A stretch of 61,778 nt of DNA. It comes from Oscillospiraceae bacterium. Lineage in GTDB: Bacteria; Bacillota; Clostridia; Oscillospirales; CAG-272. Where the stretch lies: positions 1-61,778 of the forward strand of contig SVUA01000008.1 in NCBI GenBank assembly GCA_015063485.1. Reading direction: 5' to 3'. Made by a program: the position numbers and the translations under genes. Numbering within the stretch: position 1 is the stretch's first letter; the number at the start of each line of letters is the position of its first letter. Positions 1-61,778 of this stretch are shown here, piece after piece. Under the pieces are notes generated by a model that worked only from the letters and a program-made list of their open reading frames with translations, ran no database searches and had not been told where the DNA came from.

Positions 1-90
1 GGGCGAACGCACGCTTTGAAGAATTTTAAGACACATTCAAGTTGTCGTTCACGGGTTCAAACTTTGTGATATAATGTATACAGTAACAGA

Positions 91-121
91 AGCATCAAGC
101 GACGGCTTGGTGCTTTTTCTT
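91..121 (+). terminator. Intrinsic terminator-like hairpin ahead of phage relic
   Basis: The 10-bp stem AGCATCAAGC / GCTTGGTGCT (one G-U pair) with loop GACG is followed by a T-rich tail. It lies about 90 nt upstream of the phage relic gene. A possible -10 box (TATAAT, 70-75) lies just before it, so it could end a short transcript or attenuate reading into the relic. Confidence 0.6.
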
Positions 122-211
122 TTACCCTAATTTTGCCCGGAACGGCGTAAAACTATCAAGGCGTGCGGAGCGAACCGTGTTAAAAAAGCGTAGCCGAAAA
201 GGAGGACACAT

Positions 212-466
212 ATGGAAAGAGCGGTAATTAAATCTATACTTGCAAATGCGGAGCTTAGTGACGACGCAAAGCTCGAGCAGATCATGAATCTGAACGGCGC
301 GGACATCACGCGTGAGAAAGACGCGGCGAAGCGGATACAGGCAGATTTAGACACGGCAAATTCCAAGCTTGAGGGCTTCTCGGACTATGAGAGAACACAC
401 AGATCCGTCTTCCTGCTTCCATTTTGTTGTATATTGACAAGGAAAAGGTTTTATGGTAAAATTTAA
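212..466 (+). pseudogene. Phage minor structural protein GP20-type, N-terminal fragment
   Basis: The first ~58 residues resemble the start of phage GP20/scaffold-type proteins: a helical, charged stretch with EQIMNLNGADITREK followed by a heptad-like region ending in GFSDYE. Such proteins are normally much longer (about 150-200 residues). Here the frame runs into an unrelated tail (RTHRSVFLLPF...) and stops at codon 85. The start ATG at 212 has a good ribosome site (AAGGAGGACAC). No other phage genes follow; the next gene is a chromosomal transporter. I read it as a truncated prophage relic. The family call is from memory of the family pattern, not a search, and the break near base 386 is approximate. 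Confidence 0.6.
434..462 (+). promoter_or_regulatory. Sigma-A promoter of the MFS gene
   Basis: TTGACA (434-439) and TAAAAT (457-462) are separated by 17 nt. The box overlaps the end of the phage relic frame, so the transporter promoter lies at or just inside the relic junction. A leader of about 95 nt follows. Confidence 0.75.
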
Positions 467-561
467 GCGAGAGCGAAACATCTCTAAAATCGGGGAAGCA
501 AGGTTTTTCTACCGATATTATTATATTATATATTATTAAAGTTATTAAAGGAGCAAAATTT

Positions 562-1794
562 ATGAATTTACCCCCTGAACAAATATCTTCTTTGACGAAA
601 AAGCGTTGGATGATACTTATTTTCAGTTGCCTTATAAATCTGTGTATAGGTTCTATGTACGCATGGAGCAGTCTTTCCGCGCCTATGGCAAAGGAGCTTG
701 ACGCGAATCTTTCGTCCGTATTCTCCACGGCAAATGCCATAAGCTTTGTAGCTATGATAATCGGAGGCTTCCTCAACGATAAATACGGACCTCGTTGGAT
801 AGTATTCACGGGCGGAGTGATGTTCGGCGTGGGTATGTTTACAAGCGGTCTTGCTCAAAGTGTTACGCATCTGATACTAAGCTACGGAATTTGTCTTGGA
901 CTTGGAATGAGCTTTGTGTACGGTTGTACTATAAGTAATACTATCAAATTTTTTCCCGATAAGCGCGGCATGGTGGGTGGCATGACCACCGCATCGTACG
1001 GAATAAGCTCGGTAATATTTGCTCCTTTAGCCGATTGGATATGCAGTATGACTAACGCAAGAATGACGTTTATGATCCTCGGCGCGATATTCTTCGTCGT
1101 TATCTGCGCGGGAGCGTTCGTTATGAAAAGATGTCCCGCGGGATTTATCCCCGAAGGCTTTGTTCCTCCCGAGCTCTCCGCGTCGAAAAAGGTTGCGGAC
1201 AAGTCTCCGCTTCAAATGCTCAAAGCTCCTGTCTTCTACGTTATGATAATAATGCTCACCTGCGGAGGAACGTTCGGACTTATGATAATTTCGGGAGCGA
1301 AAGCTCTTGCGCTTGATATGACCTTGGCAACTCCCGCGGTCGCAACGTTGTTCGTCTCGGTACTTTGTCTTTTTAACACGGCGGGACGTCTTGTTTCAGG
1401 AGCGCTTAGTGATAAGCTTGGGCGAATAAACACGCTTACCGTTGCTATGGTCATGGCTTTGATAGGACTGCTCGTTTTGTGCGTTTCCGAGGCAACTGCT
1501 TCTCTCCTTCTTTTTGCTGTCGGCGTTATTCTTATCGGAATATGCTTTGGTACTTTTATGGGCGTATTTCCGGGTTTTTGTACCGACCGATTCGGAACGA
1601 AGTATAATACCATAAATTACGGTATTATGTGGATAGGCTTCTCGGCGGCGGGCATTATAGGACCTTCTATTCTGACGGCTGTTCATAATGCGACAGGTAA
1701 GTATCAAGGCGCATTCATGATAGCTTTCGCCATGGCTGTGCTTGGACTTGCATTGAGTGTTATATACCGTTTTATTGCAAAAAAGATTCAATAA
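562..1794 (+). CDS. MFS transporter, OFA (oxalate/formate antiporter-like) family
   Basis: 410 residues with about 12 hydrophobic membrane segments, matching the usual length of MFS carriers. The N-terminal pattern KKRWMILIFSCLINLCIGSMYAWS is the signature region of the OFA subfamily, and the first cytoplasmic loop (GGFLNDKYGPRW) fits the MFS motif A region. OFA members exchange small carboxylates such as oxalate/formate, but the substrate cannot be read from sequence. It acts in the cytoplasmic membrane. It has its own promoter, the Shine-Dalgarno sequence AAAGGAG before ATG 562, and a strong terminator immediately after, so it is a single-gene unit. The family call is firm; the substrate is unknown. 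Confidence 0.85.
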   Translation: MNLPPEQISSLTKKRWMILIFSCLINLCIGSMYAWSSLSAPMAKELDANLSSVFSTANAISFVAMIIGGFLNDKYGPRWIVFTGGVMFGVGMFTSGLAQSVTHLILSYGICLGLGMSFVYGCTISNTIKFFPDKRGMVGGMTTASYGISSVIFAPLADWICSMTNARMTFMILGAIFFVVICAGAFVMKRCPAGFIPEGFVPPELSASKKVADKSPLQMLKAPVFYVMIIMLTCGGTFGLMIISGAKALALDMTLATPAVATLFVSVLCLFNTAGRLVSGALSDKLGRINTLTVAMVMALIGLLVLCVSEATASLLLFAVGVILIGICFGTFMGVFPGFCTDRFGTKYNTINYGIMWIGFSAAGIIGPSILTAVHNATGKYQGAFMIAFAMAVLGLALSVIYRFIAKKIQ

Positions 1795-1800
1795 AATTTT

Positions 1801-1845
1801 GACCTTGGATATCACGTTGACAAGTGATATCTGAGGTCTTTTTTT
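1801..1845 (+). terminator. Terminator of the MFS gene
   Basis: A 15-nt arm (GACCTTGGATATCAC, 1801-1815) pairs with GTGATATCTGAGGTC (1824-1838) with one mismatch, followed by seven T. A second smaller hairpin, GTGTGC/GCACAC with a T-tract (1872-1893), may back it up. Confidence 0.85.
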
Positions 1846-1911
1846 ATGCATAACATACAGAACAGTTTTTCGTGTGCTAAAGCACACTTTTTTGCTTTTG
1901 GATATTTAAAC

Positions 1912-2105
1912 AAATTGCGGTTTGTCGGGGACGCGTTCGACCCTTTCTTGAAAGAAAGGGTCGAGCCCCAAAGAACTTCCTAAAAGAAGTTTTAAAATAG
2001 CCATAACGGCTAAGCAAAACCTTATTTTTGAAAATTTTTGAGGGGTCAAGGGGAACTTTTTCTAAAAAGTTCCCCTTGCGCGTTCCCGATAAATTAAAAT
2101 TTGAA
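1912..2105 (+). repeat. Dispersed TIR element, copy 1 (194 bp, type A interior)
   Basis: The left end AAATTGCGGTTTGTCGG and the right end CCCGATAAATTAAAATTTGAA are imperfect inverted repeats. The interior holds strong hairpins (CGACCCTTTCTTGAAAGAAAGGGTCG and GGGGAACTTTTT/AAAAAGTTCCCC) and no gene. It is nearly identical (about 4 differences) to the 194-bp copy at 23219-23412. It sits between the MFS terminator and the mraZ promoter. Confidence 0.85.
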
Positions 2106-2270
2106 GCTGTGATATAGTTATACGAATAATTGCATTTACAGAAAATAAAAGAAATGTAAATAAATGTAAATCAGGCAAGCAAAATGTCAAAAAATGGTGA
2201 AAAATGGGGGATAAAAAAGATTTTTGACAAATTTTTTGAATAAATTTTGAGGTAATTTTAGGAAATTTCA

Positions 2271-2308
2271 AAAAAACTATTGCATATAAATATGAAATAA
2301 GCTATAAT
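2271..2308 (+). promoter_or_regulatory. Promoter of the dcw operon (mraZ)
   Basis: AAAAAACTATTGCAT (2271-2285) contains the -35 box TTGCAT (2280-2285). The -10 box TATAAT (2303-2308) follows after 17 nt. The same upstream string occurs at the ftsZ1, ftsZ2 and mreB promoters. The AT-rich stretch from 2106 to 2270 shows no gene or other signal that I can support. Confidence 0.85.
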
Positions 2309-2320
2309 AATATCACCCGA

Positions 2321-2356
2321 GTGGGGAAAAGTGTGGCAAAGTGGAGCGAAATGGTT
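2321..2356 (+). promoter_or_regulatory. MraZ-type operator, four 10-nt spaced boxes
   Basis: Direct repeats GTGGGG, GTGTGG, GTGGAG and ATGGTT begin at 2321, 2331, 2341 and 2351, exactly one helical turn apart, with A-rich linkers. They start about 12 nt downstream of the -10 box. MraZ proteins bind short GTG/TGG direct repeats spaced about 10 bp in their own promoter region, so autoregulation by the downstream mraZ is the natural reading. Confidence 0.8.
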
Positions 2357-2427
2357 TAAAAACTGACGCAAAACACGTAAAACGCGAAACACTCACTCAA
2401 AAAAGCACTGAAAGGAGGCAGACAAAG

Positions 2428-2850
2428 ATGCTGTCGGGCGAATTCAAACACAATATAGACACGAAAAACAGACTTTTTATACCCGCAAAGCACCGAGAGG
2501 AGCTTGGAGAGACCTTTATGGTAGCGAAAAGCGTTAGAGAGAACTGCCTTAAAGTGTATTCCCTTGAGGAATGGGAGCGATATATCGAACCCATAGTTAA
2601 AATGGAAAGAAAGAATTCGGAGGCTATTTTGAGAGCGCTTCACAGAAACGCGTCTCAAGTATCACCCGATGCGCAGGGAAGAATAATTCTTCCTCCCGCT
2701 CTTGTCTCCTACGCAGAGATAGAAAAGGGAGCAGTTGTTGTAGGCTGCGGAAAATATGCGGAGATATGGTCAGAGGAAGCGTATGAAGCTATGGTCGGCG
2801 ACGAGGATATGGCTGATATGAAGGATCTCCTTGAATCCTACGGACTCTGA
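2428..2850 (+). CDS. mraZ: Transcriptional regulator MraZ
   Basis: 140 residues, the normal MraZ length. Two AbrB-like SpoVT domains are visible: residues ~5-50 (GEFKHNIDTKNRLFIPAKHRE) and ~75-125 (DAQGRIILPPAL). MraZ forms a ring-shaped oligomer that binds direct repeats in its own promoter region and controls the division cluster. ATG 2428 was chosen over an in-frame upstream ATG (2341) because AAAGGAGG sits at the right distance before 2428, and because the longer version would run through the operator repeats. It is the first gene of the operon, with rsmH beginning 2 nt after its stop. Confidence 0.95.
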   Translation: MLSGEFKHNIDTKNRLFIPAKHREELGETFMVAKSVRENCLKVYSLEEWERYIEPIVKMERKNSEAILRALHRNASQVSPDAQGRIILPPALVSYAEIEKGAVVVGCGKYAEIWSEEAYEAMVGDEDMADMKDLLESYGL

Positions 2851-2852
2851 TA

Positions 2853-3794
2853 ATGGGAGAAGCGGTATTTTCGCACCGTTCGGTACTTCTCGACGAGTGC
2901 ATTAATGGATTGGCTATAAAGCCTGACGGAATATATATAGACGGAACTGCCGGAGGCGGCGGACATTCCTTTGAGATAGCAAAGCATCTTGATAGCGGTC
3001 GCTTGATAGCGATAGATCAGGACGAGGCGGCTATCGCCGCGGCAAGCGCGCGTTTAGCACCATTGGGAGAGCGCGCGGTAGTGGTCAGGAGCAACTTTTC
3101 GGAAATAAGCAGTGTTTGCGATTCCTTGGGGATCGAAGAGATAGACGGACTTCTTCTCGACCTCGGAGTTTCATCGTATCAGCTTGATACAGCGGAACGC
3201 GGATTCTCTTATATGTCGGACGCTCCGCTTGATATGAGAATGGATAAAAGACGTTCGCTCAGTGCTTACGACGTGGTAAACACTTACGACGAAGCGACGC
3301 TGAAAAAGATACTTTTTGAATACGGTGAGGAAAGATTTTCGGCATCTATCGCGTCTGCAATCGTGAGAGAACGTGAAAAGAAGCCGATAGAAACGACTCT
3401 TGAGCTTTCCGAACTGATAAAAAGGTCGATGCCCTCTTTCGCAAGAGACGGCGGACATCACCCCGCAAAGCGAAGCTTTCAGGCGATAAGGATAGAGGTA
3501 AACGGAGAGCTTGACGTGATAGAACCCGCGATAAGAGCGGCAATCAGCCGTTTGAGACGCGGCGGTCGAGTGGCGATAATAACCTTCCACTCGCTTGAGG
3601 ATAGGATAGTAAAGCAGACCTTCGCTTCTATGACGCAAGGATGCACGTGTCCTAAAGATTTTCCGATATGCGTATGCGGAAACAAGCCGATAGTAAAGCT
3701 TGTAAACAAAAAACCGATACTTCCGTCCAAACAGGAATTGGAAGAAAATCCGAGATCAAGGAGCGCAAAGCTGCGAGTCGCAGAAAAGCTCTGA
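2853..3794 (+). CDS. rsmH: 16S rRNA (cytosine1402-N4)-methyltransferase RsmH
   Basis: 313 residues, standard for RsmH (MraW). The SAM-binding loop GTAGGGGHS (~30-38), the DLGVSS motif and the C-terminal TFHSLEDR motif are all present. The enzyme methylates C1402 in the ribosomal decoding centre using S-adenosylmethionine. It follows mraZ with a 2-nt gap, indicating translational coupling, and precedes the ftsL-like gene, which is the conserved dcw order. Confidence 0.96.
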   Translation: MGEAVFSHRSVLLDECINGLAIKPDGIYIDGTAGGGGHSFEIAKHLDSGRLIAIDQDEAAIAAASARLAPLGERAVVVRSNFSEISSVCDSLGIEEIDGLLLDLGVSSYQLDTAERGFSYMSDAPLDMRMDKRRSLSAYDVVNTYDEATLKKILFEYGEERFSASIASAIVREREKKPIETTLELSELIKRSMPSFARDGGHHPAKRSFQAIRIEVNGELDVIEPAIRAAISRLRRGGRVAIITFHSLEDRIVKQTFASMTQGCTCPKDFPICVCGNKPIVKLVNKKPILPSKQELEENPRSRSAKLRVAEKL

Positions 3795-3864
3795 TATAAA
3801 TAAGATAAAAATACGATAATGCGTGGTAAAAAAACCACTGAAAAATTTGGAGGTACTGATAAAA

Positions 3865-4716
3865 ATGGCTGTTGAATACACGAACGATTCCTATAACCGT
3901 TGCATTGAAGAGCTTCGCGCAAGATACAAGGGCAGAGGAATTGCCGTTAACGTAAAGAATGAAATAGCTACTCAGGCAAGAAGAGAAGAAGCGTCTCGCG
4001 CACAGCTTGCCGAAAACTACGTTGCATACGATTCGCGTAGCATGATAGGCGATCAGTACCGAAGCGGAGAATACAACGGAAGCAAATATATGACGTCGGA
4101 CGATTTCGTCAGATACTTCAAGAGCAGAAGAGCATTCTACGTGCCTTCCGCGCTTAAAGAACGAGAGGTACAGACAGAGGTGGTCAAGAACACCGCTGTG
4201 CCTCAACGAAAAACCACGGCGGCGAGCCGTGGGATAGTGCCAACTGATTCGGATTCAAAGGAGGGTCACTTATCAAACGCGCTGGCGCTCATAAAGGAGT
4301 TTGCTGAAAAATGGTTTCCTGTTGAGAGCAAGGAAGGGCGCACTAACGGCGCAAGATTCCGCGTTCCCGTGTCCGTACTTAGCGGTATGGCGGTATTCGC
4401 TATATCCCTTGGACTTATCGTAAGCGGTTCTGTTATGGTAGGAAGTGCTTCGGGAGAACTTGGAAGAAAGAAGAGCGAGATGGCTCAGCTTGAAGCAGAG
4501 CAGGCGGAGCTTCAGGGAAAGCTTGATCTTAAGTATAACGTAAACGATATCGAGGAAGAAGCAAAGAGCCTCGGTATGATCAAGCGTCAGTATGCGGATC
4601 AGGAATACCTCACCGTAAATAACGGCGAGGAGATAACGATATACGACGAGGACGGAGATGAAAACGTAGGACTGGCGGCATTGCTAGCGGCGTTTGGAAT
4701 CGAAATAAACGATTGA
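3865..4716 (+). CDS. ftsL: FtsL/DivIC-like septum protein with long cytoplasmic N-terminus
   Basis: 283 residues. One membrane segment lies at about residues 166-190 (VPVSVLSGMAVFAISLGLIVSG). It is followed by a short coiled coil (KKSEMAQLEAEQAELQGKL) and a tail IEEEAKSLGMIKRQYADQEY, which is the FtsL/DivIC arrangement. Its position between rsmH and the class B PBP is exactly that of ftsL. FtsL works with DivIC and DivIB to activate the septal FtsW-PBP2 synthase. Typical FtsL proteins have only 10-50 residues before the membrane; here about 165 polar residues precede it, with no domain I recognise. ATG 3865 is preceded by GGAGG; an in-frame upstream start at 3823 lacks a good ribosome site. 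Confidence 0.8.
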   Translation: MAVEYTNDSYNRCIEELRARYKGRGIAVNVKNEIATQARREEASRAQLAENYVAYDSRSMIGDQYRSGEYNGSKYMTSDDFVRYFKSRRAFYVPSALKEREVQTEVVKNTAVPQRKTTAASRGIVPTDSDSKEGHLSNALALIKEFAEKWFPVESKEGRTNGARFRVPVSVLSGMAVFAISLGLIVSGSVMVGSASGELGRKKSEMAQLEAEQAELQGKLDLKYNVNDIEEEAKSLGMIKRQYADQEYLTVNNGEEITIYDEDGDENVGLAALLAAFGIEIND

Positions 4717-4814
4717 GTCCTTTGAATAAAAGCGCTATCGTTATCATAATATAATAAAGAAAATAAGAAATAACGAAAGGCGACGGACGGTCCCTTGTCG
4801 GAAGGAGAAAACAG

Positions 4815-7298
4815 ATGCCCGACGGAACGATCAGCACGAGCGCCGTCAAACGCTCGACCATACTCGGTATTGTAATCTCCGCTATATTTGCGGTGCTTCT
4901 GTTCAGAATACTGATCATTCAGACTGTCAACTTCGATAAATATCAATCAAAGGTCATAAATCAGATGACCACAGAGTCGCCCGTACCCGCTAACCGAGGA
5001 AAGATATACGACAGAAACGGAAATATTCTTGCGACCAATATAACGACGTACAGAATATTTATTTCTCCGTCCTCGATAGCTAACGCTCAAAAGGAAGCCA
5101 CCGAGGAAGAGAAACACGTGGTGTATGCGGAGCTTATATCGAACGGTCTTGCGGAATTGCTTTCCGTAAATTACGACGACGTTTATAAGCAGGCTACGCA
5201 ATATACACAGTATCTTGACAGGACCATCAAGCGAAAGGTAGACGAAGTTACCGCTGATAAGGTGAGCGAGTTTATCACGAAAAATAAGCTTGAGGATATG
5301 GTATATATGGAGGCGCAAAGCACTCGGCATTATCCGGGAGACACGCTTGGCGCTCATATAATCGGTTTTACGAGCAGCGATGGCGCGGGGCTTTACGGAC
5401 TTGAGCTTCAATATAATAAGTACTTAAAGGGTGTAGACGGATATTACATCAAGGCAAGAGACTCGTACGGAAACGAGATGCCTTATGAATACGCAAGTTA
5501 CATCGAAGCTATTAACGGATACAATTTAAATACAACGATAGACACCACAGTTCAGCATTTCCTTGAGGAACAGCTCGAAAAGACGGTCGCGGATCACGAG
5601 GCACAAAACAGAGCTTGCGGAATAGTCATGGACGTGAAAACGGGAGCTATACTTGCTATGGCGACCTCCTCTCCTTTTGATCTTAACGACCCGTGGGCGC
5701 TTGACGACGTATCAAAGGAAATGCTTGCGAACTCGGGATATTCGGAGGATTCGGACGAATATCAGAATATGTCGCGAGACCTTTTGACGTCTATGTGGTC
5801 AAACAAGGCGGTGACCGAGAGCTATATTCCGGGTTCTACCTTCAAGATAATCACGTCATCAATGGCACTTGAGGAAAGAGTAGTAAAGCTTACGGATATG
5901 CTTCATTGCAGCGGTTCTTCGATAGTTGCCGACAAAACGATACATTGCCATAAAAGAACGGGACACGGAGTTCTTTCCTTTCCAGAGGGACTTCAACAGT
6001 CCTGTAACGTATGGTTTATGGAGCTTGGCAAACGAGTCGGAATAGAAAATTATTCAAATTACGTAAAAGCATTCGGATATAAAGAGAAGACGGGTATAGA
6101 CCTTCCCGGTGAAGGCAACAGTATCTTTACTTCTCAAATGAGCAATCTTGACCTTGCGATATACGCATTCGGTCAGAACTTTAACGTTACTCCCATTCAG
6201 CAGATATGCGCGGTTTCTGCAGTTGCGAACGGCGGAAAACTCGTAGAACCGTACCTTGTCGAGCAGATAACCGACGATGCGGGAAATATAATCTATCAGC
6301 ACGAGACCGTCGTTAAGCGACAGGTGGTAAGCGAGGATATCTGCAAGGTCGTTTCTCAAATGCTTGAGGACGGCGTTTCGGGAAACGGAGGCGCGAAAAA
6401 CGCATACGTTGCGGGATATCGCGTCGCGGCTAAAACGGGTACTTCCGAGAAAAAGGAACGCGAATGTTCCAGATGTGACAGCACGGCACGTTTTAAACAC
6501 TATCAATGTAAGAGCTGTTTGCAGACCTTTACAAACGAACAATTAAAAAAGGACGGAAACGGAAATTCAATTAAAGAATGTCCTTTTTGTGATCATAAAT
6601 CTCTCGATGAGATATTTGAATGTAGCATTTGCGGCTTGAGTGGACTGCGCGATAATTTTCCCGAAAGCCAAGATTTCGTTTGCTCCACCGTTGCGTACGC
6701 TCCTGCGGATGACCCCGAAATAGCGATAATCATTATGGTAGATGAGCCGACGAAGGGTGTGCTTTACGGAAGCACCGTCGCGGCACCTTATATAGCTGAC
6801 GCGCTCAAAAATATTCTTCCTCATATGGGCGTTGAAGCAAAGTACACTCAGGATGAGCTTGACAACATGGCGATAAGCGTCGGAAGCTATCGCGGTTGGA
6901 GCGTTTCTGCTGCTAAAAAGAGCATTGAATCACGCGGACTTGAATGTATAGTCGTCGGAAACGCTACCGATAAAAGTATAGTAAAATCACAAACTCCCGC
7001 CGCGGGAACTCTTATGGAAAAAGCTTCGGGAAGAGTGGTGATATGCGTCGGAGACGCTTCGCCCGATACGGTGACCGTTCCCGATCTTACGGGATTGCCC
7101 GCTGTCGCGGTAAACGCGCGTCTCGCGGGACTTGGACTTAACATTAAAATTGAAGGAACTCCCGCGTATCTTTCGGGTACGTCGGCAGTCGCTTATTCAC
7201 AATCCGTGCCTAAAGGAACGACAGTGCCTAAGGGAACTGTTATTGTTGTCAATTTTAGAAGCATGGACGGCGACGAAGATCCTGAATACGACAGATAA
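4815..7298 (+). CDS. Class B penicillin-binding protein (PBP2B/SpoVD type) with PASTA domains and a Cys-rich insertion
   Basis: 827 residues. An N-terminal membrane anchor (~18-40) is followed by the PBP dimerisation region (PANRGKIYDRNG), a transpeptidase domain and two C-terminal PASTA domains (~690-820). Catalytic motifs are S341-T-F-K344, S396-C-N398 and K540-T-G-T543. It cross-links septal or spore-cortex peptidoglycan outside the membrane, working with FtsW. Between KTGT and the conserved YAPADDPE strand there are about 80 residues instead of the usual ~20: an insertion (~549-620) with four CxxC pairs, C551/554, C565/568, C589/592 and C603/606, that looks like tandem zinc ribbons. The insertion DNA is more AT-rich than its surroundings. 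Only one class B PBP gene is present, so the sequence does not decide between vegetative PBP2B and SpoVD. Confidence 0.92.
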   Translation: MPDGTISTSAVKRSTILGIVISAIFAVLLFRILIIQTVNFDKYQSKVINQMTTESPVPANRGKIYDRNGNILATNITTYRIFISPSSIANAQKEATEEEKHVVYAELISNGLAELLSVNYDDVYKQATQYTQYLDRTIKRKVDEVTADKVSEFITKNKLEDMVYMEAQSTRHYPGDTLGAHIIGFTSSDGAGLYGLELQYNKYLKGVDGYYIKARDSYGNEMPYEYASYIEAINGYNLNTTIDTTVQHFLEEQLEKTVADHEAQNRACGIVMDVKTGAILAMATSSPFDLNDPWALDDVSKEMLANSGYSEDSDEYQNMSRDLLTSMWSNKAVTESYIPGSTFKIITSSMALEERVVKLTDMLHCSGSSIVADKTIHCHKRTGHGVLSFPEGLQQSCNVWFMELGKRVGIENYSNYVKAFGYKEKTGIDLPGEGNSIFTSQMSNLDLAIYAFGQNFNVTPIQQICAVSAVANGGKLVEPYLVEQITDDAGNIIYQHETVVKRQVVSEDICKVVSQMLEDGVSGNGGAKNAYVAGYRVAAKTGTSEKKERECSRCDSTARFKHYQCKSCLQTFTNEQLKKDGNGNSIKECPFCDHKSLDEIFECSICGLSGLRDNFPESQDFVCSTVAYAPADDPEIAIIIMVDEPTKGVLYGSTVAAPYIADALKNILPHMGVEAKYTQDELDNMAISVGSYRGWSVSAAKKSIESRGLECIVVGNATDKSIVKSQTPAAGTLMEKASGRVVICVGDASPDTVTVPDLTGLPAVAVNARLAGLGLNIKIEGTPAYLSGTSAVAYSQSVPKGTTVPKGTVIVVNFRSMDGDEDPEYDR

Positions 7299-7358
7299 TT
7301 AAAATTTGGCGCGGAAGCCTTAACGGAAGTTTAAAGAATTATTCTTTCGGAGGCTGTA

Positions 7359-8849
7359 ATGAAGCTATCTGCGCTATTCGGCAAAGCCGAGCTTGAACTT
7401 TCTTCGGAATACGAAGACATTGAAATTAAAAATATCGTTACGGATATTGAAAAAGTCACAAACGGAAGCCTTTACGTATGTATAAAAGGATTGCGGTTCG
7501 ACGGACATGAGAATATCGGTAACGCGATACGCCGCGGAGCTGTTGTTATAGTTTGCGAGCAAGTGCGTGATGTGTTTGTGGGTGGTGCCGCAATTGTTAA
7601 AATTGAGAACACAAGATCTGTTTTAGCTCGTTTGTATAACGCATGGTACGGCGATCCCGCAGGTAAATTGCGGATAGTTGGTGTCACGGGCACTAACGGA
7701 AAAACGTCTGTGTGCCGAATACTCGCCTCTGTTTTTGAGGAGGTTGGGTATCGGTGCGCAAGTATCGGGACACTTGGGTGTAGGTCGGTAGGCGGAAGAG
7801 CGCTTGAGAACGTAGGAGTTGATCCGCTTTCAAACATGACCACACCCGACCCCGAGGTCCTTTACAGGCTTCTTTACGAGATAGAAAAGGACGGAGCTGA
7901 ATTCGTTTTTATGGAGGTCAGTTCCCATGCACTCGCTCTTTGCAAGTGCGACGCCATTAAATTTGAAGCCGCTATATTTACGAATCTTACAAGAGATCAT
8001 CTTGATTTTCATCTTAGCATGGACGAATACTTCAAGGCTAAGAAAAAACTTTTCTCAATGTGTAAAACGGCGATAATAAACGCCGACGACCAATGGGGAC
8101 AACAACTTTTGAATGACATATCCGTTCGCGCTTTGACTACGTCTTGCGAAGAAAACGGAGATTACATAGCTAAAGAAATAAGCTTCGGAGAGAACGGAAA
8201 TTGCTCCTATAAGCTTTGCTTTAATAACGGCAGCGTACCCGTAGAGCTTAATATGGGAGGCAGCTTTGCCGTAAATAACACTCTGCAAGCCGCCGCGTTT
8301 GCCCTTGATTGCGGTATATCGGCGGATACGGTATCTCTCGCGCTCTCAAAAATAGAGGGAGTAAGCGGAAGAATGGAGTGGGTCAACGTAGAATACGATA
8401 CGGGATTTTCAGTCGTTATCGACTACGCGCACACTCCCGATGCTCTTGAAAATCTGCTTATAAGCGTTCGTTCCGAAAAAAAGGACGGAAACGTAGTTTT
8501 GCTTTTCGGCTGCGGAGGAGACAGAGATAGGGGCAAGAGAAAGCTAATGGGCATAGTTGCCTCTCGGCTTTCGGATCGCGTGATAATTACTTCGGATAAC
8601 AGCCGAAGCGAAGATAGGGAAGCGATAATTTCGGATATTCTCAAGGGAGTAGACAAGGAAAAAACTTTCGTTGTAATACCCGACAGAAAAGAGGCTATCG
8701 AATACGCTGTAAAAAACGCTAGGCGGGGAGACGTTATAATACTCGCCGGTAAGGGTCACGAAAAATATGAAATAGATCAAACGGGCAGACACCCGTTTGA
8801 CGAGCGAGAGATCGTTCGGAATGCGATATATCGGTATTTTCCGAGATAA
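7359..8849 (+). CDS. murE: UDP-N-acetylmuramoyl-tripeptide synthetase MurE
   Basis: 496 residues, normal for MurE. It shows the ATP-binding loop GVTGTNGKTS (~110-119), the FTNLTRDHLDFH carbamoyl-Lys region, and DYAHTPDALEN in the C-terminal domain. It adds the third amino acid to UDP-MurNAc-L-Ala-D-Glu. The substrate loop reads DNSR where diaminopimelate enzymes usually have DNPR. The arginine that contacts the DAP carboxylate is kept, so meso-DAP is the likelier substrate, but this is inference. It lies between the PBP and murF genes in the operon. Confidence 0.93.
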   Translation: MKLSALFGKAELELSSEYEDIEIKNIVTDIEKVTNGSLYVCIKGLRFDGHENIGNAIRRGAVVIVCEQVRDVFVGGAAIVKIENTRSVLARLYNAWYGDPAGKLRIVGVTGTNGKTSVCRILASVFEEVGYRCASIGTLGCRSVGGRALENVGVDPLSNMTTPDPEVLYRLLYEIEKDGAEFVFMEVSSHALALCKCDAIKFEAAIFTNLTRDHLDFHLSMDEYFKAKKKLFSMCKTAIINADDQWGQQLLNDISVRALTTSCEENGDYIAKEISFGENGNCSYKLCFNNGSVPVELNMGGSFAVNNTLQAAAFALDCGISADTVSLALSKIEGVSGRMEWVNVEYDTGFSVVIDYAHTPDALENLLISVRSEKKDGNVVLLFGCGGDRDRGKRKLMGIVASRLSDRVIITSDNSRSEDREAIISDILKGVDKEKTFVVIPDRKEAIEYAVKNARRGDVIILAGKGHEKYEIDQTGRHPFDEREIVRNAIYRYFPR

Positions 8850-8907
8850 GATAAGGTATAATAAGTTTTGAACTTTATGTTCAAAAACGGAAAGGAAGGG
8901 CTGAAAA

Positions 8908-10362
8908 ATGAAGATAAACGTAGGTTGCGGTCGTCTTGCTATGGTAGAGGTCGCTCGCGTATGCAACGGAACGCTTTGTACCTTTGGTGGAGACGTAAAC
9001 GTCGGAGCGTATTTCAACAATCTTTGCACCGACTCGCGCGAAGCAGAACAGGGCTCGTTGTTCATAGCGCTCAGCGGTGAACGCGCGGACGGTCACGATT
9101 TCATCGGTTCGGCTCTCTCTTTAGGCGCACAGTGTGTTCTCTGTGAGCGTATTCCCGAATATCTTACCGACTCAAAATACAGCTTTTGCGCGATAGTTGT
9201 AGACGATACCGTCAGAGCTCTCGGCGCGCTCGCAAAGGCTTACGATAGCAGAAGCGCACATCAAAAGGTCGCTATTACGGGAAGTGTCGGAAAGACCACG
9301 ACAAAGGAATTCGTTTCCGCAGTTCTTTCCGAGGGCTTTGCGGTGCATAAGACCGAGGGTAACTATAACAGTAATATCGGTATGCCGCTTTCTATGCTTT
9401 CAAGAGCTGATGACACGGAGGTATCGGTTCTTGAAATGGGTATGAGCAATTTTGGAGAGATAGAATATCTCTCAAGAACCGCAAATCCTAACGTTGCTAT
9501 GGTTACGAATATAGGCTCTTCACATATGGAGAATCTCGGAAGCCGCGAGGGTATCTGCAAAGCAAAAATGGAGATAGTAAAAGGACTTGCGCCCGACGGA
9601 ATGCTCTTTCTCAACGGCGATGAGCCGCTCTTGCGAGCATACAAGGTGGAGGAACATACGCCTATCTTCGTCGGTATCGATACTGAGTGTGATTTCAGAG
9701 CGGTAAATATCCGTTCTATGATATACCATACCGTGTTTGACGTCGAGTATGACGGCAAAACATTAAAGAACATAACCATTCCCGCCATGGGCAAACACAA
9801 CGTTTACGCGGCGCTTTTCGCGTTTTCGGTAGGTGTTCGTATGGGACTTTCCACAGAGGCGATACTCAGCGGACTTTGCAACTACAAGCCCGTGGGAATG
9901 AGACAGAATATATATAATATCGGCGACGTTACTGTCATCGAGGATTGCTATAACGCAAGTCCCGAATCGATGCACGCGGCGATCGGCGTTTTGCGCGACC
10001 TTTACCGCGGAAGAGGTATAGGGCGAATGACGGCTTTGCTTGGCGATATGTATGAGCTCGGTACGAGCTCGGAGCTTTTCCACGAACAAGTCGGCAAGGA
10101 GTTTGCCGACAACGGAGGAGATCTTCTCTTTACCTTCGGCTCGTCGGCTGACGGTATCGCAAACGGAGCGGTATTCGGCGGAATGGTAAACGAAAAGATA
10201 TTCCGCAACAATGATATAAAGAACCCCGCGCTCAGTGGAGAAATGCTTCTCCACTCCCTGAAGGCTGGCGATGTGCTTCTCGTTAAGGCAAGCAGAGGAG
10301 CGGCTCTTGAACGCGTTCTTACTTATCTTAAACAAAACAGCGACAGACTCTGCCGCGCATAA
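8908..10362 (+). CDS. murF: UDP-MurNAc-tripeptide:D-alanyl-D-alanine ligase MurF
   Basis: 484 residues with the Mur ligase order: an N-terminal domain with DSREAEQGSLFIAL, the P-loop AITGSVGKTTT (~130-140), and a C-terminal domain with EDCYNASPESM. It joins D-Ala-D-Ala to the UDP-MurNAc-tripeptide in the cytoplasm, completing the pentapeptide that MraY uses next. The start ATG 8908 has the upstream site GGAAGG. The 58-nt gap after murE contains no terminator. Confidence 0.95.
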   Translation: MKINVGCGRLAMVEVARVCNGTLCTFGGDVNVGAYFNNLCTDSREAEQGSLFIALSGERADGHDFIGSALSLGAQCVLCERIPEYLTDSKYSFCAIVVDDTVRALGALAKAYDSRSAHQKVAITGSVGKTTTKEFVSAVLSEGFAVHKTEGNYNSNIGMPLSMLSRADDTEVSVLEMGMSNFGEIEYLSRTANPNVAMVTNIGSSHMENLGSREGICKAKMEIVKGLAPDGMLFLNGDEPLLRAYKVEEHTPIFVGIDTECDFRAVNIRSMIYHTVFDVEYDGKTLKNITIPAMGKHNVYAALFAFSVGVRMGLSTEAILSGLCNYKPVGMRQNIYNIGDVTVIEDCYNASPESMHAAIGVLRDLYRGRGIGRMTALLGDMYELGTSSELFHEQVGKEFADNGGDLLFTFGSSADGIANGAVFGGMVNEKIFRNNDIKNPALSGEMLLHSLKAGDVLLVKASRGAALERVLTYLKQNSDRLCRA

Positions 10363-10386
10363 GACTATTTGAATCGGAGTAGATCA

Positions 10387-11388
10387 ATGCATAAGCTTTT
10401 GATTGAATTTATTGCAGTGGGAGTATCGTCGTTAGTATTAACGGCGATACTTTCCCACTTTATCATACCGATACTTCGCGCAAAGAAGGTCGGACAATCG
10501 ATAAGAGCCGAAGGACCGAAAAGCCATCTCGGCAAGGCTGGAACGCCCACGATGGGCGGAATAATATTTATAATGGCGATACTTATCGTCCTTTTGGGCG
10601 TAAGCATATGGTATGCCGTAAACGGAGAGCAGAAGGCGCTCATTCCTTTGGCACTCACTATGGCTCTTGCCGTTTTCAACGGAATGGTCGGCTTTGTCGA
10701 CGATTACTGTAAGCTTATAAAAAAGCAGAACGAGGGACTCAAGGCTTGGCAGAAGTTTCTTTTGCAGGTAGTTGCCGCCGCGCTTTATCTCGTTATGATG
10801 AGAGCGTTCGGCAATCTTGATACTATACTTCACATTCCTTTTACCAATAAATTTGTTGACCTTGGCATAGTTTATTACGCGTTTGCGCTCATTCTTATTG
10901 TCGGAATGGTAAACAGCGTGAATCTTACCGACGGTATAGACGGACTTGCGGGTTCGGTAACTCTCGTCGTAGCCGTGTTTTTCGCGTGTGTTGCTTTTAT
11001 GCACCCGATGCACGAGGGCAACGTTGCGCTTACTCTGAGCGCCGCATCTGTTATCGGCGCGGCGATAGGCTTCCTTATCTACAATCTCAATCCCGCAAAG
11101 GTCTTTATGGGAGACACGGGCTCTCTCTTCTTTGGCGGTGTGGTAACGGGAATGGCGTTTATTATCAACGAGCCTATCATTATATTTATTGCGGGCGGTG
11201 TTTACGTGTTCGAGACTCTTTCCGTAATGATACAGGTCGGAAGCTTTAAGCTTCGCAACAAGAGAGTTTTTAGAATGTCTCCTATACACCATCATTTCCA
11301 AGAAGGCGGTTGGAGCGAAAACAAGATAGTTATAGTTTTTTCGTCAGTAACGGCTTTGTTGTGCGTTCTCGCATGGCTCGGTCTTTAA
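10387..11388 (+). CDS. mraY: Phospho-N-acetylmuramoyl-pentapeptide transferase MraY
   Basis: 333 residues, about ten membrane segments. Family motifs include GTPTMGGIIF, VDDYCKL, the catalytic NLTDGIDGLAG, MGDTGSLF and the terminal SPIHHHFQ. It transfers phospho-MurNAc-pentapeptide to undecaprenyl phosphate, making lipid I. ATG 10387 with CGGAG upstream is preferred to an in-frame TTG at 10369. The start is 24 nt after murF, so the genes are cotranscribed. Confidence 0.96.
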   Translation: MHKLLIEFIAVGVSSLVLTAILSHFIIPILRAKKVGQSIRAEGPKSHLGKAGTPTMGGIIFIMAILIVLLGVSIWYAVNGEQKALIPLALTMALAVFNGMVGFVDDYCKLIKKQNEGLKAWQKFLLQVVAAALYLVMMRAFGNLDTILHIPFTNKFVDLGIVYYAFALILIVGMVNSVNLTDGIDGLAGSVTLVVAVFFACVAFMHPMHEGNVALTLSAASVIGAAIGFLIYNLNPAKVFMGDTGSLFFGGVVTGMAFIINEPIIIFIAGGVYVFETLSVMIQVGSFKLRNKRVFRMSPIHHHFQEGGWSENKIVIVFSSVTALLCVLAWLGL

Positions 11389-11424
11389 TGCTTGATCATT
11401 AATTTTTTAGGAGGTCTCCGGATT

Positions 11425-12738
11425 TTGAAAGATAAAAAAAGAATTCAAGACGGGGAGCTCCCCGAAAAAGAAACGCCAAAGGCGGTAGTTTCAACAAAAG
11501 AAGGTAAGCTTTCAAAGCTCTTTCGAGAGGAAAGAGAAAAGGCGGCACAGCGTCACGCGCAGACCGACGTGATATTTTCAGAGCCTCTCCATCCCGCTCC
11601 CGCAGAAGAGCCGAAGCCATTGGTGCGCGGAAGCGTGGATATGTGGTTCTTGCTTATCTCTATGCTCCTCGTCTGCTTTGGAGCGGTCATGTCGTATAGC
11701 GCAAGCGCGGTCTATGCGGAGCAAAGATACGACGACTCCACCTACTTTTTGTGGCGTTACGTTATTTTTACCTTGATCGCGGCAGGTATTACCGCTTTGT
11801 TCGTGGTATTTGCGCGTCCGTGGCATTGGAGAATATTCGCGGCTCTCGCATACGCGGGAGCGATAGTATTGCTTCTGGTCGTTTTAGTCGTTGGCGGCGG
11901 AGACGGCGTTCAGAGATGGATAGACCTCGGATTTATAACCGTTCAGCCCTCGGAGGTAGCAAAGATGGCAACGGTAATGATGCTTGCTCTTTACATGGCG
12001 AAATACGAGGATAAGATAGTAACGACTCATAAATTCGGCGGAAACTTTAAATACGGCTTCTTTATGCCGATGATAATTATTGGAATAATATGCGGTCTTA
12101 TCGCGCTTGAGCTTCACATATCGGGACTTATGATAGTGGGAATGCTCGGCGTTGCCGTAATGTTCCTTGGCGGAACGAGAATAAGATATCTTGCGATGTT
12201 CATAGGAATTATTGCCGTGGCAGGCGTTTTGCTTATCGCCGTTTCAAGCTACGCGCAGGAGCGTGTCGATATCTGGCTTAAGCTCGAAGAGCTTGACCCT
12301 AGAGGAGAGGCGTGGCAGACCTTACAGGGGCTTTACGCAATAGGCTCGGGAAGCTTTTTCGGACTCGGACTCGGAAGCAGCCGACAGAAATTCGGTTACG
12401 TTTCTCAGCCGCAGAACGACTTTATTTTTACCATCATTTGCGAGGAGCTTGGATTCCTCGGCGCGTTTATACTGATACTTCTTTTTGCGCTTTTGGTATG
12501 GAGAGGCATAATCATCGGACAAAGAGCTCCCGATAAATTTTGTGCCCTGACCGTTTGGGGACTTACATTTAAGATTGCGCTTCAGGTAGCGATGAACATA
12601 GCGGTCGTAACCAACTCGATGCCCAATACTGGAATCTCTCTCCCGTTTTTCAGCTCGGGCGGTTCGGCGCTTATATTACAGATATTCGAGGTCGGAATAA
12701 TTCTCTCGATCTCACGCTTTTCAACACAGAAAAAATAA
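11425..12738 (+). CDS. ftsW: Peptidoglycan polymerase FtsW (SEDS family)
   Basis: 437 residues with ~10 membrane segments after a charged ~75-residue cytoplasmic N-terminus. SEDS signatures: VMSYSASAVYAEQ at the first segment, VQPSEVAKMA, QNDFIFTIICEELGF and LPFFSSGGSAL. SEDS proteins polymerise lipid II into glycan strands with a partner class B PBP. The start is TTG 11425, with GGAGG ten nt upstream; a longer in-frame TTG at 11392 would read through the ribosome site. murD, often found between mraY and ftsW, is absent. A SpoVE role cannot be excluded. Confidence 0.92.
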   Translation: MKDKKRIQDGELPEKETPKAVVSTKEGKLSKLFREEREKAAQRHAQTDVIFSEPLHPAPAEEPKPLVRGSVDMWFLLISMLLVCFGAVMSYSASAVYAEQRYDDSTYFLWRYVIFTLIAAGITALFVVFARPWHWRIFAALAYAGAIVLLLVVLVVGGGDGVQRWIDLGFITVQPSEVAKMATVMMLALYMAKYEDKIVTTHKFGGNFKYGFFMPMIIIGIICGLIALELHISGLMIVGMLGVAVMFLGGTRIRYLAMFIGIIAVAGVLLIAVSSYAQERVDIWLKLEELDPRGEAWQTLQGLYAIGSGSFFGLGLGSSRQKFGYVSQPQNDFIFTIICEELGFLGAFILILLFALLVWRGIIIGQRAPDKFCALTVWGLTFKIALQVAMNIAVVTNSMPNTGISLPFFSSGGSALILQIFEVGIILSISRFSTQKK

Positions 12739-12753
12739 CTTGGAGGAAAGAGA

Positions 12754-13893
12754 ATGGCTTTAAGAGTTCTTCTTACAGGCGGCGGTACGGGCGGACATAT
12801 CAATCCCGCGCTTGCGATAGCTGATATTATAAAAATGAACGTTCCCGACGCGCAGATAGCGTTCGTCGGAACAGAAAAGGGACTTGAGAACCGTCTCATT
12901 CCAAAGGAAAATTATAAGCTTTATCATATAGAGATACAGGGAATAAGACGCTCTCTTTCGCTCTCAAACGTAAAGACCGCGTACCTTGTGCTCACTTCTC
13001 CCTCAAAGGCTAAAAAAATAATCAAGGAATATAAGCCCGATATCGTTATCGGAACGGGCGGATACGTTTGTTGGCCCTTGCTTAAGGCGGCATCGTCGAT
13101 GGGAGTTCCCACTATGGTGCATGAGTCGAATGCGCTTCCGGGAGTTGCCGTAAGACAGCTTCAGAACAAGGTAGACGTTATACTCACTAACTTTAAGGCG
13201 ACAGAAGAGCTTTTGGATACAGACAAGAGAATCGTAAACGTAGGAAATCCTTTGCGCAAGAGCTATTCTACCGTAGACCGCGAAGAAGCGAGAAAGAAAC
13301 TCGGTATAGACTCTTCGAAATTCGTTATCCTTTCATTTGGCGGAAGTCTTGGCGCGCCTCGTATAAACGAGGCGGCGGTCGATGTAATGAGAAACTTTTC
13401 GGCTAAAAATGAGGACGTTATACACTATCATTCGGGCGGAAGCCGCGGATATGAGAACGCTATGCGTCTTTTTGTAGGCTACGGACTTGAAAAAGAGCCG
13501 AGTCTCGTTTTAAAGGATTATATCTACGATATGCCTCTGTATATGGCGGCGGCAGACCTTGTGATATGCCGCGCGGGAGCTATGACTCTTACCGAGATAG
13601 CGATGATGAAAAAGGCGGCTATACTTATACCGTCTCCGAACGTTGCGGACAATCATCAGTATAAAAACGCGAAGGTCCTTGCCGACGCGGGTGCTGCTAT
13701 GCTTATAGAAGAAAATGATCTTACAGAGGATAGTATAACCGCAGCCGTAGAGCAGCTTTACTCCGATAAAGAAGCAAGGGAAAAAATGGAGGACTCGGTA
13801 TCGGTATTTTGTAATCGCGATGCAGGAAAACTTATATACGAGGAAATGAATCTTTTGCTTTCGATAAACGAAAAGATAATAAAGAACGATTAA
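12754..13893 (+). CDS. murG: UDP-GlcNAc:lipid I GlcNAc transferase MurG
   Basis: 379 residues, GT-B fold glycosyltransferase. The glycine-rich loop TGGGTGGHINPALA (~7-20), the acceptor-site GTGGYVCWP and HESNALPG, and the donor-site CRAGAMTLTEI are present. It adds GlcNAc to lipid I, giving lipid II, at the inner face of the membrane. The upstream site TTGGAGGAA gives ATG 12754, 15 nt after ftsW. Confidence 0.96.
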   Translation: MALRVLLTGGGTGGHINPALAIADIIKMNVPDAQIAFVGTEKGLENRLIPKENYKLYHIEIQGIRRSLSLSNVKTAYLVLTSPSKAKKIIKEYKPDIVIGTGGYVCWPLLKAASSMGVPTMVHESNALPGVAVRQLQNKVDVILTNFKATEELLDTDKRIVNVGNPLRKSYSTVDREEARKKLGIDSSKFVILSFGGSLGAPRINEAAVDVMRNFSAKNEDVIHYHSGGSRGYENAMRLFVGYGLEKEPSLVLKDYIYDMPLYMAAADLVICRAGAMTLTEIAMMKKAAILIPSPNVADNHQYKNAKVLADAGAAMLIEENDLTEDSITAAVEQLYSDKEAREKMEDSVSVFCNRDAGKLIYEEMNLLLSINEKIIKND

Positions 13894-13935
13894 GGACTGT
13901 TAAAATATTCGCGATAGCGAGGGAAGGAGAAAGAA

Positions 13936-14727
13936 ATGCGTTCAAAAAAAGCGCCGCGTTTTGAGATAGAAGTCGACGTCAGAGCCTTTCTGTTGCTTTT
14001 GTTAACGGTATTTATGTGCGCGGTTTTCGTATTTACTTCTTTTCTCTTTGTGCGCAGTCTTTTCGGAATACGTCATTTTGAGGTCGTGGGAATAACCACC
14101 TACGAATATACCGATATCGTAAACGCGTCCTCGCTAAAAAGAGGAGATAAGCTTTATTCGATAGATAAAGAGACGGCACAGGCAAGGATACTTGAGGCGT
14201 GTCCGTATCTTGAGTCGGTAAAGATAACGGCAATATTTCCAAACACGGTGAGATTTTCTCTTGAGGAAAAAAGTCCCTCGTGGTATATCGATATAGCGGG
14301 AGATTATTACGTTCTTGATTCCGATATGAAGGTCATGAACGAAACGTCGTCAAAAGAGAGGATATCCGCTTTCGGAGCTTGTGAACTCGTGCTTCCGAAT
14401 ATCAAAAGCGCGATACGAGGAAGTGTACCGGAATTTGGAGAAAACGAGCAGGAGATACGCAAAACGCTTGAGATAATTCAAACAGTCAGACAGAACACCT
14501 TTAAAGCCCGTATAACGAGGCTTGACCTAACGAGCCGTTTTGAAATATATATGACGGTCGACGGCGTATATGATGTGTATATGGGTGATATGTCAAACCT
14601 TGAGGCAAAGCTTGAAACGGTCGAGCAAATAGTTTCATCGGAGGAGGTAAAGGACTATGCGGGCGGAGAGATAAACGCATCAAATCCCGCGGCGGTGTCC
14701 TTTAAGCCGATATATAAACAAGGATAA
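13936..14727 (+). CDS. divIB: Cell division protein DivIB/FtsQ
   Basis: 263 residues with a short basic cytoplasmic start, one membrane segment (~17-40) and an extracellular POTRA domain (RHFEVVGITTYEYTDIV...), followed by the FtsQ/DivIB beta region. It forms a complex with FtsL and DivIC that regulates septal wall synthesis. Sequence identity in this family is low, so the call rests on topology, the POTRA pattern and its place after murG in the dcw operon. Confidence 0.87.
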   Translation: MRSKKAPRFEIEVDVRAFLLLLLTVFMCAVFVFTSFLFVRSLFGIRHFEVVGITTYEYTDIVNASSLKRGDKLYSIDKETAQARILEACPYLESVKITAIFPNTVRFSLEEKSPSWYIDIAGDYYVLDSDMKVMNETSSKERISAFGACELVLPNIKSAIRGSVPEFGENEQEIRKTLEIIQTVRQNTFKARITRLDLTSRFEIYMTVDGVYDVYMGDMSNLEAKLETVEQIVSSEEVKDYAGGEINASNPAAVSFKPIYKQG

Positions 14728-14744
14728 CAGAAAGGAAGATAAAA

Positions 14745-15071
14745 ATGGCAGAAGTTGCAATTACAGAAATGAATTTTGAGAGTGAGGTAATAAGCTCCGA
14801 TAAGCCCGTGATACTTGATTTTTGGGCTACGTGGTGCGGACCTTGCCGTATGATAGCTCCCGTACTTGAGGAGATAGACAGGGAATACTCGGACAAGATA
14901 AAGATATGCAAGGTAAACGTTGACGAAGTACCATCACTTGCTATGAAATATAATATAGCAAGTATTCCGACTCTCCTTCTTGTGAAGGACGGAGAGGTAG
15001 TCGAGACGCTTATCGGCTACCGTCCGAAAAGTCAGCTTGAGGGAGACCTCCGCGCAAACGGAATAATATGA
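14745..15071 (+). CDS. trxA: Thioredoxin
   Basis: 108 residues with the active site WATWCGPCRM (Cys ~31 and ~34) and the cis-proline segment IASIPTLLL. There is no signal peptide, so it is cytoplasmic. It reduces protein disulfides. It is the last gene of the division operon, 17 nt after divIB and just before the terminator. Thioredoxin is not a usual dcw member. A functional link to the Cys-rich PBP four kilobases upstream is possible but speculative, since that domain should be outside the membrane. Confidence 0.95.
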   Translation: MAEVAITEMNFESEVISSDKPVILDFWATWCGPCRMIAPVLEEIDREYSDKIKICKVNVDEVPSLAMKYNIASIPTLLLVKDGEVVETLIGYRPKSQLEGDLRANGII

Positions 15072-15085
15072 ATTGATATGATAAC

Positions 15086-15137
15086 AAAAAGACCCCTCGC
15101 AAGTCGTTTTTTTCGACTTGCGAGGGGGTCTTTTTTA
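15086..15137 (+). terminator. Terminator of the dcw operon
   Basis: A long near-perfect hairpin: AAAAAGACCCCTCGCAAGTCG pairs across a T-loop with CGACTTGCGAGGGGGTCTTTTTT (one bulge). The A-tract on one side and T-tract on the other make it usable in both directions. It closes the ~12.7-kb operon that began at mraZ. Confidence 0.93.
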
Positions 15138-15177
15138 GATGGGCGAAAAAATTTGTAAAATAATCATTAAAATTTTG

Positions 15178-15215
15178 AAAAAACTATTGAAAAATATTAA
15201 AAAATATAGTATTAT
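15178..15215 (+). promoter_or_regulatory. Promoter of ftsZ1
   Basis: AAAAAACTATTGAAA (15178-15192) contains the -35 box TTGAAA (15187-15192). The -10 box TATTAT (15210-15215) is 17 nt further on. The leader then carries a ribosome site and a four-codon mini-frame (ATG 15248, stop 15262) within a small hairpin before the real start at 15287. Confidence 0.75.
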
Positions 15216-15286
15216 ATTAATATGATATTATTTTAGGAGCGCGTATTATGCGCGGACGTTGAAAAATACGTAGGAGGATTGTACGA

Positions 15287-16363
15287 ATGACTTTTGAACA
15301 CGATAATAGCGAAGAACGTATTGTTAATATTAAGGTGATCGGTGTAGGCGGCGGCGGAAATAACGCCGTTAACCGCATGATCGCTTCGGGAGTTCGCGGA
15401 GCGGATTTCGTAGTAATAAACACAGACCGTCAGGCGTTGAAGAATTCAATGGCTGAAACGCAGGTCGTTATTGGTGAAAAGATCACCAAGGGATTCGGCG
15501 CGGGAGCCAACCCCAGCATCGGAGCAAGAGCGGCTGAGGAGTCTATCGACGAGATCAAGGCAGTCCTTGCGGGAACAGATATGGTATTTATAACCGCAGG
15601 TATGGGCGGAGGAACGGGAACAGGTGCAGCTCCCGTTGTTGCAAGAGTAGCTCAGGAGATGAAGATACTCACCATCGGTGTCGTTACCACTCCTTTCGCT
15701 TTCGAGGGTAAGCGCAGAATGGATCAGGCAAACGAGGGTATCGCGGAGTTCAGCCAGTACGTTGACTCTCTCGTTGTTATTCCTAACGAAAGACTTAAGC
15801 TCGTATCCGATACGAGAATCACTCTCTTCAACGCGTTCTCGGTAGCAGACGACGTTTTGCGCCGCGCGGTACAGAGTATTTCCGAGCTTATCAACGTTGA
15901 AGGCTTTATCAACCTTGACTTTGCTGACGTATCCTCTATCATGACCGCATCGGGCAGAGCTCATATGGGTCTTGGAAACGCAAGCGGCAAGGATAAGGCA
16001 GAGGCAGCCGCAAAAGAGGCTATCGCAAGTCCCTTGCTTGAGACCTCTATCAAGGGCGCTACGGGCGTTATCCTCAGCATTACCGCTTCTCCCGACGTAG
16101 GACTTGAGGATATTGATACCGCTTGTTCAATGCTTACCAACGAGTGCAATCCCGCCGCAAGTATCATTTGGGGTGTCGCTTTTGACGGAGAGCTTGAGGA
16201 TGAGATCCGCATAACGATTATCGCAACGAACTTTACTGATTCCAACGTTGCCGCTCCCAAGAAGGAAGAGGGATCGGAAGCAGAAGAGGGCGCTGAGGCA
16301 GAAGCTCCCAAGAAGTCGGGTGATAAATGGGATAGCTTCCTTGACGATATGTTTGGTGCATAA
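15287..16363 (+). CDS. ftsZ: Cell division GTPase FtsZ, paralogue 1
   Basis: 358 residues. The tubulin signature GGGTGTGAAPVVA (~107-119), the N-terminal VIGVGGGGNNAVNRM loop and the T7 loop NLDFADVSS, with its catalytic Asp, are intact, so it should bind and hydrolyse GTP and form filaments. The C-terminal tail is acidic (EEGSEAEEGAEAEAP) and ends WDSFLDDMFGA. The classical conserved peptide (like DIPxFLR), which docks FtsA, SepF or ZipA, is not seen. It lies directly downstream of the dcw operon but under its own promoter and terminator. A second ftsZ follows. Confidence 0.95.
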   Translation: MTFEHDNSEERIVNIKVIGVGGGGNNAVNRMIASGVRGADFVVINTDRQALKNSMAETQVVIGEKITKGFGAGANPSIGARAAEESIDEIKAVLAGTDMVFITAGMGGGTGTGAAPVVARVAQEMKILTIGVVTTPFAFEGKRRMDQANEGIAEFSQYVDSLVVIPNERLKLVSDTRITLFNAFSVADDVLRRAVQSISELINVEGFINLDFADVSSIMTASGRAHMGLGNASGKDKAEAAAKEAIASPLLETSIKGATGVILSITASPDVGLEDIDTACSMLTNECNPAASIIWGVAFDGELEDEIRITIIATNFTDSNVAAPKKEEGSEAEEGAEAEAPKKSGDKWDSFLDDMFGA

Positions 16364-16381
16364 TTGATCATAAAAAAGAAT

Positions 16382-16425
16382 TGCCGCCTGCTAAACGGAA
16401 CGTATCCGCGTCGGGCGGCATTTTT
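16382..16425 (+). terminator. Terminator of ftsZ1
   Basis: The arms TGCCGCCTG (16382-16390) and CGGGCGGCA (16412-16420) pair with one mismatch, with an inner CGGA/TCCG helix, and are followed by five T. It separates the two ftsZ genes into different transcription units. Confidence 0.8.
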
Positions 16426-16459
16426 AAAAAAACTTTTGTCGAAAAAACGAAAAAATTCA

Positions 16460-16497
16460 AAAAAACTATTGCAAAAATAAAGAAAATATATTATCAT
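16460..16497 (+). promoter_or_regulatory. Promoter of ftsZ2
   Basis: AAAAAACTATTGCA begins at 16460. The -35 box is TTGCAA (16469-16474) and the -10 box TATCAT (16492-16497), with a 17-nt spacer. The upstream string is the same as at mraZ and mreB. Confidence 0.75.
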
Positions 16498-16513
16498 ATA
16501 TATGAGAAATAAA

Positions 16514-16545
16514 GTGCGAGCCGAGAGAACTCGGAGCACGTTTTT
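16514..16545 (+). promoter_or_regulatory. Leader hairpin directly before the ftsZ2 ribosome site
   Basis: GTGC (16514) and GCAC (16536) enclose CCGAG-AGAA-CTCGG and are followed by GTTTTT and then AGGAGG. The stem with a short T-tract resembles a weak terminator or an mRNA-stabilising 5' hairpin. Which of the two it is cannot be told from sequence. Confidence 0.5.
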
Positions 16546-16559
16546 AGGAGGAATAAAAA

Positions 16560-17603
16560 ATGACGTTTGCGCAAGCAGAAGCTAATGAATTTGGCATAAA
16601 AATAAGGGTACTCGGTATCGGAGGCGGAGGAAACAACGCCGTTAACCGTATGATCACGGAAAATTTGCAGGGCGTTGAGTTCGTAGCGGTCAACACCGAC
16701 CAACAGGCTCTTAAAAAATCGGTAGCCGCTAACAAAATAGCTATCGGTGAAAAGATAACTAACGGATTTGGCGCGGGCGCTAACGTTGAGATCGGTAAGA
16801 GAGCTGCGGAGGAAGCGGCTTCCGATATCAAGAGCGCGCTTGTCGGCGCAGACCTCGTATTTATAACCGCAGGTATGGGCGGCGGAACGGGAACGGGAGC
16901 AGCTCCTGTCGTTGCAAAGATCGCTCAGGAAATGGGTATTTTGACTGTCGGCGTCGTAACCACTCCCTTTGGATTTGAGGGTAAGCTCAAAATGGATCGC
17001 GCGAGAAGCGGTATCGAGGAGCTCGGTCAGTACGTTGACTCTTTAGTAGTTATTCCTAACGAAAGACTCAAGATGGTATCTGACACAAGAATAACGCTTA
17101 TCAATGCGTTCTCTCAGGCGGACGAGATACTTCTCCGCGGTGTTCAGAGTATCTCCGACCTTATAAATAAGGCTGGCTTTATAAACATCGACTTTGCGGA
17201 TATCCGTTCCGTACTTGAAAATTCGGGCGTTGCTTACATGGGTGTAGGACGCGCGAAGGGCAAGGATAAGGCTCAGACTGCGGCAACTATGGCTATCTCC
17301 AGTCCGCTTATCGAAACCTCTATCAAGGGCGCAAAGGGCGTTATCGTCAGCATTTCCGCTTCTGTCAACGTTGGACTTGAGGACGTTGATCTCGCTTGTA
17401 CCATGATCACCAACGAGTGCAATCCTAACGCAAGCGTTATCTGGGGTGTTAACTTTGACGAGACCCTTGACGACGAAATGAAGATCACGCTCATCGCTGC
17501 AGGATTTGATAAGGATGGCGACGTTGCGGAAGAAAAGGCAGAAGAGGAAGTTGAGGAAAAGAAGGACGATCTCGACGATATCTTCTCTGGTATGTTTAAC
17601 TGA
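16560..17603 (+). CDS. Cell division GTPase FtsZ, paralogue 2
   Basis: 347 residues, closely similar to the preceding FtsZ through the GTPase core: GGGGNNAVNRM, GGGTGTGAAPVVAK and the T7 loop NIDFADIRS are kept, so it is predicted to be active. The tail differs: EEKAEEEVEEKKDDLDDIFSGMFN. Like paralogue 1 it lacks a recognisable FLR-type C-terminal peptide, and both end in a DD-hydrophobic-F motif. It has a separate promoter and terminator. Two FtsZ proteins in one cell suggest division of labour, for example vegetative versus polar septa, or copolymer tuning; that is inference. Confidence 0.94.
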   Translation: MTFAQAEANEFGIKIRVLGIGGGGNNAVNRMITENLQGVEFVAVNTDQQALKKSVAANKIAIGEKITNGFGAGANVEIGKRAAEEAASDIKSALVGADLVFITAGMGGGTGTGAAPVVAKIAQEMGILTVGVVTTPFGFEGKLKMDRARSGIEELGQYVDSLVVIPNERLKMVSDTRITLINAFSQADEILLRGVQSISDLINKAGFINIDFADIRSVLENSGVAYMGVGRAKGKDKAQTAATMAISSPLIETSIKGAKGVIVSISASVNVGLEDVDLACTMITNECNPNASVIWGVNFDETLDDEMKITLIAAGFDKDGDVAEEKAEEEVEEKKDDLDDIFSGMFN

Positions 17604-17620
17604 TATTAATATTAGGACGC

Positions 17621-17685
17621 GTTCGAGAACTTTCTTTTAAGAAAGTTCTTGAACTCTCAAATAACTTCTTAAAAAGAAGTTTTAA
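17621..17685 (+). terminator. Hairpins ending ftsZ2, related to the type A repeat interior
   Basis: GTTCGAGAACTTTC / GAAAGTTCTTGAAC (17621-17654) is followed by AACTTCTT / AAGAAGTT with TTAAATTT (17663-17685). The order GACGCGTTCGA..hairpin..AACTTC..GAAGTTTTAAA is the same as inside the 194-bp elements at 1912 and 23219, so this looks like a diverged fragment of that interior acting as the terminator. Confidence 0.6.
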
Positions 17686-17725
17686 ATTTATCCCATTTTG
17701 TTTTACATTAATTAATTGAATAAAA

Positions 17726-17853
17726 CGGACAGTCGAGGACGCCTGTCCCTACAAGTTATGAAGAAAATCGTTTGTATATACCTCGCCACATGGCGACGGA
17801 GAAACGATCAAATTTCATTTAAATATGTAGGGACAGGCGTCCTCGACTGTCCG
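17726..17853. repeat. 28-bp perfect inverted repeat, long hairpin element
   Basis: The left arm (17726-17753, starting CGGACAGTCGAGGACGCCTG) and right arm (17826-17853) are exact reverse complements over 28 bp. The 72-nt centre contains a smaller palindrome, CGCCACATGGCG. The arm sequence (GTCGAGGACG, TGTAGGG) recurs in weaker form at 61641-61660 inside another repeat. It sits in the gap of 317 nt between convergent ftsZ2 and clpC. It may be a MITE-like or REP-like element. Confidence 0.85.
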
Positions 17854-17875
17854 TAACGAACGTATTAAACTCAAC

Positions 17876-17902
17876 AAAAGCGGGAGAATATTATCCTCCC
17901 GC
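17876..17902 (-). terminator. Terminator of clpC
   Basis: Read on the minus strand: AGCGGGAG-GATAATATT-CTCCCGCT followed by TTTGTT. It lies 20 nt after the clpC stop. Confidence 0.85.
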
Positions 17903-17920
17903 TAAATTTAATATAACAAA

Positions 17921-20359
17921 CTATTCAACTACCGCAAATGAACGAAACTGAACCTCTCCGTCCTTTACGAAAGCCACGGCTTCTTCACCCGAATGGATAT
18001 GACCGTCAAGGAGTGCCGTGGAAAGCGAGTCTTCGACTTCGCGCACGACCGCGCGGCGCAAAGGACGCGCGCCATATTCGGCGTGTTCTCCCTTTGCGAG
18101 TAAAAGCTCATTTACAGACGGGTCGAACGAAAGCGATATTCCAAGACCTTTTGCGCGCTTTGAAACGTCGTTTAGCATTATATTCACTATTTGCGAAAGG
18201 TCATCGCGCGACAGAGGATTAAAGATTATTATTTCGTCCACACGGTTTAAAAATTCGGGTCGGAACTGTTCACGCAGAGCCTCTTTCATTCGCTCCTGCG
18301 TATCGTTACGCGCCGTTTCGCTTCCCGAGGCAAAGCCGAGGATACGCGAGGATACGCCCTTGTTCGCGCCGAGATTCGACGTCATGATTATTACAGTGTT
18401 TCCGAAAGTCACACGTCTGCCCGCGGAATCGGTCAGCACTCCGTCCTCAAGTATCTGCAAAAGAAGATTGAATATATCGGGGTGCGCTTTTTCTATCTCG
18501 TCAAAAAGAAGTATCGAATAGGGGTGTCTGCGAACCTTTTCGGTAAGCAGTCCGCCTTCCCCGTAGCCGACGTAACCTGGGGGTGAGCCTATAAGCTTTG
18601 ACACACTGTGCTTTTCCATGTATTCTGACATATCAAAGCGGATAAGCGTATCCGCGCTTTTGAAAAGCGATATCGCAAGCGCGCGGCAAAGCTCACTTTT
18701 TCCAACTCCCGTCTGACCGATAAATATAAACGAGCCGATAGGGCGTTCTGGCTTTTTAAGTCCTATTCGTCCTCTTCTGATAGCGCGGCAGAGCGAGTCT
18801 ATAGCTTCGTCCTGACCGACGATAGACTTTTTCAGATCCTCGGAAAGTGTTTTAAGACAAAGGTCGTCGGAGTTGTGCCTTGCGTGTACGGGAATACCGG
18901 TTCGCTCCTTCACGACTGCCGCGATATCATCTGCGGTAACGAAGAGAGGACGTGACGTATCGTTTTCGCTTTTGATAATAGAAAGTTTTTTTGAAACGTC
19001 AGCCGCTTTGTCGCGAAGAAGGGCGGCGCGCTCAAAGTCTTGCTCGGTAATGGCAAGTTCCTTGTCCTCGGTCAAAAGCTTGTATTCCTCCTCAAGCTTT
19101 TTCTGTTCGGGAGAAGAATTTGCGTTTTCAAGCTTTACCCGCGCTGCCGCCTCGTCGACAAGGTCGATAGCCTTGTCGGGCAGATATCTGTCGGTTATAT
19201 ATCTTACCGAAAGCGTAACCGCGGCTCGTATGGCTTCGTCGGTTATCGAAAGGGAATGGTGCGCTTCATAGCGGTCGCGCAGACCGAAAAGTATGCGCTC
19301 TGCTTCGAGAGGAGTCGCTTCGTTTACGATTATAGACTGAAATCTTCTCTCAAGCGCGGCATCCTTTTCAATATGCGCGCGGTATTCCGAAATAGTCGTC
19401 GCGCCTATCATTCGAAGTTCTCCGCGGGCAAGCGCGGGTTTGAGGATATTTGCCGCGTCGACCGCACCCTCGGCTGCTCCCGCGCCGATTATCATGTGAA
19501 GCTCGTCGATAAAAAGGATTATATCGGGATTTTTTGCAGCCTCGTCTATGACCGATTTCATTCTTTCTTCAAATTCACCGCGATATTTCGCACCCGCAAG
19601 CATAGAAGAGATGTCGAGCGTAATTATCCTTTTGTTTGAGAGAGTATCGGGAACGCTTCCTTCGGATATTCTTCTGGCAAGACCTTCAACGACCGCAGTC
19701 TTTCCGACACCGGGCTCACCGATAAGACAAGGATTGTTTTTCGTTCGTCGTGAGAGAATACATATCATTCGCTCGGTCTCGGTATCTCTGCCTATTACGG
19801 GGTCTATTCCTCCGTTTTTCGCGATGGCGGTAAGGTCATTTCCGTATGATGTCATAGTTGGCGCACCCTTTATTTTGGGCTTGTCGTCGTTTTTCTTTTG
19901 TTCAGAACCTCTCGATTTATCTCCTGTCGCGCTCATAAAAGCCGCAAGGTCGCTTTTTAGTTCGGAGGCTGGGATACCTGCCGATTCGATAAGCTTTACG
20001 CCAACGCAGTCGCGCTCATTAAGGAGTGCGGAGAGGATATGCTCCGTTCCGATATAGCGGTTTCCCCCTCTTTGAGCCTCGATAGCGCAGGATTCGATTA
20101 TTTTTTTTGCTCGCGGTGTCATGTCGGCGGGAGTGACATCGCTAAAAGAACCCATTCCCGCTATCTCAATTATACTTCTTCGTAGTTTTTCGGGCTCTGC
20201 GCCCCGCGCCGCGAGCATTCGCGCGGAAATGCTTCCGCGCTCGGAGGCGAGTCCCAATAGCAAATGCTCCGAGCCGATATAGCTATGCCCCATTTCCTTT
20301 GCGGAGGTGAGCGCATATTTAAGCGCGTTTTGCGCCTTTTGAGTGAATTTTTCTGACAT
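17921..20359 (-). CDS. clpC: AAA+ unfoldase ClpC
   Basis: 812 residues. Order: double Clp-N domain (~1-145), first AAA domain with GEPGVGKT and DELH, a middle coiled coil with a UVR-like stretch ([14 protein letters not shown]) that identifies ClpC rather than ClpA/ClpB, second AAA domain with GQTGVGKS and FDEIEKAHP, and the C-terminal D2-small domain. ClpC unfolds substrates for ClpP and needs adaptors such as MecA; a mecA gene lies 3.1 kb away on the same strand. The usual ctsR-mcsA-mcsB partners are not beside it, so it is a single gene here. Possible operator repeats lie upstream. Confidence 0.95.
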
Positions 20360-20403
20360 GTAAGGCTTCTTCCTTTCAACGATTTTTATTTGATTATTGA
20401 CGT

Positions 20404-20423
20404 ATTTTAACGAGTTTAACGAG
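20404..20423 (-). promoter_or_regulatory. Tandem 9-mer at a possible clpC promoter
   Basis: On the plus strand TTTAACGAG occurs twice back to back (20406-20414, 20415-20423). The minus-strand reading contains a possible -10 box TAAAAT (20404-20409) overlapping it. This is a plausible operator for a repressor. It does not match the CtsR heptads or CIRCE as I know them. Confidence 0.35.
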
Positions 20424-20450
20424 CGGTATGTAAGATTGGATAATAAAAGT

Positions 20451-20763
20451 AAATTGCGGTTTGTCGAGCAGGTTTGAAATATTGAAATGGCGAGATTAAA
20501 AGTGAACGATTAGAGCCAGAGGCTTCTCCAGCGGAGAAGCTGTCACCGAAGGTGACTGATGAGGAGAGCAAATCAAGTACAACTATAAAATGATCTCCTC
20601 ATCCGTCTTTTGCTTCGCAAAATCCACCCAATGTCCGACTTGTCGGACTTGGCTGTTGCTTGCAACAAGATTCTCACGCTGGAGAAAGGCTATTGGTGCG
20701 AATCGTTTCATTTGTGCTTTGCCATTTTGTTAAATCAAACTCCCCGACAAATCAAAATTTGAA
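20451..20763 (+). repeat. Dispersed TIR element, copy 3 (313 bp, type B interior)
   Basis: The left end is AAATTGCGGTTTGTCGAGCAG and the right end CCGACAAATCAAAATTTGAA. The interior is a chain of short palindromes: CTTCTCCAGCGGAGAAG, GTCACCGAAGGTGAC, GATGAGGAGA...TCTCCTCATC, AGTCCGACAAGTCGGACT and TTGTTGCAAGCAACA. It shares this interior with the copies at 44224-44681 and 54783-55093. It fills most of the 412-nt gap between clpC and the next minus-strand gene; no gene is seen in it. Confidence 0.85.
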
Positions 20764-20771
20764 AAATATTT

Positions 20772-21326
20772 TTACTCTGTTCTTCCTTGAAGTGTCGTAT
20801 CGGTTTTCTCCGCGCTATCGGTATTTGAATAATCGCGGAGAATACGATTCCACGTTGTAAGGTCGACCTTGCCCGTTATGGGCAGACGGGAGAGTCTTTG
20901 AAATCTTCTCACGTTTTCGGCGGTCGATTCGTCATAAATGCCCGTGGCTTCGTAAAATTCAAGCACATCTAAAACCGAGGTAAGTTCCGCCAAAATAAGC
21001 TGAAGAATTGATACGGTTATAGATTCTTCACCAAGATCGATAACGTAGTCTCTTGGTGCTTTCGGAAAAACGTCGAGAGTTTGACGGCGGTCGGTCTTTT
21101 CTATTGCCGCAATATAGGCGGCAAAAAGAGTGTCAAAGGTGAACTTATCTGCGCGACCCGTGGGAGAGAGCGCATAGAGACTTTGAAAAGCCTTTAACGA
21201 CTCCTCTGTCGCTGTGTCAAATATTCCATCGATGGGTGGACGGGGTATGCTCGCATTTTCGTATGACAGCCGCCGCAGATATCTTTGTATATTTCTCGTT
21301 GCCGTGTCTTTCGTTAAAGCTTCCAT
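20772..21326 (-). CDS. Peptidoglycan-binding protein with two PG_binding_1 domains
   Basis: 184 residues. Two repeats of the peptidoglycan-binding type 1 fold are visible: ~10-60 (VRNIQ-like start, GIFDTATEESLKAFQSLYALSPTGRAD) and ~105-165 (GIYDESTAENVRRFQRLSRLPITGKVD). No signal peptide, membrane segment or catalytic domain is seen. It is the last gene of a three-gene minus-strand operon, 17 nt after the SpoIID-domain gene. It probably binds cell wall or spore cortex with its neighbours. How it meets peptidoglycan without export is unclear; mother-cell expression followed by lysis is one option. Confidence 0.8.
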   Translation of the reverse strand: MEALTKDTATRNIQRYLRRLSYENASIPRPPIDGIFDTATEESLKAFQSLYALSPTGRADKFTFDTLFAAYIAAIEKTDRRQTLDVFPKAPRDYVIDLGEESITVSILQLILAELTSVLDVLEFYEATGIYDESTAENVRRFQRLSRLPITGKVDLTTWNRILRDYSNTDSAEKTDTTLQGRTE

Positions 21327-21343
21327 AATTAAGACAAGCCTCC

Positions 21344-22744
21344 TTACATTCCTACTTCGTATCCTGGGTATTGACCTTCATTCAGTCGTGAGCCGAGATA
21401 AAGGTCTCTGTAAAGTGTAGTTATCTCATTCCAAGTGTTTGCCGCTACCGTGCCGTTTTGTGTTATGCCTTGCAGAGCTTGAAAAGCAAGGACGGCATTC
21501 TGCGTTTGCGTTCCGAAATAGCCTGTTACTTGAATTGTTGGTATCTGCGGATAAAACTCGGCTATAAAATTGAGATATTCCTGCAATAGCCGTACTGTGT
21601 CGGACTCCGAGCCAAGTCGCAGAGGAACGCCGGGATAGGGCAGAACAACGCCCTCTGTATATTTAAATGGAATAGTCTCGAGAAAACCGAGATAAGTCCT
21701 GTAAAGAACGTCCCAAGTAGCGATATCGACTTCACCCGTAATGGGCAAGTCAAATGTCTCCTGAAAGGCTCTTACTGCCGATTCTGTCGCAGGACCGTAA
21801 AAACCATCGAGAGCTATTTCGGGTATACTGTCGTAGAAAAGCGAGAGATAGGCAAGAAGATATTGAATGTTTCGCACTTGGTCGCCGCTCTCACCGGGGC
21901 GCGCCGATTCGTCGTACTGGTCGGTGACCTCTTCAAGAGTTACACCCTCGGAATTCAGCTCGTTAAGTCTTTTTACTGCGTTGTAGAGGAACTGTATCCT
22001 ATACCACGTATCTCTGCCGACGATACCGTCGGGAGTAAGCGAAAAGACCTCTTGAAAGCGTCGTACTGCCGCTTCTGTGTCAAATGAGAACACACCGTCG
22101 GGAATAGCTATTTTTGGGATAGACGGATAGTTGTCGGATATGCGGTTTAGGCGTATCTGAATCTGACGCACATCGTCTCCCGCGCTTCCAAGACGAAGCG
22201 GACGCTCGGGAACACTTGCAGTTACGTTTTCAACGGGAACGTTTGTTCTTATGTTTATGTCGTCGCCATAGTAATATTGAAGTATCTCGTAAGGAGTATA
22301 GCCTTGCTCCGCAAGAGAGACCGTACCCCATTGAGAAAGACCGCTACAAGTTACCTCAACACCGTCGCAATAGGCGGTGAAGAGCGGCTCGACAGAGCCT
22401 TGTCTGACAACGTAGCTGTTAAAGATCTCTCCTACTATCTCGCTGATGTTCTCAAAAAAATCTCGCCCGTTTACGAAGGATTGGTCAAAGGCGGTGGAAT
22501 TGGTTATGTCAAAATCGTATCCTCGCGTTCTGTAATATTCGGTGTAGATGCGGTTGAGAACAAAGGATATCTGCGCGTAAATATTTGCGCGGATAGCGTT
22601 TTCGGGCCACGTTGGATATATCTCGCTTGAGGCGACGTTCGTGATGTAATCGATAAAGGGAACGGTGACGTTCGGTGCTTGAGCGTTTGGAGCGCCGAGA
22701 TGAACGGTCACATATTCGGGGATTATTGGAAGCCGCGCGTCCAT
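21344..22744 (-). CDS. SpoIID-domain protein with three PG_binding_1 repeats
   Basis: 466 residues. Residues ~15-175 look like a SpoIID/LytB-type domain: VPFIDYITNVASSEIYPTWPENAIRANIYAQ, then SGLSQWGTVSLAEQGYTPYEILQYYYG. SpoIID proteins cleave glycan strands at the site of forespore engulfment. Three peptidoglycan-binding repeats follow (~185-255, ~280-350, ~370-450), each with a GxFGxxTxxAVxxFQ pattern. There is no signal peptide or membrane anchor, unlike classical SpoIID. It overlaps no neighbour; the 122-residue gene ends 2 nt upstream. Confidence 0.78.
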   Translation of the reverse strand: MDARLPIIPEYVTVHLGAPNAQAPNVTVPFIDYITNVASSEIYPTWPENAIRANIYAQISFVLNRIYTEYYRTRGYDFDITNSTAFDQSFVNGRDFFENISEIVGEIFNSYVVRQGSVEPLFTAYCDGVEVTCSGLSQWGTVSLAEQGYTPYEILQYYYGDDINIRTNVPVENVTASVPERPLRLGSAGDDVRQIQIRLNRISDNYPSIPKIAIPDGVFSFDTEAAVRRFQEVFSLTPDGIVGRDTWYRIQFLYNAVKRLNELNSEGVTLEEVTDQYDESARPGESGDQVRNIQYLLAYLSLFYDSIPEIALDGFYGPATESAVRAFQETFDLPITGEVDIATWDVLYRTYLGFLETIPFKYTEGVVLPYPGVPLRLGSESDTVRLLQEYLNFIAEFYPQIPTIQVTGYFGTQTQNAVLAFQALQGITQNGTVAANTWNEITTLYRDLYLGSRLNEGQYPGYEVGM

Positions 22745-22746
22745 AA

Positions 22747-23115
22747 TTACCTCCTCAAGTTTTCGCCCTCGATAAGAGGTATCATTATCGCGGGCTGGAT
22801 AGAGATGATCGAAGAAAAAACGGGAACGTTTGAGAGGTGCAGAGGGACGTAGCCGTCGGCGAAAACGTCTACGCTGTAAGTGGCGTAAGGCTTTTGCGCG
22901 TTTGGCGTTTCGGAGTTGCTTTTAGGCGGGGCGGGGAGGGAGATGCGCTCGGTAAGACCATCGGAATTTGTTGAGAGCGAATATAAGACGTTTTCGTTTG
23001 CGCTCTCATTTCCTCGCACAGTTACCGCCGCGTTTTCAAGAGGTATCGCGCCAAGGGCGGTCGTTACTCTTACGGTGAGATATCCGATCTCGGATAAAGC
23101 GTTATTGCCGTTCAT
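22747..23115 (-). CDS. Small Ig-like/carboxypeptidase-regulatory-like protein
   Basis: 122 residues forming one beta-rich domain: GYLTVRVTTALGAIPLENAAVTV, then LSTNSDGLTERISLPAP and a C-terminal YSVDVFADGYVPLHLSNVPVF. This is the pattern of carboxypeptidase regulatory-like or bacterial Ig-like modules. No signal peptide. It is the first gene of the three-gene operon, preceded by AAAGGAG. A structural or tethering role with the two wall-binding proteins is inferred from the operon only. Confidence 0.65.
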   Translation of the reverse strand: MNGNNALSEIGYLTVRVTTALGAIPLENAAVTVRGNESANENVLYSLSTNSDGLTERISLPAPPKSNSETPNAQKPYATYSVDVFADGYVPLHLSNVPVFSSIISIQPAIMIPLIEGENLRR

Positions 23116-23218
23116 TGAAGATCTCCTTTCGGGCGGAAATAGACTTCCGCACTCTATGTCAATATATGCGGCACGTTGGCTTTTGGATATTGATCTGTTA
23201 AATGATTAAAAATTAAAA

Positions 23219-23412
23219 AAATTGCGGTTTATCGGGGACGCGTTCGACCCTTTCTTGAAAGAAAGGGTCGAGCCCCAAAGAACTTCCTAAAAGAAGTTTT
23301 AAAATAGCCATAACGGCTATGCAAAACCTTATTTTTGAAAATTTTTGAGGGGTCAAGGGGAACTTTTTCTAAAAAGTTCCCCTTGCGCGTTCCCGACAAA
23401 TCAAAATTTGAA
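23219..23412 (+). repeat. Dispersed TIR element, copy 2 (194 bp, type A interior)
   Basis: The same length as, and about 98 % identical to, the copy at 1912-2105. The ends are AAATTGCGGTTTATCGG and CCCGACAAATCAAAATTTGAA. It occupies most of the 364-nt gap between mecA and the start of the wall-protein operon. No promoter for that operon could be supported in the rest of the gap. Confidence 0.88.
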
Positions 23413-23466
23413 GCTAACCATATGGGCTTAAAAAACACACATTTTGTATTGTTTTCTTTTAAATCC

Positions 23467-24102
23467 TTAAAACCTTGCAAGTTCTTCGACGGCGTTTGTT
23501 TTACAAATTTCTTTTGCGTGTTCGGATACGTAAGAGCGCGTTGCTTCTTCGTTTTCCGCAGTTCCGTATTCGGAGATGAACGAAAATTCATCAAGCGGAA
23601 GATATGCGCAGGGCTCAAGGTCGGACAAAAACAGATAAGAGCGTTTGTCCTCACCGACGTAAGCATCGCTCTCACCGTCGTATCCCATATTTACGAGCCG
23701 ACGGCAAACGTTTATTAAATTACTTATGTTTTCAAACGCAAACGCGCCGACCCGTCCATCGTTGCGTTCTTTTTTTATTTTCTTTGGCGGTAATTGATTT
23801 ATAACGGGCTCTATTTCGGGTAGTTCGCTCTGTTCTCCCTTTTCCGAATCGTAAAGGCATGACAGGCGTGTAACGAACATTTCACAGCCTCCGCATCTTG
23901 AAGGGTAGAGTTGAACGAGAACTCTGTGTCCGTCGGTGTCAAAGCCGATAGAGCGTTTTGCGCGGCTCAAAATGTCCCAGAACATTCGTTTCGTTTCTGT
24001 ATTTGAATAATCAAGCGAAGAAGTGTCAAGATCGAAGCTCTTGAGGTCATCTGCGCTAAGCATGACCTTGATCTTACTGTCGCTTATCATGATGATCTCC
24101 AT
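23467..24102 (-). CDS. mecA: Adaptor protein MecA
   Basis: 211 residues, near the family's usual length (~200-220). The N-terminal region (MEIIMISDSKIKVMLSADDLKSFDL ... RMFWDILSRAKRSIGF) matches the MecA substrate-binding domain. A charged linker (~95-115) is followed by the C-terminal ClpC-binding half (GAFAFENISNLINVCRRL). MecA delivers substrates to ClpC and stimulates its oligomerisation; clpC lies nearby. ATG 24102 with GAGGA upstream is preferred to an in-frame GTG at 24114, which would contain the ribosome site. Confidence 0.85.
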   Translation of the reverse strand: MEIIMISDSKIKVMLSADDLKSFDLDTSSLDYSNTETKRMFWDILSRAKRSIGFDTDGHRVLVQLYPSRCGGCEMFVTRLSCLYDSEKGEQSELPEIEPVINQLPPKKIKKERNDGRVGAFAFENISNLINVCRRLVNMGYDGESDAYVGEDKRSYLFLSDLEPCAYLPLDEFSFISEYGTAENEEATRSYVSEHAKEICKTNAVEELARF

Positions 24103-24219
24103 AAGTGTCCTCACTTTCTAAATGCGTTCTATATTATCCATTATAATCGCAAGAGCGTGTTTTGTGTACCCCTAAAATAATGGAAAAAAGCAAATAAGTA
24201 AGAGACACAGAAATTTTGG

Positions 24220-24248
24220 TTGACGATTGGCGTTAAAAATGTTATAAT
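24220..24248 (+). promoter_or_regulatory. Promoter of the nuclease-helicase gene
   Basis: TTGACG (24220-24225) and TATAAT (24243-24248), 17-nt spacer, followed by GAAAGGAGA before ATG 24284. Confidence 0.8.
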
Positions 24249-24283
24249 ATTTATAATGGTGAAAAATATCGAAAGGAGACGCT

Positions 24284-26698
24284 ATGATACGGTACAATAC
24301 GGACAGATGCACTATTGAAATATCGGTGCGCTCACTTTGTGAAATAGCGCTGAAAAGCGGAGATCTTGGCGTTTCCGCGCCCGACTATCGCGCTATGGCG
24401 GACGGAGCGAAGATACACAGAAAGCTTCAGAGCGAGGCGGGCGGATATTATAATCCCGAGGTCGAGCTGTCATGCACGACTCTTCTTGACGGCGTTTATT
24501 ACACCGTAAACGGAAGAGCTGACGGAGTTATACGCACACAGAACGGAATTATTGTTGACGAGATAAAGTGCGTAAAGGGAAGTTATTTTTCCGAGCCTCC
24601 GCGCGAGATCTTTCTGGCGCAGATGAAATGCTACGCGCATTTCCTTTGCGTTCGCGACGAGCTTTCCACGATAGACGGAAGAATAACCTATTATAATATA
24701 GACACGGGCAAGACCAAATATTTCAAATATCATTTTACTTCGTCGGAGCTTAATGAGTTTTTCGTGTCGCTCCTCCAAAAAATAAAACGCCGCGCTCTGC
24801 TTTGCATAAAGAGAGAGACCGAGGTATTACCAAAAGCGAAGAACGCAGTTTTTCCTTACAAGGAGCTTCGCGAGGGTCAGGAAATGATGATAAGAGAGAG
24901 CTATCGCGCAATAAAGCGAGGAAAGCGGCTCTTTATAGAAGCGCCTACGGGTACGGGAAAGACAATATCGGCGCTCTTTCCCGCGGTACGCGCTTTAGGC
25001 GACGGAAAAGCGGACAAGATATTTTACCTTACGGCAAAGGCAAGTACGAGAAGAGAAGCCTATCGCGCCGCGTCCGACATATATAAGGCGGGTACACCTT
25101 TACGTACCGTCGTTATAACCGCAAAAGATCAGCTTTGTACTTGCCGTGCAAAGCAATTTGGCGGCGGTGCGAAAAATTATTGCAACGGTTGCGACTGTGA
25201 AAACGCAAACGGATATTACGACAGAGTAGAGAACGCTATCTTCGAGCTTATCGAGAGCGGAAACGGATATCCGCGCAATCTTATTTGCGAGGTGGCAAAA
25301 AAGCACCGCGTGTGCGCGTATGAGCTCTCACTCGACCTCTCGGAGCTTTGCGACATAATAATTTGCGATTACAACTACGCCTTTGACCCCACCGTGTATT
25401 ACCGAAGATATTTTTCGGAGAGGCGCGGGGAAGAGTATATCTTTCTTATCGACGAGGCGCACAACCTCGTCGACAGAGCAAGAGAGATGTATTCGGCAAA
25501 GCTAAACCGAAGCGCGTTTGAAGATGCTATCCTGCTTTTTGACGAGGATGAGAGCGAGCCTATTTCCTATTGCGAGAGCGCGATAAAGGCATTTTCTTCT
25601 ATGAGAAATCTTTGCAAAGAGGAGCTTGTACGCGACGCTGACGGACAGGAGCGCGGATTTTTCGTAGCAAGAGAGCCTATTTCATCGTTCAACGATGCTA
25701 TGGAGCTTTTCAAAAAGAAAAGTGAGCTTTGGATAAAAAAGCATCGCGAGCATCCGTCTGCCGACGCATTTGATTTTCTCGTTTCGAACGTTCGAAAATT
25801 TTTGCTCATAAGCGAATATTTTGATAAAGGATTCCTTACATACGTTCAGATATTTGGCGGAGATATTTCGGTCGAGACCTGTTGCCTTGACCCGTCTCCT
25901 ATAATGAACTCGCTTTTGAACAGAGCAAAAGCTTCTATTCTATTTTCGGCAACGCTGACTCCCACCGATTATTTCTGCGACGTTCTCGGCGGAGGAAAGA
26001 GGGCGGAGACTATCTCTCTGCCGTCTCCGTTTGACAAGGAAAATCTTTGCATAGCAGTTGCCGACTACGTCAGCACTCGCTATGATGAGAGAAGGAAGAA
26101 CACCGCGCAATTTGCCTCAATTCTCGCGGCATCGGTGATTTCAAAAAAGGGAAATTATATCGCGTATTTTCCGTCGTACGACTGCTTGGACGAGGTGCAT
26201 AAAATATTCAAGCGTAAGTATCCGAAGGTGGAGACCGTCGTTCAGCAGAGAAATATGACATTTAAGGAAAAAGAGGACTTTCTCGCGGCTTTCAAAAATG
26301 ACGAGGGGCATCTTCGCATAGGCTTTTGCGTTCTTGGCGGCGCGTTCGCTGAGGGAGTTGACCTGCCAGGAAGTCGACTTATTGGCGCTATCATATTCGG
26401 TGTAGGACTGCCGGGTCTTTCAAATGAAAGAAATATGATACGCGATCACGTTGACCCCGAGGGGATAGAGGGATACGATTATGCGTATACTTATCCGGGT
26501 ATGAACAACGTGCTTCAGGCGGCGGGAAGAGTTATACGAAGAGACGACGACAAGGGTATAGTCGTACTTGCCGATGACAGATACGCAACGCCGAAATACA
26601 GAGAGCTTTTCCCTGAACATTGGGATAATATCAGGTACGCGGGCGATTCAAGATCTCTTTGCGAGATCATAAGGAGATTTTGGAACAGCGAAAATTAA
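24284..26698 (+). CDS. DinG/XPD-type Fe-S helicase with N-terminal Cas4/RecB-like nuclease
   Basis: 804 residues. The N-terminal ~180 residues carry a PD-(D/E)xK nuclease pattern: NGRADGVI ... GIIVDEIKCVKG, then a Q-containing strand (FLAQMKCYAHFL). The helicase part has Walker A APTGTGKT (~225), a four-cysteine Fe-S region (CTCRAKQ..., YCNGCDC), the DEAH box LIDEAHNL, FSATLTP, and the motif VI region QAAGRVIRRDDD. XPD/DinG helicases unwind DNA 5' to 3' and act on repair intermediates. The nuclease fusion suggests end processing. It is a single-gene unit with its own promoter. Not dinG of E. coli in architecture; no symbol is assigned. Confidence 0.85.
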   Translation: MIRYNTDRCTIEISVRSLCEIALKSGDLGVSAPDYRAMADGAKIHRKLQSEAGGYYNPEVELSCTTLLDGVYYTVNGRADGVIRTQNGIIVDEIKCVKGSYFSEPPREIFLAQMKCYAHFLCVRDELSTIDGRITYYNIDTGKTKYFKYHFTSSELNEFFVSLLQKIKRRALLCIKRETEVLPKAKNAVFPYKELREGQEMMIRESYRAIKRGKRLFIEAPTGTGKTISALFPAVRALGDGKADKIFYLTAKASTRREAYRAASDIYKAGTPLRTVVITAKDQLCTCRAKQFGGGAKNYCNGCDCENANGYYDRVENAIFELIESGNGYPRNLICEVAKKHRVCAYELSLDLSELCDIIICDYNYAFDPTVYYRRYFSERRGEEYIFLIDEAHNLVDRAREMYSAKLNRSAFEDAILLFDEDESEPISYCESAIKAFSSMRNLCKEELVRDADGQERGFFVAREPISSFNDAMELFKKKSELWIKKHREHPSADAFDFLVSNVRKFLLISEYFDKGFLTYVQIFGGDISVETCCLDPSPIMNSLLNRAKASILFSATLTPTDYFCDVLGGGKRAETISLPSPFDKENLCIAVADYVSTRYDERRKNTAQFASILAASVISKKGNYIAYFPSYDCLDEVHKIFKRKYPKVETVVQQRNMTFKEKEDFLAAFKNDEGHLRIGFCVLGGAFAEGVDLPGSRLIGAIIFGVGLPGLSNERNMIRDHVDPEGIEGYDYAYTYPGMNNVLQAAGRVIRRDDDKGIVVLADDRYATPKYRELFPEHWDNIRYAGDSRSLCEIIRRFWNSEN

Positions 26699-26741
26699 TG
26701 TGAATATTTTGTTAATAATTCAAAGAGAAACAAAAAATTTC

Positions 26742-26770
26742 TTGATTTTTTCTTTCGCACATGATAAAAT
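26742..26770 (+). promoter_or_regulatory. Promoter of the aminotransferase gene
   Basis: TTGATT (26742-26747) and TAAAAT (26765-26770), 17-nt spacer. A good ribosome site (AAGGAGG) precedes ATG 26815. Confidence 0.7.
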
Positions 26771-26814
26771 ATTAAGGATATTGTATTGACACATAGCTTG
26801 CTAAGGAGGCAAAA

Positions 26815-28098
26815 ATGAATTATTTGCAGATGAACAAGGCTGAACTTGAGGCAGAAAAGGCTTCACTTGAGAAGGAATATGCCGAAATAAAGTCGCTTGG
26901 ACTTTCACTCGACCTTTCCCGCGGTAAACCCGGAAAAGCTCAGCTTGATATTATGACCGATATGCTTACCTGCATTTCAAAGGCAGAGGATTGCTTTGCG
27001 GAGAACGGAACGGACTGCCGTAACTACGGAATACTTGACGGTATTCCCGAAGCAAAGAAGCTCTTTTCTGACCTTTTGAATATTCCCGAAAAGAATATAA
27101 TAGTAGGCGGTAACTCGTCGCTTAACCTCATGTACGACTCAGTAGCCCGCGCTATGCTTTATGGCGTTGTCGGAGGGACGCGTCCTTGGGGCAAGGAGGA
27201 TAAGATAAAGTTTATCTGTCCCGCACCCGGATACGACCGCCATTTCGCTATCTGCGAGTCTCTCGGCATCGAAATGATACCCGTTGAGATATCCTCGTAC
27301 GGACCCGATATGGATACAGTTGAAAAGCTTGTTGCCTCCGACGCGTCCATCAAGGGTATGTGGTGCTGCCCGAAGTACTCTAATCCCGACGGATTTACCT
27401 ATTCGGACGATGCCGTACGCCGTCTTGCTTCGATGAAGACCGCCGCGCCCGATTTCCGTATATTCTGGGATAACGCGTACGCTGTACATGAGCTTTACGC
27501 TGAGGGCGGAGACGTTCTTCTCGATATATTTGAGGAGTGCCGTAAGAGTGGCAACGAGGACAGAGTATTCTGTTTTGCTTCTACGTCAAAGATCTCGTTC
27601 CCAGGCGCAGGCGTTGCTATAATGGCGGCATCGGAGAATAACCTTGCACAGATAAAGCCTATCATGGGAATTCAGACCATCGGTCACGATAAGATAAACC
27701 AAATACGTCACGTGAAATATTACGGCAACGCAGAGAATATCCACAAGCATATGTTAAAGCTTGCCGAGGTCATTCGTCCGAAGTTCGAGATAGTTGAACG
27801 AATCCTTTCGTCGTCTCTCGCTGACACGGGTGTCGCAAAGTGGAACGCTCCCAAGGGCGGATATTTTGTAAGCCTTTATACCATGGACGGTTGCGCAAAG
27901 AGAGCTTACACGCTTTGCAGTGAGGCTGGCGTGGTTCTTACAAAGGTGGGCGCTACCTATCCTTACGGAAAAGACCCTCACGACAGCAATATCCGTATAG
28001 CTCCGACCTTCCCCTCAAACGAGGATCTTGAAAAGGCGATGAAGGTGCTCGTAGTTTGCGTAAGACTCGCGGCTGTCGAAAAATTGCTTCAAAAATAA
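26815..28098 (+). CDS. PLP-dependent aminotransferase, MocR-like aminotransferase family
   Basis: 427 residues, fold type [15 protein letters not shown] (~38-51), [13 protein letters not shown] (~97-109) and the likely PLP-lysine segment [18 protein letters not shown] (~258-275) mark the family of aspartate/alanine-like aminotransferases without a DNA-binding domain. The reaction is transfer of an amino group between an amino acid and a 2-oxo acid via PLP; aspartate is the likely donor, but this is inferred from family members. It has its own promoter and a terminator 4 nt after its stop. Confidence 0.82.
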
Positions 28099-28101
28099 TT
28101 C

Positions 28102-28130
28102 AAAGGCTTCCGTTTTGGAAGCCTTTTTGA
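28102..28130 (+). terminator. Terminator of the aminotransferase gene
   Basis: AAAGGCTTCC-GTTTT-GGAAGCCTTT with a T-tail (28102-28127). The following gene starts only 20 nt later, so it probably depends on readthrough or on an internal promoter. Confidence 0.85.
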
Positions 28131-28145
28131 ATAACGGAGATACAA

Positions 28146-29111
28146 ATGAAAAAAACACAAAGAAGTGAAAATCCGTACGAATATACGGACACTAACAAGA
28201 GATATTATACTTATGACTATTATCTTCGCAAGACCTTTGGAGAAAAGGTGGCAAAGATACCTCTTGACGCGGGATTTACTTGCCCGAACATTGACGGCAG
28301 ATGCTCTGTGGGCGGTTGCATATATTGCTCGGGCAGAGGAAGCGGAGATTTTGCCGAAAGTCCGCTTTTGCCAATAGAGGAGCAATACCGTATCACTCGC
28401 GAAAAACTTTCGTCAAAGTGGAATACGGGGAAGTGTATTCCTTATTTTCAAGCGCACACTAACACTTACGCGCCGATAGAAAGACTTCGCGACCTTTTCG
28501 AACGAGCCATGGCTCTTGACGGCGCGGTAGGTCTTAATATCGCCACGCGCGCCGACTGTTTGCCGAAAGATGTGTGCGAATATCTTGCCGACATAGCGGA
28601 GCGTACCGCTCTTACCGTCGAGCTTGGACTTCAAACGGCGAACGACAATATTGCAAAGAAAATAAACCGAGGACACAGCTTTTCGGATTTTCTTGACGGG
28701 TATATTCGTTTAAGAGAGGCGTCGAGAAAAATAAATATCTGTGTGCATATCATTTTCGGACTTCCCGCCGAGGACAGAGAAATGATGCTTGATACCGTAA
28801 GAAAGGTTGCGGCTCTTCGTCCCGACCAAGTAAAGATACATCTTTTGCACGTTTTACGCGGAACGAAGATGGCAGAGCTTTACGAGAGCGGGGAATACGA
28901 GCCTCTCGAAAAAGAGGAATACGTTGCCTTGGTAGCCGACGCAATAGAGCTTTTGCCGCCCGATACGGTCGTAGCGAGAGTTACGGGAGACGGCATGGCG
29001 GAAGAGCTTTTAGCTCCCGAATGGAGCAAGAAAAAGGTGTCGGTGATAAATGATATAGACAAAATTCTGTATCAAAGGAATAGTTGGCAAGGGAAATTTT
29101 ATCAAAAATAG
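28146..29111 (+). CDS. Radical SAM protein, YhcC/TIGR01212-like
   Basis: 321 residues. The N-terminal FTCPNIDGRCSVGGCIYCSGRGSGD (~43-67) carries the radical SAM cysteines that bind the 4Fe-4S cluster. YFQAHTNTYAP, ELGLQTANDNIAKKINRGHSF and HIIFGLPAEDREMM are typical of this uncharacterised family. It should cleave SAM to a 5'-deoxyadenosyl radical; the substrate is unknown. It follows the aminotransferase terminator closely. Confidence 0.85.
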   Translation: MKKTQRSENPYEYTDTNKRYYTYDYYLRKTFGEKVAKIPLDAGFTCPNIDGRCSVGGCIYCSGRGSGDFAESPLLPIEEQYRITREKLSSKWNTGKCIPYFQAHTNTYAPIERLRDLFERAMALDGAVGLNIATRADCLPKDVCEYLADIAERTALTVELGLQTANDNIAKKINRGHSFSDFLDGYIRLREASRKINICVHIIFGLPAEDREMMLDTVRKVAALRPDQVKIHLLHVLRGTKMAELYESGEYEPLEKEEYVALVADAIELLPPDTVVARVTGDGMAEELLAPEWSKKKVSVINDIDKILYQRNSWQGKFYQK

Positions 29112-29141
29112 ACTTTTTGTGAATATTTTAGCAGTTTTATA

Positions 29142-29170
29142 TTGACGGAAAGCCTATTTTTTGGTATAAT
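29142..29170 (+). promoter_or_regulatory. Promoter of the P-type ATPase gene
   Basis: TTGACG (29142-29147) and TATAAT (29165-29170), 17-nt spacer. The leader to ATG 29249 is about 70 nt and ends with TTTAGGAGGAA. Confidence 0.85.
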
Positions 29171-29248
29171 ATATCCGTATGTTTTTTGCGGTTATAAAGT
29201 TGGAACTTAAAAAACCGTAAATACATTTTTTTTAGGAGGAATTTCAAT

Positions 29249-31906
29249 ATGAAATTCTATTGTGAAGACAAGGAAGTTGTCTTACAAGAGCTGAATAGCT
29301 CAACTGAAGGTCTTTCTTCTGACGAAGCTGCGCGAAGACTGGAACAGAATGGTAAGAATGCGCTTGCGGCGGCAAAGCCGAAATCTTTGATAAGAAGATT
29401 TTTCGAACAGCTTGCCGACCCGATGACTATCATTCTTCTCGTTGCGGCTGCTGTGAGCGGAGGACTTGCCGTTTATGAATCTATCATGCATCCCGGAGAG
29501 GGAGAGGGATTCACCGACGTTATCATCATTCTTGCGGTCGTTCTTATAAACGCTGTTCTTGGCGTTTATCAGGAAAGTAAGGCAGAAAAAGCTATTGAAG
29601 CCCTGCAAGAGATGTCGGCGGCTACTTCAAAGGTGTTGCGTGACGGAAAGATACAGGTCATTCACAGTGAAGACCTCGTTGTCGGCGACATTATTATTCT
29701 CGAGGCAGGAGATTCCGTTCCCGCAGACGCGCGTATCCTTGAAAACGCAAGTATGAAGGTCGAGGAAGCGGCTCTTACGGGTGAATCCGTTCCCGTAACC
29801 AAGTTTATCGACGTTATAATGCTTCGCGATGGGGAAAAGGACGTTCCTCTCGGAGACCGTAAGAATATGCTTTATATGGGCAGTACGGTCGTTTACGGAA
29901 GAGGTACTGCCGTTGTTACCGCTACGGGTATGGATACCGAAATGGGTAAGATAGCTGACGCACTCAGCAAGGCTGAAGAGGGAGAAACTCCGCTTCAGAT
30001 CAAGCTTCATCAGTTGTCAAAGATACTTACGTGGCTCGTAATCGGCATATGCGTTATAGTATTTGGCGTTCAGCTTATAAGACACGGCTCGTTTGACTTC
30101 GAGTTTGCGCTTGACGCATTCATGATAGCAATATCACTTGCGGTCGCGGCTATCCCCGAGGGACTTGCGGCAGTCGTTACCGTCGTTCTTTCTATCGGCG
30201 TTACCAATATGTCGAAGCGTAACGCGATAATCCGCCGCTTGACCGCAGTCGAAACTCTTGGTTGTGCGCAGATAATCTGCTCGGATAAGACAGGAACTCT
30301 TACCCAGAACAAGATGACCGTCGTTGACAGCTTTACGGGTGACGAGGTGTACCTCGCTTCCGCTATGGCTCTTTGCTGTGATGCGGAGATCGATACCGAC
30401 GGAAACGTTACGGGTGAGCCTACCGAGGCGGCTCTCGTTGCTTGGGCAAACAAGCTTGGATATCCGAAGTACGATCTTAAAGCAAAATTCGCCCGTTCGG
30501 GAGAAGCTCCCTTTGATTCGGGCAGAAAGATGATGTCGACCGTTCATATCCGTGAGAACGACTACGTTCAGTACACGAAGGGTGCGCCCGACGTTATTAT
30601 AGGAAAATGTACTCATTATCTTGCCGACGGTAAGGTAATGCCCATGACAGAGGAATACAAGGCAGAGATACTCGCGGCAAACAAGGCTATGGCAGACAGA
30701 GCGCTCCGTGTACTTGCTTGCGCGGAACGCGTTTGGACGACCGCTCCCGACAACTATGAGCCCGAGTTCCTTGAGACAGACCTTTGCTTTGTGGGTCTTT
30801 GCGGAATGATAGACCCCGTTCGTCCTGAGGTCAAGGACGCAATAGTAGAGTGCCGCAGCGCAGGTATTCGTCCCGTTATGATAACGGGCGACCATATAGA
30901 TACCGCAGTCGCTATTGCTAAGGAGCTTGGCATTATCGGAGAGGGTCAATGCGCAATAACAGGCGCTCAGCTCAACGAAATGGACGATGCTGAATTTGAA
31001 TCGAAGTTTATGGATATAAGCGTTTACGCTCGTGTTCAGCCCGAGCATAAGACGCGTATCGTCAACGCTTGGAGAAAAGCGGGATATGTTACCGCTATGA
31101 CAGGTGACGGTGTAAACGACGCTCCTTCTATTAAGAGCGCGGATATCGGAGTTGGTATGGGTATCACGGGTACTGACGTAACGAAGAACGTTGCGGACAT
31201 GGTACTTGCGGACGATAACTTCGCTACTATCGTAGGAGCTGTCGAAGAGGGAAGACGTATTTACGATAATATTCGTAAGGCTATTCAGTTCCTTCTCGGA
31301 TCTAACCTCAGTGAAGTTCTTTGTATCTTCTTTGCAACCCTTATCGGATTTACTATCCTTGAGCCCGTTCACTTGCTTTGGATAAACCTCGTTACAGACT
31401 GTCTGCCCGCTATCGCTCTCGGTATGGAAAAGGCAGAGCCTAATATAATGAAGAGAAAGCCTCGCTCCGCGAAGGCAGGTATCTTCTCTGACGGACTTGG
31501 CGTAAACGTTGCTTATCAGGGTGTGCTTGTAACTCTTCTCGTTCTCTTCTCTTACTTCGTAGGACACTATATAGAGTTTGCTTCTTGGGTACCCGGTAAT
31601 AGTGAGCACGGTATGACAATGGCGTTCCTCACGCTTTCGATGGCAGAGATATTCCACAGCTTGAATATGCGTTCGGTTCGCGGAAGTATATTCGCATTGC
31701 GTTCTACCAACAACGTACTCTTCCTTGCGGCAGGCGGATCACTCGTTCTTACAACTCTTGTATGCGAGATCCCGTTCCTTGCAAATGCGTTTGGATTTGC
31801 TCCCGTAGGACTTGCTGAGTACGGTATCGCAATCGGTCTTGGTGTTCTCGTTATCCCTGTGGTTGAGCTTGTAAAGCTTATCCAGAGAAAGATAGCTAAG
31901 GACTGA
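29249..31906 (+). CDS. Calcium-transporting P-type ATPase (P2 type)
   Basis: 885 residues, about ten membrane segments. The phosphorylation site CSDKTGTLTQNKM (Asp ~348), the actuator TGESVPV, the nucleotide-binding KGAPDV and the hinge TGDGVNDAPSIKSADIGVGMG are present. The membrane motifs VAAIPEGLAA (segment 4) and a segment 6 with LWINLVTDCLPA fit SERCA/PMCA-like calcium pumps. It uses ATP to export Ca2+ (perhaps Mn2+) from the cytoplasm. Monocistronic: its own promoter and a very strong terminator. The ion is inferred from the family. Confidence 0.9.
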   Translation: MKFYCEDKEVVLQELNSSTEGLSSDEAARRLEQNGKNALAAAKPKSLIRRFFEQLADPMTIILLVAAAVSGGLAVYESIMHPGEGEGFTDVIIILAVVLINAVLGVYQESKAEKAIEALQEMSAATSKVLRDGKIQVIHSEDLVVGDIIILEAGDSVPADARILENASMKVEEAALTGESVPVTKFIDVIMLRDGEKDVPLGDRKNMLYMGSTVVYGRGTAVVTATGMDTEMGKIADALSKAEEGETPLQIKLHQLSKILTWLVIGICVIVFGVQLIRHGSFDFEFALDAFMIAISLAVAAIPEGLAAVVTVVLSIGVTNMSKRNAIIRRLTAVETLGCAQIICSDKTGTLTQNKMTVVDSFTGDEVYLASAMALCCDAEIDTDGNVTGEPTEAALVAWANKLGYPKYDLKAKFARSGEAPFDSGRKMMSTVHIRENDYVQYTKGAPDVIIGKCTHYLADGKVMPMTEEYKAEILAANKAMADRALRVLACAERVWTTAPDNYEPEFLETDLCFVGLCGMIDPVRPEVKDAIVECRSAGIRPVMITGDHIDTAVAIAKELGIIGEGQCAITGAQLNEMDDAEFESKFMDISVYARVQPEHKTRIVNAWRKAGYVTAMTGDGVNDAPSIKSADIGVGMGITGTDVTKNVADMVLADDNFATIVGAVEEGRRIYDNIRKAIQFLLGSNLSEVLCIFFATLIGFTILEPVHLLWINLVTDCLPAIALGMEKAEPNIMKRKPRSAKAGIFSDGLGVNVAYQGVLVTLLVLFSYFVGHYIEFASWVPGNSEHGMTMAFLTLSMAEIFHSLNMRSVRGSIFALRSTNNVLFLAAGGSLVLTTLVCEIPFLANAFGFAPVGLAEYGIAIGLGVLVIPVVELVKLIQRKIAKD

Positions 31907-31920
31907 TTAAGATTATAAAA

Positions 31921-31966
31921 CACAAAAGGACCTCGGAGCGAAAGCTCCGAGGTCCTTTTGTGTTTT
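31921..31966 (+). terminator. Terminator of the P-type ATPase gene
   Basis: A 19-bp perfect stem (31921-31939 with 31944-31962) closed by a GAAA tetraloop and followed by TTTT. Being symmetrical with terminal A and T runs, it could also block readthrough from the converging rpsT side. Confidence 0.95.
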
Positions 31967-31972
31967 GCGGCC

Positions 31973-32014
31973 AAAAGTAAAACCGCTCTGCGCGGTGAGA
32001 AACGCAGGGCGGTT
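31973..32014 (-). terminator. Terminator of rpsT
   Basis: On the minus strand AACCGCCCTGCG pairs with CGCAGAGCGGTT (one mismatch), followed by TTACTTTT. Confidence 0.8.
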
Positions 32015-32020
32015 AAACAA

Positions 32021-32281
32021 TTACATATTGTTGAGTGCTTTTGTGAACTGGCTCTTCTTGTGAGCAGCAGCGTTCTTGTGGATGATTCCGCGAGCAGCAG
32101 CCTGGTCGATCTTCTTAACAGCCTGCTTGTAGGTCTCCTGTGCAAGAGCGGTGTCACCAGCAGCGAGAGCAGCCTGATACTTCTTGATATCGGTCTTGAG
32201 CTGGGTACGGAACATTTTGTTCTGAAGAGTCTTCGTTTTGGTTACGATAACACGCTTCTTTGCGCTTTTAATGTTAGGCAT
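32021..32281 (-). CDS. rpsT: Ribosomal protein S20
   Basis: 86 residues, lysine-rich and helical, the normal S20 size. MPNIKSAKKRVIVTKTKT at the start and RGIIHKNAAAHKKSQF near the end are family signatures. It binds 16S rRNA early in 30S assembly. A perfect ribosome site (ACGGAGGTG) lies upstream. The gene is monocistronic, with its own promoter about 100 nt upstream and a leader of ~90 nt, as is common where S20 is autoregulated. Confidence 0.96.
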   Translation of the reverse strand: MPNIKSAKKRVIVTKTKTLQNKMFRTQLKTDIKKYQAALAAGDTALAQETYKQAVKKIDQAAARGIIHKNAAAHKKSQFTKALNNM

Positions 32282-32377
32282 TGATTTTCACCTCCGTTAA
32301 AAATTATATAATAATGATATAAAGTTGAACGGTGCGCATGAGAGGGTACGCTACCGAGTTCATCCATACATTTATAT

Positions 32378-32406
32378 ATGATACCATACTTTCAAATATT
32401 TTGCAA
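32378..32406 (-). promoter_or_regulatory. Promoter of rpsT
   Basis: Minus strand: TTGCAA (32406-32401) and TATCAT (32383-32378) with a 17-nt spacer, the same boxes as the ftsZ2 promoter. Confidence 0.7.
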
Positions 32407-32487
32407 TACCTTTTTGAAAAAAAGTTTAAATAAAATGAAATATTTTTAATTTTTGATTAAAACCATTTTTTTATACGAGTTAAAAAC

Positions 32488-32612
32488 TTCAAATTTTGAT
32501 TTGTCGGTTGGTCGTTTCTGTAGGGGAGCATTCCATGTCTCTCGAAATAACGGGCGGATATTGAATCCGCCACTACGGGTTTGTGTAAACACCCACCGAT
32601 AAACCGCAATTT
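32488..32612 (-). repeat. Dispersed TIR element, copy 6 (125 bp, short interior)
   Basis: In reverse orientation it begins TTCAAATTTTGATTTGTCGG and ends CCGATAAACCGCAATTT. The short interior holds TGTAGGGGAGCATTCC and a GGGCGGATATTGAATCCGCC hairpin, unlike the other copies. It lies in the 694-nt divergent gap between rpsT and rpoB, which otherwise holds the two promoters and AT-rich DNA (32613-32797) without a recognisable signal. Confidence 0.75.
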
Positions 32613-32797
32613 AGTTAAAAATTGCCTTTTTTTATGATTGTTTTTATTCAAAAAATGCTTTAAAAGGCAAAAGTTACTAAAATGTAAATCTTTTATCAAA
32701 TATTGTAATGTTTTTGTAACATTTTTGTAAATTATAAAATTTGAAAAAATATTTTGAAAAAAACGCCTCCTTTTTGAAGAAAAAATTGAAAAAACTC

Positions 32798-32826
32798 TTG
32801 ACAACTCTTGACAAACGTGCTATAAT
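32798..32826 (+). promoter_or_regulatory. Consensus promoter of rpoBC
   Basis: TTGACA (32798-32803), a 17-nt spacer and TATAAT (32821-32826): a perfect sigma-A promoter. The decamer ACTCTTGACA is duplicated in tandem (32794-32803, 32804-32813), so a second TTGACA falls inside the spacer. An A-rich tract lies upstream. The leader to rpoB is about 140 nt. Confidence 0.93.
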
Positions 32827-32975
32827 TGTAAACTGCATTATAATTGCTTATTATGCCCATTTTGATTCGAACTGAAAAAACGTTTCGATATTTATTTATA
32901 TATATCAAGTCGCCATCAGGTCGCAAAAAGGGCAAATAAGAGACTTTTATTACTTTGAATGGAGTGAGTAAATTA

Positions 32976-35900
32976 ATGGTCAATGTAAAAGAACAGAAGC
33001 AGGGTAAGACAACAAGAATGAGTTTTTCGAAGTCGTCGTTCCCGTGCGAACTTCCCAATCTCGTAGAGGTACAGACTAAATCTTTCAAGTGGTTCCTTGA
33101 AGAAGGTCTTATGGAGGTTCTTCGCGATGTATCCCCCATCACCGACCACTCGGAAAAGCTCGTTATCGAATTCGTATCGTATTCGATCGACCAGAAGCCG
33201 AAATATACGGTCGAGGAGTGCAAGGAAAGAGACGCAAACTACGCAGCGCCCCTTAAGGTCAACGTACGTCTTACGAACAGAGAAACCGGAGAAGTAAAGC
33301 AGACCGACATTTTTATGGGCGATTTCCCGATCATGACAGAGACGGGTACGTTCGTTATCAACGGAGCAGAGCGTGTTATCGTTTCGCAGATAATCCGTTC
33401 TCCCGGAATGTACTACGACGATCCTATCGATAAGGTGGGCAAAAAGACATACAACGCAACTGTAATTCCTTACAGAGGCGCATGGCTTGAATACGAGGTA
33501 GATTCAAACGGCGTAATGTATGCGCGTATCGACAAGAACCGCAAGATACCGCTTACCATGTTTATTCGCGCGCTTGGAGATTTTGTTTCCCGTGAAGAGA
33601 TATATGAGCTTTTCGGAGACGAGGAAGCGCTTACTCTGACCTTTGACAAGGACGAGAGTGAAATACTCGCGGGTGATTTCTCTACGTTCGGCGATGAGGC
33701 TCTCAAGGAGATATACAAGAAGCTCCGTCCCGGTGAGCCCGCGGAGGTAAACGCTGCAAAGACGCTTCTTAATAATTATTTCTTTGACCCTAAGCGTTAC
33801 GATATCGCTCAGGTCGGACGTTATAAGTTCGATAAGAAGCTCGCTATCCACAGCCGTATCCGCGGACACGTTCTCGCAGAGGACGCGGTAAGCGTTCTTA
33901 CGGGCGAGGTCCTCTTCGAAAGGGGAACTGTGCTCACAAACGAGATGGCTCACAAAATAGAGGATGCGGGTATCAATTCCGTAAAGATCACTCTTGATAA
34001 TGGAAATGTTGTAAAGGTATTTTCCAACAACACCATTCGCCCCGAGTGCGTACTTGGCTACGACCTTGAGGATTGCGGCATAAAGGAGAAGGTAAGAACC
34101 GACGTTCTTCTTGAGATCGCAGAACAGTCCGAGGGCGATGTAGACGCGCTCAAGGCTCTCGTTAAGGAGAGAATGGCAGACCTTTGTCCCAAGTGTCTGA
34201 CAAAGGACGACGTATACGCTTCCATCAACTACATTCTCAACCTTACCCACGGAATCGGAAGAATAGACGACATCGACCACCTTGGCAACCGTCGTATCCG
34301 TTCTGTCGGTGAGCAGCTTCAGAATCAGCTCCGCAGCGGATTCGTGAGAATGGATAAGATCATCAAGGAGCGTATGACTATTCAGGATAACGAAAAGCTC
34401 ACTCCCGGTGCGCTTATCAATATCAAGCCCGTGACTACCGCTATCCGCGAGTTCTTCGGATCTTCGCAGCTGTCGCAGTTCATGGACCAGAACAACCCGC
34501 TCGCAGAGCTTACGCACAAGCGCCGTCTGTCCGCACTCGGACCCGGAGGACTTTCGCGTGAGCGCGCTTCCTTTGACGTCCGTGACGTTCACTACACCCA
34601 CTACGGAAGAATGTGTCCCATCGAGACGCCTGAAGGTCCTAACATCGGTCTTATCTCCTATCTGACAACGTACGCGCGTATCAACGACTACGGCTTTATC
34701 GAAGCTCCTTTCCGCAAAGTCGACAAGGAGACGGGAGCCGTTACCGATGAAGTCGAGTACATGACGGCAGACAGAGAGGATAACTTCGTTATCGTTCCCG
34801 CAAACGAGCCTATCGATGAAAACGGAAAGTTTATCAACGATAGAGTTACCGCAAGAGACAAGGGCGAGTTCGTAGAGCGCTCCGCTCACGAGGTCGACTA
34901 CATGGACGTTTCGCCCAAGATGGTCGTGTCTGTTGCAACCGCTATGATACCCTTCCTTGAGAACGACGATAACTCCCGTGCGCTCATGGGATCTAACATG
35001 CAGAAGCAGGCAGTTCCGCTTATGGTCACCGACAGTCCTATCGTTGGTACGGGTATGGAATACAAGGCTGCCGTTGACTCGGGCGTAGTTATCGTAGCTA
35101 ACAACAACGGTGTCGTTGACAAGGTGGACGCAACCAAGATCGTTATCGCTTGCGACGACGGACATAAGGATGTTTATGAGCTTATCAAGTTCAAGAAGAC
35201 CAACCAGGGTACTTGCTTCAATCAGCGTCCTATCGTTGTACAGGGTGAGATCGTTGAGAAGGGTCAGGTAATTGCCGACGGTCCCGCTACTGATATGGGT
35301 GAGATATCTCTCGGTAAGAACGCTCTTATAGGCTTTATGACTTGGGAAGGCTACAACTACGAGGACGCAGTTCTTTTGAATGAAAGACTCGTAAGAGATG
35401 ACGTATATACGTCTCTCCATATTGAAGAATATACACATGAAGCAAGAGATACCAAGCTCGGACCGGAGGAGATCACTCGCGAGATCCCCAACGTCGGAGA
35501 AGATGCGCTTAAGGATCTTAATACCGAGGGTATCGTTAAGAAGGGTACTGAGGTAAGAGCGGGAGATATTCTCGTAGGTAAGATCACTCCTAAGGGAGAG
35601 ACCGAGCTTACCGCAGAGGAAAGACTGCTCCGCGCTATCTTCGGAGAAAAGGCAAGAGAGGTAAGAGATACCTCGTTGCGTTTGCCTCACGGAGAATCGG
35701 GTATCGTTGTTGACGTTAAGGTGTTCTCTCATGATCACAACGACGATCTTCCCGCAGGCGTTAATAAGGTAGTCCGCGTTTATATCGCGCAGAAGAGAAA
35801 GATCTCTGTGGGCGATAAGATGGCAGGACGCCACGGAAACAAGGGTGTCGTTTCTCGCATCCTTCCTCCCGAGGATATGCCGTTCCTTGCAGACGGAACT

Positions 35901-36872
35901 CCTCTTGATATCGTTTTGAACCCTCTGGGCGTTCCTTCCCGAATGAATATCGGTCAGGTGCTTGAGGTACACTTGGGTATCGCCGCAAGAAAGCTCGGTT
36001 GGAAGATAATGACTCCCGTATTTGACGGAGCTAACGAGCGCGATATCGTTGAATGTCTGCGTATGGCTGGCAACTGCCGCACTATCCGCAGAGGTGAGAA
36101 CGTAGACGGAAAGCCTCTCTTTATCGAGACTGTCGATGAGGAAGGCAAAAAGGATCTCGTTGCTATCACAGACGAGCAGCGTAACGATCCTGAAGAGATG
36201 GCAAGACTTATGGAAAGCGGAGCTTTGAGAGTTATCGACGGTAAGACCACTCTGTACGACGGACGTACGGGTGAGCCCTTCGATAACCCCGTAACCGTAG
36301 GTATCATGTATTATCTCAAGCTTCACCACTTGGTAGACGATAAGATCCACGCGCGTTCCAACGGTCCGTACTCCATCGTAACGCAGCAGCCTCTCGGCGG
36401 TAAAGCCCAGTTCGGCGGACAGCGTTTCGGAGAAATGGAGGTTTGGGCACTTGAGGCATACGGTGCGGCTTATACCCTTCAGGAGATACTCACGGTCAAG
36501 TCCGACGATATCAACGGACGCCGCAGAGCTTATGAGGCTATCATCAAGGGTCAGAACATTCCTTCACCGGGTGTTCCCGAGTCCTTCAAGGTGCTTGTTA
36601 AGGAGCTTCAGTCTCTCGGACTTGATATCCGCACTCTTGATAAGAATGGCGAGGAGATCCAGCTCTCAAGCATTTGCAACGACGATGATGACGTAGTACC
36701 TTACACCAACAGAGCAGAAGCTGCGCTGATCGACGATGCTACCGATAATACCGTTGAGACCGATGATATGGACGAATCTTATATCATCGAGGATGCTGAC
36801 GATCTTATCGCGGCTATGGATGAAGAAGACGAATTCGATATGTTCGGCGATAACGTCGACGATAATAATTGA
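32976..36872 (+). CDS. rpoB: RNA polymerase beta subunit
   Basis: 1298 residues. Typical blocks include [13 protein letters not shown], the rifampicin region [45 protein letters not shown] and the C-terminal [16 protein letters not shown]. The rifampicin-contact residues look wild type (sensitive). It forms the catalytic core with beta-prime. ATG 32976 follows GGAGTG; an in-frame TTG at 32955 is less likely. The C-terminus carries an extra acidic tail of ~50 residues ([16 protein letters not shown]...). The usual rplKAJL genes are not upstream; rpoB starts its own operon here. Confidence 0.97.
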
Positions 36873-36887
36873 TGAAGGAGAACTGCT

Positions 36888-39800
36888 GTGCAAAATAATG
36901 AATTTGATTCAATAAGAATAGGTCTGGCATCTCCGGAAATGATCAGAGAGTGGTCTTACGGTGAGGTAACCAAAGCAGAGACCATTAACTATAGAACTCT
37001 GAAGCCTGAGCTTGGCGGCTTGCACTGTGAGCGTATCTTTGGTCCGACAAAGGACGGCGCGTGCGCATGCGGAAAATATAAAAATTCGCATAATAAAGAG
37101 ATCCATAAATGTGAGAAGTGCGGCGTTGACGTAACGACCAAAAAGGTTCGCCGTGAGCGCATGGGACACATCGAGCTTGCAGCTCCCGTATCTCATATAT
37201 GGTATTTTAAGGCGATCCCCTCGAGAATGGCTCTCGTTCTCAATATGTCGCCAAAGCAGCTTGAAAACGTACTTTATTTCGCAGAGTATATAGTGCTCGA
37301 CCCAGGAAAGACTGACCTTATAAAAGGAACTGTCTTAAGTCCCAAAGAGCTTGCAAGTAAGCGCGAGATGTATGGTGACGATTTCACCGTGGGAATGGGC
37401 GCAGAGGCTATAAAACAGCTTCTTGCCGAGATAAATGTTGACGAGCTTGCAGAAGAGCTTAAGAATGAGATGACTACCGCTTCCGGACAAAAGAAGATAC
37501 GCCTTATCAAGCGTCTTGAGGTTGTTGAAGCATTCCGTAAATCAGGTAACAAGCTCGAGTGGATGATACTCGATGTTGTTCCCGTGCTTCCCGCGGATCT
37601 TCGTCCTATGGTACAGCTCGACGGCGGACGTTTCGCAACGTCTGACTTGAACGAGCTTTACCGCAGAGTTATAAGCCGTAACAACCGTCTCAAAAAGCTT
37701 ATAGAGATACACGCTCCCGAGATAGTCGTACGTAACGAAAAGCGTATGCTTCAGGAAGCAGTTGACTCTTTGCTCGATAACGGACGCAGAGGTAAGCCCG
37801 TAACGGGACCCTCCAACCGTCCATTGAAGTCGCTCTCCGAGCTTCTTCGCGGTAAGCAGGGACGCTTCCGTCAGAACTTGCTTGGTAAGCGTGTTGACTA
37901 TTCGGGACGTTCGGTTATCGTCGTTGGTCCTTCTCTTAAGATCTATCAGTGCGGACTTCCCAAGGAGATGGCACTTGAGCTCTTCAAGCCTTTCGTAGTA
38001 AAGAGACTTGAGGAGATGCAGCGCGTTCCGGGAGTAAAGGACGCGCTCAAGAAGATAGAAAAGGCGCACGAGAATCCTTGTGTATGGGATGCTCTTGAGA
38101 ACGTTATCAAGGAACACCCCGTACTTCTTAACCGTGCTCCTACACTTCACAGACTTTCAATTCAGGCATTCGAGCCCGTACTCGTAGAGGGAAGAGCAAT
38201 AAAGCTCCATCCGCTCGTATGTACCGCGTTTAACGCGGACTTCGACGGAGACCAGATGCCTGTTCACCTTCCTCTTTCAGCCGAGGCGCAGGCAGAGGCA
38301 AGATTCCTTATGCTTTCCGCTAACAACCTCCTCAAGCCCATGGACGGTAGAGCTGTTGCAGTTCCTTCACAGGATATGATACTCGGTTCTTACTACTTGA
38401 CCATGGATAAGGCAGGCGAGCCGGGAGAGGGAAGAGCATTCCGCGACTTCAACGAGGCTATGATGGCTTATACGAACGGAGCGCTCGGACTTCACGCACC
38501 TATTAAGATCCGTGTTACAAATGAGATAGACGGAGTTAAGAAGACCCGACTTATCGACGCAACTCTCGGACGTTTGATCTTCAATGCTCCCATTCCTCAG
38601 GACCTCGGATTTATCGAGCGTAAAACAGAGGAAGATATGTTCGAGCTTGAGATCCAGAAGGTCGTAAAGAAGAAAGAGCTCGGACAGATGATCGACCGTT
38701 GTATCAAGAAGCACGGTTCTGCTATCTGCGCGGAAATGCTTGATAATATCAAGGAAATGGGTTATAAGTATTCGACTCAGGCTTCCTTCTCTATCTCCGT
38801 ATACGATATGACCATTCCCGCTGAAAAGAAGGGATATATCGACGCGGCACAGCAGAAGGTCGACGAGATCAATATGAACTATAACTTCGGTCTTCTCACC
38901 GACGAGGAGCGTTACAACAACGTTATCAAGGTTTGGGAAAAGACCACAAACGAGGTCACCGACGCACTTAAGCGTGGATTTGACGAGTTCAACCCGATCA
39001 AGATCATGTCTGACTCGGGAGCGCGTGGATCTATCGCGCAGATGAGACAGCTCGCAGGTATGCGTGGACTTATGTTCGCTACCAACGGTAAGACCATCGA
39101 GCTTCCTATTAAATCCAACTTCCGTGAAGGACTTAATATCCTTGAGTACTTCATGGGTGCAAAGGGTTCGCGTAAGTCGCTTTCGGATACCGCTCTTCGT
39201 ACGGCAGACTCGGGATACTTGACAAGACGTCTTGTTGACGTATCGCAGGAGGTCATAGTTCGCGAAGAGAAGTGTGACACCACCAAGGGCGCATGGGTAG
39301 AGCAGATCATCGACGAAAAGAACAACGACGTTCTTGAGCCTCTTCAGGATAGGATCGTCGGAAGATACACTATCGGTGATATCCTTGATCCCAAGACAGG
39401 TGAAGTTATCGTTGCTGACGACGAGATGATCTCCGAGGAGCAGGCAAACGCTATCGTTGCCGCAGGCATCGAAAAGGTATATATCCGTACTGTAATTCAG
39501 TGTCATGCTAAGCATGGTATCTGCGCTCACTGTTACGGAGCAGACCTTGCTTCCGGTAAGCCCGTTAAGATCGGTGAAGCTGTCGGTATCATCGCGGCTC
39601 AGTCCATCGGTGAACCCGGTACACAGCTTACGATGCGTACCTTCCACTCGGGAGGTGTCGCGGGATCTGACATTACGCAGGGTCTTCCCAGAGTTGAAGA
39701 GCTCTTCGAGGCGAGAACCCCGAAGAAGACATCTGTTCTTGCAGAGACAGACGGAAGCGTTCAGAATATCGAGCAGGGAGATATCCCCAACACTTACGTT

Positions 39801-40475
39801 ATCGATATCATGAACGAGCAGGGCGAGATGATCCGCCACAGCGTACCTTTCGGTAAGCGTGTGATGGTATCTATCGGTCAGGAGATCCATAAGGGAGACG
39901 CAATGACCGACGGTAATAAAGCTCCTTCGGATATCATGAAGATATTCGACGATCCTAACGATCCTAACAGTCGTGAATATCTTGATAAGGTATATGAGTA
40001 TATCATCAAGGAAATTCAGAAGGTATACCGTTCGCAGTCTTGTAACGTTAACGATAAGCATATTGAGATCATTGCCCGTCAGATGACGAGAAAGATCCGT
40101 ATTTCCGATAACGGAGACACCGATCTGCTCGTGGATTCGCTTGTTGATATGCTCGACTTTGAAGAAGAGAACAACAAGATAAAGGCAAGACAGGATGCTG
40201 GCGAGAACGTAAGAATGGCAGAAGGAAAGCCCGTTCTTCTCGGAATCACCAAGGCGTCCTTGCAGACCGAATCCTTCATGTCTGCGGCGTCCTTCCAGGA
40301 GACCACCAAGGTTCTTACCGAGGCGGCAATTCGCGGAAAGGTCGACCACTTGCGCGGACTCAAGGAGAACGTTATCATCGGTAAGCTGATCCCCGCGGGA
40401 ACAGGTATGAAATGCTATAATAACGTAAGCGTTGTTAAGGAAGAGACCGCAACTGAAGAAGCAGTAGCGGAGTAA
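36888..40475 (+). CDS. rpoC: RNA polymerase beta-prime subunit
   Basis: 1195 residues. It shows the N-terminal zinc site CACGKYKN...HKCEKCGVD (~59-77), the catalytic [14 protein letters not shown] (metal-binding aspartates), the bridge-helix/trigger-loop region [22 protein letters not shown], and the second zinc site C...HGICAHCYG. It completes the active site of RNA polymerase with RpoB. The start is GTG 36888 with AAGGAG upstream; a nearby ATG at 36898 is out of frame. It lies 15 nt after rpoB and ends at a strong terminator. Confidence 0.97.
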
Positions 40476-40500
40476 TTCTTCTAAAATATTATACAAATTT

Positions 40501-40529
40501 CGGCAGAGACCTTGTGTCTCTGCCGATTT
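40501..40529 (+). terminator. Terminator of rpoBC
   Basis: CGGCAGAGAC-CTTGT-GTCTCTGCCG, a perfect 10-bp stem, then ATTTTGT. This separates rpoBC from the downstream genes. Confidence 0.9.
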
Positions 40530-40639
40530 TGTGCTATAATGAATTGGGTGATGAATATGGAAAATAACTTTGCGAAAAGATGTAATAAACCTTACGCATT
40601 TATAATACAAATGCGAAACTTGCGATAAAAGGAGAAGTT

Positions 40640-41020
40640 ATGAATAAGGCAAAAAAGTTTATTTGTCCCGTTATATTTGCGTTTATCTGTGTTTTGTGTT
40701 TCTTTGTACTGTTCACAATAATTCTTGAAGATGCAGGTATGGGCGGTGCAGTTATTGCGCTGGGAGTCATAATACTTTTGTTAGTTGTCATTATCCCATG
40801 CTATTGCTTTATATACAGCAAGAAACTTTTGTTTGCAGAGAAAAGAAAATATCTGTTTACATTTTATAATTCTTTTGTTTTGACTATGTTTTATCTTCTT
40901 CCATTGTGCACAGAAGGAGAAACGTATATTTATAGTCTGATCCTTTTTTTGTGGGTAGAATGGTGGAGTGTGTTACCTTTGTTCATATATAGAAAAGCAG
41001 ATAAGACCTCGACAGAATAA
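40640..41020 (+). CDS. Small integral membrane protein, unknown function
   Basis: 126 residues with about four hydrophobic segments: ~8-28, ~35-58, ~72-88 and ~95-115. The start is charged (MNKAKKF) and the end polar (RKADKTSTE). I recognise no family. The ribosome site AAAGGAGAAG precedes ATG 40640. It lies between the rpoBC terminator and the convergent eno gene. Its last codons and stop fall inside the next terminator hairpin. A -10-like TATAAT at 40535-40540 might be its promoter, but no good -35 box goes with it. Confidence 0.65.
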   Translation: MNKAKKFICPVIFAFICVLCFFVLFTIILEDAGMGGAVIALGVIILLLVVIIPCYCFIYSKKLLFAEKRKYLFTFYNSFVLTMFYLLPLCTEGETYIYSLILFLWVEWWSVLPLFIYRKADKTSTE

Positions 41021-41036
41021 ACTGTCGAGGTCTTAT
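41003..41036. terminator. Convergent hairpin terminator overlapping a coding end
   Basis: AAGACCTCGACAG (41003-41015) pairs perfectly with CTGTCGAGGTCTT; the loop contains the TAA stop of the membrane protein. It lies between that gene and the end of eno on the other strand and could serve both. The U-tract is poor on either side. Confidence 0.7.
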
Positions 41037-41081
41037 CATTCTTACGAGAAGCAGATTTGTTCGTGCTTTTTTGTGTTACTA

Positions 41082-42407
<1,326 letters not shown>

Positions 42408-42457
42408 CTACTTCCTTTTCTTTTTACTCTGTCACGTTAAATTGTTGAAATTCAAAG

Positions 42458-42734
42458 AAATTGCGGTTTTTCGAGCAGTATGTTCGCACTAATTCGAGGC
42501 TCCCTTGTGTAAAGCTTCCGCAAGCGGAGTCGAGTTTGCGGAGCAAACGTCGAGGAGCTGACGACGAAGTCGGGTGAGGGATTGTTCTTTTGAAAATGTT
42601 ACTTTTACAATCCCTCCGTCATTTTCTTGCGAAAATGCCACCTCCCTTTACACAAGGGAGGCTTTGGTGAAAATCGCTTCATTCGTGCTTTACCGTTTCG
42701 CCAAATCAAACTGTTAGACAAATCAAAATTTGAA
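42458..42734 (+). repeat. Dispersed TIR element, copy 7 (277 bp, type C interior)
   Basis: The left end is AAATTGCGGTTTTTCGAGCAG and the right end TAGACAAATCAAAATTTGAA. The interior has a long inverted repeat, GCCTCCCTTGTGTAAA-type arms (GGCTCCCTTGTGTAAAG near the left, CTTTACACAAGGGAGGC near the right), and nested AAGCTTCCGC-type palindromes. The subterminal stretch TTCATTCGTGCTTTACCG is shared in form with copies 3, 4, 5 and 8. It lies in the 443-nt gap between divergent eno and the LysM-GH18 gene. Confidence 0.8.
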
Positions 42735-42790
42735 TTTTCAATTACATTCTTGACAGAGTTTTTGTGATTTTAGTATATCCTTCATATCGG

Positions 42791-42817
42791 AAATATATTC
42801 CCACGCGCGCATATACT
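42791..42817 (+). promoter_or_regulatory. Possible mother-cell (sigma-E-like) promoter
   Basis: AAATAT (42791-42796), 13 nt, then CATATACT (42810-42817). This resembles the sigma-E pattern (ATATT, 13-15 nt, CATACAxT). The gene product is of a family that is sigma-E controlled in Bacillus. A sigma-A-like TTGACA lies further upstream (about 42750), so this is only a candidate. Confidence 0.4.
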
Positions 42818-42844
42818 GTATAAAGAAATAAAAGGAGGAAGGTT

Positions 42845-44143
42845 ATGATAATTTACAGAGTAAACAGAGGAGACAGCTTATACACTATCGCCCGCCGTTT
42901 TGGAACGAGTGCGCAGATCCTTGCGCGTGATAACGAAATAAATGACCCGCGCTCGCTCGTCGTTGGACAAAAGCTGTTGATATTTGAACCTCGTCAGACT
43001 TATACCGTGCGTCGCGGAGATAATTTGTATTCGATAGCGCAACAGTTTGGCGTGAGCGTAAATTCTCTGCTTCGAAACAACACCTTTTTGGGAGGAAGAA
43101 ATACGCTTGAGGCAGGTCAGGTGCTTACGGTGATTCCGGAAGATACAACGTATTCAAAGGAGATATCAACAAACGTTTACGTTTATCCCAACATAGACCG
43201 TGATATTTTGAGAAGAACACTGCCGTATCTTACTTATATGACCGTTTTTACATATGGCATAGAAGAGGACGGAGAGCTTATAGAAATAGACGACGATGAA
43301 GTGATCGAACTTGCGCGTGAGTACGGTGTAGCTCCTGTGATGCTCGTCGCAACGCTTGGCGAGAACGGGAAATTTTCGAGTGCTGTCGCGGAGCGAGTGC
43401 TTGGAGACGTTGACGTGCGAAATACGCTTATAGAGGAAATAGTTATGACGCTTTCGAGAAAGCGTTATGTAGGCGTGGATATTGATTTTGAGTATATCCC
43501 AGCCGAATATGCTGACGCGTACGCGCAATTTATACGCGCTTTGAAGGCAAGGCTTGAGCCTCTCGGTTTCTCGGTCTTTGTTTCGCTCTCGCCAAAGACG
43601 TCGGACACCCAAGAGGGACTTCTTTACGAGGGGCACGATTACGCGGCTCTTGGCGAAGCTGCCGACAGGGCGTTTCTTATGACGTACGAATGGGGATACA
43701 CCTACGGACCTCCAATGGCGGTATCTCCGTTTAACAAGGTTGAAGAGGTCGTACAATATGCCGTTTCGAGAATACCCAATGAAAAGCTCGTTTTAGGAGT
43801 ACCAAACTACGGATATAATTGGAAGTTACCATTTATTCAAGGCGAGAGCCGCGCGTATTCGATAGGAAATACGCAAGCGGTAGAACTTGCAAGAGAAAAG
43901 AGGGCGGCTATAGAATTTGACGAGACTGCCGCAGCACCCTATTTCAATTATTATGACCGCGTAAACGGAAGTGCAGAGGAGCACGAGGTCTGGTTTGAGG
44001 ACGCAGACAGTATAGCGTCGCTTATAAGTCTTGTTGAAGAATACGGACTTGACGGTATCGGCGTATGGAACGGGACGAGATGGTTCGCACCTCTTTGGCA
44101 GGTGATAAACGCCACGTATCCGATAAGGAAGATATTCAGATAA
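42845..44143 (+). CDS. Spore cortex-type glycosidase, two LysM and GH18 domains (SleL/YaaH-like)
   Basis: 432 residues. Two LysM repeats at ~2-47 (YRVNRGDSLYTIARRFGTSAQIL) and ~51-98 (YTVRRGDNLYSIAQQFGVSVNSL) are followed by a GH18 barrel (~105-425). The barrel carries the catalytic motif GVDIDFEYI, with the acid Glu at ~217, and late signatures LVLGVPNYGYNW and YGLDGIGVWNG. SleL/YaaH enzymes degrade cortex peptidoglycan during germination and are laid down on spores without a signal peptide; none is seen here either. This supports sporulation in the host. A good ribosome site (AAAGGAGGAAGG) precedes it. Confidence 0.88.
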   Translation: MIIYRVNRGDSLYTIARRFGTSAQILARDNEINDPRSLVVGQKLLIFEPRQTYTVRRGDNLYSIAQQFGVSVNSLLRNNTFLGGRNTLEAGQVLTVIPEDTTYSKEISTNVYVYPNIDRDILRRTLPYLTYMTVFTYGIEEDGELIEIDDDEVIELAREYGVAPVMLVATLGENGKFSSAVAERVLGDVDVRNTLIEEIVMTLSRKRYVGVDIDFEYIPAEYADAYAQFIRALKARLEPLGFSVFVSLSPKTSDTQEGLLYEGHDYAALGEAADRAFLMTYEWGYTYGPPMAVSPFNKVEEVVQYAVSRIPNEKLVLGVPNYGYNWKLPFIQGESRAYSIGNTQAVELAREKRAAIEFDETAAAPYFNYYDRVNGSAEEHEVWFEDADSIASLISLVEEYGLDGIGVWNGTRWFAPLWQVINATYPIRKIFR

Positions 44144-44223
44144 ACATTTTTTTAAATAATGTGATAATAACATAGCAGGGCAGGGAGTTTAAACGCCTTG
44201 CCTTGTTCTTTGCAGGGGGTAAC

Positions 44224-44681
44224 AAATTGCGGTTTGTCGGTGAGAAGTTAACCGTAGTTAACTTCTCACCTCCGTCAACGCGAGTTGCAAAGCAACTCGG
44301 TCAACAACTCGTATTCGTAAAACAACTCCGAGTTGTTGCGGTTGCGTCCCGCAAATTTGCTACGCAAAACCGATTTGTTGCGTCGAGGAGTTTGAAATAT
44401 TGAAATGGCGAGATTAAAAGTGAACGATTAGAGCCAGAGGCTTCTCCAGCGGAGAAGCTGTCACCGAAGGTGACTGATGAGGAGAGCAAATTACATATAA
44501 ACTAAATAGCGATCTCCTCATCCGTCTTTTGCTTCTCAAAATCCACCCAATGTCCGACTTGTCGGACTTGGCTGTTGCTTGCAACAAGATTCTCACGCTG
44601 GAGAAGGCTATTGGTGCGAATCGTTTCATTTGTGCTTTGCCATTTTGTTAAATCTAACGCACCGATAAATCAAAATTTGAA
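44224..44681 (+). repeat. Dispersed TIR element, copy 4 (458 bp, type B with extra left module)
   Basis: Ends AAATTGCGGTTTGTCGG and CCGATAAATCAAAATTTGAA. From ~44393 to the right end it is nearly the same as copy 3. Between the left end and that point lie ~150 extra bases made of palindromes: TGAGAAGTTAACCGTAGTTAACTTCTCA, CGAGTTGCAAAGCAACTCG and CAACTCGT..repeats. It lies in the 785-nt gap before pckG. The remainder holds AT-rich DNA (44682-44856) without a clear signal and a possible weak hairpin after the GH18 gene (44175-44205). Confidence 0.82.
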
Positions 44682-44856
44682 ATCGTATACCAAACAAACT
44701 AAAACAAAAAATGTTAATAAAATGTAACCTTTGTGATTTACCACTTGCAAAATGAGAAAAAATATATTAAAATATAAAATGGGGTAAGTTGGAATTCTAA
44801 TAGACGTTTTCGAAAAATGATTTTTCTGAAAAAATTTTCAAAATTTCACAAATCCA

Positions 44857-44885
44857 TTGACAATGCTTTTTAAAGCAAGTATAAT
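44857..44885 (+). promoter_or_regulatory. Promoter of pckG
   Basis: TTGACA (44857-44862), 17 nt, TATAAT (44880-44885). A short ~40-nt leader follows, with AGAGGAGAAA before the ATG. Confidence 0.92.
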
Positions 44886-44928
44886 AACAGTGAAAAAATT
44901 TATATTAAAATAAAGAGGAGAAAGAAAC

Positions 44929-46716
44929 ATGACCAACAACAAGTACGTTCTCACATGGATCGACGAGATGGCTGAAATGACAAAGCCTGACAAGATCGTT
45001 TGGATCGACGGAAGCGAAGAACAGGCAGAGGCTCTGCGCGCAGAGGCTTGCTCAACGGGCGAGATGATCAAGCTCAATCAAGAGCTTCTCCCCAACTGCT
45101 ACCTTCACAGAACCGCTGTCAACGACGTAGCGCGTGTAGAGGGCAGAACCTTTATCTGCACTTCCAAAAAGGAAGATGCGGGCAACATCAACAACTGGAT
45201 GGATCCCAAGGAGTGCTATGAAAAGCTTTCCAAGCTTTACAAGGGCTCTATGAAGGGAAGAACTATGTACGTTATTCCTTACTCCATGAGTATCGTAGGC
45301 TCTCCTTTCGCTAAGTACGGAATCGAGCTTACCGACTCTATCTACGTCGTTCTCAACATGCTTATCATGACTCGAGTAGGAACTAACGTTCTTGAGGCTC
45401 TCGGTGAGAGCGGAGACTTTATCAAGGGTCTTCACGCAAGAGCTGATATCGACGAAGAGAACCGTTACATCTGCCATTTCCCCGAGGACAACACCATCTG
45501 GTCGGTCAACTCCGGCTACGGCGGAAACGTTCTTCTCGGTAAGAAGTGCTTCGCTCTTCGTATCGCTTCCTACCTCGGACGTAAAGAGGGTTGGATGGCA
45601 GAGCATATGCTCATTCTCGGAGTAGAGTATCCTAACGGCGATACAAAGTACATCTGCGCAGCATTCCCCTCCGCTTGCGGTAAGACCAACCTCGCAATGC
45701 TCATTCCGCCTGAATTCCTTAAGAATAAGGGCTACAAGGTATGGTGCGTAGGCGACGATATCGCATGGCTCCGCGTCGGTGAGGACGGAAGACTTTGGGC
45801 AGTTAACCCCGAAAACGGATTCTTTGGCGTTGCTCCCGGAACAAACCTTAACTCCAACCCCAACGCTCTTTACACCACAATGAAGGATACCATCTTCACC
45901 AACGTTGTTCACAACCTTGACAACAACACTGTTTGGTGGGAAGGTCTTGACAAGAATCCTCCTACGAATGCAATCGACTGGAAGGGCAACGTTTGGGATT
46001 GCACTAAGTACAACAAGGCAGATAAATCTACCTGCGGCGCTCACCCCAACAGCCGCTTTACCGCAAAGGCTACCAACTGTCCCTGCCTCTCTAGCGAGTT
46101 CAATAATCCCGCAGGCGTTCCGATCTCCGCTATCGTATTCGGCGGACGCAGAGCAAAGACCGCTCCTCTGGTTTACCAGTCTACCTCTTGGCAGAATGGC
46201 GCGTTCGTTGGTTCTATCATGGCTTCCGAGACGACCGCAGCGGCAGCAGGTGCTGTCGGCGTAGTTCGCCGCGACCCCATGGCTATGCGTCCCTTCGTTG
46301 GTTACGATATGGGTGACTACTGGGCACATTGGCTCAAGATGGGCACGACCATTCCTCATGCTCCCAAGATATTCCACGTAAACTGGTTCCGTACCGATGA
46401 CAACGGAAACTTCATCTGGCCCGGCTTTGGCGACAACATGAGAGTTCTTCTCTGGATACTCGACCGTTGCGAAGGCAAGGTTGGCGCGGATATCACTCCT
46501 ATCGGTTACGTACCTCATGCAGAAGATATCAACATTGAGGGTCTCAATGATGTTACTCTTGATACTATCAAGGAGCTTCTCACCGTTGACGTAGATTCTT
46601 GGCTCGCTGATGTTGAGAACATCAAGGAGTTCTACGCACAGGTCGGAGAAAGAGTTCCTGAGACTATGTACGACGAGCTTGCTGCTCTTGAAGCAAGACT
46701 TAACGCTGCAAAGTAA
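44929..46716 (+). CDS. pckG: Phosphoenolpyruvate carboxykinase (GTP)
   Basis: 595 residues, the size of GTP-dependent enzymes (ATP-type ones are ~530). SMSIVGSPFAKYGIELTDS, the kinase-1a loop FPSACGKTNLAML, GDDIAWLRVGEDG and PISAIVFGGRRAKTAPLV are characteristic of the GTP family. It interconverts oxaloacetate and PEP with GTP/GDP. In fermenting anaerobes it often runs towards oxaloacetate, conserving energy; that direction is inference. Codon use is very biased towards preferred codons, like the ribosomal genes nearby, suggesting high expression. Monocistronic. Confidence 0.95.
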   Translation: MTNNKYVLTWIDEMAEMTKPDKIVWIDGSEEQAEALRAEACSTGEMIKLNQELLPNCYLHRTAVNDVARVEGRTFICTSKKEDAGNINNWMDPKECYEKLSKLYKGSMKGRTMYVIPYSMSIVGSPFAKYGIELTDSIYVVLNMLIMTRVGTNVLEALGESGDFIKGLHARADIDEENRYICHFPEDNTIWSVNSGYGGNVLLGKKCFALRIASYLGRKEGWMAEHMLILGVEYPNGDTKYICAAFPSACGKTNLAMLIPPEFLKNKGYKVWCVGDDIAWLRVGEDGRLWAVNPENGFFGVAPGTNLNSNPNALYTTMKDTIFTNVVHNLDNNTVWWEGLDKNPPTNAIDWKGNVWDCTKYNKADKSTCGAHPNSRFTAKATNCPCLSSEFNNPAGVPISAIVFGGRRAKTAPLVYQSTSWQNGAFVGSIMASETTAAAAGAVGVVRRDPMAMRPFVGYDMGDYWAHWLKMGTTIPHAPKIFHVNWFRTDDNGNFIWPGFGDNMRVLLWILDRCEGKVGADITPIGYVPHAEDINIEGLNDVTLDTIKELLTVDVDSWLADVENIKEFYAQVGERVPETMYDELAALEARLNAAK

Positions 46717-46745
46717 TCGTATATAAAAATATATACAAAAAGATA

Positions 46746-46786
46746 AAAAATCAGAGCAGGTTCATTGAATCTGCTCTGATTTTTTG
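46746..46786 (+). terminator. Terminator of pckG
   Basis: AAAAAATCAGAGCAG and CTGCTCTGATTTTTT pair perfectly around an 11-nt loop. The A and T runs suggest it can work in both directions. Confidence 0.93.
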
Positions 46787-46887
46787 CGGAAATTTGTCAA
46801 ATATACATAAAAGTGAACTAAAGTTTTGCTCAAAATATCTAACAAATTGTGAAAAACGGAGAAATTTTCGCTCAAAAATATTGATTC

Positions 46888-46916
46888 TTGACAAATGGAG
46901 AAGAGAATGGTATAAT
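46888..46916 (+). promoter_or_regulatory. Promoter of the rpsL-rpsG-fusA-tuf operon
   Basis: TTGACA (46888-46893), 17 nt, TATAAT (46911-46916). The ~105-nt leader includes the hairpin CAGATATGCGC/GCGCATCTG (46961-46985). The 310-nt gap after pckG holds only its terminator, AT-rich DNA and this promoter with its leader. Confidence 0.92.
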
Positions 46917-47026
46917 ATACTGTGACCGTTTGCGGACATTTCGCGATCGGCGTGAAAATGACAGATATGCGCAATAGCGCATCTGTAAATAAACATTAAA
47001 TTTGCAAGAAGGAGGAAAAAGGAAGA

Positions 47027-47443
47027 ATGCCAACTTTCAATCAGCTTGTCAAGCAGGGTCGTCAGGATAAGGTCTACAAGTCAAAGGCTCCTGTACTTCA
47101 GAAGGGCTTTAACTCGTTGAACAACGCTATGACGAACCAGTCTTCTCCTCAAAAGAGAGGCGTTTGCACAAAGGTCTCGACCACCAGCCCTAAGAAGCCT
47201 AACTCCGCGCTCCGTAAGATCGCAAGAGTAAGACTTACCAACGGACTTGATGCGACGACCTACATTCCCGGTATCGGACATAACCTTCAGGAGCACTCGG
47301 TCGTTCTCATCAGAGGCGGACGTGTACGTGACCTGCCTGGTGTACGTTACCACATCATCCGCGGTACGCTTGACGCACAGGGCGTTGCAAACCGTAACCA
47401 GAGCCGTTCCAAGTACGGCGCAAAGAGACCGAAGAAGAAGTAA
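47027..47443 (+). CDS. rpsL: Ribosomal protein S12
   Basis: 138 residues. It shows the Gram-positive-type insertion near residue 30 ([18 protein letters not shown]) and the conserved decoding-centre loops [13 protein letters not shown] and [14 protein letters not shown]12 contacts the A-site codon-anticodon helix. The second loop has Arg at residue 101, where the usual residue is Lys (E. coli K87 and Mycobacterium K88 equivalent); the Lys pair in the first loop is unchanged. First gene of the str operon. Confidence 0.97.
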
Positions 47444-47567
47444 TCGGTCAAAAGAAGAGGTAGAAAGCAAATTGAGCCGCATGACGAGTTCGCGTAGATT
47501 TAATGTTTATTTACACGGCCGCCGCGCGCTAACAGAACAATGCTTTTGAGTACCTATGATTTCATAA

Positions 47568-48062
<495 letters not shown>

Positions 48063-48112
48063 TCTGTCATTAACTACAACCGAATAAACGTATAAAGTTA
48101 AGGAGAAGATTA

Positions 48113-50233
48113 ATGGCAAGAGAATATTCACTTGAAAAAACAAGAAATATCGGTATCATGGCTCACATCGATGCCGGTAAAACAACTACTACCGAGAGAA
48201 TTTTGTTCTACACGGGTAAGACGCACAAGATCGGTGAGACTCACGAGGGTGCGGCAACTATGGACTGGATGGCACAGGAGCAGGAGAGAGGTATTACCAT
48301 TACTTCTGCTGCAACCACTTGTTTCTGGGCGCACACTGACTATCACAACGATCCCGCAGCCGCAAAGGCTAACACGCACCGCATAAACATCATTGATACT
48401 CCCGGTCACGTTGACTTCACTGTTGAAGTTGAGCGTTCGCTCCGCGTACTTGACGGTTCTGTAACCGTTCTTTGCGCAAAGGGCGGCGTTGAGCCTCAGT
48501 CTGAGACCGTTTGGCGTCAGGCTGATAAGTATGGCGTACCGCGTATGGCATATATCAATAAAATGGACATCACGGGCGCAGACTTTTTCCGCGTTGTCGG
48601 AATGATGAAGGAAAGACTTCACGCAAATGCTGTTCCGATCCAGCTTCCTATCGGTAAGGAATCTCAGTTCAGAGGAATTATCGACCTTATGAAGATGGAA
48701 GCAGACGTTTACTACGACGATCTTGGTAAGGACATGAGAGTGGAAGAGATCCCCGCTGACATGATGGATCAGGCAGAGGAATACCGCTCCGCTATGATCG
48801 AGTCCATTTGCGAGACCGACGAGGAGCTTTTCGAGAAGTACTGCGAGGGAGAGGATATCTCCATTGCCGAGCTTAAGGCTGCTCTTAGAAAGGCAACCAT
48901 CGATAACAAGATAGTTCCCGTTGTTTGCGGAACTTCTTACAAGAACAAGGGCGTTCAGAAGCTCCTTGACGCAGTTATCGATTATATGCCTGCTCCTACC
49001 GACATTCCCGCTATCAAGGGTATCAATCCCGATACCGAGGAAGAGGACGTAAGACACGCTTCCGATGAAGAGCCTTTCTCTGCGCTCGCATTCAAGATCA
49101 TGACCGACCCGTTCGTTGGAAAGCTTTGCTTCTTCCGCGTATACTCGGGTATGATCTCGTCGGGTTCTACCGCGTATAACTCCTCGAAGCGCGCAAGAGA
49201 ACGTTTTGGACGTATTCTCCAGATGCACGCAAATGAGCGCGCGGATATCGACGTATGTTACAGCGGAGATATCGCTGCTGTTGTTGGTGTCAAGAACACT
49301 ACCACGGGTGATACCTTCTGTGATGAAAAGAATCCTATAATTCTTGAGAACATGGAATTCCCCGAGCCCGTTATCCGTGTTGCTATCGAGCCTAAGACTC
49401 GCGCAGGACAGGAAAAGATGGGTATTGCTCTTGCGAAGCTTGCAGAGGAAGACCCCACGTTCCGTACCTATACGGACGACGAGACCGGACAAACCATTAT
49501 CGCAGGTATGGGTGAGCTTCACCTTGAGATCATCGTTGACCGTTTGCTCCGCGAATTTAAGGTCGAAGCAAACATCGGTGCGCCTCAGGTTGCATACAAG
49601 GAGACCGTTCGTCAGAAGGTCGACCACGAGTGCAAGTACAAGCGTCAGTCCGGTGGTTCAGGTCAGTACGGTCACGTTAAGCTCATTCTCGAGCCGAACG
49701 AGCCCGGTAAGGGATACGAATTCGTTAACGCTGTTACGGGCGGAGCAATTCCGAAGGAATTTATCGAGCCTGTTAACCAAGGTATTCAGGGCGCAATGCA
49801 GAGCGGTGTTCTTGCAGGCTACAACGTAGTTGACGTTAAGATCACGCTTTACGATGGTTCTTACCACGAAGTCGACTCTTCGGAAATGGCATTCAAGATC
49901 GCCGGTTCTATGGCGTTTAAGGAAGCTATGAGAAAGGCAGACCCCGTTCTCACCGAGCCGATCATGAAGGTCGTTACCATCGTTCCCGACGATTACCTCG
50001 GAGACGTTATCGGCGGATTCAACTCTCGCCGCGGACAGATCCAGTCTATGGATCCCGTGAGCGGAGCGCAGCAGATCACTGCAATGGTTCCTCTGTCAGA
50101 GATGTTCGGTTACGCAACCGATCTTCGTTCTATGACTCAGGGACGTGGACAGTATTCTATGGAACCCAGCCACTTCGCTGAAGTTCCGAAGTCCATTCAG
50201 GAAAAAATTATATCTGCCCGTGCAAAAGGCTGA
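48113..50233 (+). CDS. fusA: Elongation factor G
   Basis: 706 residues. G-domain motifs [30 protein letters not shown] and [10 protein letters not shown]; domain IV with [11 protein letters not shown]; domain V with [13 protein letters not shown]. It drives ribosomal translocation with GTP and ribosome recycling with RRF. It lies 50 nt after rpsG with the site AAGGAGAAG, in the classical str operon order. Confidence 0.97.
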
Positions 50234-50282
50234 TATATAGAAAACAAAAAATAATTTATTTTAATAACGGAGGAAATTCAAA

Positions 50283-51488
50283 ATGGCAAAGGCTACATTT
50301 GAACGCACAAAGCCCCACGTAAACATTGGTACCATCGGACACGTTGACCATGGTAAAACTACTCTTACCGCTGCTATCACCAAGACCCTCGGTCTTCAGA
50401 ACGGTAACGTTGAATTCATGGCATATGACCAGATCGACAACGCTCCCGAAGAGAGAGCAAGAGGTATCACAATCAACACCAGACACGTTGAGTACGAGAC
50501 TGAAACTCGTCACTACGCACACGTTGACTGCCCCGGTCACGCTGACTATGTTAAGAACATGATCACCGGTGCAGCGCAGATGGACGGCGCTATCCTCGTT
50601 GTTGCAGGTACCGACGGACCTCTCCAGCAGACTCGCGAGCACGTTCTTCTTGCTCGTCAGGTTGGCGTTCCCGCAATCGTTGTATTCATGAACAAGACTG
50701 ACCTCGTTGACGACGAGGAGCTTCTTGACCTCGTAGAGATGGAGATCCGCGATCTTCTTTCTTCCTACGATTTCCCCGGCGACGATACTCCTATCGTTCG
50801 CGGATCCGCTCGTGATGCTCTTGAGTCCGCTAATACGGATATCAACGCTCCCGAGTACGCTCCTATCCTTGAGCTCATGAGTGAGGTTGACAGCTTCATT
50901 CCTACTCCTGAGCGTCAGGCAGACCTCGACTTCCTTATGCCCGTCGAGGACGTATTCTCCATTTCCGGACGTGGTACCGTTGCTACCGGTCGTGTAGAGC
51001 GTGGTACTGTTAAGGTTGGTGACGTTGTTGAGATCGTTGGTCTTTCCGACGAGAAGAAGAACACCACCGTTACCGGAGTTGAGATGTTCCACAAGCTTCT
51101 TCCTCAGGCAGAGGCTGGTGACAACATCGGTGCTCTTCTCCGTGGTGTTGCTAAAGATGAGATCGAGCGTGGACAGGTTCTCGCTAAGCCCGGTTCCGTT
51201 CATCCTCACACCAAGTTTGTAGGACACGTATACGTTCTTACCGAGAAGGAAGGCGGACGTAAGAAGCCCTTCTTCGCTGGTTACAGACCTCAGTTCTACT
51301 TCAGAACTACCGACGTTACCGGTGTTATCGAGCTTCCCGCAGGCGTTGATATGTGCCGCCCCGGCGATAACGTTGATATGACCGTTGAGCTCATCACTCC
51401 TATCGCTTGCGAAGAGGGACTCCGCTTCGCTATCCGTGAGGGTGGTAGAACCGTTGGTTCCGGCGTCGTTTCCAACATTCTTGCATAA
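50283..51488 (+). CDS. tuf: Elongation factor Tu
   Basis: 401 residues. GTPase motifs [22 protein letters not shown] and [11 protein letters not shown]-terminal domains ending [15 protein letters not shown]. It delivers aminoacyl-tRNA to the ribosome. It is the last gene of the str operon, with a strong ribosome site (ACGGAGGAAA), and shows highly biased codons. Confidence 0.98.
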
Positions 51489-51508
51489 GATTAGTTGACA
51501 CGCTTTTG

Positions 51509-51535
51509 TTCCCGAGGTCTTTTTGACCTCGGGAA
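51509..51535 (+). terminator. Terminator of the str operon
   Basis: TTCCCGAGGTC-TTTTT-GACCTCGGGAA, an 11-bp perfect stem, followed by TTTAT. Confidence 0.88.
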
Positions 51536-51622
51536 TTTATATGGATGCGCAGGACGCGCTTAAGAATCTTCAAAAACTTTCAAAAAAAGGTCATGTAAAA
51601 CATTTTAAGAATTTTTTGAAAT

Positions 51623-51673
51623 CCAAAAACTTTTTTTAAAAGTTTTTGGTGGAGTATGGGGCAAAGCCCCATA
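51623..51673. repeat. Two tandem hairpins upstream of the FMN riboswitch
   Basis: CCAAAAACTTTT..AAAAGTTTTTGG (51623-51649) is followed by TATGGGGC-AAA-GCCCCATA (51655-51673). Preceding bases (GACGCGC.., CTTTC..) resemble the interiors of the type A repeats. No clear promoter for the riboswitch transcript was found here, so it may start further upstream. Confidence 0.55.
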
Positions 51674-51680
51674 AACTAAA

Positions 51681-51879
51681 CACTTCAGGGATTGGTGAAA
51701 TTCCATACCGGCGGTAAAGTCCGCGAACTCTGGTATCAGAGCCGAGCAGGTGAGACTCCTGCACCGACGGTAAAGTCCGGATGAGAGAAGATATCATATG
51801 CGTGAACACTGGAATATTTACGCTCATACATACGTATCTTCTCCCAAAGATCTTTAATTAGATAAAGGGAGAATTTTTT
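51681..51879 (+). promoter_or_regulatory. FMN riboswitch (RFN element) with terminator platform
   Basis: The RFN core is near consensus: CTTCAGGG, TGAAATTCC, CCGGCGGTAAAGTCCGCGA, TGAGACTCCTGCACCGACGG and GTCCGGATG (51683-51783). P1 (CTTC, 51683; GAAG, 51787) competes with an antiterminator: GAGAAGATAT (51785-51794) with GTATCTTCTC (51834-51843). The terminator is TTCTCCC (51839-51845) with GGGAGAA (51867-51873) and six T, and the ATG follows at once. Its 3' arm is also the ribosome site of ribU. FMN binding should favour the terminator and hide the ribosome site. Confidence 0.95.
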
Positions 51880-52572
51880 ATGAATAACAAGGCAAAAAAC
51901 TCACAACAAATAAAAAAAATCACAGCTCTTGCCGTATTTGCGGCGGTAGCGTATGCGGTACATTTCGTTCACATACCCGTGGCGTTCTTGAATCTTGACT
52001 TTAAGGACGTTATAACTACGGTTTGCGGAATGTATTTCGGTCCTGTATCGGGTGTGGTAGTCGCACTCATAGTGCCGATCTTGGAATATCCTACAAGCTC
52101 AACAGGCCCTTACGGTTTGATAATGAATATAATCAGCAGCGTGACCTTTGTAGGAGTGGCAAGTGTTGTTTATCGCTTTAAGAAAACACTTTCGGGTGCT
52201 ATTGCGGCACTCTGCGCAGCAGTTCTTTCAATGACAGCAATTATGATGATAGCAAACCTCTTCATTACTCCTTTTTATATGGGAATTTCAAGAGCAGCGG
52301 TGGTCGAGTACATACCAAAGCTTCTTTTGCCGTTCAATGCTATCAAGGCACTGCTTAACGCTGCGCTGACGCTCTGTCTCTATAAGCCTTTGACGAACGT
52401 TTTGAAGAAAACGGGCTTTGGAAAGCAAAGCGTATATGTCGAGCTTGATGCGTCGGCACAAAGACAGGCAAAGCTTCGCTCTATCATAGTATGGATAGTC
52501 GGCGGAAGCATCGCCATCGTGTCGCTTTGTATAATCTTTTTTGTGCTTGGCGGAAGCATAGCTTTTAATTAA
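51880..52572 (+). CDS. ribU: Riboflavin ECF transporter substrate-binding subunit RibU
   Basis: 230 residues with about six membrane segments. AVAYAVHFVHIPVAFLNLDFKDVITTVCGMYFGPVSG and the ..EYPTSSTGPYGLIMN.. stretch fit RibU-type S components. It binds riboflavin at the outer face and works with a shared energising module (EcfA, EcfA', EcfT) encoded elsewhere. Control by the FMN riboswitch upstream agrees with this. Monocistronic; a weak hairpin (CTTGTTTTT/AAAAACAGG, ~52585-52605) follows. Confidence 0.93.
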   Translation: MNNKAKNSQQIKKITALAVFAAVAYAVHFVHIPVAFLNLDFKDVITTVCGMYFGPVSGVVVALIVPILEYPTSSTGPYGLIMNIISSVTFVGVASVVYRFKKTLSGAIAALCAAVLSMTAIMMIANLFITPFYMGISRAAVVEYIPKLLLPFNAIKALLNAALTLCLYKPLTNVLKKTGFGKQSVYVELDASAQRQAKLRSIIVWIVGGSIAIVSLCIIFFVLGGSIAFN

Positions 52573-52605
52573 CGTAGAAAAATTCTTGTTTTTTTGAAAA
52601 ACAGG

Positions 52606-52634
52606 TTGAAAAAAAACAGATCATATGATATACT
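52606..52634 (+). promoter_or_regulatory. Promoter of the SAM-I controlled operon
   Basis: TTGAAA (52606-52611), 17 nt, TATACT (52629-52634), about 25 nt before the riboswitch. Confidence 0.7.
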
Positions 52635-52657
52635 ATAAAAGATAACGAAATATATAT

Positions 52658-52783
52658 TATCTTATCAAGAGTGGCGGAGGGACAGGCCCTATGAAACCAC
52701 GGCAACCTGCGTTTGAGCGTAAGGTGCTAATTCCGGAAGATGAGACACATTTATCTCCGGGGGAAAGCCTCGGAGATTTTTTT
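52658..52783 (+). promoter_or_regulatory. SAM-I riboswitch (S box) with terminator platform
   Basis: The S-box consensus is clear: CTTATCAAGAG, GGCGGAGGGACAGGCCC, TATGAAACCACGGCAACC and AAGGTGCTAATTCC. P1 pairs TCTTATC (52660-52666) with GATGAGA (52739-52745). The terminator is ATCTCCG (52753-52759) with CGGAGAT (52771-52777) and seven T. An antiterminator is available: CCGGAAGAT (52733-52741) with ATCTCCGG (52753-52760), one bulge. SAM binding should stop transcription before the lipoprotein gene and metK. A long reading frame through the aptamer from its internal ATG 52691 is not a gene. Confidence 0.96.
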
Positions 52784-52798
52784 GAACAAGGAGGAATT

Positions 52799-53491
52799 AT
52801 GGAAAAATTTGTTAGATGCCTAATAATTTGTTTACTTTGTTTTGCTATGATGATCTCCTTTGTTTCTTGCGGGGGAGACGATGTTGATGAAGAGACATCC
52901 AAAGCAGATGAATGCACGGAAGATCTCAGCAATGTGAAATATTACAAACCTGTCATATATCTATATCCAGAGGCTGATACGATTTGTTCGGTCAAGCTGA
53001 CACTTGACGGAGAAGTAACGTGTACTTATCCTGAATATGAAGCTGACGGCTGGCAGAATTTCGTGGCGAGACCTGACGGTACGCTCGTATTTCCAAACGG
53101 AAGGGAATATTACTGCTTGTATTGGGAAGGCGTTTCGGATATGAGCGTTGATTATAGCAAGGGCTTTTGCGTTAAGGGGGAGGACTCGGCAAAATTCCTT
53201 GAAAAGACACTTGCCGATATCGGACTTAATGAACGCGAAGCAAACGAGTTTATAATATATTGGCTGCCTTTGCTGGAAGCGAATAATTATAATGTGATAT
53301 CGTTTCAGGGAGATAACTATAAAAATTCCGCGGAGCTTGATATAACTCCTGCTCCCGACAGCATACTCCGCGTGTATATGGCGTATTATGCAAGTGACGA
53401 ATACGTTGAGATCGAGCCTCAAAGTTTTGACGGATTTGAGCGAAATGGCTTTACCGTTGTTGAATGGGGCGGCGGAACATTTTCAAAGTAA
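52799..53491 (+). CDS. Putative lipoprotein under SAM-I riboswitch control
   Basis: 230 residues. MEKFVRCLIICLLCFAMMISFVSC is a lipoprotein signal; Cys24 would be lipidated. After an acidic linker the mature domain begins YYKPVIYLYPEADTICSVKL and includes CTYPEYEADGWQNFVARPDG and WEGVSDM. KPVIYLYP is a recurring hallmark of uncharacterised secreted proteins; I know no assigned function. ATG 52799 follows AAGGAGGAATT directly after the riboswitch terminator. metK starts 25 nt later with no terminator between, so the two genes share SAM control. A role in methionine or sulfur supply is possible but unproven. Confidence 0.75.
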   Translation: MEKFVRCLIICLLCFAMMISFVSCGGDDVDEETSKADECTEDLSNVKYYKPVIYLYPEADTICSVKLTLDGEVTCTYPEYEADGWQNFVARPDGTLVFPNGREYYCLYWEGVSDMSVDYSKGFCVKGEDSAKFLEKTLADIGLNEREANEFIIYWLPLLEANNYNVISFQGDNYKNSAELDITPAPDSILRVYMAYYASDEYVEIEPQSFDGFERNGFTVVEWGGGTFSK

Positions 53492-53516
53492 GTAAACAAA
53501 AGAGAGGAAAATAAAA

Positions 53517-54701
53517 ATGAAAAAAATGCTTTTTACATCAGAATCGGTAACAGAAGGACATCCCGATAAAATCTGCGATAAAATTTCGGACGCTATACTT
53601 GACGAGCTTCTTCGCCAAGACCCTATGTCTCGCGTCGCGTGTGAGACCTTCTGTACCACGGGTCTTGTTACCGTAATGGGAGAGATAACGACAAAGGCTT
53701 ACGTTGATTTCCAGACCATCGTTCGCGAAACTGTCCGCGAGATAGGATATACCCGCGCAAAGTTCGGCTTTGACTGTGACAGCTGCGCGGTCATCAGCTC
53801 TATTCATGAGCAGTCGCCCGATATTGCAATGGGCGTTGACAAATCGCTTGAGGCTAAAGAGGGCGAGATGAACGACGGACTTGATACGGGTGCGGGAGAC
53901 CAAGGACTTATGTTCGGATACGCTTGTAACGAGACAAAAGAGCTTATGCCTCTGCCGATATCCCTTGCTCATAAGCTTGCTATAAGACTTACAGAGGTAA
54001 GAAAGAACGGAACTCTTAGCTATCTCCGTCCTGACGGAAAAACACAGGTGACCGTTGAATATCACGACGACAAGCCTGTTCGTGTTGATACTGTCGTTAT
54101 TTCCTCACAGCATGGCGCGGAGGTCGAGCTTTCGCAGATCCGCGAGGATATTATCCGCGAGGTAATTACGCCTATCGTTCCCGCACAGCTTATGGACGCT
54201 GAAACTAAAATATACGTAAATCCCACGGGACGCTTCGTTGTTGGAGGTCCTGCGGGTGACACGGGTCTTACGGGCCGTAAGATAATCGTTGATACTTACG
54301 GCGGATATGCGCGTCACGGCGGCGGAGCTTTCTCAGGAAAAGATCCGACAAAGGTAGACCGTTCAGCGTCTTACGCGGCGCGTTATATCGCAAAGAATGT
54401 CGTAGCGGCAGGACTTGCCGATAAGTGCGAGGTTCAGGTTGCGTACGCTATCGGTGTTGCTAAGCCCGTTTCGGTCATGATAGATACCTTTGGTACGGGT
54501 AAGGTCGACGAGGAGAAGATCTCGGTGGCAGTAGACAAGCTGTTTGACCTTCGTCCCGCGGCTATTATCAAGAGATTTGACCTTCGCCGTCCGATATACT
54601 GTCAGACTGCGGCTTACGGTCACATGGGACGCGAGGATATCGATCTTCCTTGGGAAAAGACCGATATGGCAGAGGAGCTTAAAAAAGCGCTTAATTTCTA
54701 A
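53517..54701 (+). CDS. metK: S-adenosylmethionine synthetase
   Basis: 394 residues. [23 protein letters not shown], the ATP-binding [12 protein letters not shown] and the P-loop-like [16 protein letters not shown] are diagnostic. It makes SAM from methionine and ATP, in the cytoplasm. It lies downstream of a SAM-I riboswitch and a lipoprotein gene, so feedback repression by its product is expected. The ribosome site is AGAGAGGAAAA. Confidence 0.97.
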
Positions 54702-54716
54702 AAAGACACGGTGACG

Positions 54717-54751
54717 CGCGGCAACGGTGGCAAAGATGGCTGTTGCCGCGT
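54717..54751 (+). terminator. Terminator-like hairpin after metK
   Basis: CGCGGCAAC (54717-54725) pairs with GTTGCCGCG (54742-54750); the T-run after it is weak (TAAGTCTTT). Confidence 0.65.
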
Positions 54752-54782
54752 AAGTCTTTAAAAGTTTTACGGGATTTTAGAT

Positions 54783-55093
54783 TTCAAATTTTGATTTATC
54801 GGTGGGTTTGTTTAACGAAACAGCTACGCACGAATGAAACGATTTTCACCAAGAGCCTTCTCCAGCGTGAGAATCTTGTTGCAAGCAACAGCCAAGTCCG
54901 ACAAGTCGGACATTGGGTGGATTTTGCGAAGCAAAAGACGGATGAGGAGATCGCCGTTTAGCCTATACATAATTTGCTCTCCTCATCAGTCACCTTCGGT
55001 GACAGCTTCTCCGCTGGAGAAGCCTTTGGTTCTAAACGTTTACTTTTATTCTCCACATTTTAATATTTCAAACTGATCGATAAACCGCAATTT
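54783..55093 (-). repeat. Dispersed TIR element, copy 5 (311 bp, type B interior)
   Basis: In reverse orientation: TTCAAATTTTGATTTATCGG at 54783 and CGATAAACCGCAATTT ending 55093. The interior palindromes are those of copy 3, including CTTCTCCGCTGGAGAAG, GTCACCTTCGGTGAC and AGTCCGACAAGTCGGACA. It fills the 433-nt gap between metK and recD2. A 34-nt spacer and AAAGGAGGATATT then lead to recD2; no promoter could be supported. Confidence 0.85.
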
Positions 55094-55134
55094 ATTTAAC
55101 ATAATTATTTTTAATCAAAAAAGGAGGATATTGT

Positions 55135-57384
55135 ATGAGTGATTTCGAAAGCATCGAAAGAGCTGACGAGCGTTCGGGATTACAGAAGCTCGAGGGCAGT
55201 ATCGAGCATATCGTTTACACAAACGAAGACAATGGTTACACGATATGCGACATGGCTATCGATGACGATGAGATAATAACCATCGTCGGTATAATGCCCA
55301 TGCTTTGTGTTGGCGACAAGATGCGCGTTTATGGTAAATGGACGCACAATCAAAAGTACGGCAAACAGTTTTCTGTCGAGCAATACGAGCGCATGATGCC
55401 TGCGGACACAGCGTCTATCCTCCGATATCTTGCCTCACGCGCGATAAAGGGAATAGGTCCGAAAACTGCGCAGAGGATAGTCGACGAATTCGGCGAGGAC
55501 ACGTTCGACGTAATTGAGAACCACCCCGAATGGCTTGCCGAAATAAAGGGAATATCCATGAAGCTTGCGATGTCGGCGTCCGAGAGCTTCAAGGAGCAGG
55601 CGGGCATACGCACGGCTATGATGTTTTTCAGAGAGTGGTTCGGCGTTGCTACCACGGTAAAGATATATAAGAAATGGGGAAGCGCGGCGGTAGATATCGC
55701 AAAGAAAAATCCGTATAGGCTTTGCAATGAGATAGACGGAATAGGCTTTGAAAAAGCGGACTCTCTTGCGGTAAAACTCGGTGTCGTTAACGACAATTTC
55801 GACCGCATAATGAGCGGTATCCGTTACGTTTTAACGCAGAACGCGATACAGAACGGTCATACCTGTCTGCCAAGAGAAAAGCTCCGCGACAGCGCGGCTA
55901 TGCTCCTTGGCGTTAGTGATACGCAAACCGACGAGGCTATTACCGAGCTTATACGCGAGGCAAGGCTTTGCTACGTCGTTCAAAACGACAGACAGATGAT
56001 ATATGACGCGCAAACCTACGAGGCTGAAAAATATATAGCCGACAAGCTCGTGCGGATAGACCGCATGTGCGCATCTCTTGACCTTGAGGATATAGACAGA
56101 TTTATTGAAAACGAGGAGGCTAAAAGCGGTATCCGTTACGCTTATTTGCAAAAAAAGGCGATATCCGATGCTCTGCGGTACGGCGTTATGATCTTGACAG
56201 GCGGACCAGGAACGGGAAAAACGACCGTCGTACGCGCGCTTATACATATTTTTGACAGCATGGGCTTTGATATTGCCCTTGCCGCGCCCACGGGAAGAGC
56301 CGCGAAGAGACTTTCCGAGGCAACCTCTATGGAAGCAAAAACTATCCACCGTTTGCTCGAAATGTCATACGACGTAAACGGTCACGCCGCGTTTTGCCGA
56401 AACGAGCACGATCTTCTCGACGAGCAGGTCATTATCGTTGACGAAGCTTCAATGATAGACAACGCGCTCATGCACGCGCTCTTGAAAGCGATAAAGCCTG
56501 GGGCAAGGCTTATAATCATAGGCGACTCCGACCAGCTTGCCTCAGTCGGCGCGGGAAACGTGCTCCGCGATATAATAGATAGCGATAGATTCGCGACAGT
56601 CCGACTCAACGAGATATTCCGTCAGGCTCAGGCGAGTCTTATCGTTACGAACGCACATGCGATAAACGAGGGCAAAATGCCACGCCTTGATATAAAGGAC
56701 AACGACTTTTTCTTTCTTCGCAGAAGCACAGACCGAGATATCGCCGCGACGGTTGCTGACCTTTGCAAGAACCGATTGCCAAAGACCTACGGTGACATGG
56801 CGCGAAACGGTACACAGGTCATCTCTCCCTCACGAAAGGGCGAGGCTGGTACTGAAAACCTGAACGTGATATTGCAGGAAATGCTCAATCCCCGTTCAAA
56901 TCAACGCAGAGAGCATACGTTCAGGGAGCGTATCTTCCGCGAGGGCGACAGAGTCATGCAAACGCGCAACAATTACGATATCGTTTGGACGCGCGTATAC
57001 GACGATAAAACGGGAAACGGCATATTCAACGGAGATATAGGCGTTATCGAGGAGATAAACAATCCTGAAAGCGAAATGACAGTGCTTTTCGATGACAGAC
57101 GCGTGATATACGATTTTTCAATGCTTGAGGACATTGAACACGCGTACGCCGTTACGGTCCATAAGAGTCAGGGCAGTGAATACCCCATCGTAATAGTTCC
57201 CATGTGCAGCGCGGCGCAGATGCTTCTCACAAGAAATCTTCTTTACACGGCGGTAACTCGAGCGCAGAGCATGGTAATACTTGTAGGGCGCGAGGACGTT
57301 ATTGCGCAAATGGTTGAAAATAACCGTCAGACCATGAGATACACGGGACTTTGCCATTGGCTTTCCGAGCATAAGGAGAGATAA
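55135..57384 (+). CDS. recD2: RecD2-type 5'-3' DNA helicase
   Basis: 749 residues. The N-terminal region (~18-90) is the extra OB-like domain of RecD2, followed by tandem helix-hairpin-helix elements (IKGIGPKTAQRIVDEFG). The helicase core has GGPGTGKTTVV (~356), VDEASMID, GDSDQLASVGAGN and the UvrD-like C-terminal YAVTVHKSQGSEYP with LLYTAVTRA. RecD2 works without RecBC, in repair and replication-fork processing, and can affect uptake of DNA. Its stop overlaps the comF start by one base, so the two are translationally coupled. Confidence 0.93.
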   Translation: MSDFESIERADERSGLQKLEGSIEHIVYTNEDNGYTICDMAIDDDEIITIVGIMPMLCVGDKMRVYGKWTHNQKYGKQFSVEQYERMMPADTASILRYLASRAIKGIGPKTAQRIVDEFGEDTFDVIENHPEWLAEIKGISMKLAMSASESFKEQAGIRTAMMFFREWFGVATTVKIYKKWGSAAVDIAKKNPYRLCNEIDGIGFEKADSLAVKLGVVNDNFDRIMSGIRYVLTQNAIQNGHTCLPREKLRDSAAMLLGVSDTQTDEAITELIREARLCYVVQNDRQMIYDAQTYEAEKYIADKLVRIDRMCASLDLEDIDRFIENEEAKSGIRYAYLQKKAISDALRYGVMILTGGPGTGKTTVVRALIHIFDSMGFDIALAAPTGRAAKRLSEATSMEAKTIHRLLEMSYDVNGHAAFCRNEHDLLDEQVIIVDEASMIDNALMHALLKAIKPGARLIIIGDSDQLASVGAGNVLRDIIDSDRFATVRLNEIFRQAQASLIVTNAHAINEGKMPRLDIKDNDFFFLRRSTDRDIAATVADLCKNRLPKTYGDMARNGTQVISPSRKGEAGTENLNVILQEMLNPRSNQRREHTFRERIFREGDRVMQTRNNYDIVWTRVYDDKTGNGIFNGDIGVIEEINNPESEMTVLFDDRRVIYDFSMLEDIEHAYAVTVHKSQGSEYPIVIVPMCSAAQMLLTRNLLYTAVTRAQSMVILVGREDVIAQMVENNRQTMRYTGLCHWLSEHKER

Positions 57385-58121
57385 TGACCTTTCGTGAATT
57401 CAAAGACCGCTTTTTTGCGATGCGCAAATGTGTCGGTTGCGGAAAAATACTTGAATACGAGGAACGAGACGAGATATTTTGCGATTCCTGCGCTCTTGCG
57501 TGGAGCGTTGCAAAGACCGAGAGCTGTAAGTCGTGTTTGCAATCGGCAATCGAGTGTACGTGTCAGCCAAAGGAACTTGCAAAAACGGGTTCTCTTTGCT
57601 TAAGAAAACTGATATTTTATCACAAAAGACACGGAACACCGCCGCAACTTCGAATAGTTTACCGCTTAAAGCACCGTCCGCATAAACGTGCGGAAGAATT
57701 TTTAGCTAATGAGCTTTCAAGAGTCATTAAAGAGGAGCTTGATGCTTTGAAAATAATTGACCTTGAGAATGAAGCGGTCATAACCTCTGTTCCACGTTCG
57801 ATAAAGTCGCGCCGAAGATACGGAATAGACCAATCCGAGCGCGTTTCAAGCGCTCTTTCGTCGAATATGGGGATTCCGTACGTTAAAGCTGTCAAAAGAG
57901 CATCTCTATTGTCAAAAGAGCAGAAAAGACTTACGAAGCAAGGGCGTTTTAAAAGCGTTCGCGGACAGTTCGTTATGATCGACGGCGAGAGCGTAGAGGG
58001 AAAGTGCGTTTTCCTTTACGACGACGTTTCGACAACGGGCGCGAGTATGACCGCCTGCGCGGAGCTTTTGAGAAAAGCGGGAGCAAAGGCTATCGTCTGC
58101 CTGTGTATAGCGCAGGATTGA
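57384..58121 (+). CDS. comF: ComF family protein (phosphoribosyltransferase-like)
   Basis: 245 residues. An N-terminal zinc-binding part (CVGCGKILEYEERDEIFCDSC, CKSCLQS) is followed by a phosphoribosyltransferase fold ending with the PRPP loop VFLYDDVSTTGASMTAC (~210-226). ComF proteins act in natural transformation, probably guiding incoming single-stranded DNA. It overlaps recD2 by one base (TAATG), pairing a DNA helicase and a competence protein. Confidence 0.88.
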   Translation: MTFREFKDRFFAMRKCVGCGKILEYEERDEIFCDSCALAWSVAKTESCKSCLQSAIECTCQPKELAKTGSLCLRKLIFYHKRHGTPPQLRIVYRLKHRPHKRAEEFLANELSRVIKEELDALKIIDLENEAVITSVPRSIKSRRRYGIDQSERVSSALSSNMGIPYVKAVKRASLLSKEQKRLTKQGRFKSVRGQFVMIDGESVEGKCVFLYDDVSTTGASMTACAELLRKAGAKAIVCLCIAQD

Positions 58122-58153
58122 AAAATATTGTGAATAAATAGCTTTTGTACGAC

Positions 58154-58191
58154 AAAAAACTATTGCATTTTTCGAAGAACCATTGTATAAT
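58154..58191 (+). promoter_or_regulatory. Promoter of mreB
   Basis: AAAAAACTATTGCAT (58154-58168) contains the -35 box TTGCAT (58163-58168). TATAAT (58186-58191) follows after 17 nt. The upstream string is identical to that of mraZ. Confidence 0.85.
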
Positions 58192-58231
58192 ATAAGGAGA
58201 GGTAAAAATATACGCCAAAATTGGAGGCAGG

Positions 58232-59278
58232 ATGTTTAAGAAAAAGACCAAACAGTTGTTTTCAAAGGATATAGGAATAGATCTTGGAACGGCAACGGTG
58301 TTGGTATACGTCGAGGGAAAGGAGATCGTGCTCAACGAGCCGTCGGTCGTCGCCGTAGATACCAATACGGACCGTATCGTTAAGATCGGCAAAGAAGCGC
58401 AGGCTATGCTTGGGCGCAATCCGAGTAATATCGACGTTATCCGTCCCCTCAAGGACGGCGTTATAAACCGTTACGATATAACTCAAAAAATGATACAGTA
58501 TTTTATCCGCCGAGCGTGTGAGAATACTGTTTTTCCGCCTCGTGTGGTAATTTGCATCCCTACGGGTATTACCGACGTTGAGGAACGCGCGGTCATTGAC
58601 GCGGGTACTCAGGCGGGCGCGAGAAAGACCTATCTTATCGAAGAACCCATTGCCGCGGCTCTTGGCGCGGGTATGGACATTTATAGCCCTATCGGACGAA
58701 TGATAGTTGACGTCGGAGGCGGAACTACCGACGTGGCAGTCGTTTCTTTGGGTGGTGTTGTCGTTTCGGAGTCGATTCGCGTTGCGGGAGACAAATTTGA
58801 CGAGGCTATCATGCGTTACGTTCGCAGGAAATATAATATAGCGATAGGCGAACGTATGGCAGAGCAGATAAAAATGCGCATCGGCGCAGTCTACGAGCAT
58901 GGAGAAGCAAGAACGATGGAGGTAAAGGGAAGATGCCTTATTCAAGGACTCCCGAAAATGATAACTCTTTCGTCAAAGGAAATGCTTGAGGCTATGATGG
59001 AGCCTATCTCCGCTATCCTTGACGCGATATGCTCCGTGGTTGAGCGTACGCCCCCAGAGCTTGTCGGAGATATTTTAAAGGGCGGTATCGTTATGACGGG
59101 CGGAGGAAGTCTGCTTTACGGCTTTGATAGATTGATAGCCGACGTAACTGGCATAAAAACGAGAGTGGCAAAGAACCCTATCGAATGCGTTGCCATGGGT
59201 ACGGGAAAGATACTCCCAATGCTTGACAATATGCCCGAGGGCGTTATCGATATGTCACGAATAAGACGAAAATTTTAA
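58232..59278 (+). CDS. mreB: Rod-shape actin homologue MreB/Mbl
   Basis: 348 residues. Actin-fold motifs: phosphate 1 DIGIDLGTATVLVYV (~10-24), phosphate 2 MIVDVGGGTTDVAVVSLGG (~155-173) and the adenosine loop GGIVMTGGGSLLYG (~285-298). It forms membrane filaments that position the elongation machinery. mreC and mreD do not follow, so it may be a second MreB-type protein (Mbl or MreBH). The ribosome site is TTGGAGG. It shares its promoter string with division genes. Confidence 0.93.
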   Translation: MFKKKTKQLFSKDIGIDLGTATVLVYVEGKEIVLNEPSVVAVDTNTDRIVKIGKEAQAMLGRNPSNIDVIRPLKDGVINRYDITQKMIQYFIRRACENTVFPPRVVICIPTGITDVEERAVIDAGTQAGARKTYLIEEPIAAALGAGMDIYSPIGRMIVDVGGGTTDVAVVSLGGVVVSESIRVAGDKFDEAIMRYVRRKYNIAIGERMAEQIKMRIGAVYEHGEARTMEVKGRCLIQGLPKMITLSSKEMLEAMMEPISAILDAICSVVERTPPELVGDILKGGIVMTGGGSLLYGFDRLIADVTGIKTRVAKNPIECVAMGTGKILPMLDNMPEGVIDMSRIRRKF

Positions 59279-59296
59279 AAGACACGAGGACGCGAT

Positions 59297-59326
59297 GAGG
59301 GGGACTTTTTGAAAAAAGTCCCCCTC
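59297..59326. repeat. Strong hairpin between mreB and pepD
   Basis: GAGGGGGACTTTTT and AAAAAGTCCCCCTC pair around a short loop. The block GACACGAGGACGCG..hairpin..CTTTCTTGAAAAG resembles the interior hairpins of the type A repeats. There is no T-tract of its own after it, so termination is uncertain. Confidence 0.6.
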
Positions 59327-59364
59327 AAACTCCCCTCAAAAACTTTCTTGAAAAGGAGTAAACC

Positions 59365-60801
59365 ATGAATCTGTGTGAAAATTTCGCGTATCCGAAGCTT
59401 ATGAGGTATTTTGAGGAGATATCTGCGATACCTCGCGGGTCGTATAATGAAAATGGAATAGCCGACTATCTTGAAGCTTTCGCAAAGAAACGCGGTCTTT
59501 ATTGCTACCGCGACGGCTACAACAACGTATTGATAAAAAAGAGCGCGACTGCGGGAAGTGAGGGGCGTGAGCCTATCTTGTTGCAAGGACACACCGACAT
59601 GGTGTGCGAGAAGAACGCGGGTGTTGAGCATGACTTTTTGCGCGATCCTCTAACGCTTTACGAGGAGGACGGCTGGATAAAAGCCAAAGGCACGACACTT
59701 GGCGCGGATAACGGCGTTGCCGTTGCCGTAATGCTTTACGTTCTTGACGGCGGAGTTTGTGCGCACCCTGATATAGAGTGCCTTTTTACCGCTTCCGAAG
59801 AGGTAGGACTTGACGGAGCGACGAACTTTGATTACTCGAAGATAGCGGCGCGCAGAATGATAAACATGGACAGCGCGGACGAATCACTCATTATTGCGGG
59901 TTGCGCGGGCGGTCAGCGCTCACGGATCGCGTTTGAGGTCGAGCTTAAAACGGTAAAATCAAAGACCGCGAAAATACGTATCAGCGGTCTTTTTGGAGGT
60001 CATTCGGGCGAGGATATCGGAAAGGGCAGAGCAAACGCAAATAAGCTCATGGGCAGAGTCCTTTACGGCATAATGGATAAGGACACGGCTCTCGTAAGCG
60101 TGAGCGGCGGAACGAAGGATAACGCCATTCCGCGTGAATGCGAAGCGGTCATCACTGTTTTTGACGAAAAGAAACTTAAAGACAAAATAGAAAAGCTTTC
60201 GAGTGAGCTTCGCGAGGGACTTTGCAAGGACGACTTGAGTTTTGAGATAACGCTTGATATTGAAAATGAGCGCGATGTCGCTTGTATCGATAACCAAACG
60301 GCAAGAAAGATAGTTTTCCTTATGCACACGGTCAGAAACGGCGTGTTTGAAATGAATAACGATATCGAGGGACTTGTCGAGTGGTCGAGAAATCTCGGAA
60401 TCGTTAATTGCGGCGCAAACGGCGCGGAGCTTATATTCTCGTCGCGTTCCTCGTTTGAGTCGCGTATAGACGCGTCAGCCGCGGAGCTTGACGACTACGC
60501 AGATCTTCTCGGCGCGTCTGTAAAGCATTATAACAGATATCCGGGGTGGCAGTTTGCGCCCGTGTCAAATGTAAGGGAAGCATACACGCGCGCGTTTGAA
60601 TCCTTGTTTGGCAGAAGTCCCGATACAACGGTCATTCACGCAGGTCTTGAATGCGGTATCATTTCGCAGTCAGTACCGAATATAGATATAATATCTTGCG
60701 GACCCGTCGTACTTGATCTTCATTCGCCCGACGAAAAAATGAACAAAAAGTCGTTTGAAAATTTTTATACCGTCATAAAAACAGTGATCGAGAACTATTA
60801 A
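59365..60801 (+). CDS. pepD: Aminoacyl-histidine dipeptidase (M20C family)
   Basis: 478 residues, the usual PepD length. Zinc-site segments: LLQGHTDMVCEKN (His/Asp), KAKGTTLGADNGVAVA, TASEEVGLDGA (catalytic Glu-Glu), NMDSAD, and the C-terminal VIHAGLECGIIS. The lid-domain motif GGHSGEDIGKGRANANKLM is present. It hydrolyses Xaa-His and other dipeptides in the cytoplasm. The start ATG 59365 has AAGGAG upstream. Confidence 0.93.
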   Translation: MNLCENFAYPKLMRYFEEISAIPRGSYNENGIADYLEAFAKKRGLYCYRDGYNNVLIKKSATAGSEGREPILLQGHTDMVCEKNAGVEHDFLRDPLTLYEEDGWIKAKGTTLGADNGVAVAVMLYVLDGGVCAHPDIECLFTASEEVGLDGATNFDYSKIAARRMINMDSADESLIIAGCAGGQRSRIAFEVELKTVKSKTAKIRISGLFGGHSGEDIGKGRANANKLMGRVLYGIMDKDTALVSVSGGTKDNAIPRECEAVITVFDEKKLKDKIEKLSSELREGLCKDDLSFEITLDIENERDVACIDNQTARKIVFLMHTVRNGVFEMNNDIEGLVEWSRNLGIVNCGANGAELIFSSRSSFESRIDASAAELDDYADLLGASVKHYNRYPGWQFAPVSNVREAYTRAFESLFGRSPDTTVIHAGLECGIISQSVPNIDIISCGPVVLDLHSPDEKMNKKSFENFYTVIKTVIENY

Positions 60802-60806
60802 ACAAA

Positions 60807-60840
60807 ACGAGAGTTGAGCAAGGCTCAACTCTCGTTTTTT
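60807..60840. terminator. Bidirectional terminator between pepD and a convergent gene
   Basis: CGAGAGTTGAGC-AA-GCTCAACTCTCG followed by TTTTTT on the plus strand and TTTTGTTT on the minus strand. The minus-strand gene ends inside the right arm: its last codons and its TGA are part of the stem. Confidence 0.93.
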
Positions 60841-61322
60841 GTATTTTTAAGCATTTTTTTGAATGTATTTATTACATTTGAAGAGTCATTTTCAAAATCG
60901 AAATAAAGTGATAAAGTGGCGTAATTTTCAAAATCAGCATCAGAATATGTATGAACGGCTACCTCGCTTGCCTGAATTAACAAGCTGCCTAATACTACTA
61001 TCGCATCGGAAAATAAATCCAAAAAGTCATTTGATATATCAACAACGGCATAGCGCTCTTCTTTAAATACATATATCTCTAAAATAGAGCCTGTAAGCGA
61101 AGAAATGTTGACGGCAAGGACGAACATATTGGTAATACGCTCGCGGTCGTCCTCATTAAGAGCGTTTAATACTTCATTTTCTTTTATTGCGTTTAACAGA
61201 TGGTTAGCGTGTCTTTTGTTGAATTTAACTTTATTAAGCGGAGGAATTGTGTCGATGATATCATCTAAATTTTTTAAATATTCTCTTTTGTATATCAAAT
61301 GCGAATCGTATTGGTCTTTCAT
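60825..61322 (-). CDS. Hypothetical protein behind a complex leader RNA
   Basis: 165 residues, acidic, soluble, no signal or membrane segment. Start MKDQYDSHLIYKREYLKNLDD; middle IVVLGSLLIQASEVAVHTY; end FKKMLKNTKNES. I recognise no family. The DNA is clearly more AT-rich than its neighbours (many AAA, TTT, ATA codons), suggesting transfer. A good ribosome site (AAAGGAGAAG) precedes ATG. A consensus promoter lies ~200 nt upstream, with a terminator/antiterminator leader in between, so expression is probably conditional. Next to it are a truncated repeat element and a possible insertion sequence end. Confidence 0.7.
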   Translation of the reverse strand: MKDQYDSHLIYKREYLKNLDDIIDTIPPLNKVKFNKRHANHLLNAIKENEVLNALNEDDRERITNMFVLAVNISSLTGSILEIYVFKEERYAVVDISNDFLDLFSDAIVVLGSLLIQASEVAVHTYSDADFENYATLSLYFDFENDSSNVINTFKKMLKNTKNES

Positions 61323-61357
61323 AATGCTTCTCCTTTGATTATTCTAAAAAACAAAAA

Positions 61358-61513
61358 GTGCGTCCCAATTAAGAGACGCACGAAAAAGTGTTGTCCCTTA
61401 ATTGTTGCCACACAATCTCATTACACACTATAGGAAAATGAGGAAAAAGGAAACACTTTTTACCAAAGATAGTTTCCCAATAATGTGTAATCAAATATTC
61501 GATTGTGTGGCAA
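61358..61513 (-). ncRNA. Candidate structured leader RNA with terminator/antiterminator switch
   Basis: Read on the minus strand. P1: TTGCCACACAATC (61513-61501) with GATTGTGTGGCAA (61417-61405), 13 bp. P2: ATTACACATTAT (61491-61480) with ATAGTGTGTAAT (61431-61420), 12 bp with one G-U. P3: GGAAAC with GTTTCC (61477-61472, 61454-61449). Antiterminator: CAATTAAGGGAC (61404-61393) with GTCTCTTAATTG (61377-61366), 12 bp with one G-U. Terminator: GTGCGTC...GACGCAC (61381-61358) followed by TTTTTGTTTTTT. A further 10-bp perfect match joins AAAAAGTGTT (61461-61452, apical loop) to AACACTTTTT (61392-61383, antiterminator loop). It is not a class I can name. Confidence 0.7.
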
Positions 61514-61517
61514 AATC

Positions 61518-61546
61518 ATTATACCATTATTTTGATTTTTTGTCAA
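61518..61546 (-). promoter_or_regulatory. Consensus promoter of the leader RNA and orphan gene
   Basis: Minus strand TTGACA (61546-61541), 17 nt, TATAAT (61523-61518). The expected start (about 61511) is at the 5' base of helix P1. Confidence 0.9.
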
Positions 61547-61561
61547 TATAAATTTTGCTTT

Positions 61562-61690
61562 TTCAAAGTTTGATTTATCGGTGGGTTTGGTTAAAAAAAT
61601 GGCAAGGCACGAACGAAACGGTTATCATAAAATCTGTAGGGGCTGACGTCCTCGACAGCCCGAGACAAATGGCAAAAAACGGACAAAACG
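61562..61690 (-). repeat. Dispersed TIR element, copy 8 (one end only)
   Basis: TTCAAAGTTTGATTTATCGG starts at 61562, followed by the subterminal GTGGGTTTGGTT...GGCACGAACGAAACGG shared with copy 5. The interior includes TGTAGGGGCTGACGTCCTCGACAG, related to the hairpin arms at 17726. No matching CCGCAATTT end is found before the window ends, so it is truncated or interrupted; the right limit is uncertain. Confidence 0.6.
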
Positions 61691-61696
61691 GGAGGC

Positions 61697-61778
61697 TGAT
61701 ATGTATAGTGTGGTAAGATAGTTTACAGAATGTGAAGAGACATAGTTTACAATTTTGTGGTAAAATAAAGGCATAAAG
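61697..61778 (+). mobile_element. Possible insertion sequence left end (partial)
   Basis: From about TGATATGTATAGTGTGG on, the sequence changes character: ATAGTTTACA is repeated at 61718-61727 and 61742-61751, then GTGGTAAAATAAAGG suggests a transcription signal. Repeated terminal boxes ahead of a gene are typical of insertion sequence ends. No transposase is inside the window, so this is a guess. Confidence 0.3.

What the first reader, a model, noticed from the sequence alone, without database searches (positions are those of the whole stretch)
61358..61546. Unassigned cis-regulatory RNA with aptamer-like domain, loop-loop pairing and a terminator switch
A perfect promoter (TTGACA-N17-TATAAT, minus strand) drives a ~190-nt leader. 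It folds into a long stacked hairpin (13-bp P1, 12-bp P2, smaller P3), then a choice between a 12-bp antiterminator and a 9-bp terminator with U-tract that share bases 61366-61377. The antiterminator loop (AACACTTTTT) is exactly complementary over 10 nt to the apical region of the first hairpin (AAAAAGTGTT), which would couple the two domains through a pseudoknot or kissing contact. The start site falls at the foot of P1. The architecture is that of a riboswitch or RNA-sensing attenuator, but it is not RFN, S-box, T-box, TPP, lysine, purine, cobalamin or c-di-GMP as I know them. It controls an orphan AT-rich gene.
Basis: partly seen in the sequence, partly recalled or inferred. Interest (0 to 1): 0.85.

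Follow-up and report, generated by a model that had tools for sequence, protein, structure and literature searches.

The report
Widespread unlisted terminator-switch leader RNA
The stretch is one copy of an RNA switch, apparently not yet catalogued, that sits at the very start of many messages in gut and rumen bacteria and probably decides whether transcription stops early or continues into surface-protein and other genes; what it senses is unknown.

Summary
At 61511-61352 (minus strand) a sigma-70-type promoter starts a ~160-nt leader with P1 and P2 stems, a terminator, a competing antiterminator, and a long-range pairing between an apical strand (b) and the antiterminator strand (d). It folds far better than shuffles (z -7.9) and reaches no Rfam 15 threshold. 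It is not a one-off: the window's genome has seven model matches, one apparently decayed. A model of the 3' part finds it in 98 of 391 genomes of the class, with up to 28 matches in one genome (25 at E <= 0.001), and in none of the 397 other genomes of a phylum-wide draw. Across 53 diverse copies b:d, terminator and antiterminator covary; b and the terminator arm compete for the same GGAG of d. In 92 of 134 copies P1 begins exactly 6 nt after the -10 box. Downstream genes are diverse; 24 of 100 proteins match BspA-type leucine-rich repeats. Best explanation: a class-wide orphan transcription attenuator, built as a promoter-plus-switch cassette, OFF by default through b:d. That it is a switch is well supported; signal and direction are inferred.

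The parts
61541..61546 (-). -35 box TTGACA
   Evidence: sequence; same in two other copies of the same genome
61518..61523 (-). -10 box TATAAT, 17-nt spacer
   Evidence: sequence; family-wide promoter geometry
61501..61511 (-). P1 5' strand GCCACACAAUC; its first G is the inferred transcription start
   Evidence: -10-to-foot distance is 6 nt in 92 of 134 copies; P1 pair types
61496..61499 (-). AAUA 3' of the P1 5' strand, a recurrent element, unpaired in the window's MFE
   Evidence: AATA within nt 7-26 in 106 of 136 copies against 0.37 in shuffles; at 12-14 nt from the foot in 89 of the 105 copies located
61420..61491 (-). P2 (61491-61480 with 61431-61420) and the apical region between
   Evidence: fold; own versus swapped partners
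61448..61464 (-). conserved GGU plus strand b (AAAAAGUGUUUCCU, 61461-61448)
   Evidence: RRYAAAA at b in 126 of 136 copies, against 7% of shuffled cores holding it anywhere; b:d duplex
61407..61417 (-). P1 3' strand GAUUGUGUGGC
61383..61397 (-). strand d GGGACAACACUUUUU, complementary to b
61366..61404 (-). antiterminator hairpin CAAUUAAGGGAC / GUCUCUUAAUUG
   Evidence: family covariation
61353..61381 (-). intrinsic terminator GUGCGUCUC / GGGACGCAC + U5
   Evidence: family covariation
60825..61322 (-). 165-aa ORF behind the leader; a paralogue (43% identity) lies behind another copy of the leader on contig C5
   Evidence: sub-threshold Pfam hits AdoMet_dc and DUF5905

Best explanation
The element is a cis-acting transcription attenuator: a structured leader RNA with its own promoter, belonging to a class-wide family for which I found no name. 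RNA starts at the foot of P1. P1 and P2 (strands a:c) fold and leave strand b (RRYAAAAA-YGCANNCUCC) exposed at the tip. When d emerges just 3' of P1, b pairs with it, including the GGAG that would otherwise start the antiterminator. The terminator (e:f) then forms and RNA synthesis stops before the gene: default OFF. A signal that hides b, for example by stabilising a local a:b hairpin or by binding the conserved RRYAAAA, frees d to pair with the terminator's 5' arm (d:e), and polymerase reads into the gene. SHOWN by comparison: the family, the fixed promoter-to-P1 geometry, covariation of P1, b:d, d:e and e:f, the shared use of GGAG by b:d and d:e, and the position just in front of genes. INFERRED: the order of events, OFF as default, b-masking as the trigger, and the existence and nature of a signal (small molecule, protein or RNA).
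For: Same architecture in other copies of the window's genome. Family: 98 of 391 class genomes, 58 of 223 genera at E <= 0.01; up to 28 matches at E <= 0.05 in one genome; 0 of the 397 other genomes in the phylum draw at E <= 0.001. b:d own duplex -16.8 kcal/mol, swapped d -11.7, shuffled core -8.8, 136 copies. b:d + terminator: 97.2% of cells paired, 74 cells changed on both sides against 11.8 in shuffles; sliding partners drops pairing to 30-70%. b:d without the A5/U5 part but with GGAG: 93.3%, 49 cells against 10.2. Antiterminator: 82.1%, 38 cells against 15.2. Mean energies: a:c -24.9, b:d -16.8, terminator -15.8, antiterminator -13.6, a:b -10.1; terminator stronger than antiterminator in 106 of 136. 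ORF of 50 aa or more within 100 nt downstream in 105 of 143; co-directional ORF of 80 aa or more within 120 nt in 88 of 118, divergent on the promoter side in 31 of 118. LRR_5 matches on the same strand within 3 kb downstream of 23 of 75 elements, upstream of 0, opposite strand near 1.
Against: No transcription or ligand data. Downstream genes share no pathway, which is unusual for a metabolite riboswitch. The swap test is not decisive copy by copy: own b:d beats at least 95% of swaps in 59% of copies, own d:e in only 38%. Own a:b exceeds swapped pairs only in the 58 short-core copies (-13.1 against -7.7); in the 78 long-core copies there is no difference (-7.8 against -7.5), so the b-masking hairpin is not supported there. 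A shorter b:d contact with the loop could coexist with the antiterminator and favour ON. In the window the antiterminator alone is marginally stronger than the terminator. Shuffle controls do not remove relatedness, and I chose the counted columns by eye. Most analysed copies were found by a terminator pattern, which biases that part of the sample. An assembly labelled Flexilinea, outside the class, has seven R1 matches, unresolved.
Confidence: 0.7

Rival explanations
1. Same attenuator, opposite polarity: b pairs only with the loop of the antiterminator (UGCRUUUUU) and stabilises it as a pseudoknot, so b:d means ON and the signal turns the gene OFF. This is.
For: The loop part of b:d (columns 11-14 with 104-107) is 94.8% paired with two-sided changes in all four pairs, and geometrically can coexist with the d:e stem.
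Against: b also covaries with the GGAG of d that the antiterminator stem needs: columns 17-20 with 95-99 are 91.8% paired and all four pairs show two-sided changes.
Confidence: 0.2
2. The unit is primarily a stand-alone small RNA gene (promoter, structured RNA, terminator); readthrough into the next gene is incidental.
For: The unit has its own promoter and terminator; tandem copies about 200 nt apart occur, the four whose second unit was printed each with promoter-like sequence; 7 of 143 extracted copies had no ORF called in the DNA held.
Against: 105 of 143 are followed within 100 nt by an ORF of 50 aa or more; the antiterminator shows compensation, which a plain sRNA terminator does not need; LRR_5 matches lie downstream, not upstream.
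Confidence: 0.1
3. Peptide-coding (trp-type) or T-box-type attenuator sensing translation or tRNA.
For: Mutually exclusive hairpins before a terminator.
Against: Only 13 of 136 leaders hold a closed ORF of 5 or more codons with a Shine-Dalgarno-like site, at no common place; no T-box or leader-peptide family reaches threshold or overlaps the elements of 15 further loci. The window element has one sub-threshold Phe_leader hit, 16.7 bits against a threshold of 55.
Confidence: 0.03
4. Mobile or repeat DNA element whose inverted repeats mimic RNA structure.
For: Many copies per genome; tandem copies.
Against: Six copies of the window's genome are 53-80% identical pairwise; orientation to genes is consistent; exclusive pairings covary as in RNA; the window copy has no match in phage or plasmid records.
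Confidence: 0.03

Closest known systems
Transcription-terminating riboswitches (general kind)
   Same: Structured 5' domain, strand shared with an antiterminator, intrinsic terminator shortly before the gene (median 31 nt to the called ORF); tandem arrangements exist in known riboswitches (PMC5912903, abstract lines in the listing).
   Different: No ligand known; no Rfam 15 family reaches threshold; targets share no pathway; transcription start is fixed at the P1 foot and the promoter belongs to the repeated unit.
Purine riboswitch yxjA of Bacillus subtilis, strand exchange (PMC9756952, title and abstract lines in the listing)
   Same: Strand exchange during transcription is proposed to decide the outcome.
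   Different: Different structure; here the exchange is proposed to involve a long-range contact between an apical strand and the antiterminator strand across P1.
T-box leaders (features recalled)
   Same: Many copies per genome, terminator/antiterminator choice, long leader.
   Different: No T-box match in the Rfam scans; the downstream families listed are not aminoacyl-tRNA synthetases.
c-di-GMP riboswitches (features recalled)
   Same: Often control adhesins and other surface proteins in Clostridia.
   Different: No Rfam match to those classes; different architecture.

Membership tests
Any Rfam 15 family | score at or above the family's gathering threshold | tested here: not met
   window and 20 loci at gathering threshold, no hit on an element; permissive search: nine sub-threshold hits to unrelated families around the window element, none overlapping the elements of 15 loci
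Riboswitch | expression platform with mutually exclusive terminator and antiterminator | tested here: met
Riboswitch | conserved structured sensor domain with compensatory changes | tested here: met
   P1 pair types, P2 own versus swapped -24.9 against -10.9, b:d
Riboswitch | direct binding of a specific ligand | not testable with these tools
   needs in-line probing or transcription assays
Riboswitch | targets linked by one pathway or transporter (usual, not strict) | tested here: not met
   100 downstream proteins fall in many families: LRR_5 24, DUF6809 7, Zn_Ribbon_1 7, dockerin 3, MazE 3, AMP-binding 2 and others; 60 families in all, 25 shown
T-box | T-box covariance model match | tested here: not met
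Peptide-leader attenuator | short translated ORF with ribosome site at a conserved place | tested here: not met
   13 of 136 leaders, scattered positions
Mobile/repeat element | near-identical dispersed copies without regard to gene orientation | tested here: not met
   53-80% identity among six copies of the genome; downstream association. Target-site duplications were not looked for.

The most novel reading that the evidence does not exclude
A large, undescribed class of regulatory RNA: a portable promoter-plus-switch cassette with the transcription start locked to the first base pair of the sensor stem, present in up to about two dozen copies per genome across one class of gut bacteria, through which one unknown signal (for instance a second messenger or a global RNA-binding protein reading RRYAAAA) sets adhesins, lipoproteins, AbrB-type regulators and many uncharacterised genes together. 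The A5/U5 tracts may even form a U-A-U triple helix around b:d (speculation, not tested).
Probability: 0.4. Interest if true: 0.9.

Novelty: new variant of a known kind. Interest (0 to 1): 0.8.

Why it matters
An RNA family with up to 28 matches in one genome and present in a quarter of the sampled genomes of a class (98 of 391) should be in the catalogues and was not found in Rfam 15, perhaps because its sequence is so variable and its hosts are mostly uncultured. If it senses one signal, it defines an unrecognised regulon of surface proteins in the gut and rumen microbiota, and the signal can now be sought with a defined RNA. The overlapping, covarying pairings make the switching model directly testable by paired mutations.

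Tried and rejected
Searching for relatives of the encoded protein led nowhere: none in genome contigs, none in viral contigs, 0 of the 29 other genus genomes; only the paralogue in the same genome. AlphaFold on the two proteins gave mean pLDDT 55 and was not pursued. The weak AdoMet_dc hit (21.7 bits, cut-off 25, E 2.8e-4) is not shared by the paralogue at E <= 0.1, so no function is claimed. In PADLOC each of the 25 families shown matched one protein of 100, so no concentration of defence genes. The window leader has no blastn match in phage or plasmid records.

Rows dropped before counts: of 150 distinct pattern matches, 14 were left out of the 136-element set (listed): 13 loci judged on sight not to be full elements (L043, L062, L068, L080, L097, L104, L148, L152, L154, L159, L160, L169, L193; some are truncated or decayed copies, some chance matches) and L050, whose best helix was 6 bp. 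For one search only seven (L104, L152, L154, L159, L160, L169, L193) were dropped, leaving 143. The P1 finder gives short helices (7-9 bp) in seven kept copies and misplaces P1 in at least L032. Four of 136 had no anchor. A4 holds 53 of the 54 non-redundant copies; I omitted L134. In one search, 100 of 103 proteins were used (L021, L041, L176 omitted as doubtful ORFs). P1 was defined as the best complementary helix, so its percentage paired is no evidence; the variety of its pairs is. The columns counted in A4 were chosen by eye where register was consistent.

Full report
WHAT IS THERE. The leader folds with z -7.9. In the whole window Rfam 15 at gathering thresholds finds only an FMN and a SAM riboswitch, both elsewhere; a permissive search of 61250-61700 gives nine sub-threshold hits to unrelated families.

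IT IS A FAMILY. A DNA search of the window's own genome found the promoter region again at two places. Their leaders have the same plan with different letters: one in front of a paralogue of the window's protein (43% identity), the other in front of a gene with a weak YpsA/SLOG Pfam hit. A pattern from the terminator (TTTTT-N0-2-GTGCG-N10-18-CGCACTTTTTG) matched in 44 of 395 genomes of the family; the reversed control pattern gave 0 in the genomes listed. Four from distant groups (L152, L154, L159, L160) lack a P1 at the usual place and look like chance. 150 distinct matches were extracted.

REACH. A covariance model of the 3' part (R1, 82 positions) found matches at E <= 0.01 in 98 of 391 genomes of the class, in 58 of 223 genera. 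Scoring there was capped at 11 candidates per genome, and many genomes reached that cap. With full scoring, eight chosen genomes had 7 to 28 matches at E <= 0.05 (the largest, G679, has 25 at E <= 0.001); the window's genome had seven, of which C1:56484 looks decayed. In a phylum-wide draw at E <= 0.001 only the window's own genome matched, 1 of 398; at least 14 of the non-matching genomes belong to the same class. R1 also finds copies whose terminator sequence is quite different, so the first pattern is not what defines the family. Against a strict class limit: an assembly labelled Flexilinea (Chloroflexota, recalled) has seven R1 matches; mislabelling, contamination or transfer is open.

ANATOMY. 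Strand names: a (5' side of the apical region), b (RRYAAAAAYGCANNCUCC), c (3' strand of P2), d (GGAGYNNUGCRUUUUU, just 3' of P1), e and f (terminator arms). P1 pairs 3 to 11 from the foot each occur as four or more standard pair types. P2 own energy is -24.9 against -10.9 for swapped partners; own is better than all 15 swaps in 125 of 136. RRYAAAA stands at b in 126 of 136; 7% of shuffled cores contain it anywhere. AATA follows the P1 5' strand in 106 of 136, against 0.37 in shuffles.

THE SWITCH. b:d energy is -16.8 on average against -11.7 with another copy's d and -8.8 with shuffled cores; 59% of copies beat at least 95% of swaps; for d:e the means are -14.1 and -10.0, and 38% of copies do so. 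On an alignment of 53 diverse copies (A4), b:d plus the terminator has 97.2% paired cells and 74 two-sided changes (shuffles 11.8); sliding partners by 1-3 columns lowers pairing to 30-70%. The antiterminator d:e has 82.1% paired and 38 two-sided changes (shuffles 15.2). b covaries with the very GGAG that d:e needs (columns 95-99). So two covarying helices compete for one strand, the mark of a switch. Energies favour termination when b is free (window: a:c -19.9, b:d -13.8, terminator -15.0, antiterminator -15.5, a:b -9.1). From this I infer default OFF and relief by masking b. The masking hairpin a:b is supported by swaps only in the 58 short-core copies, not in the 78 long-core copies; in the latter b varies little, which weakens the test.

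PROMOTER LOCKED TO THE RNA. In 134 copies, the -10 box has at most one mismatch in 114; the distance from it to the P1 foot is 6 nt in 92 and 7 in 9; the spacer is 17 in 102; TG of an extended -10 is present in 103; the -35 box has at most one mismatch in 78 (the script allowed distances of 2-12 and spacers of 16-19). RNA therefore very likely starts with the first paired base of P1. Tandem units about 200 nt apart occur (L235, L236, L237, L244, L257); in the four whose second unit was printed, it carries promoter-like sequence. Promoter and leader thus behave as one cassette.

TARGETS. 105 of 143 copies have an ORF of at least 50 aa starting within 100 nt after the terminator. Co-directional ORFs of 80 aa or more lie within 120 nt in 88 of 118, against 31 of 118 on the promoter side. 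Of 100 downstream proteins, 24 match LRR_5 (BspA type), 7 DUF6809, 7 Zn_Ribbon_1, 3 dockerin, 3 MazE, 2 AMP-binding enzymes; others are scattered or unmatched. In three genomes with many copies, 23 of 75 elements have an LRR_5 match on the same strand within 3 kb downstream, none within 3 kb upstream, one on the other strand (the LRR list was cut, so these are lower bounds). Such genomes hold many LRR_5 stretches (44 to 108), so the link is one of position, not exclusive, and I did not measure enrichment over all genes.

ALTERNATIVES. Peptide leader: 13 of 136 leaders hold a short ORF with a Shine-Dalgarno-like site, at no common position. T-box and other Rfam classes: no match at threshold and none overlapping elements. 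Mobile element: six copies of the window's genome are 53-80% identical pairwise and the family is gene-oriented. Stand-alone sRNA: possible as a by-product, but it does not explain the compensated antiterminator or the gene position.

NOVELTY. Eight literature searches and term searches in three surveys of structured RNAs found no description (listings and passages only); an unnamed entry in the unread supplements of such a survey, notably PMC8040213, remains possible. As a kind of thing it is a terminator/antiterminator leader, hence a new variant of a known kind. Its spread, copy number, locked start site and overlapping covarying pairings are unusual. The ligand, if any, is unknown.

LIMITS. 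Everything rests on sequence. Most named hosts are assemblies from metagenomes. The one isolate seen among the carriers, Ruminococcus bromii 5AMG (L199), has a single R1 match, a mismatched P1 and the called ORF 145 nt away, so it may be decaying and is not a good test host. Confidence in the best explanation was lowered slightly on checking, because the copy-by-copy swap results and the Flexilinea matches had been left out.

Noticed in passing
window 51677-51796 (+) and 52659-52746 (+): FMN riboswitch (103 bits) and SAM riboswitch (75 bits); the SAM one lies upstream of an ORF at 53517-54701 that reads like S-adenosylmethionine synthetase (recognised by eye).
   Followed up: no
L022, L034, L047, L059, L137, L200, L231: A small, mostly cysteine-rich protein family (..KxVIDITGxEL..) recurs right behind the leader; its family was not looked up on its own.
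   Followed up: no
L044, L055, L062, L096, L242, L249, L250: AbrB/MazE-like small regulators, judged by eye from the translations, recur behind or near the leader; three of the 100 scanned proteins match MazE_antitoxin.
   Followed up: partly
L234 (G000:C1:56484-56542 +) and L199:7240-7402 (+), Ruminococcus bromii 5AMG: Copies that look decayed: the first lacks an obvious terminator hairpin, the second has a mismatched P1.
   Followed up: partly
L043:1270-1536 (+): A 3' half of the element follows what looks by eye like a tRNA gene and a terminator, as if truncated.
   Followed up: no
L050:5400-5700 (+): An IMG/VR viral contig carries a variant of the element in front of a long ORF, so prophages may carry it.
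   Followed up: no
L120, G1181 (labelled Flexilinea): Seven matches to R1 in an assembly labelled outside the class; mislabelling, contamination or transfer not resolved.
   Followed up: partly
window 60825-61322 (-): Orphan 165-aa protein with a sub-threshold AdoMet decarboxylase hit to residues 110-162; one paralogue in the genome, none in the 29 other genus genomes searched.
   Followed up: partly
L078:12-95 (-): A Gut-1 RNA (RF01706, 56.9 bits) lies in the same fetched stretch as an element.
   Followed up: no
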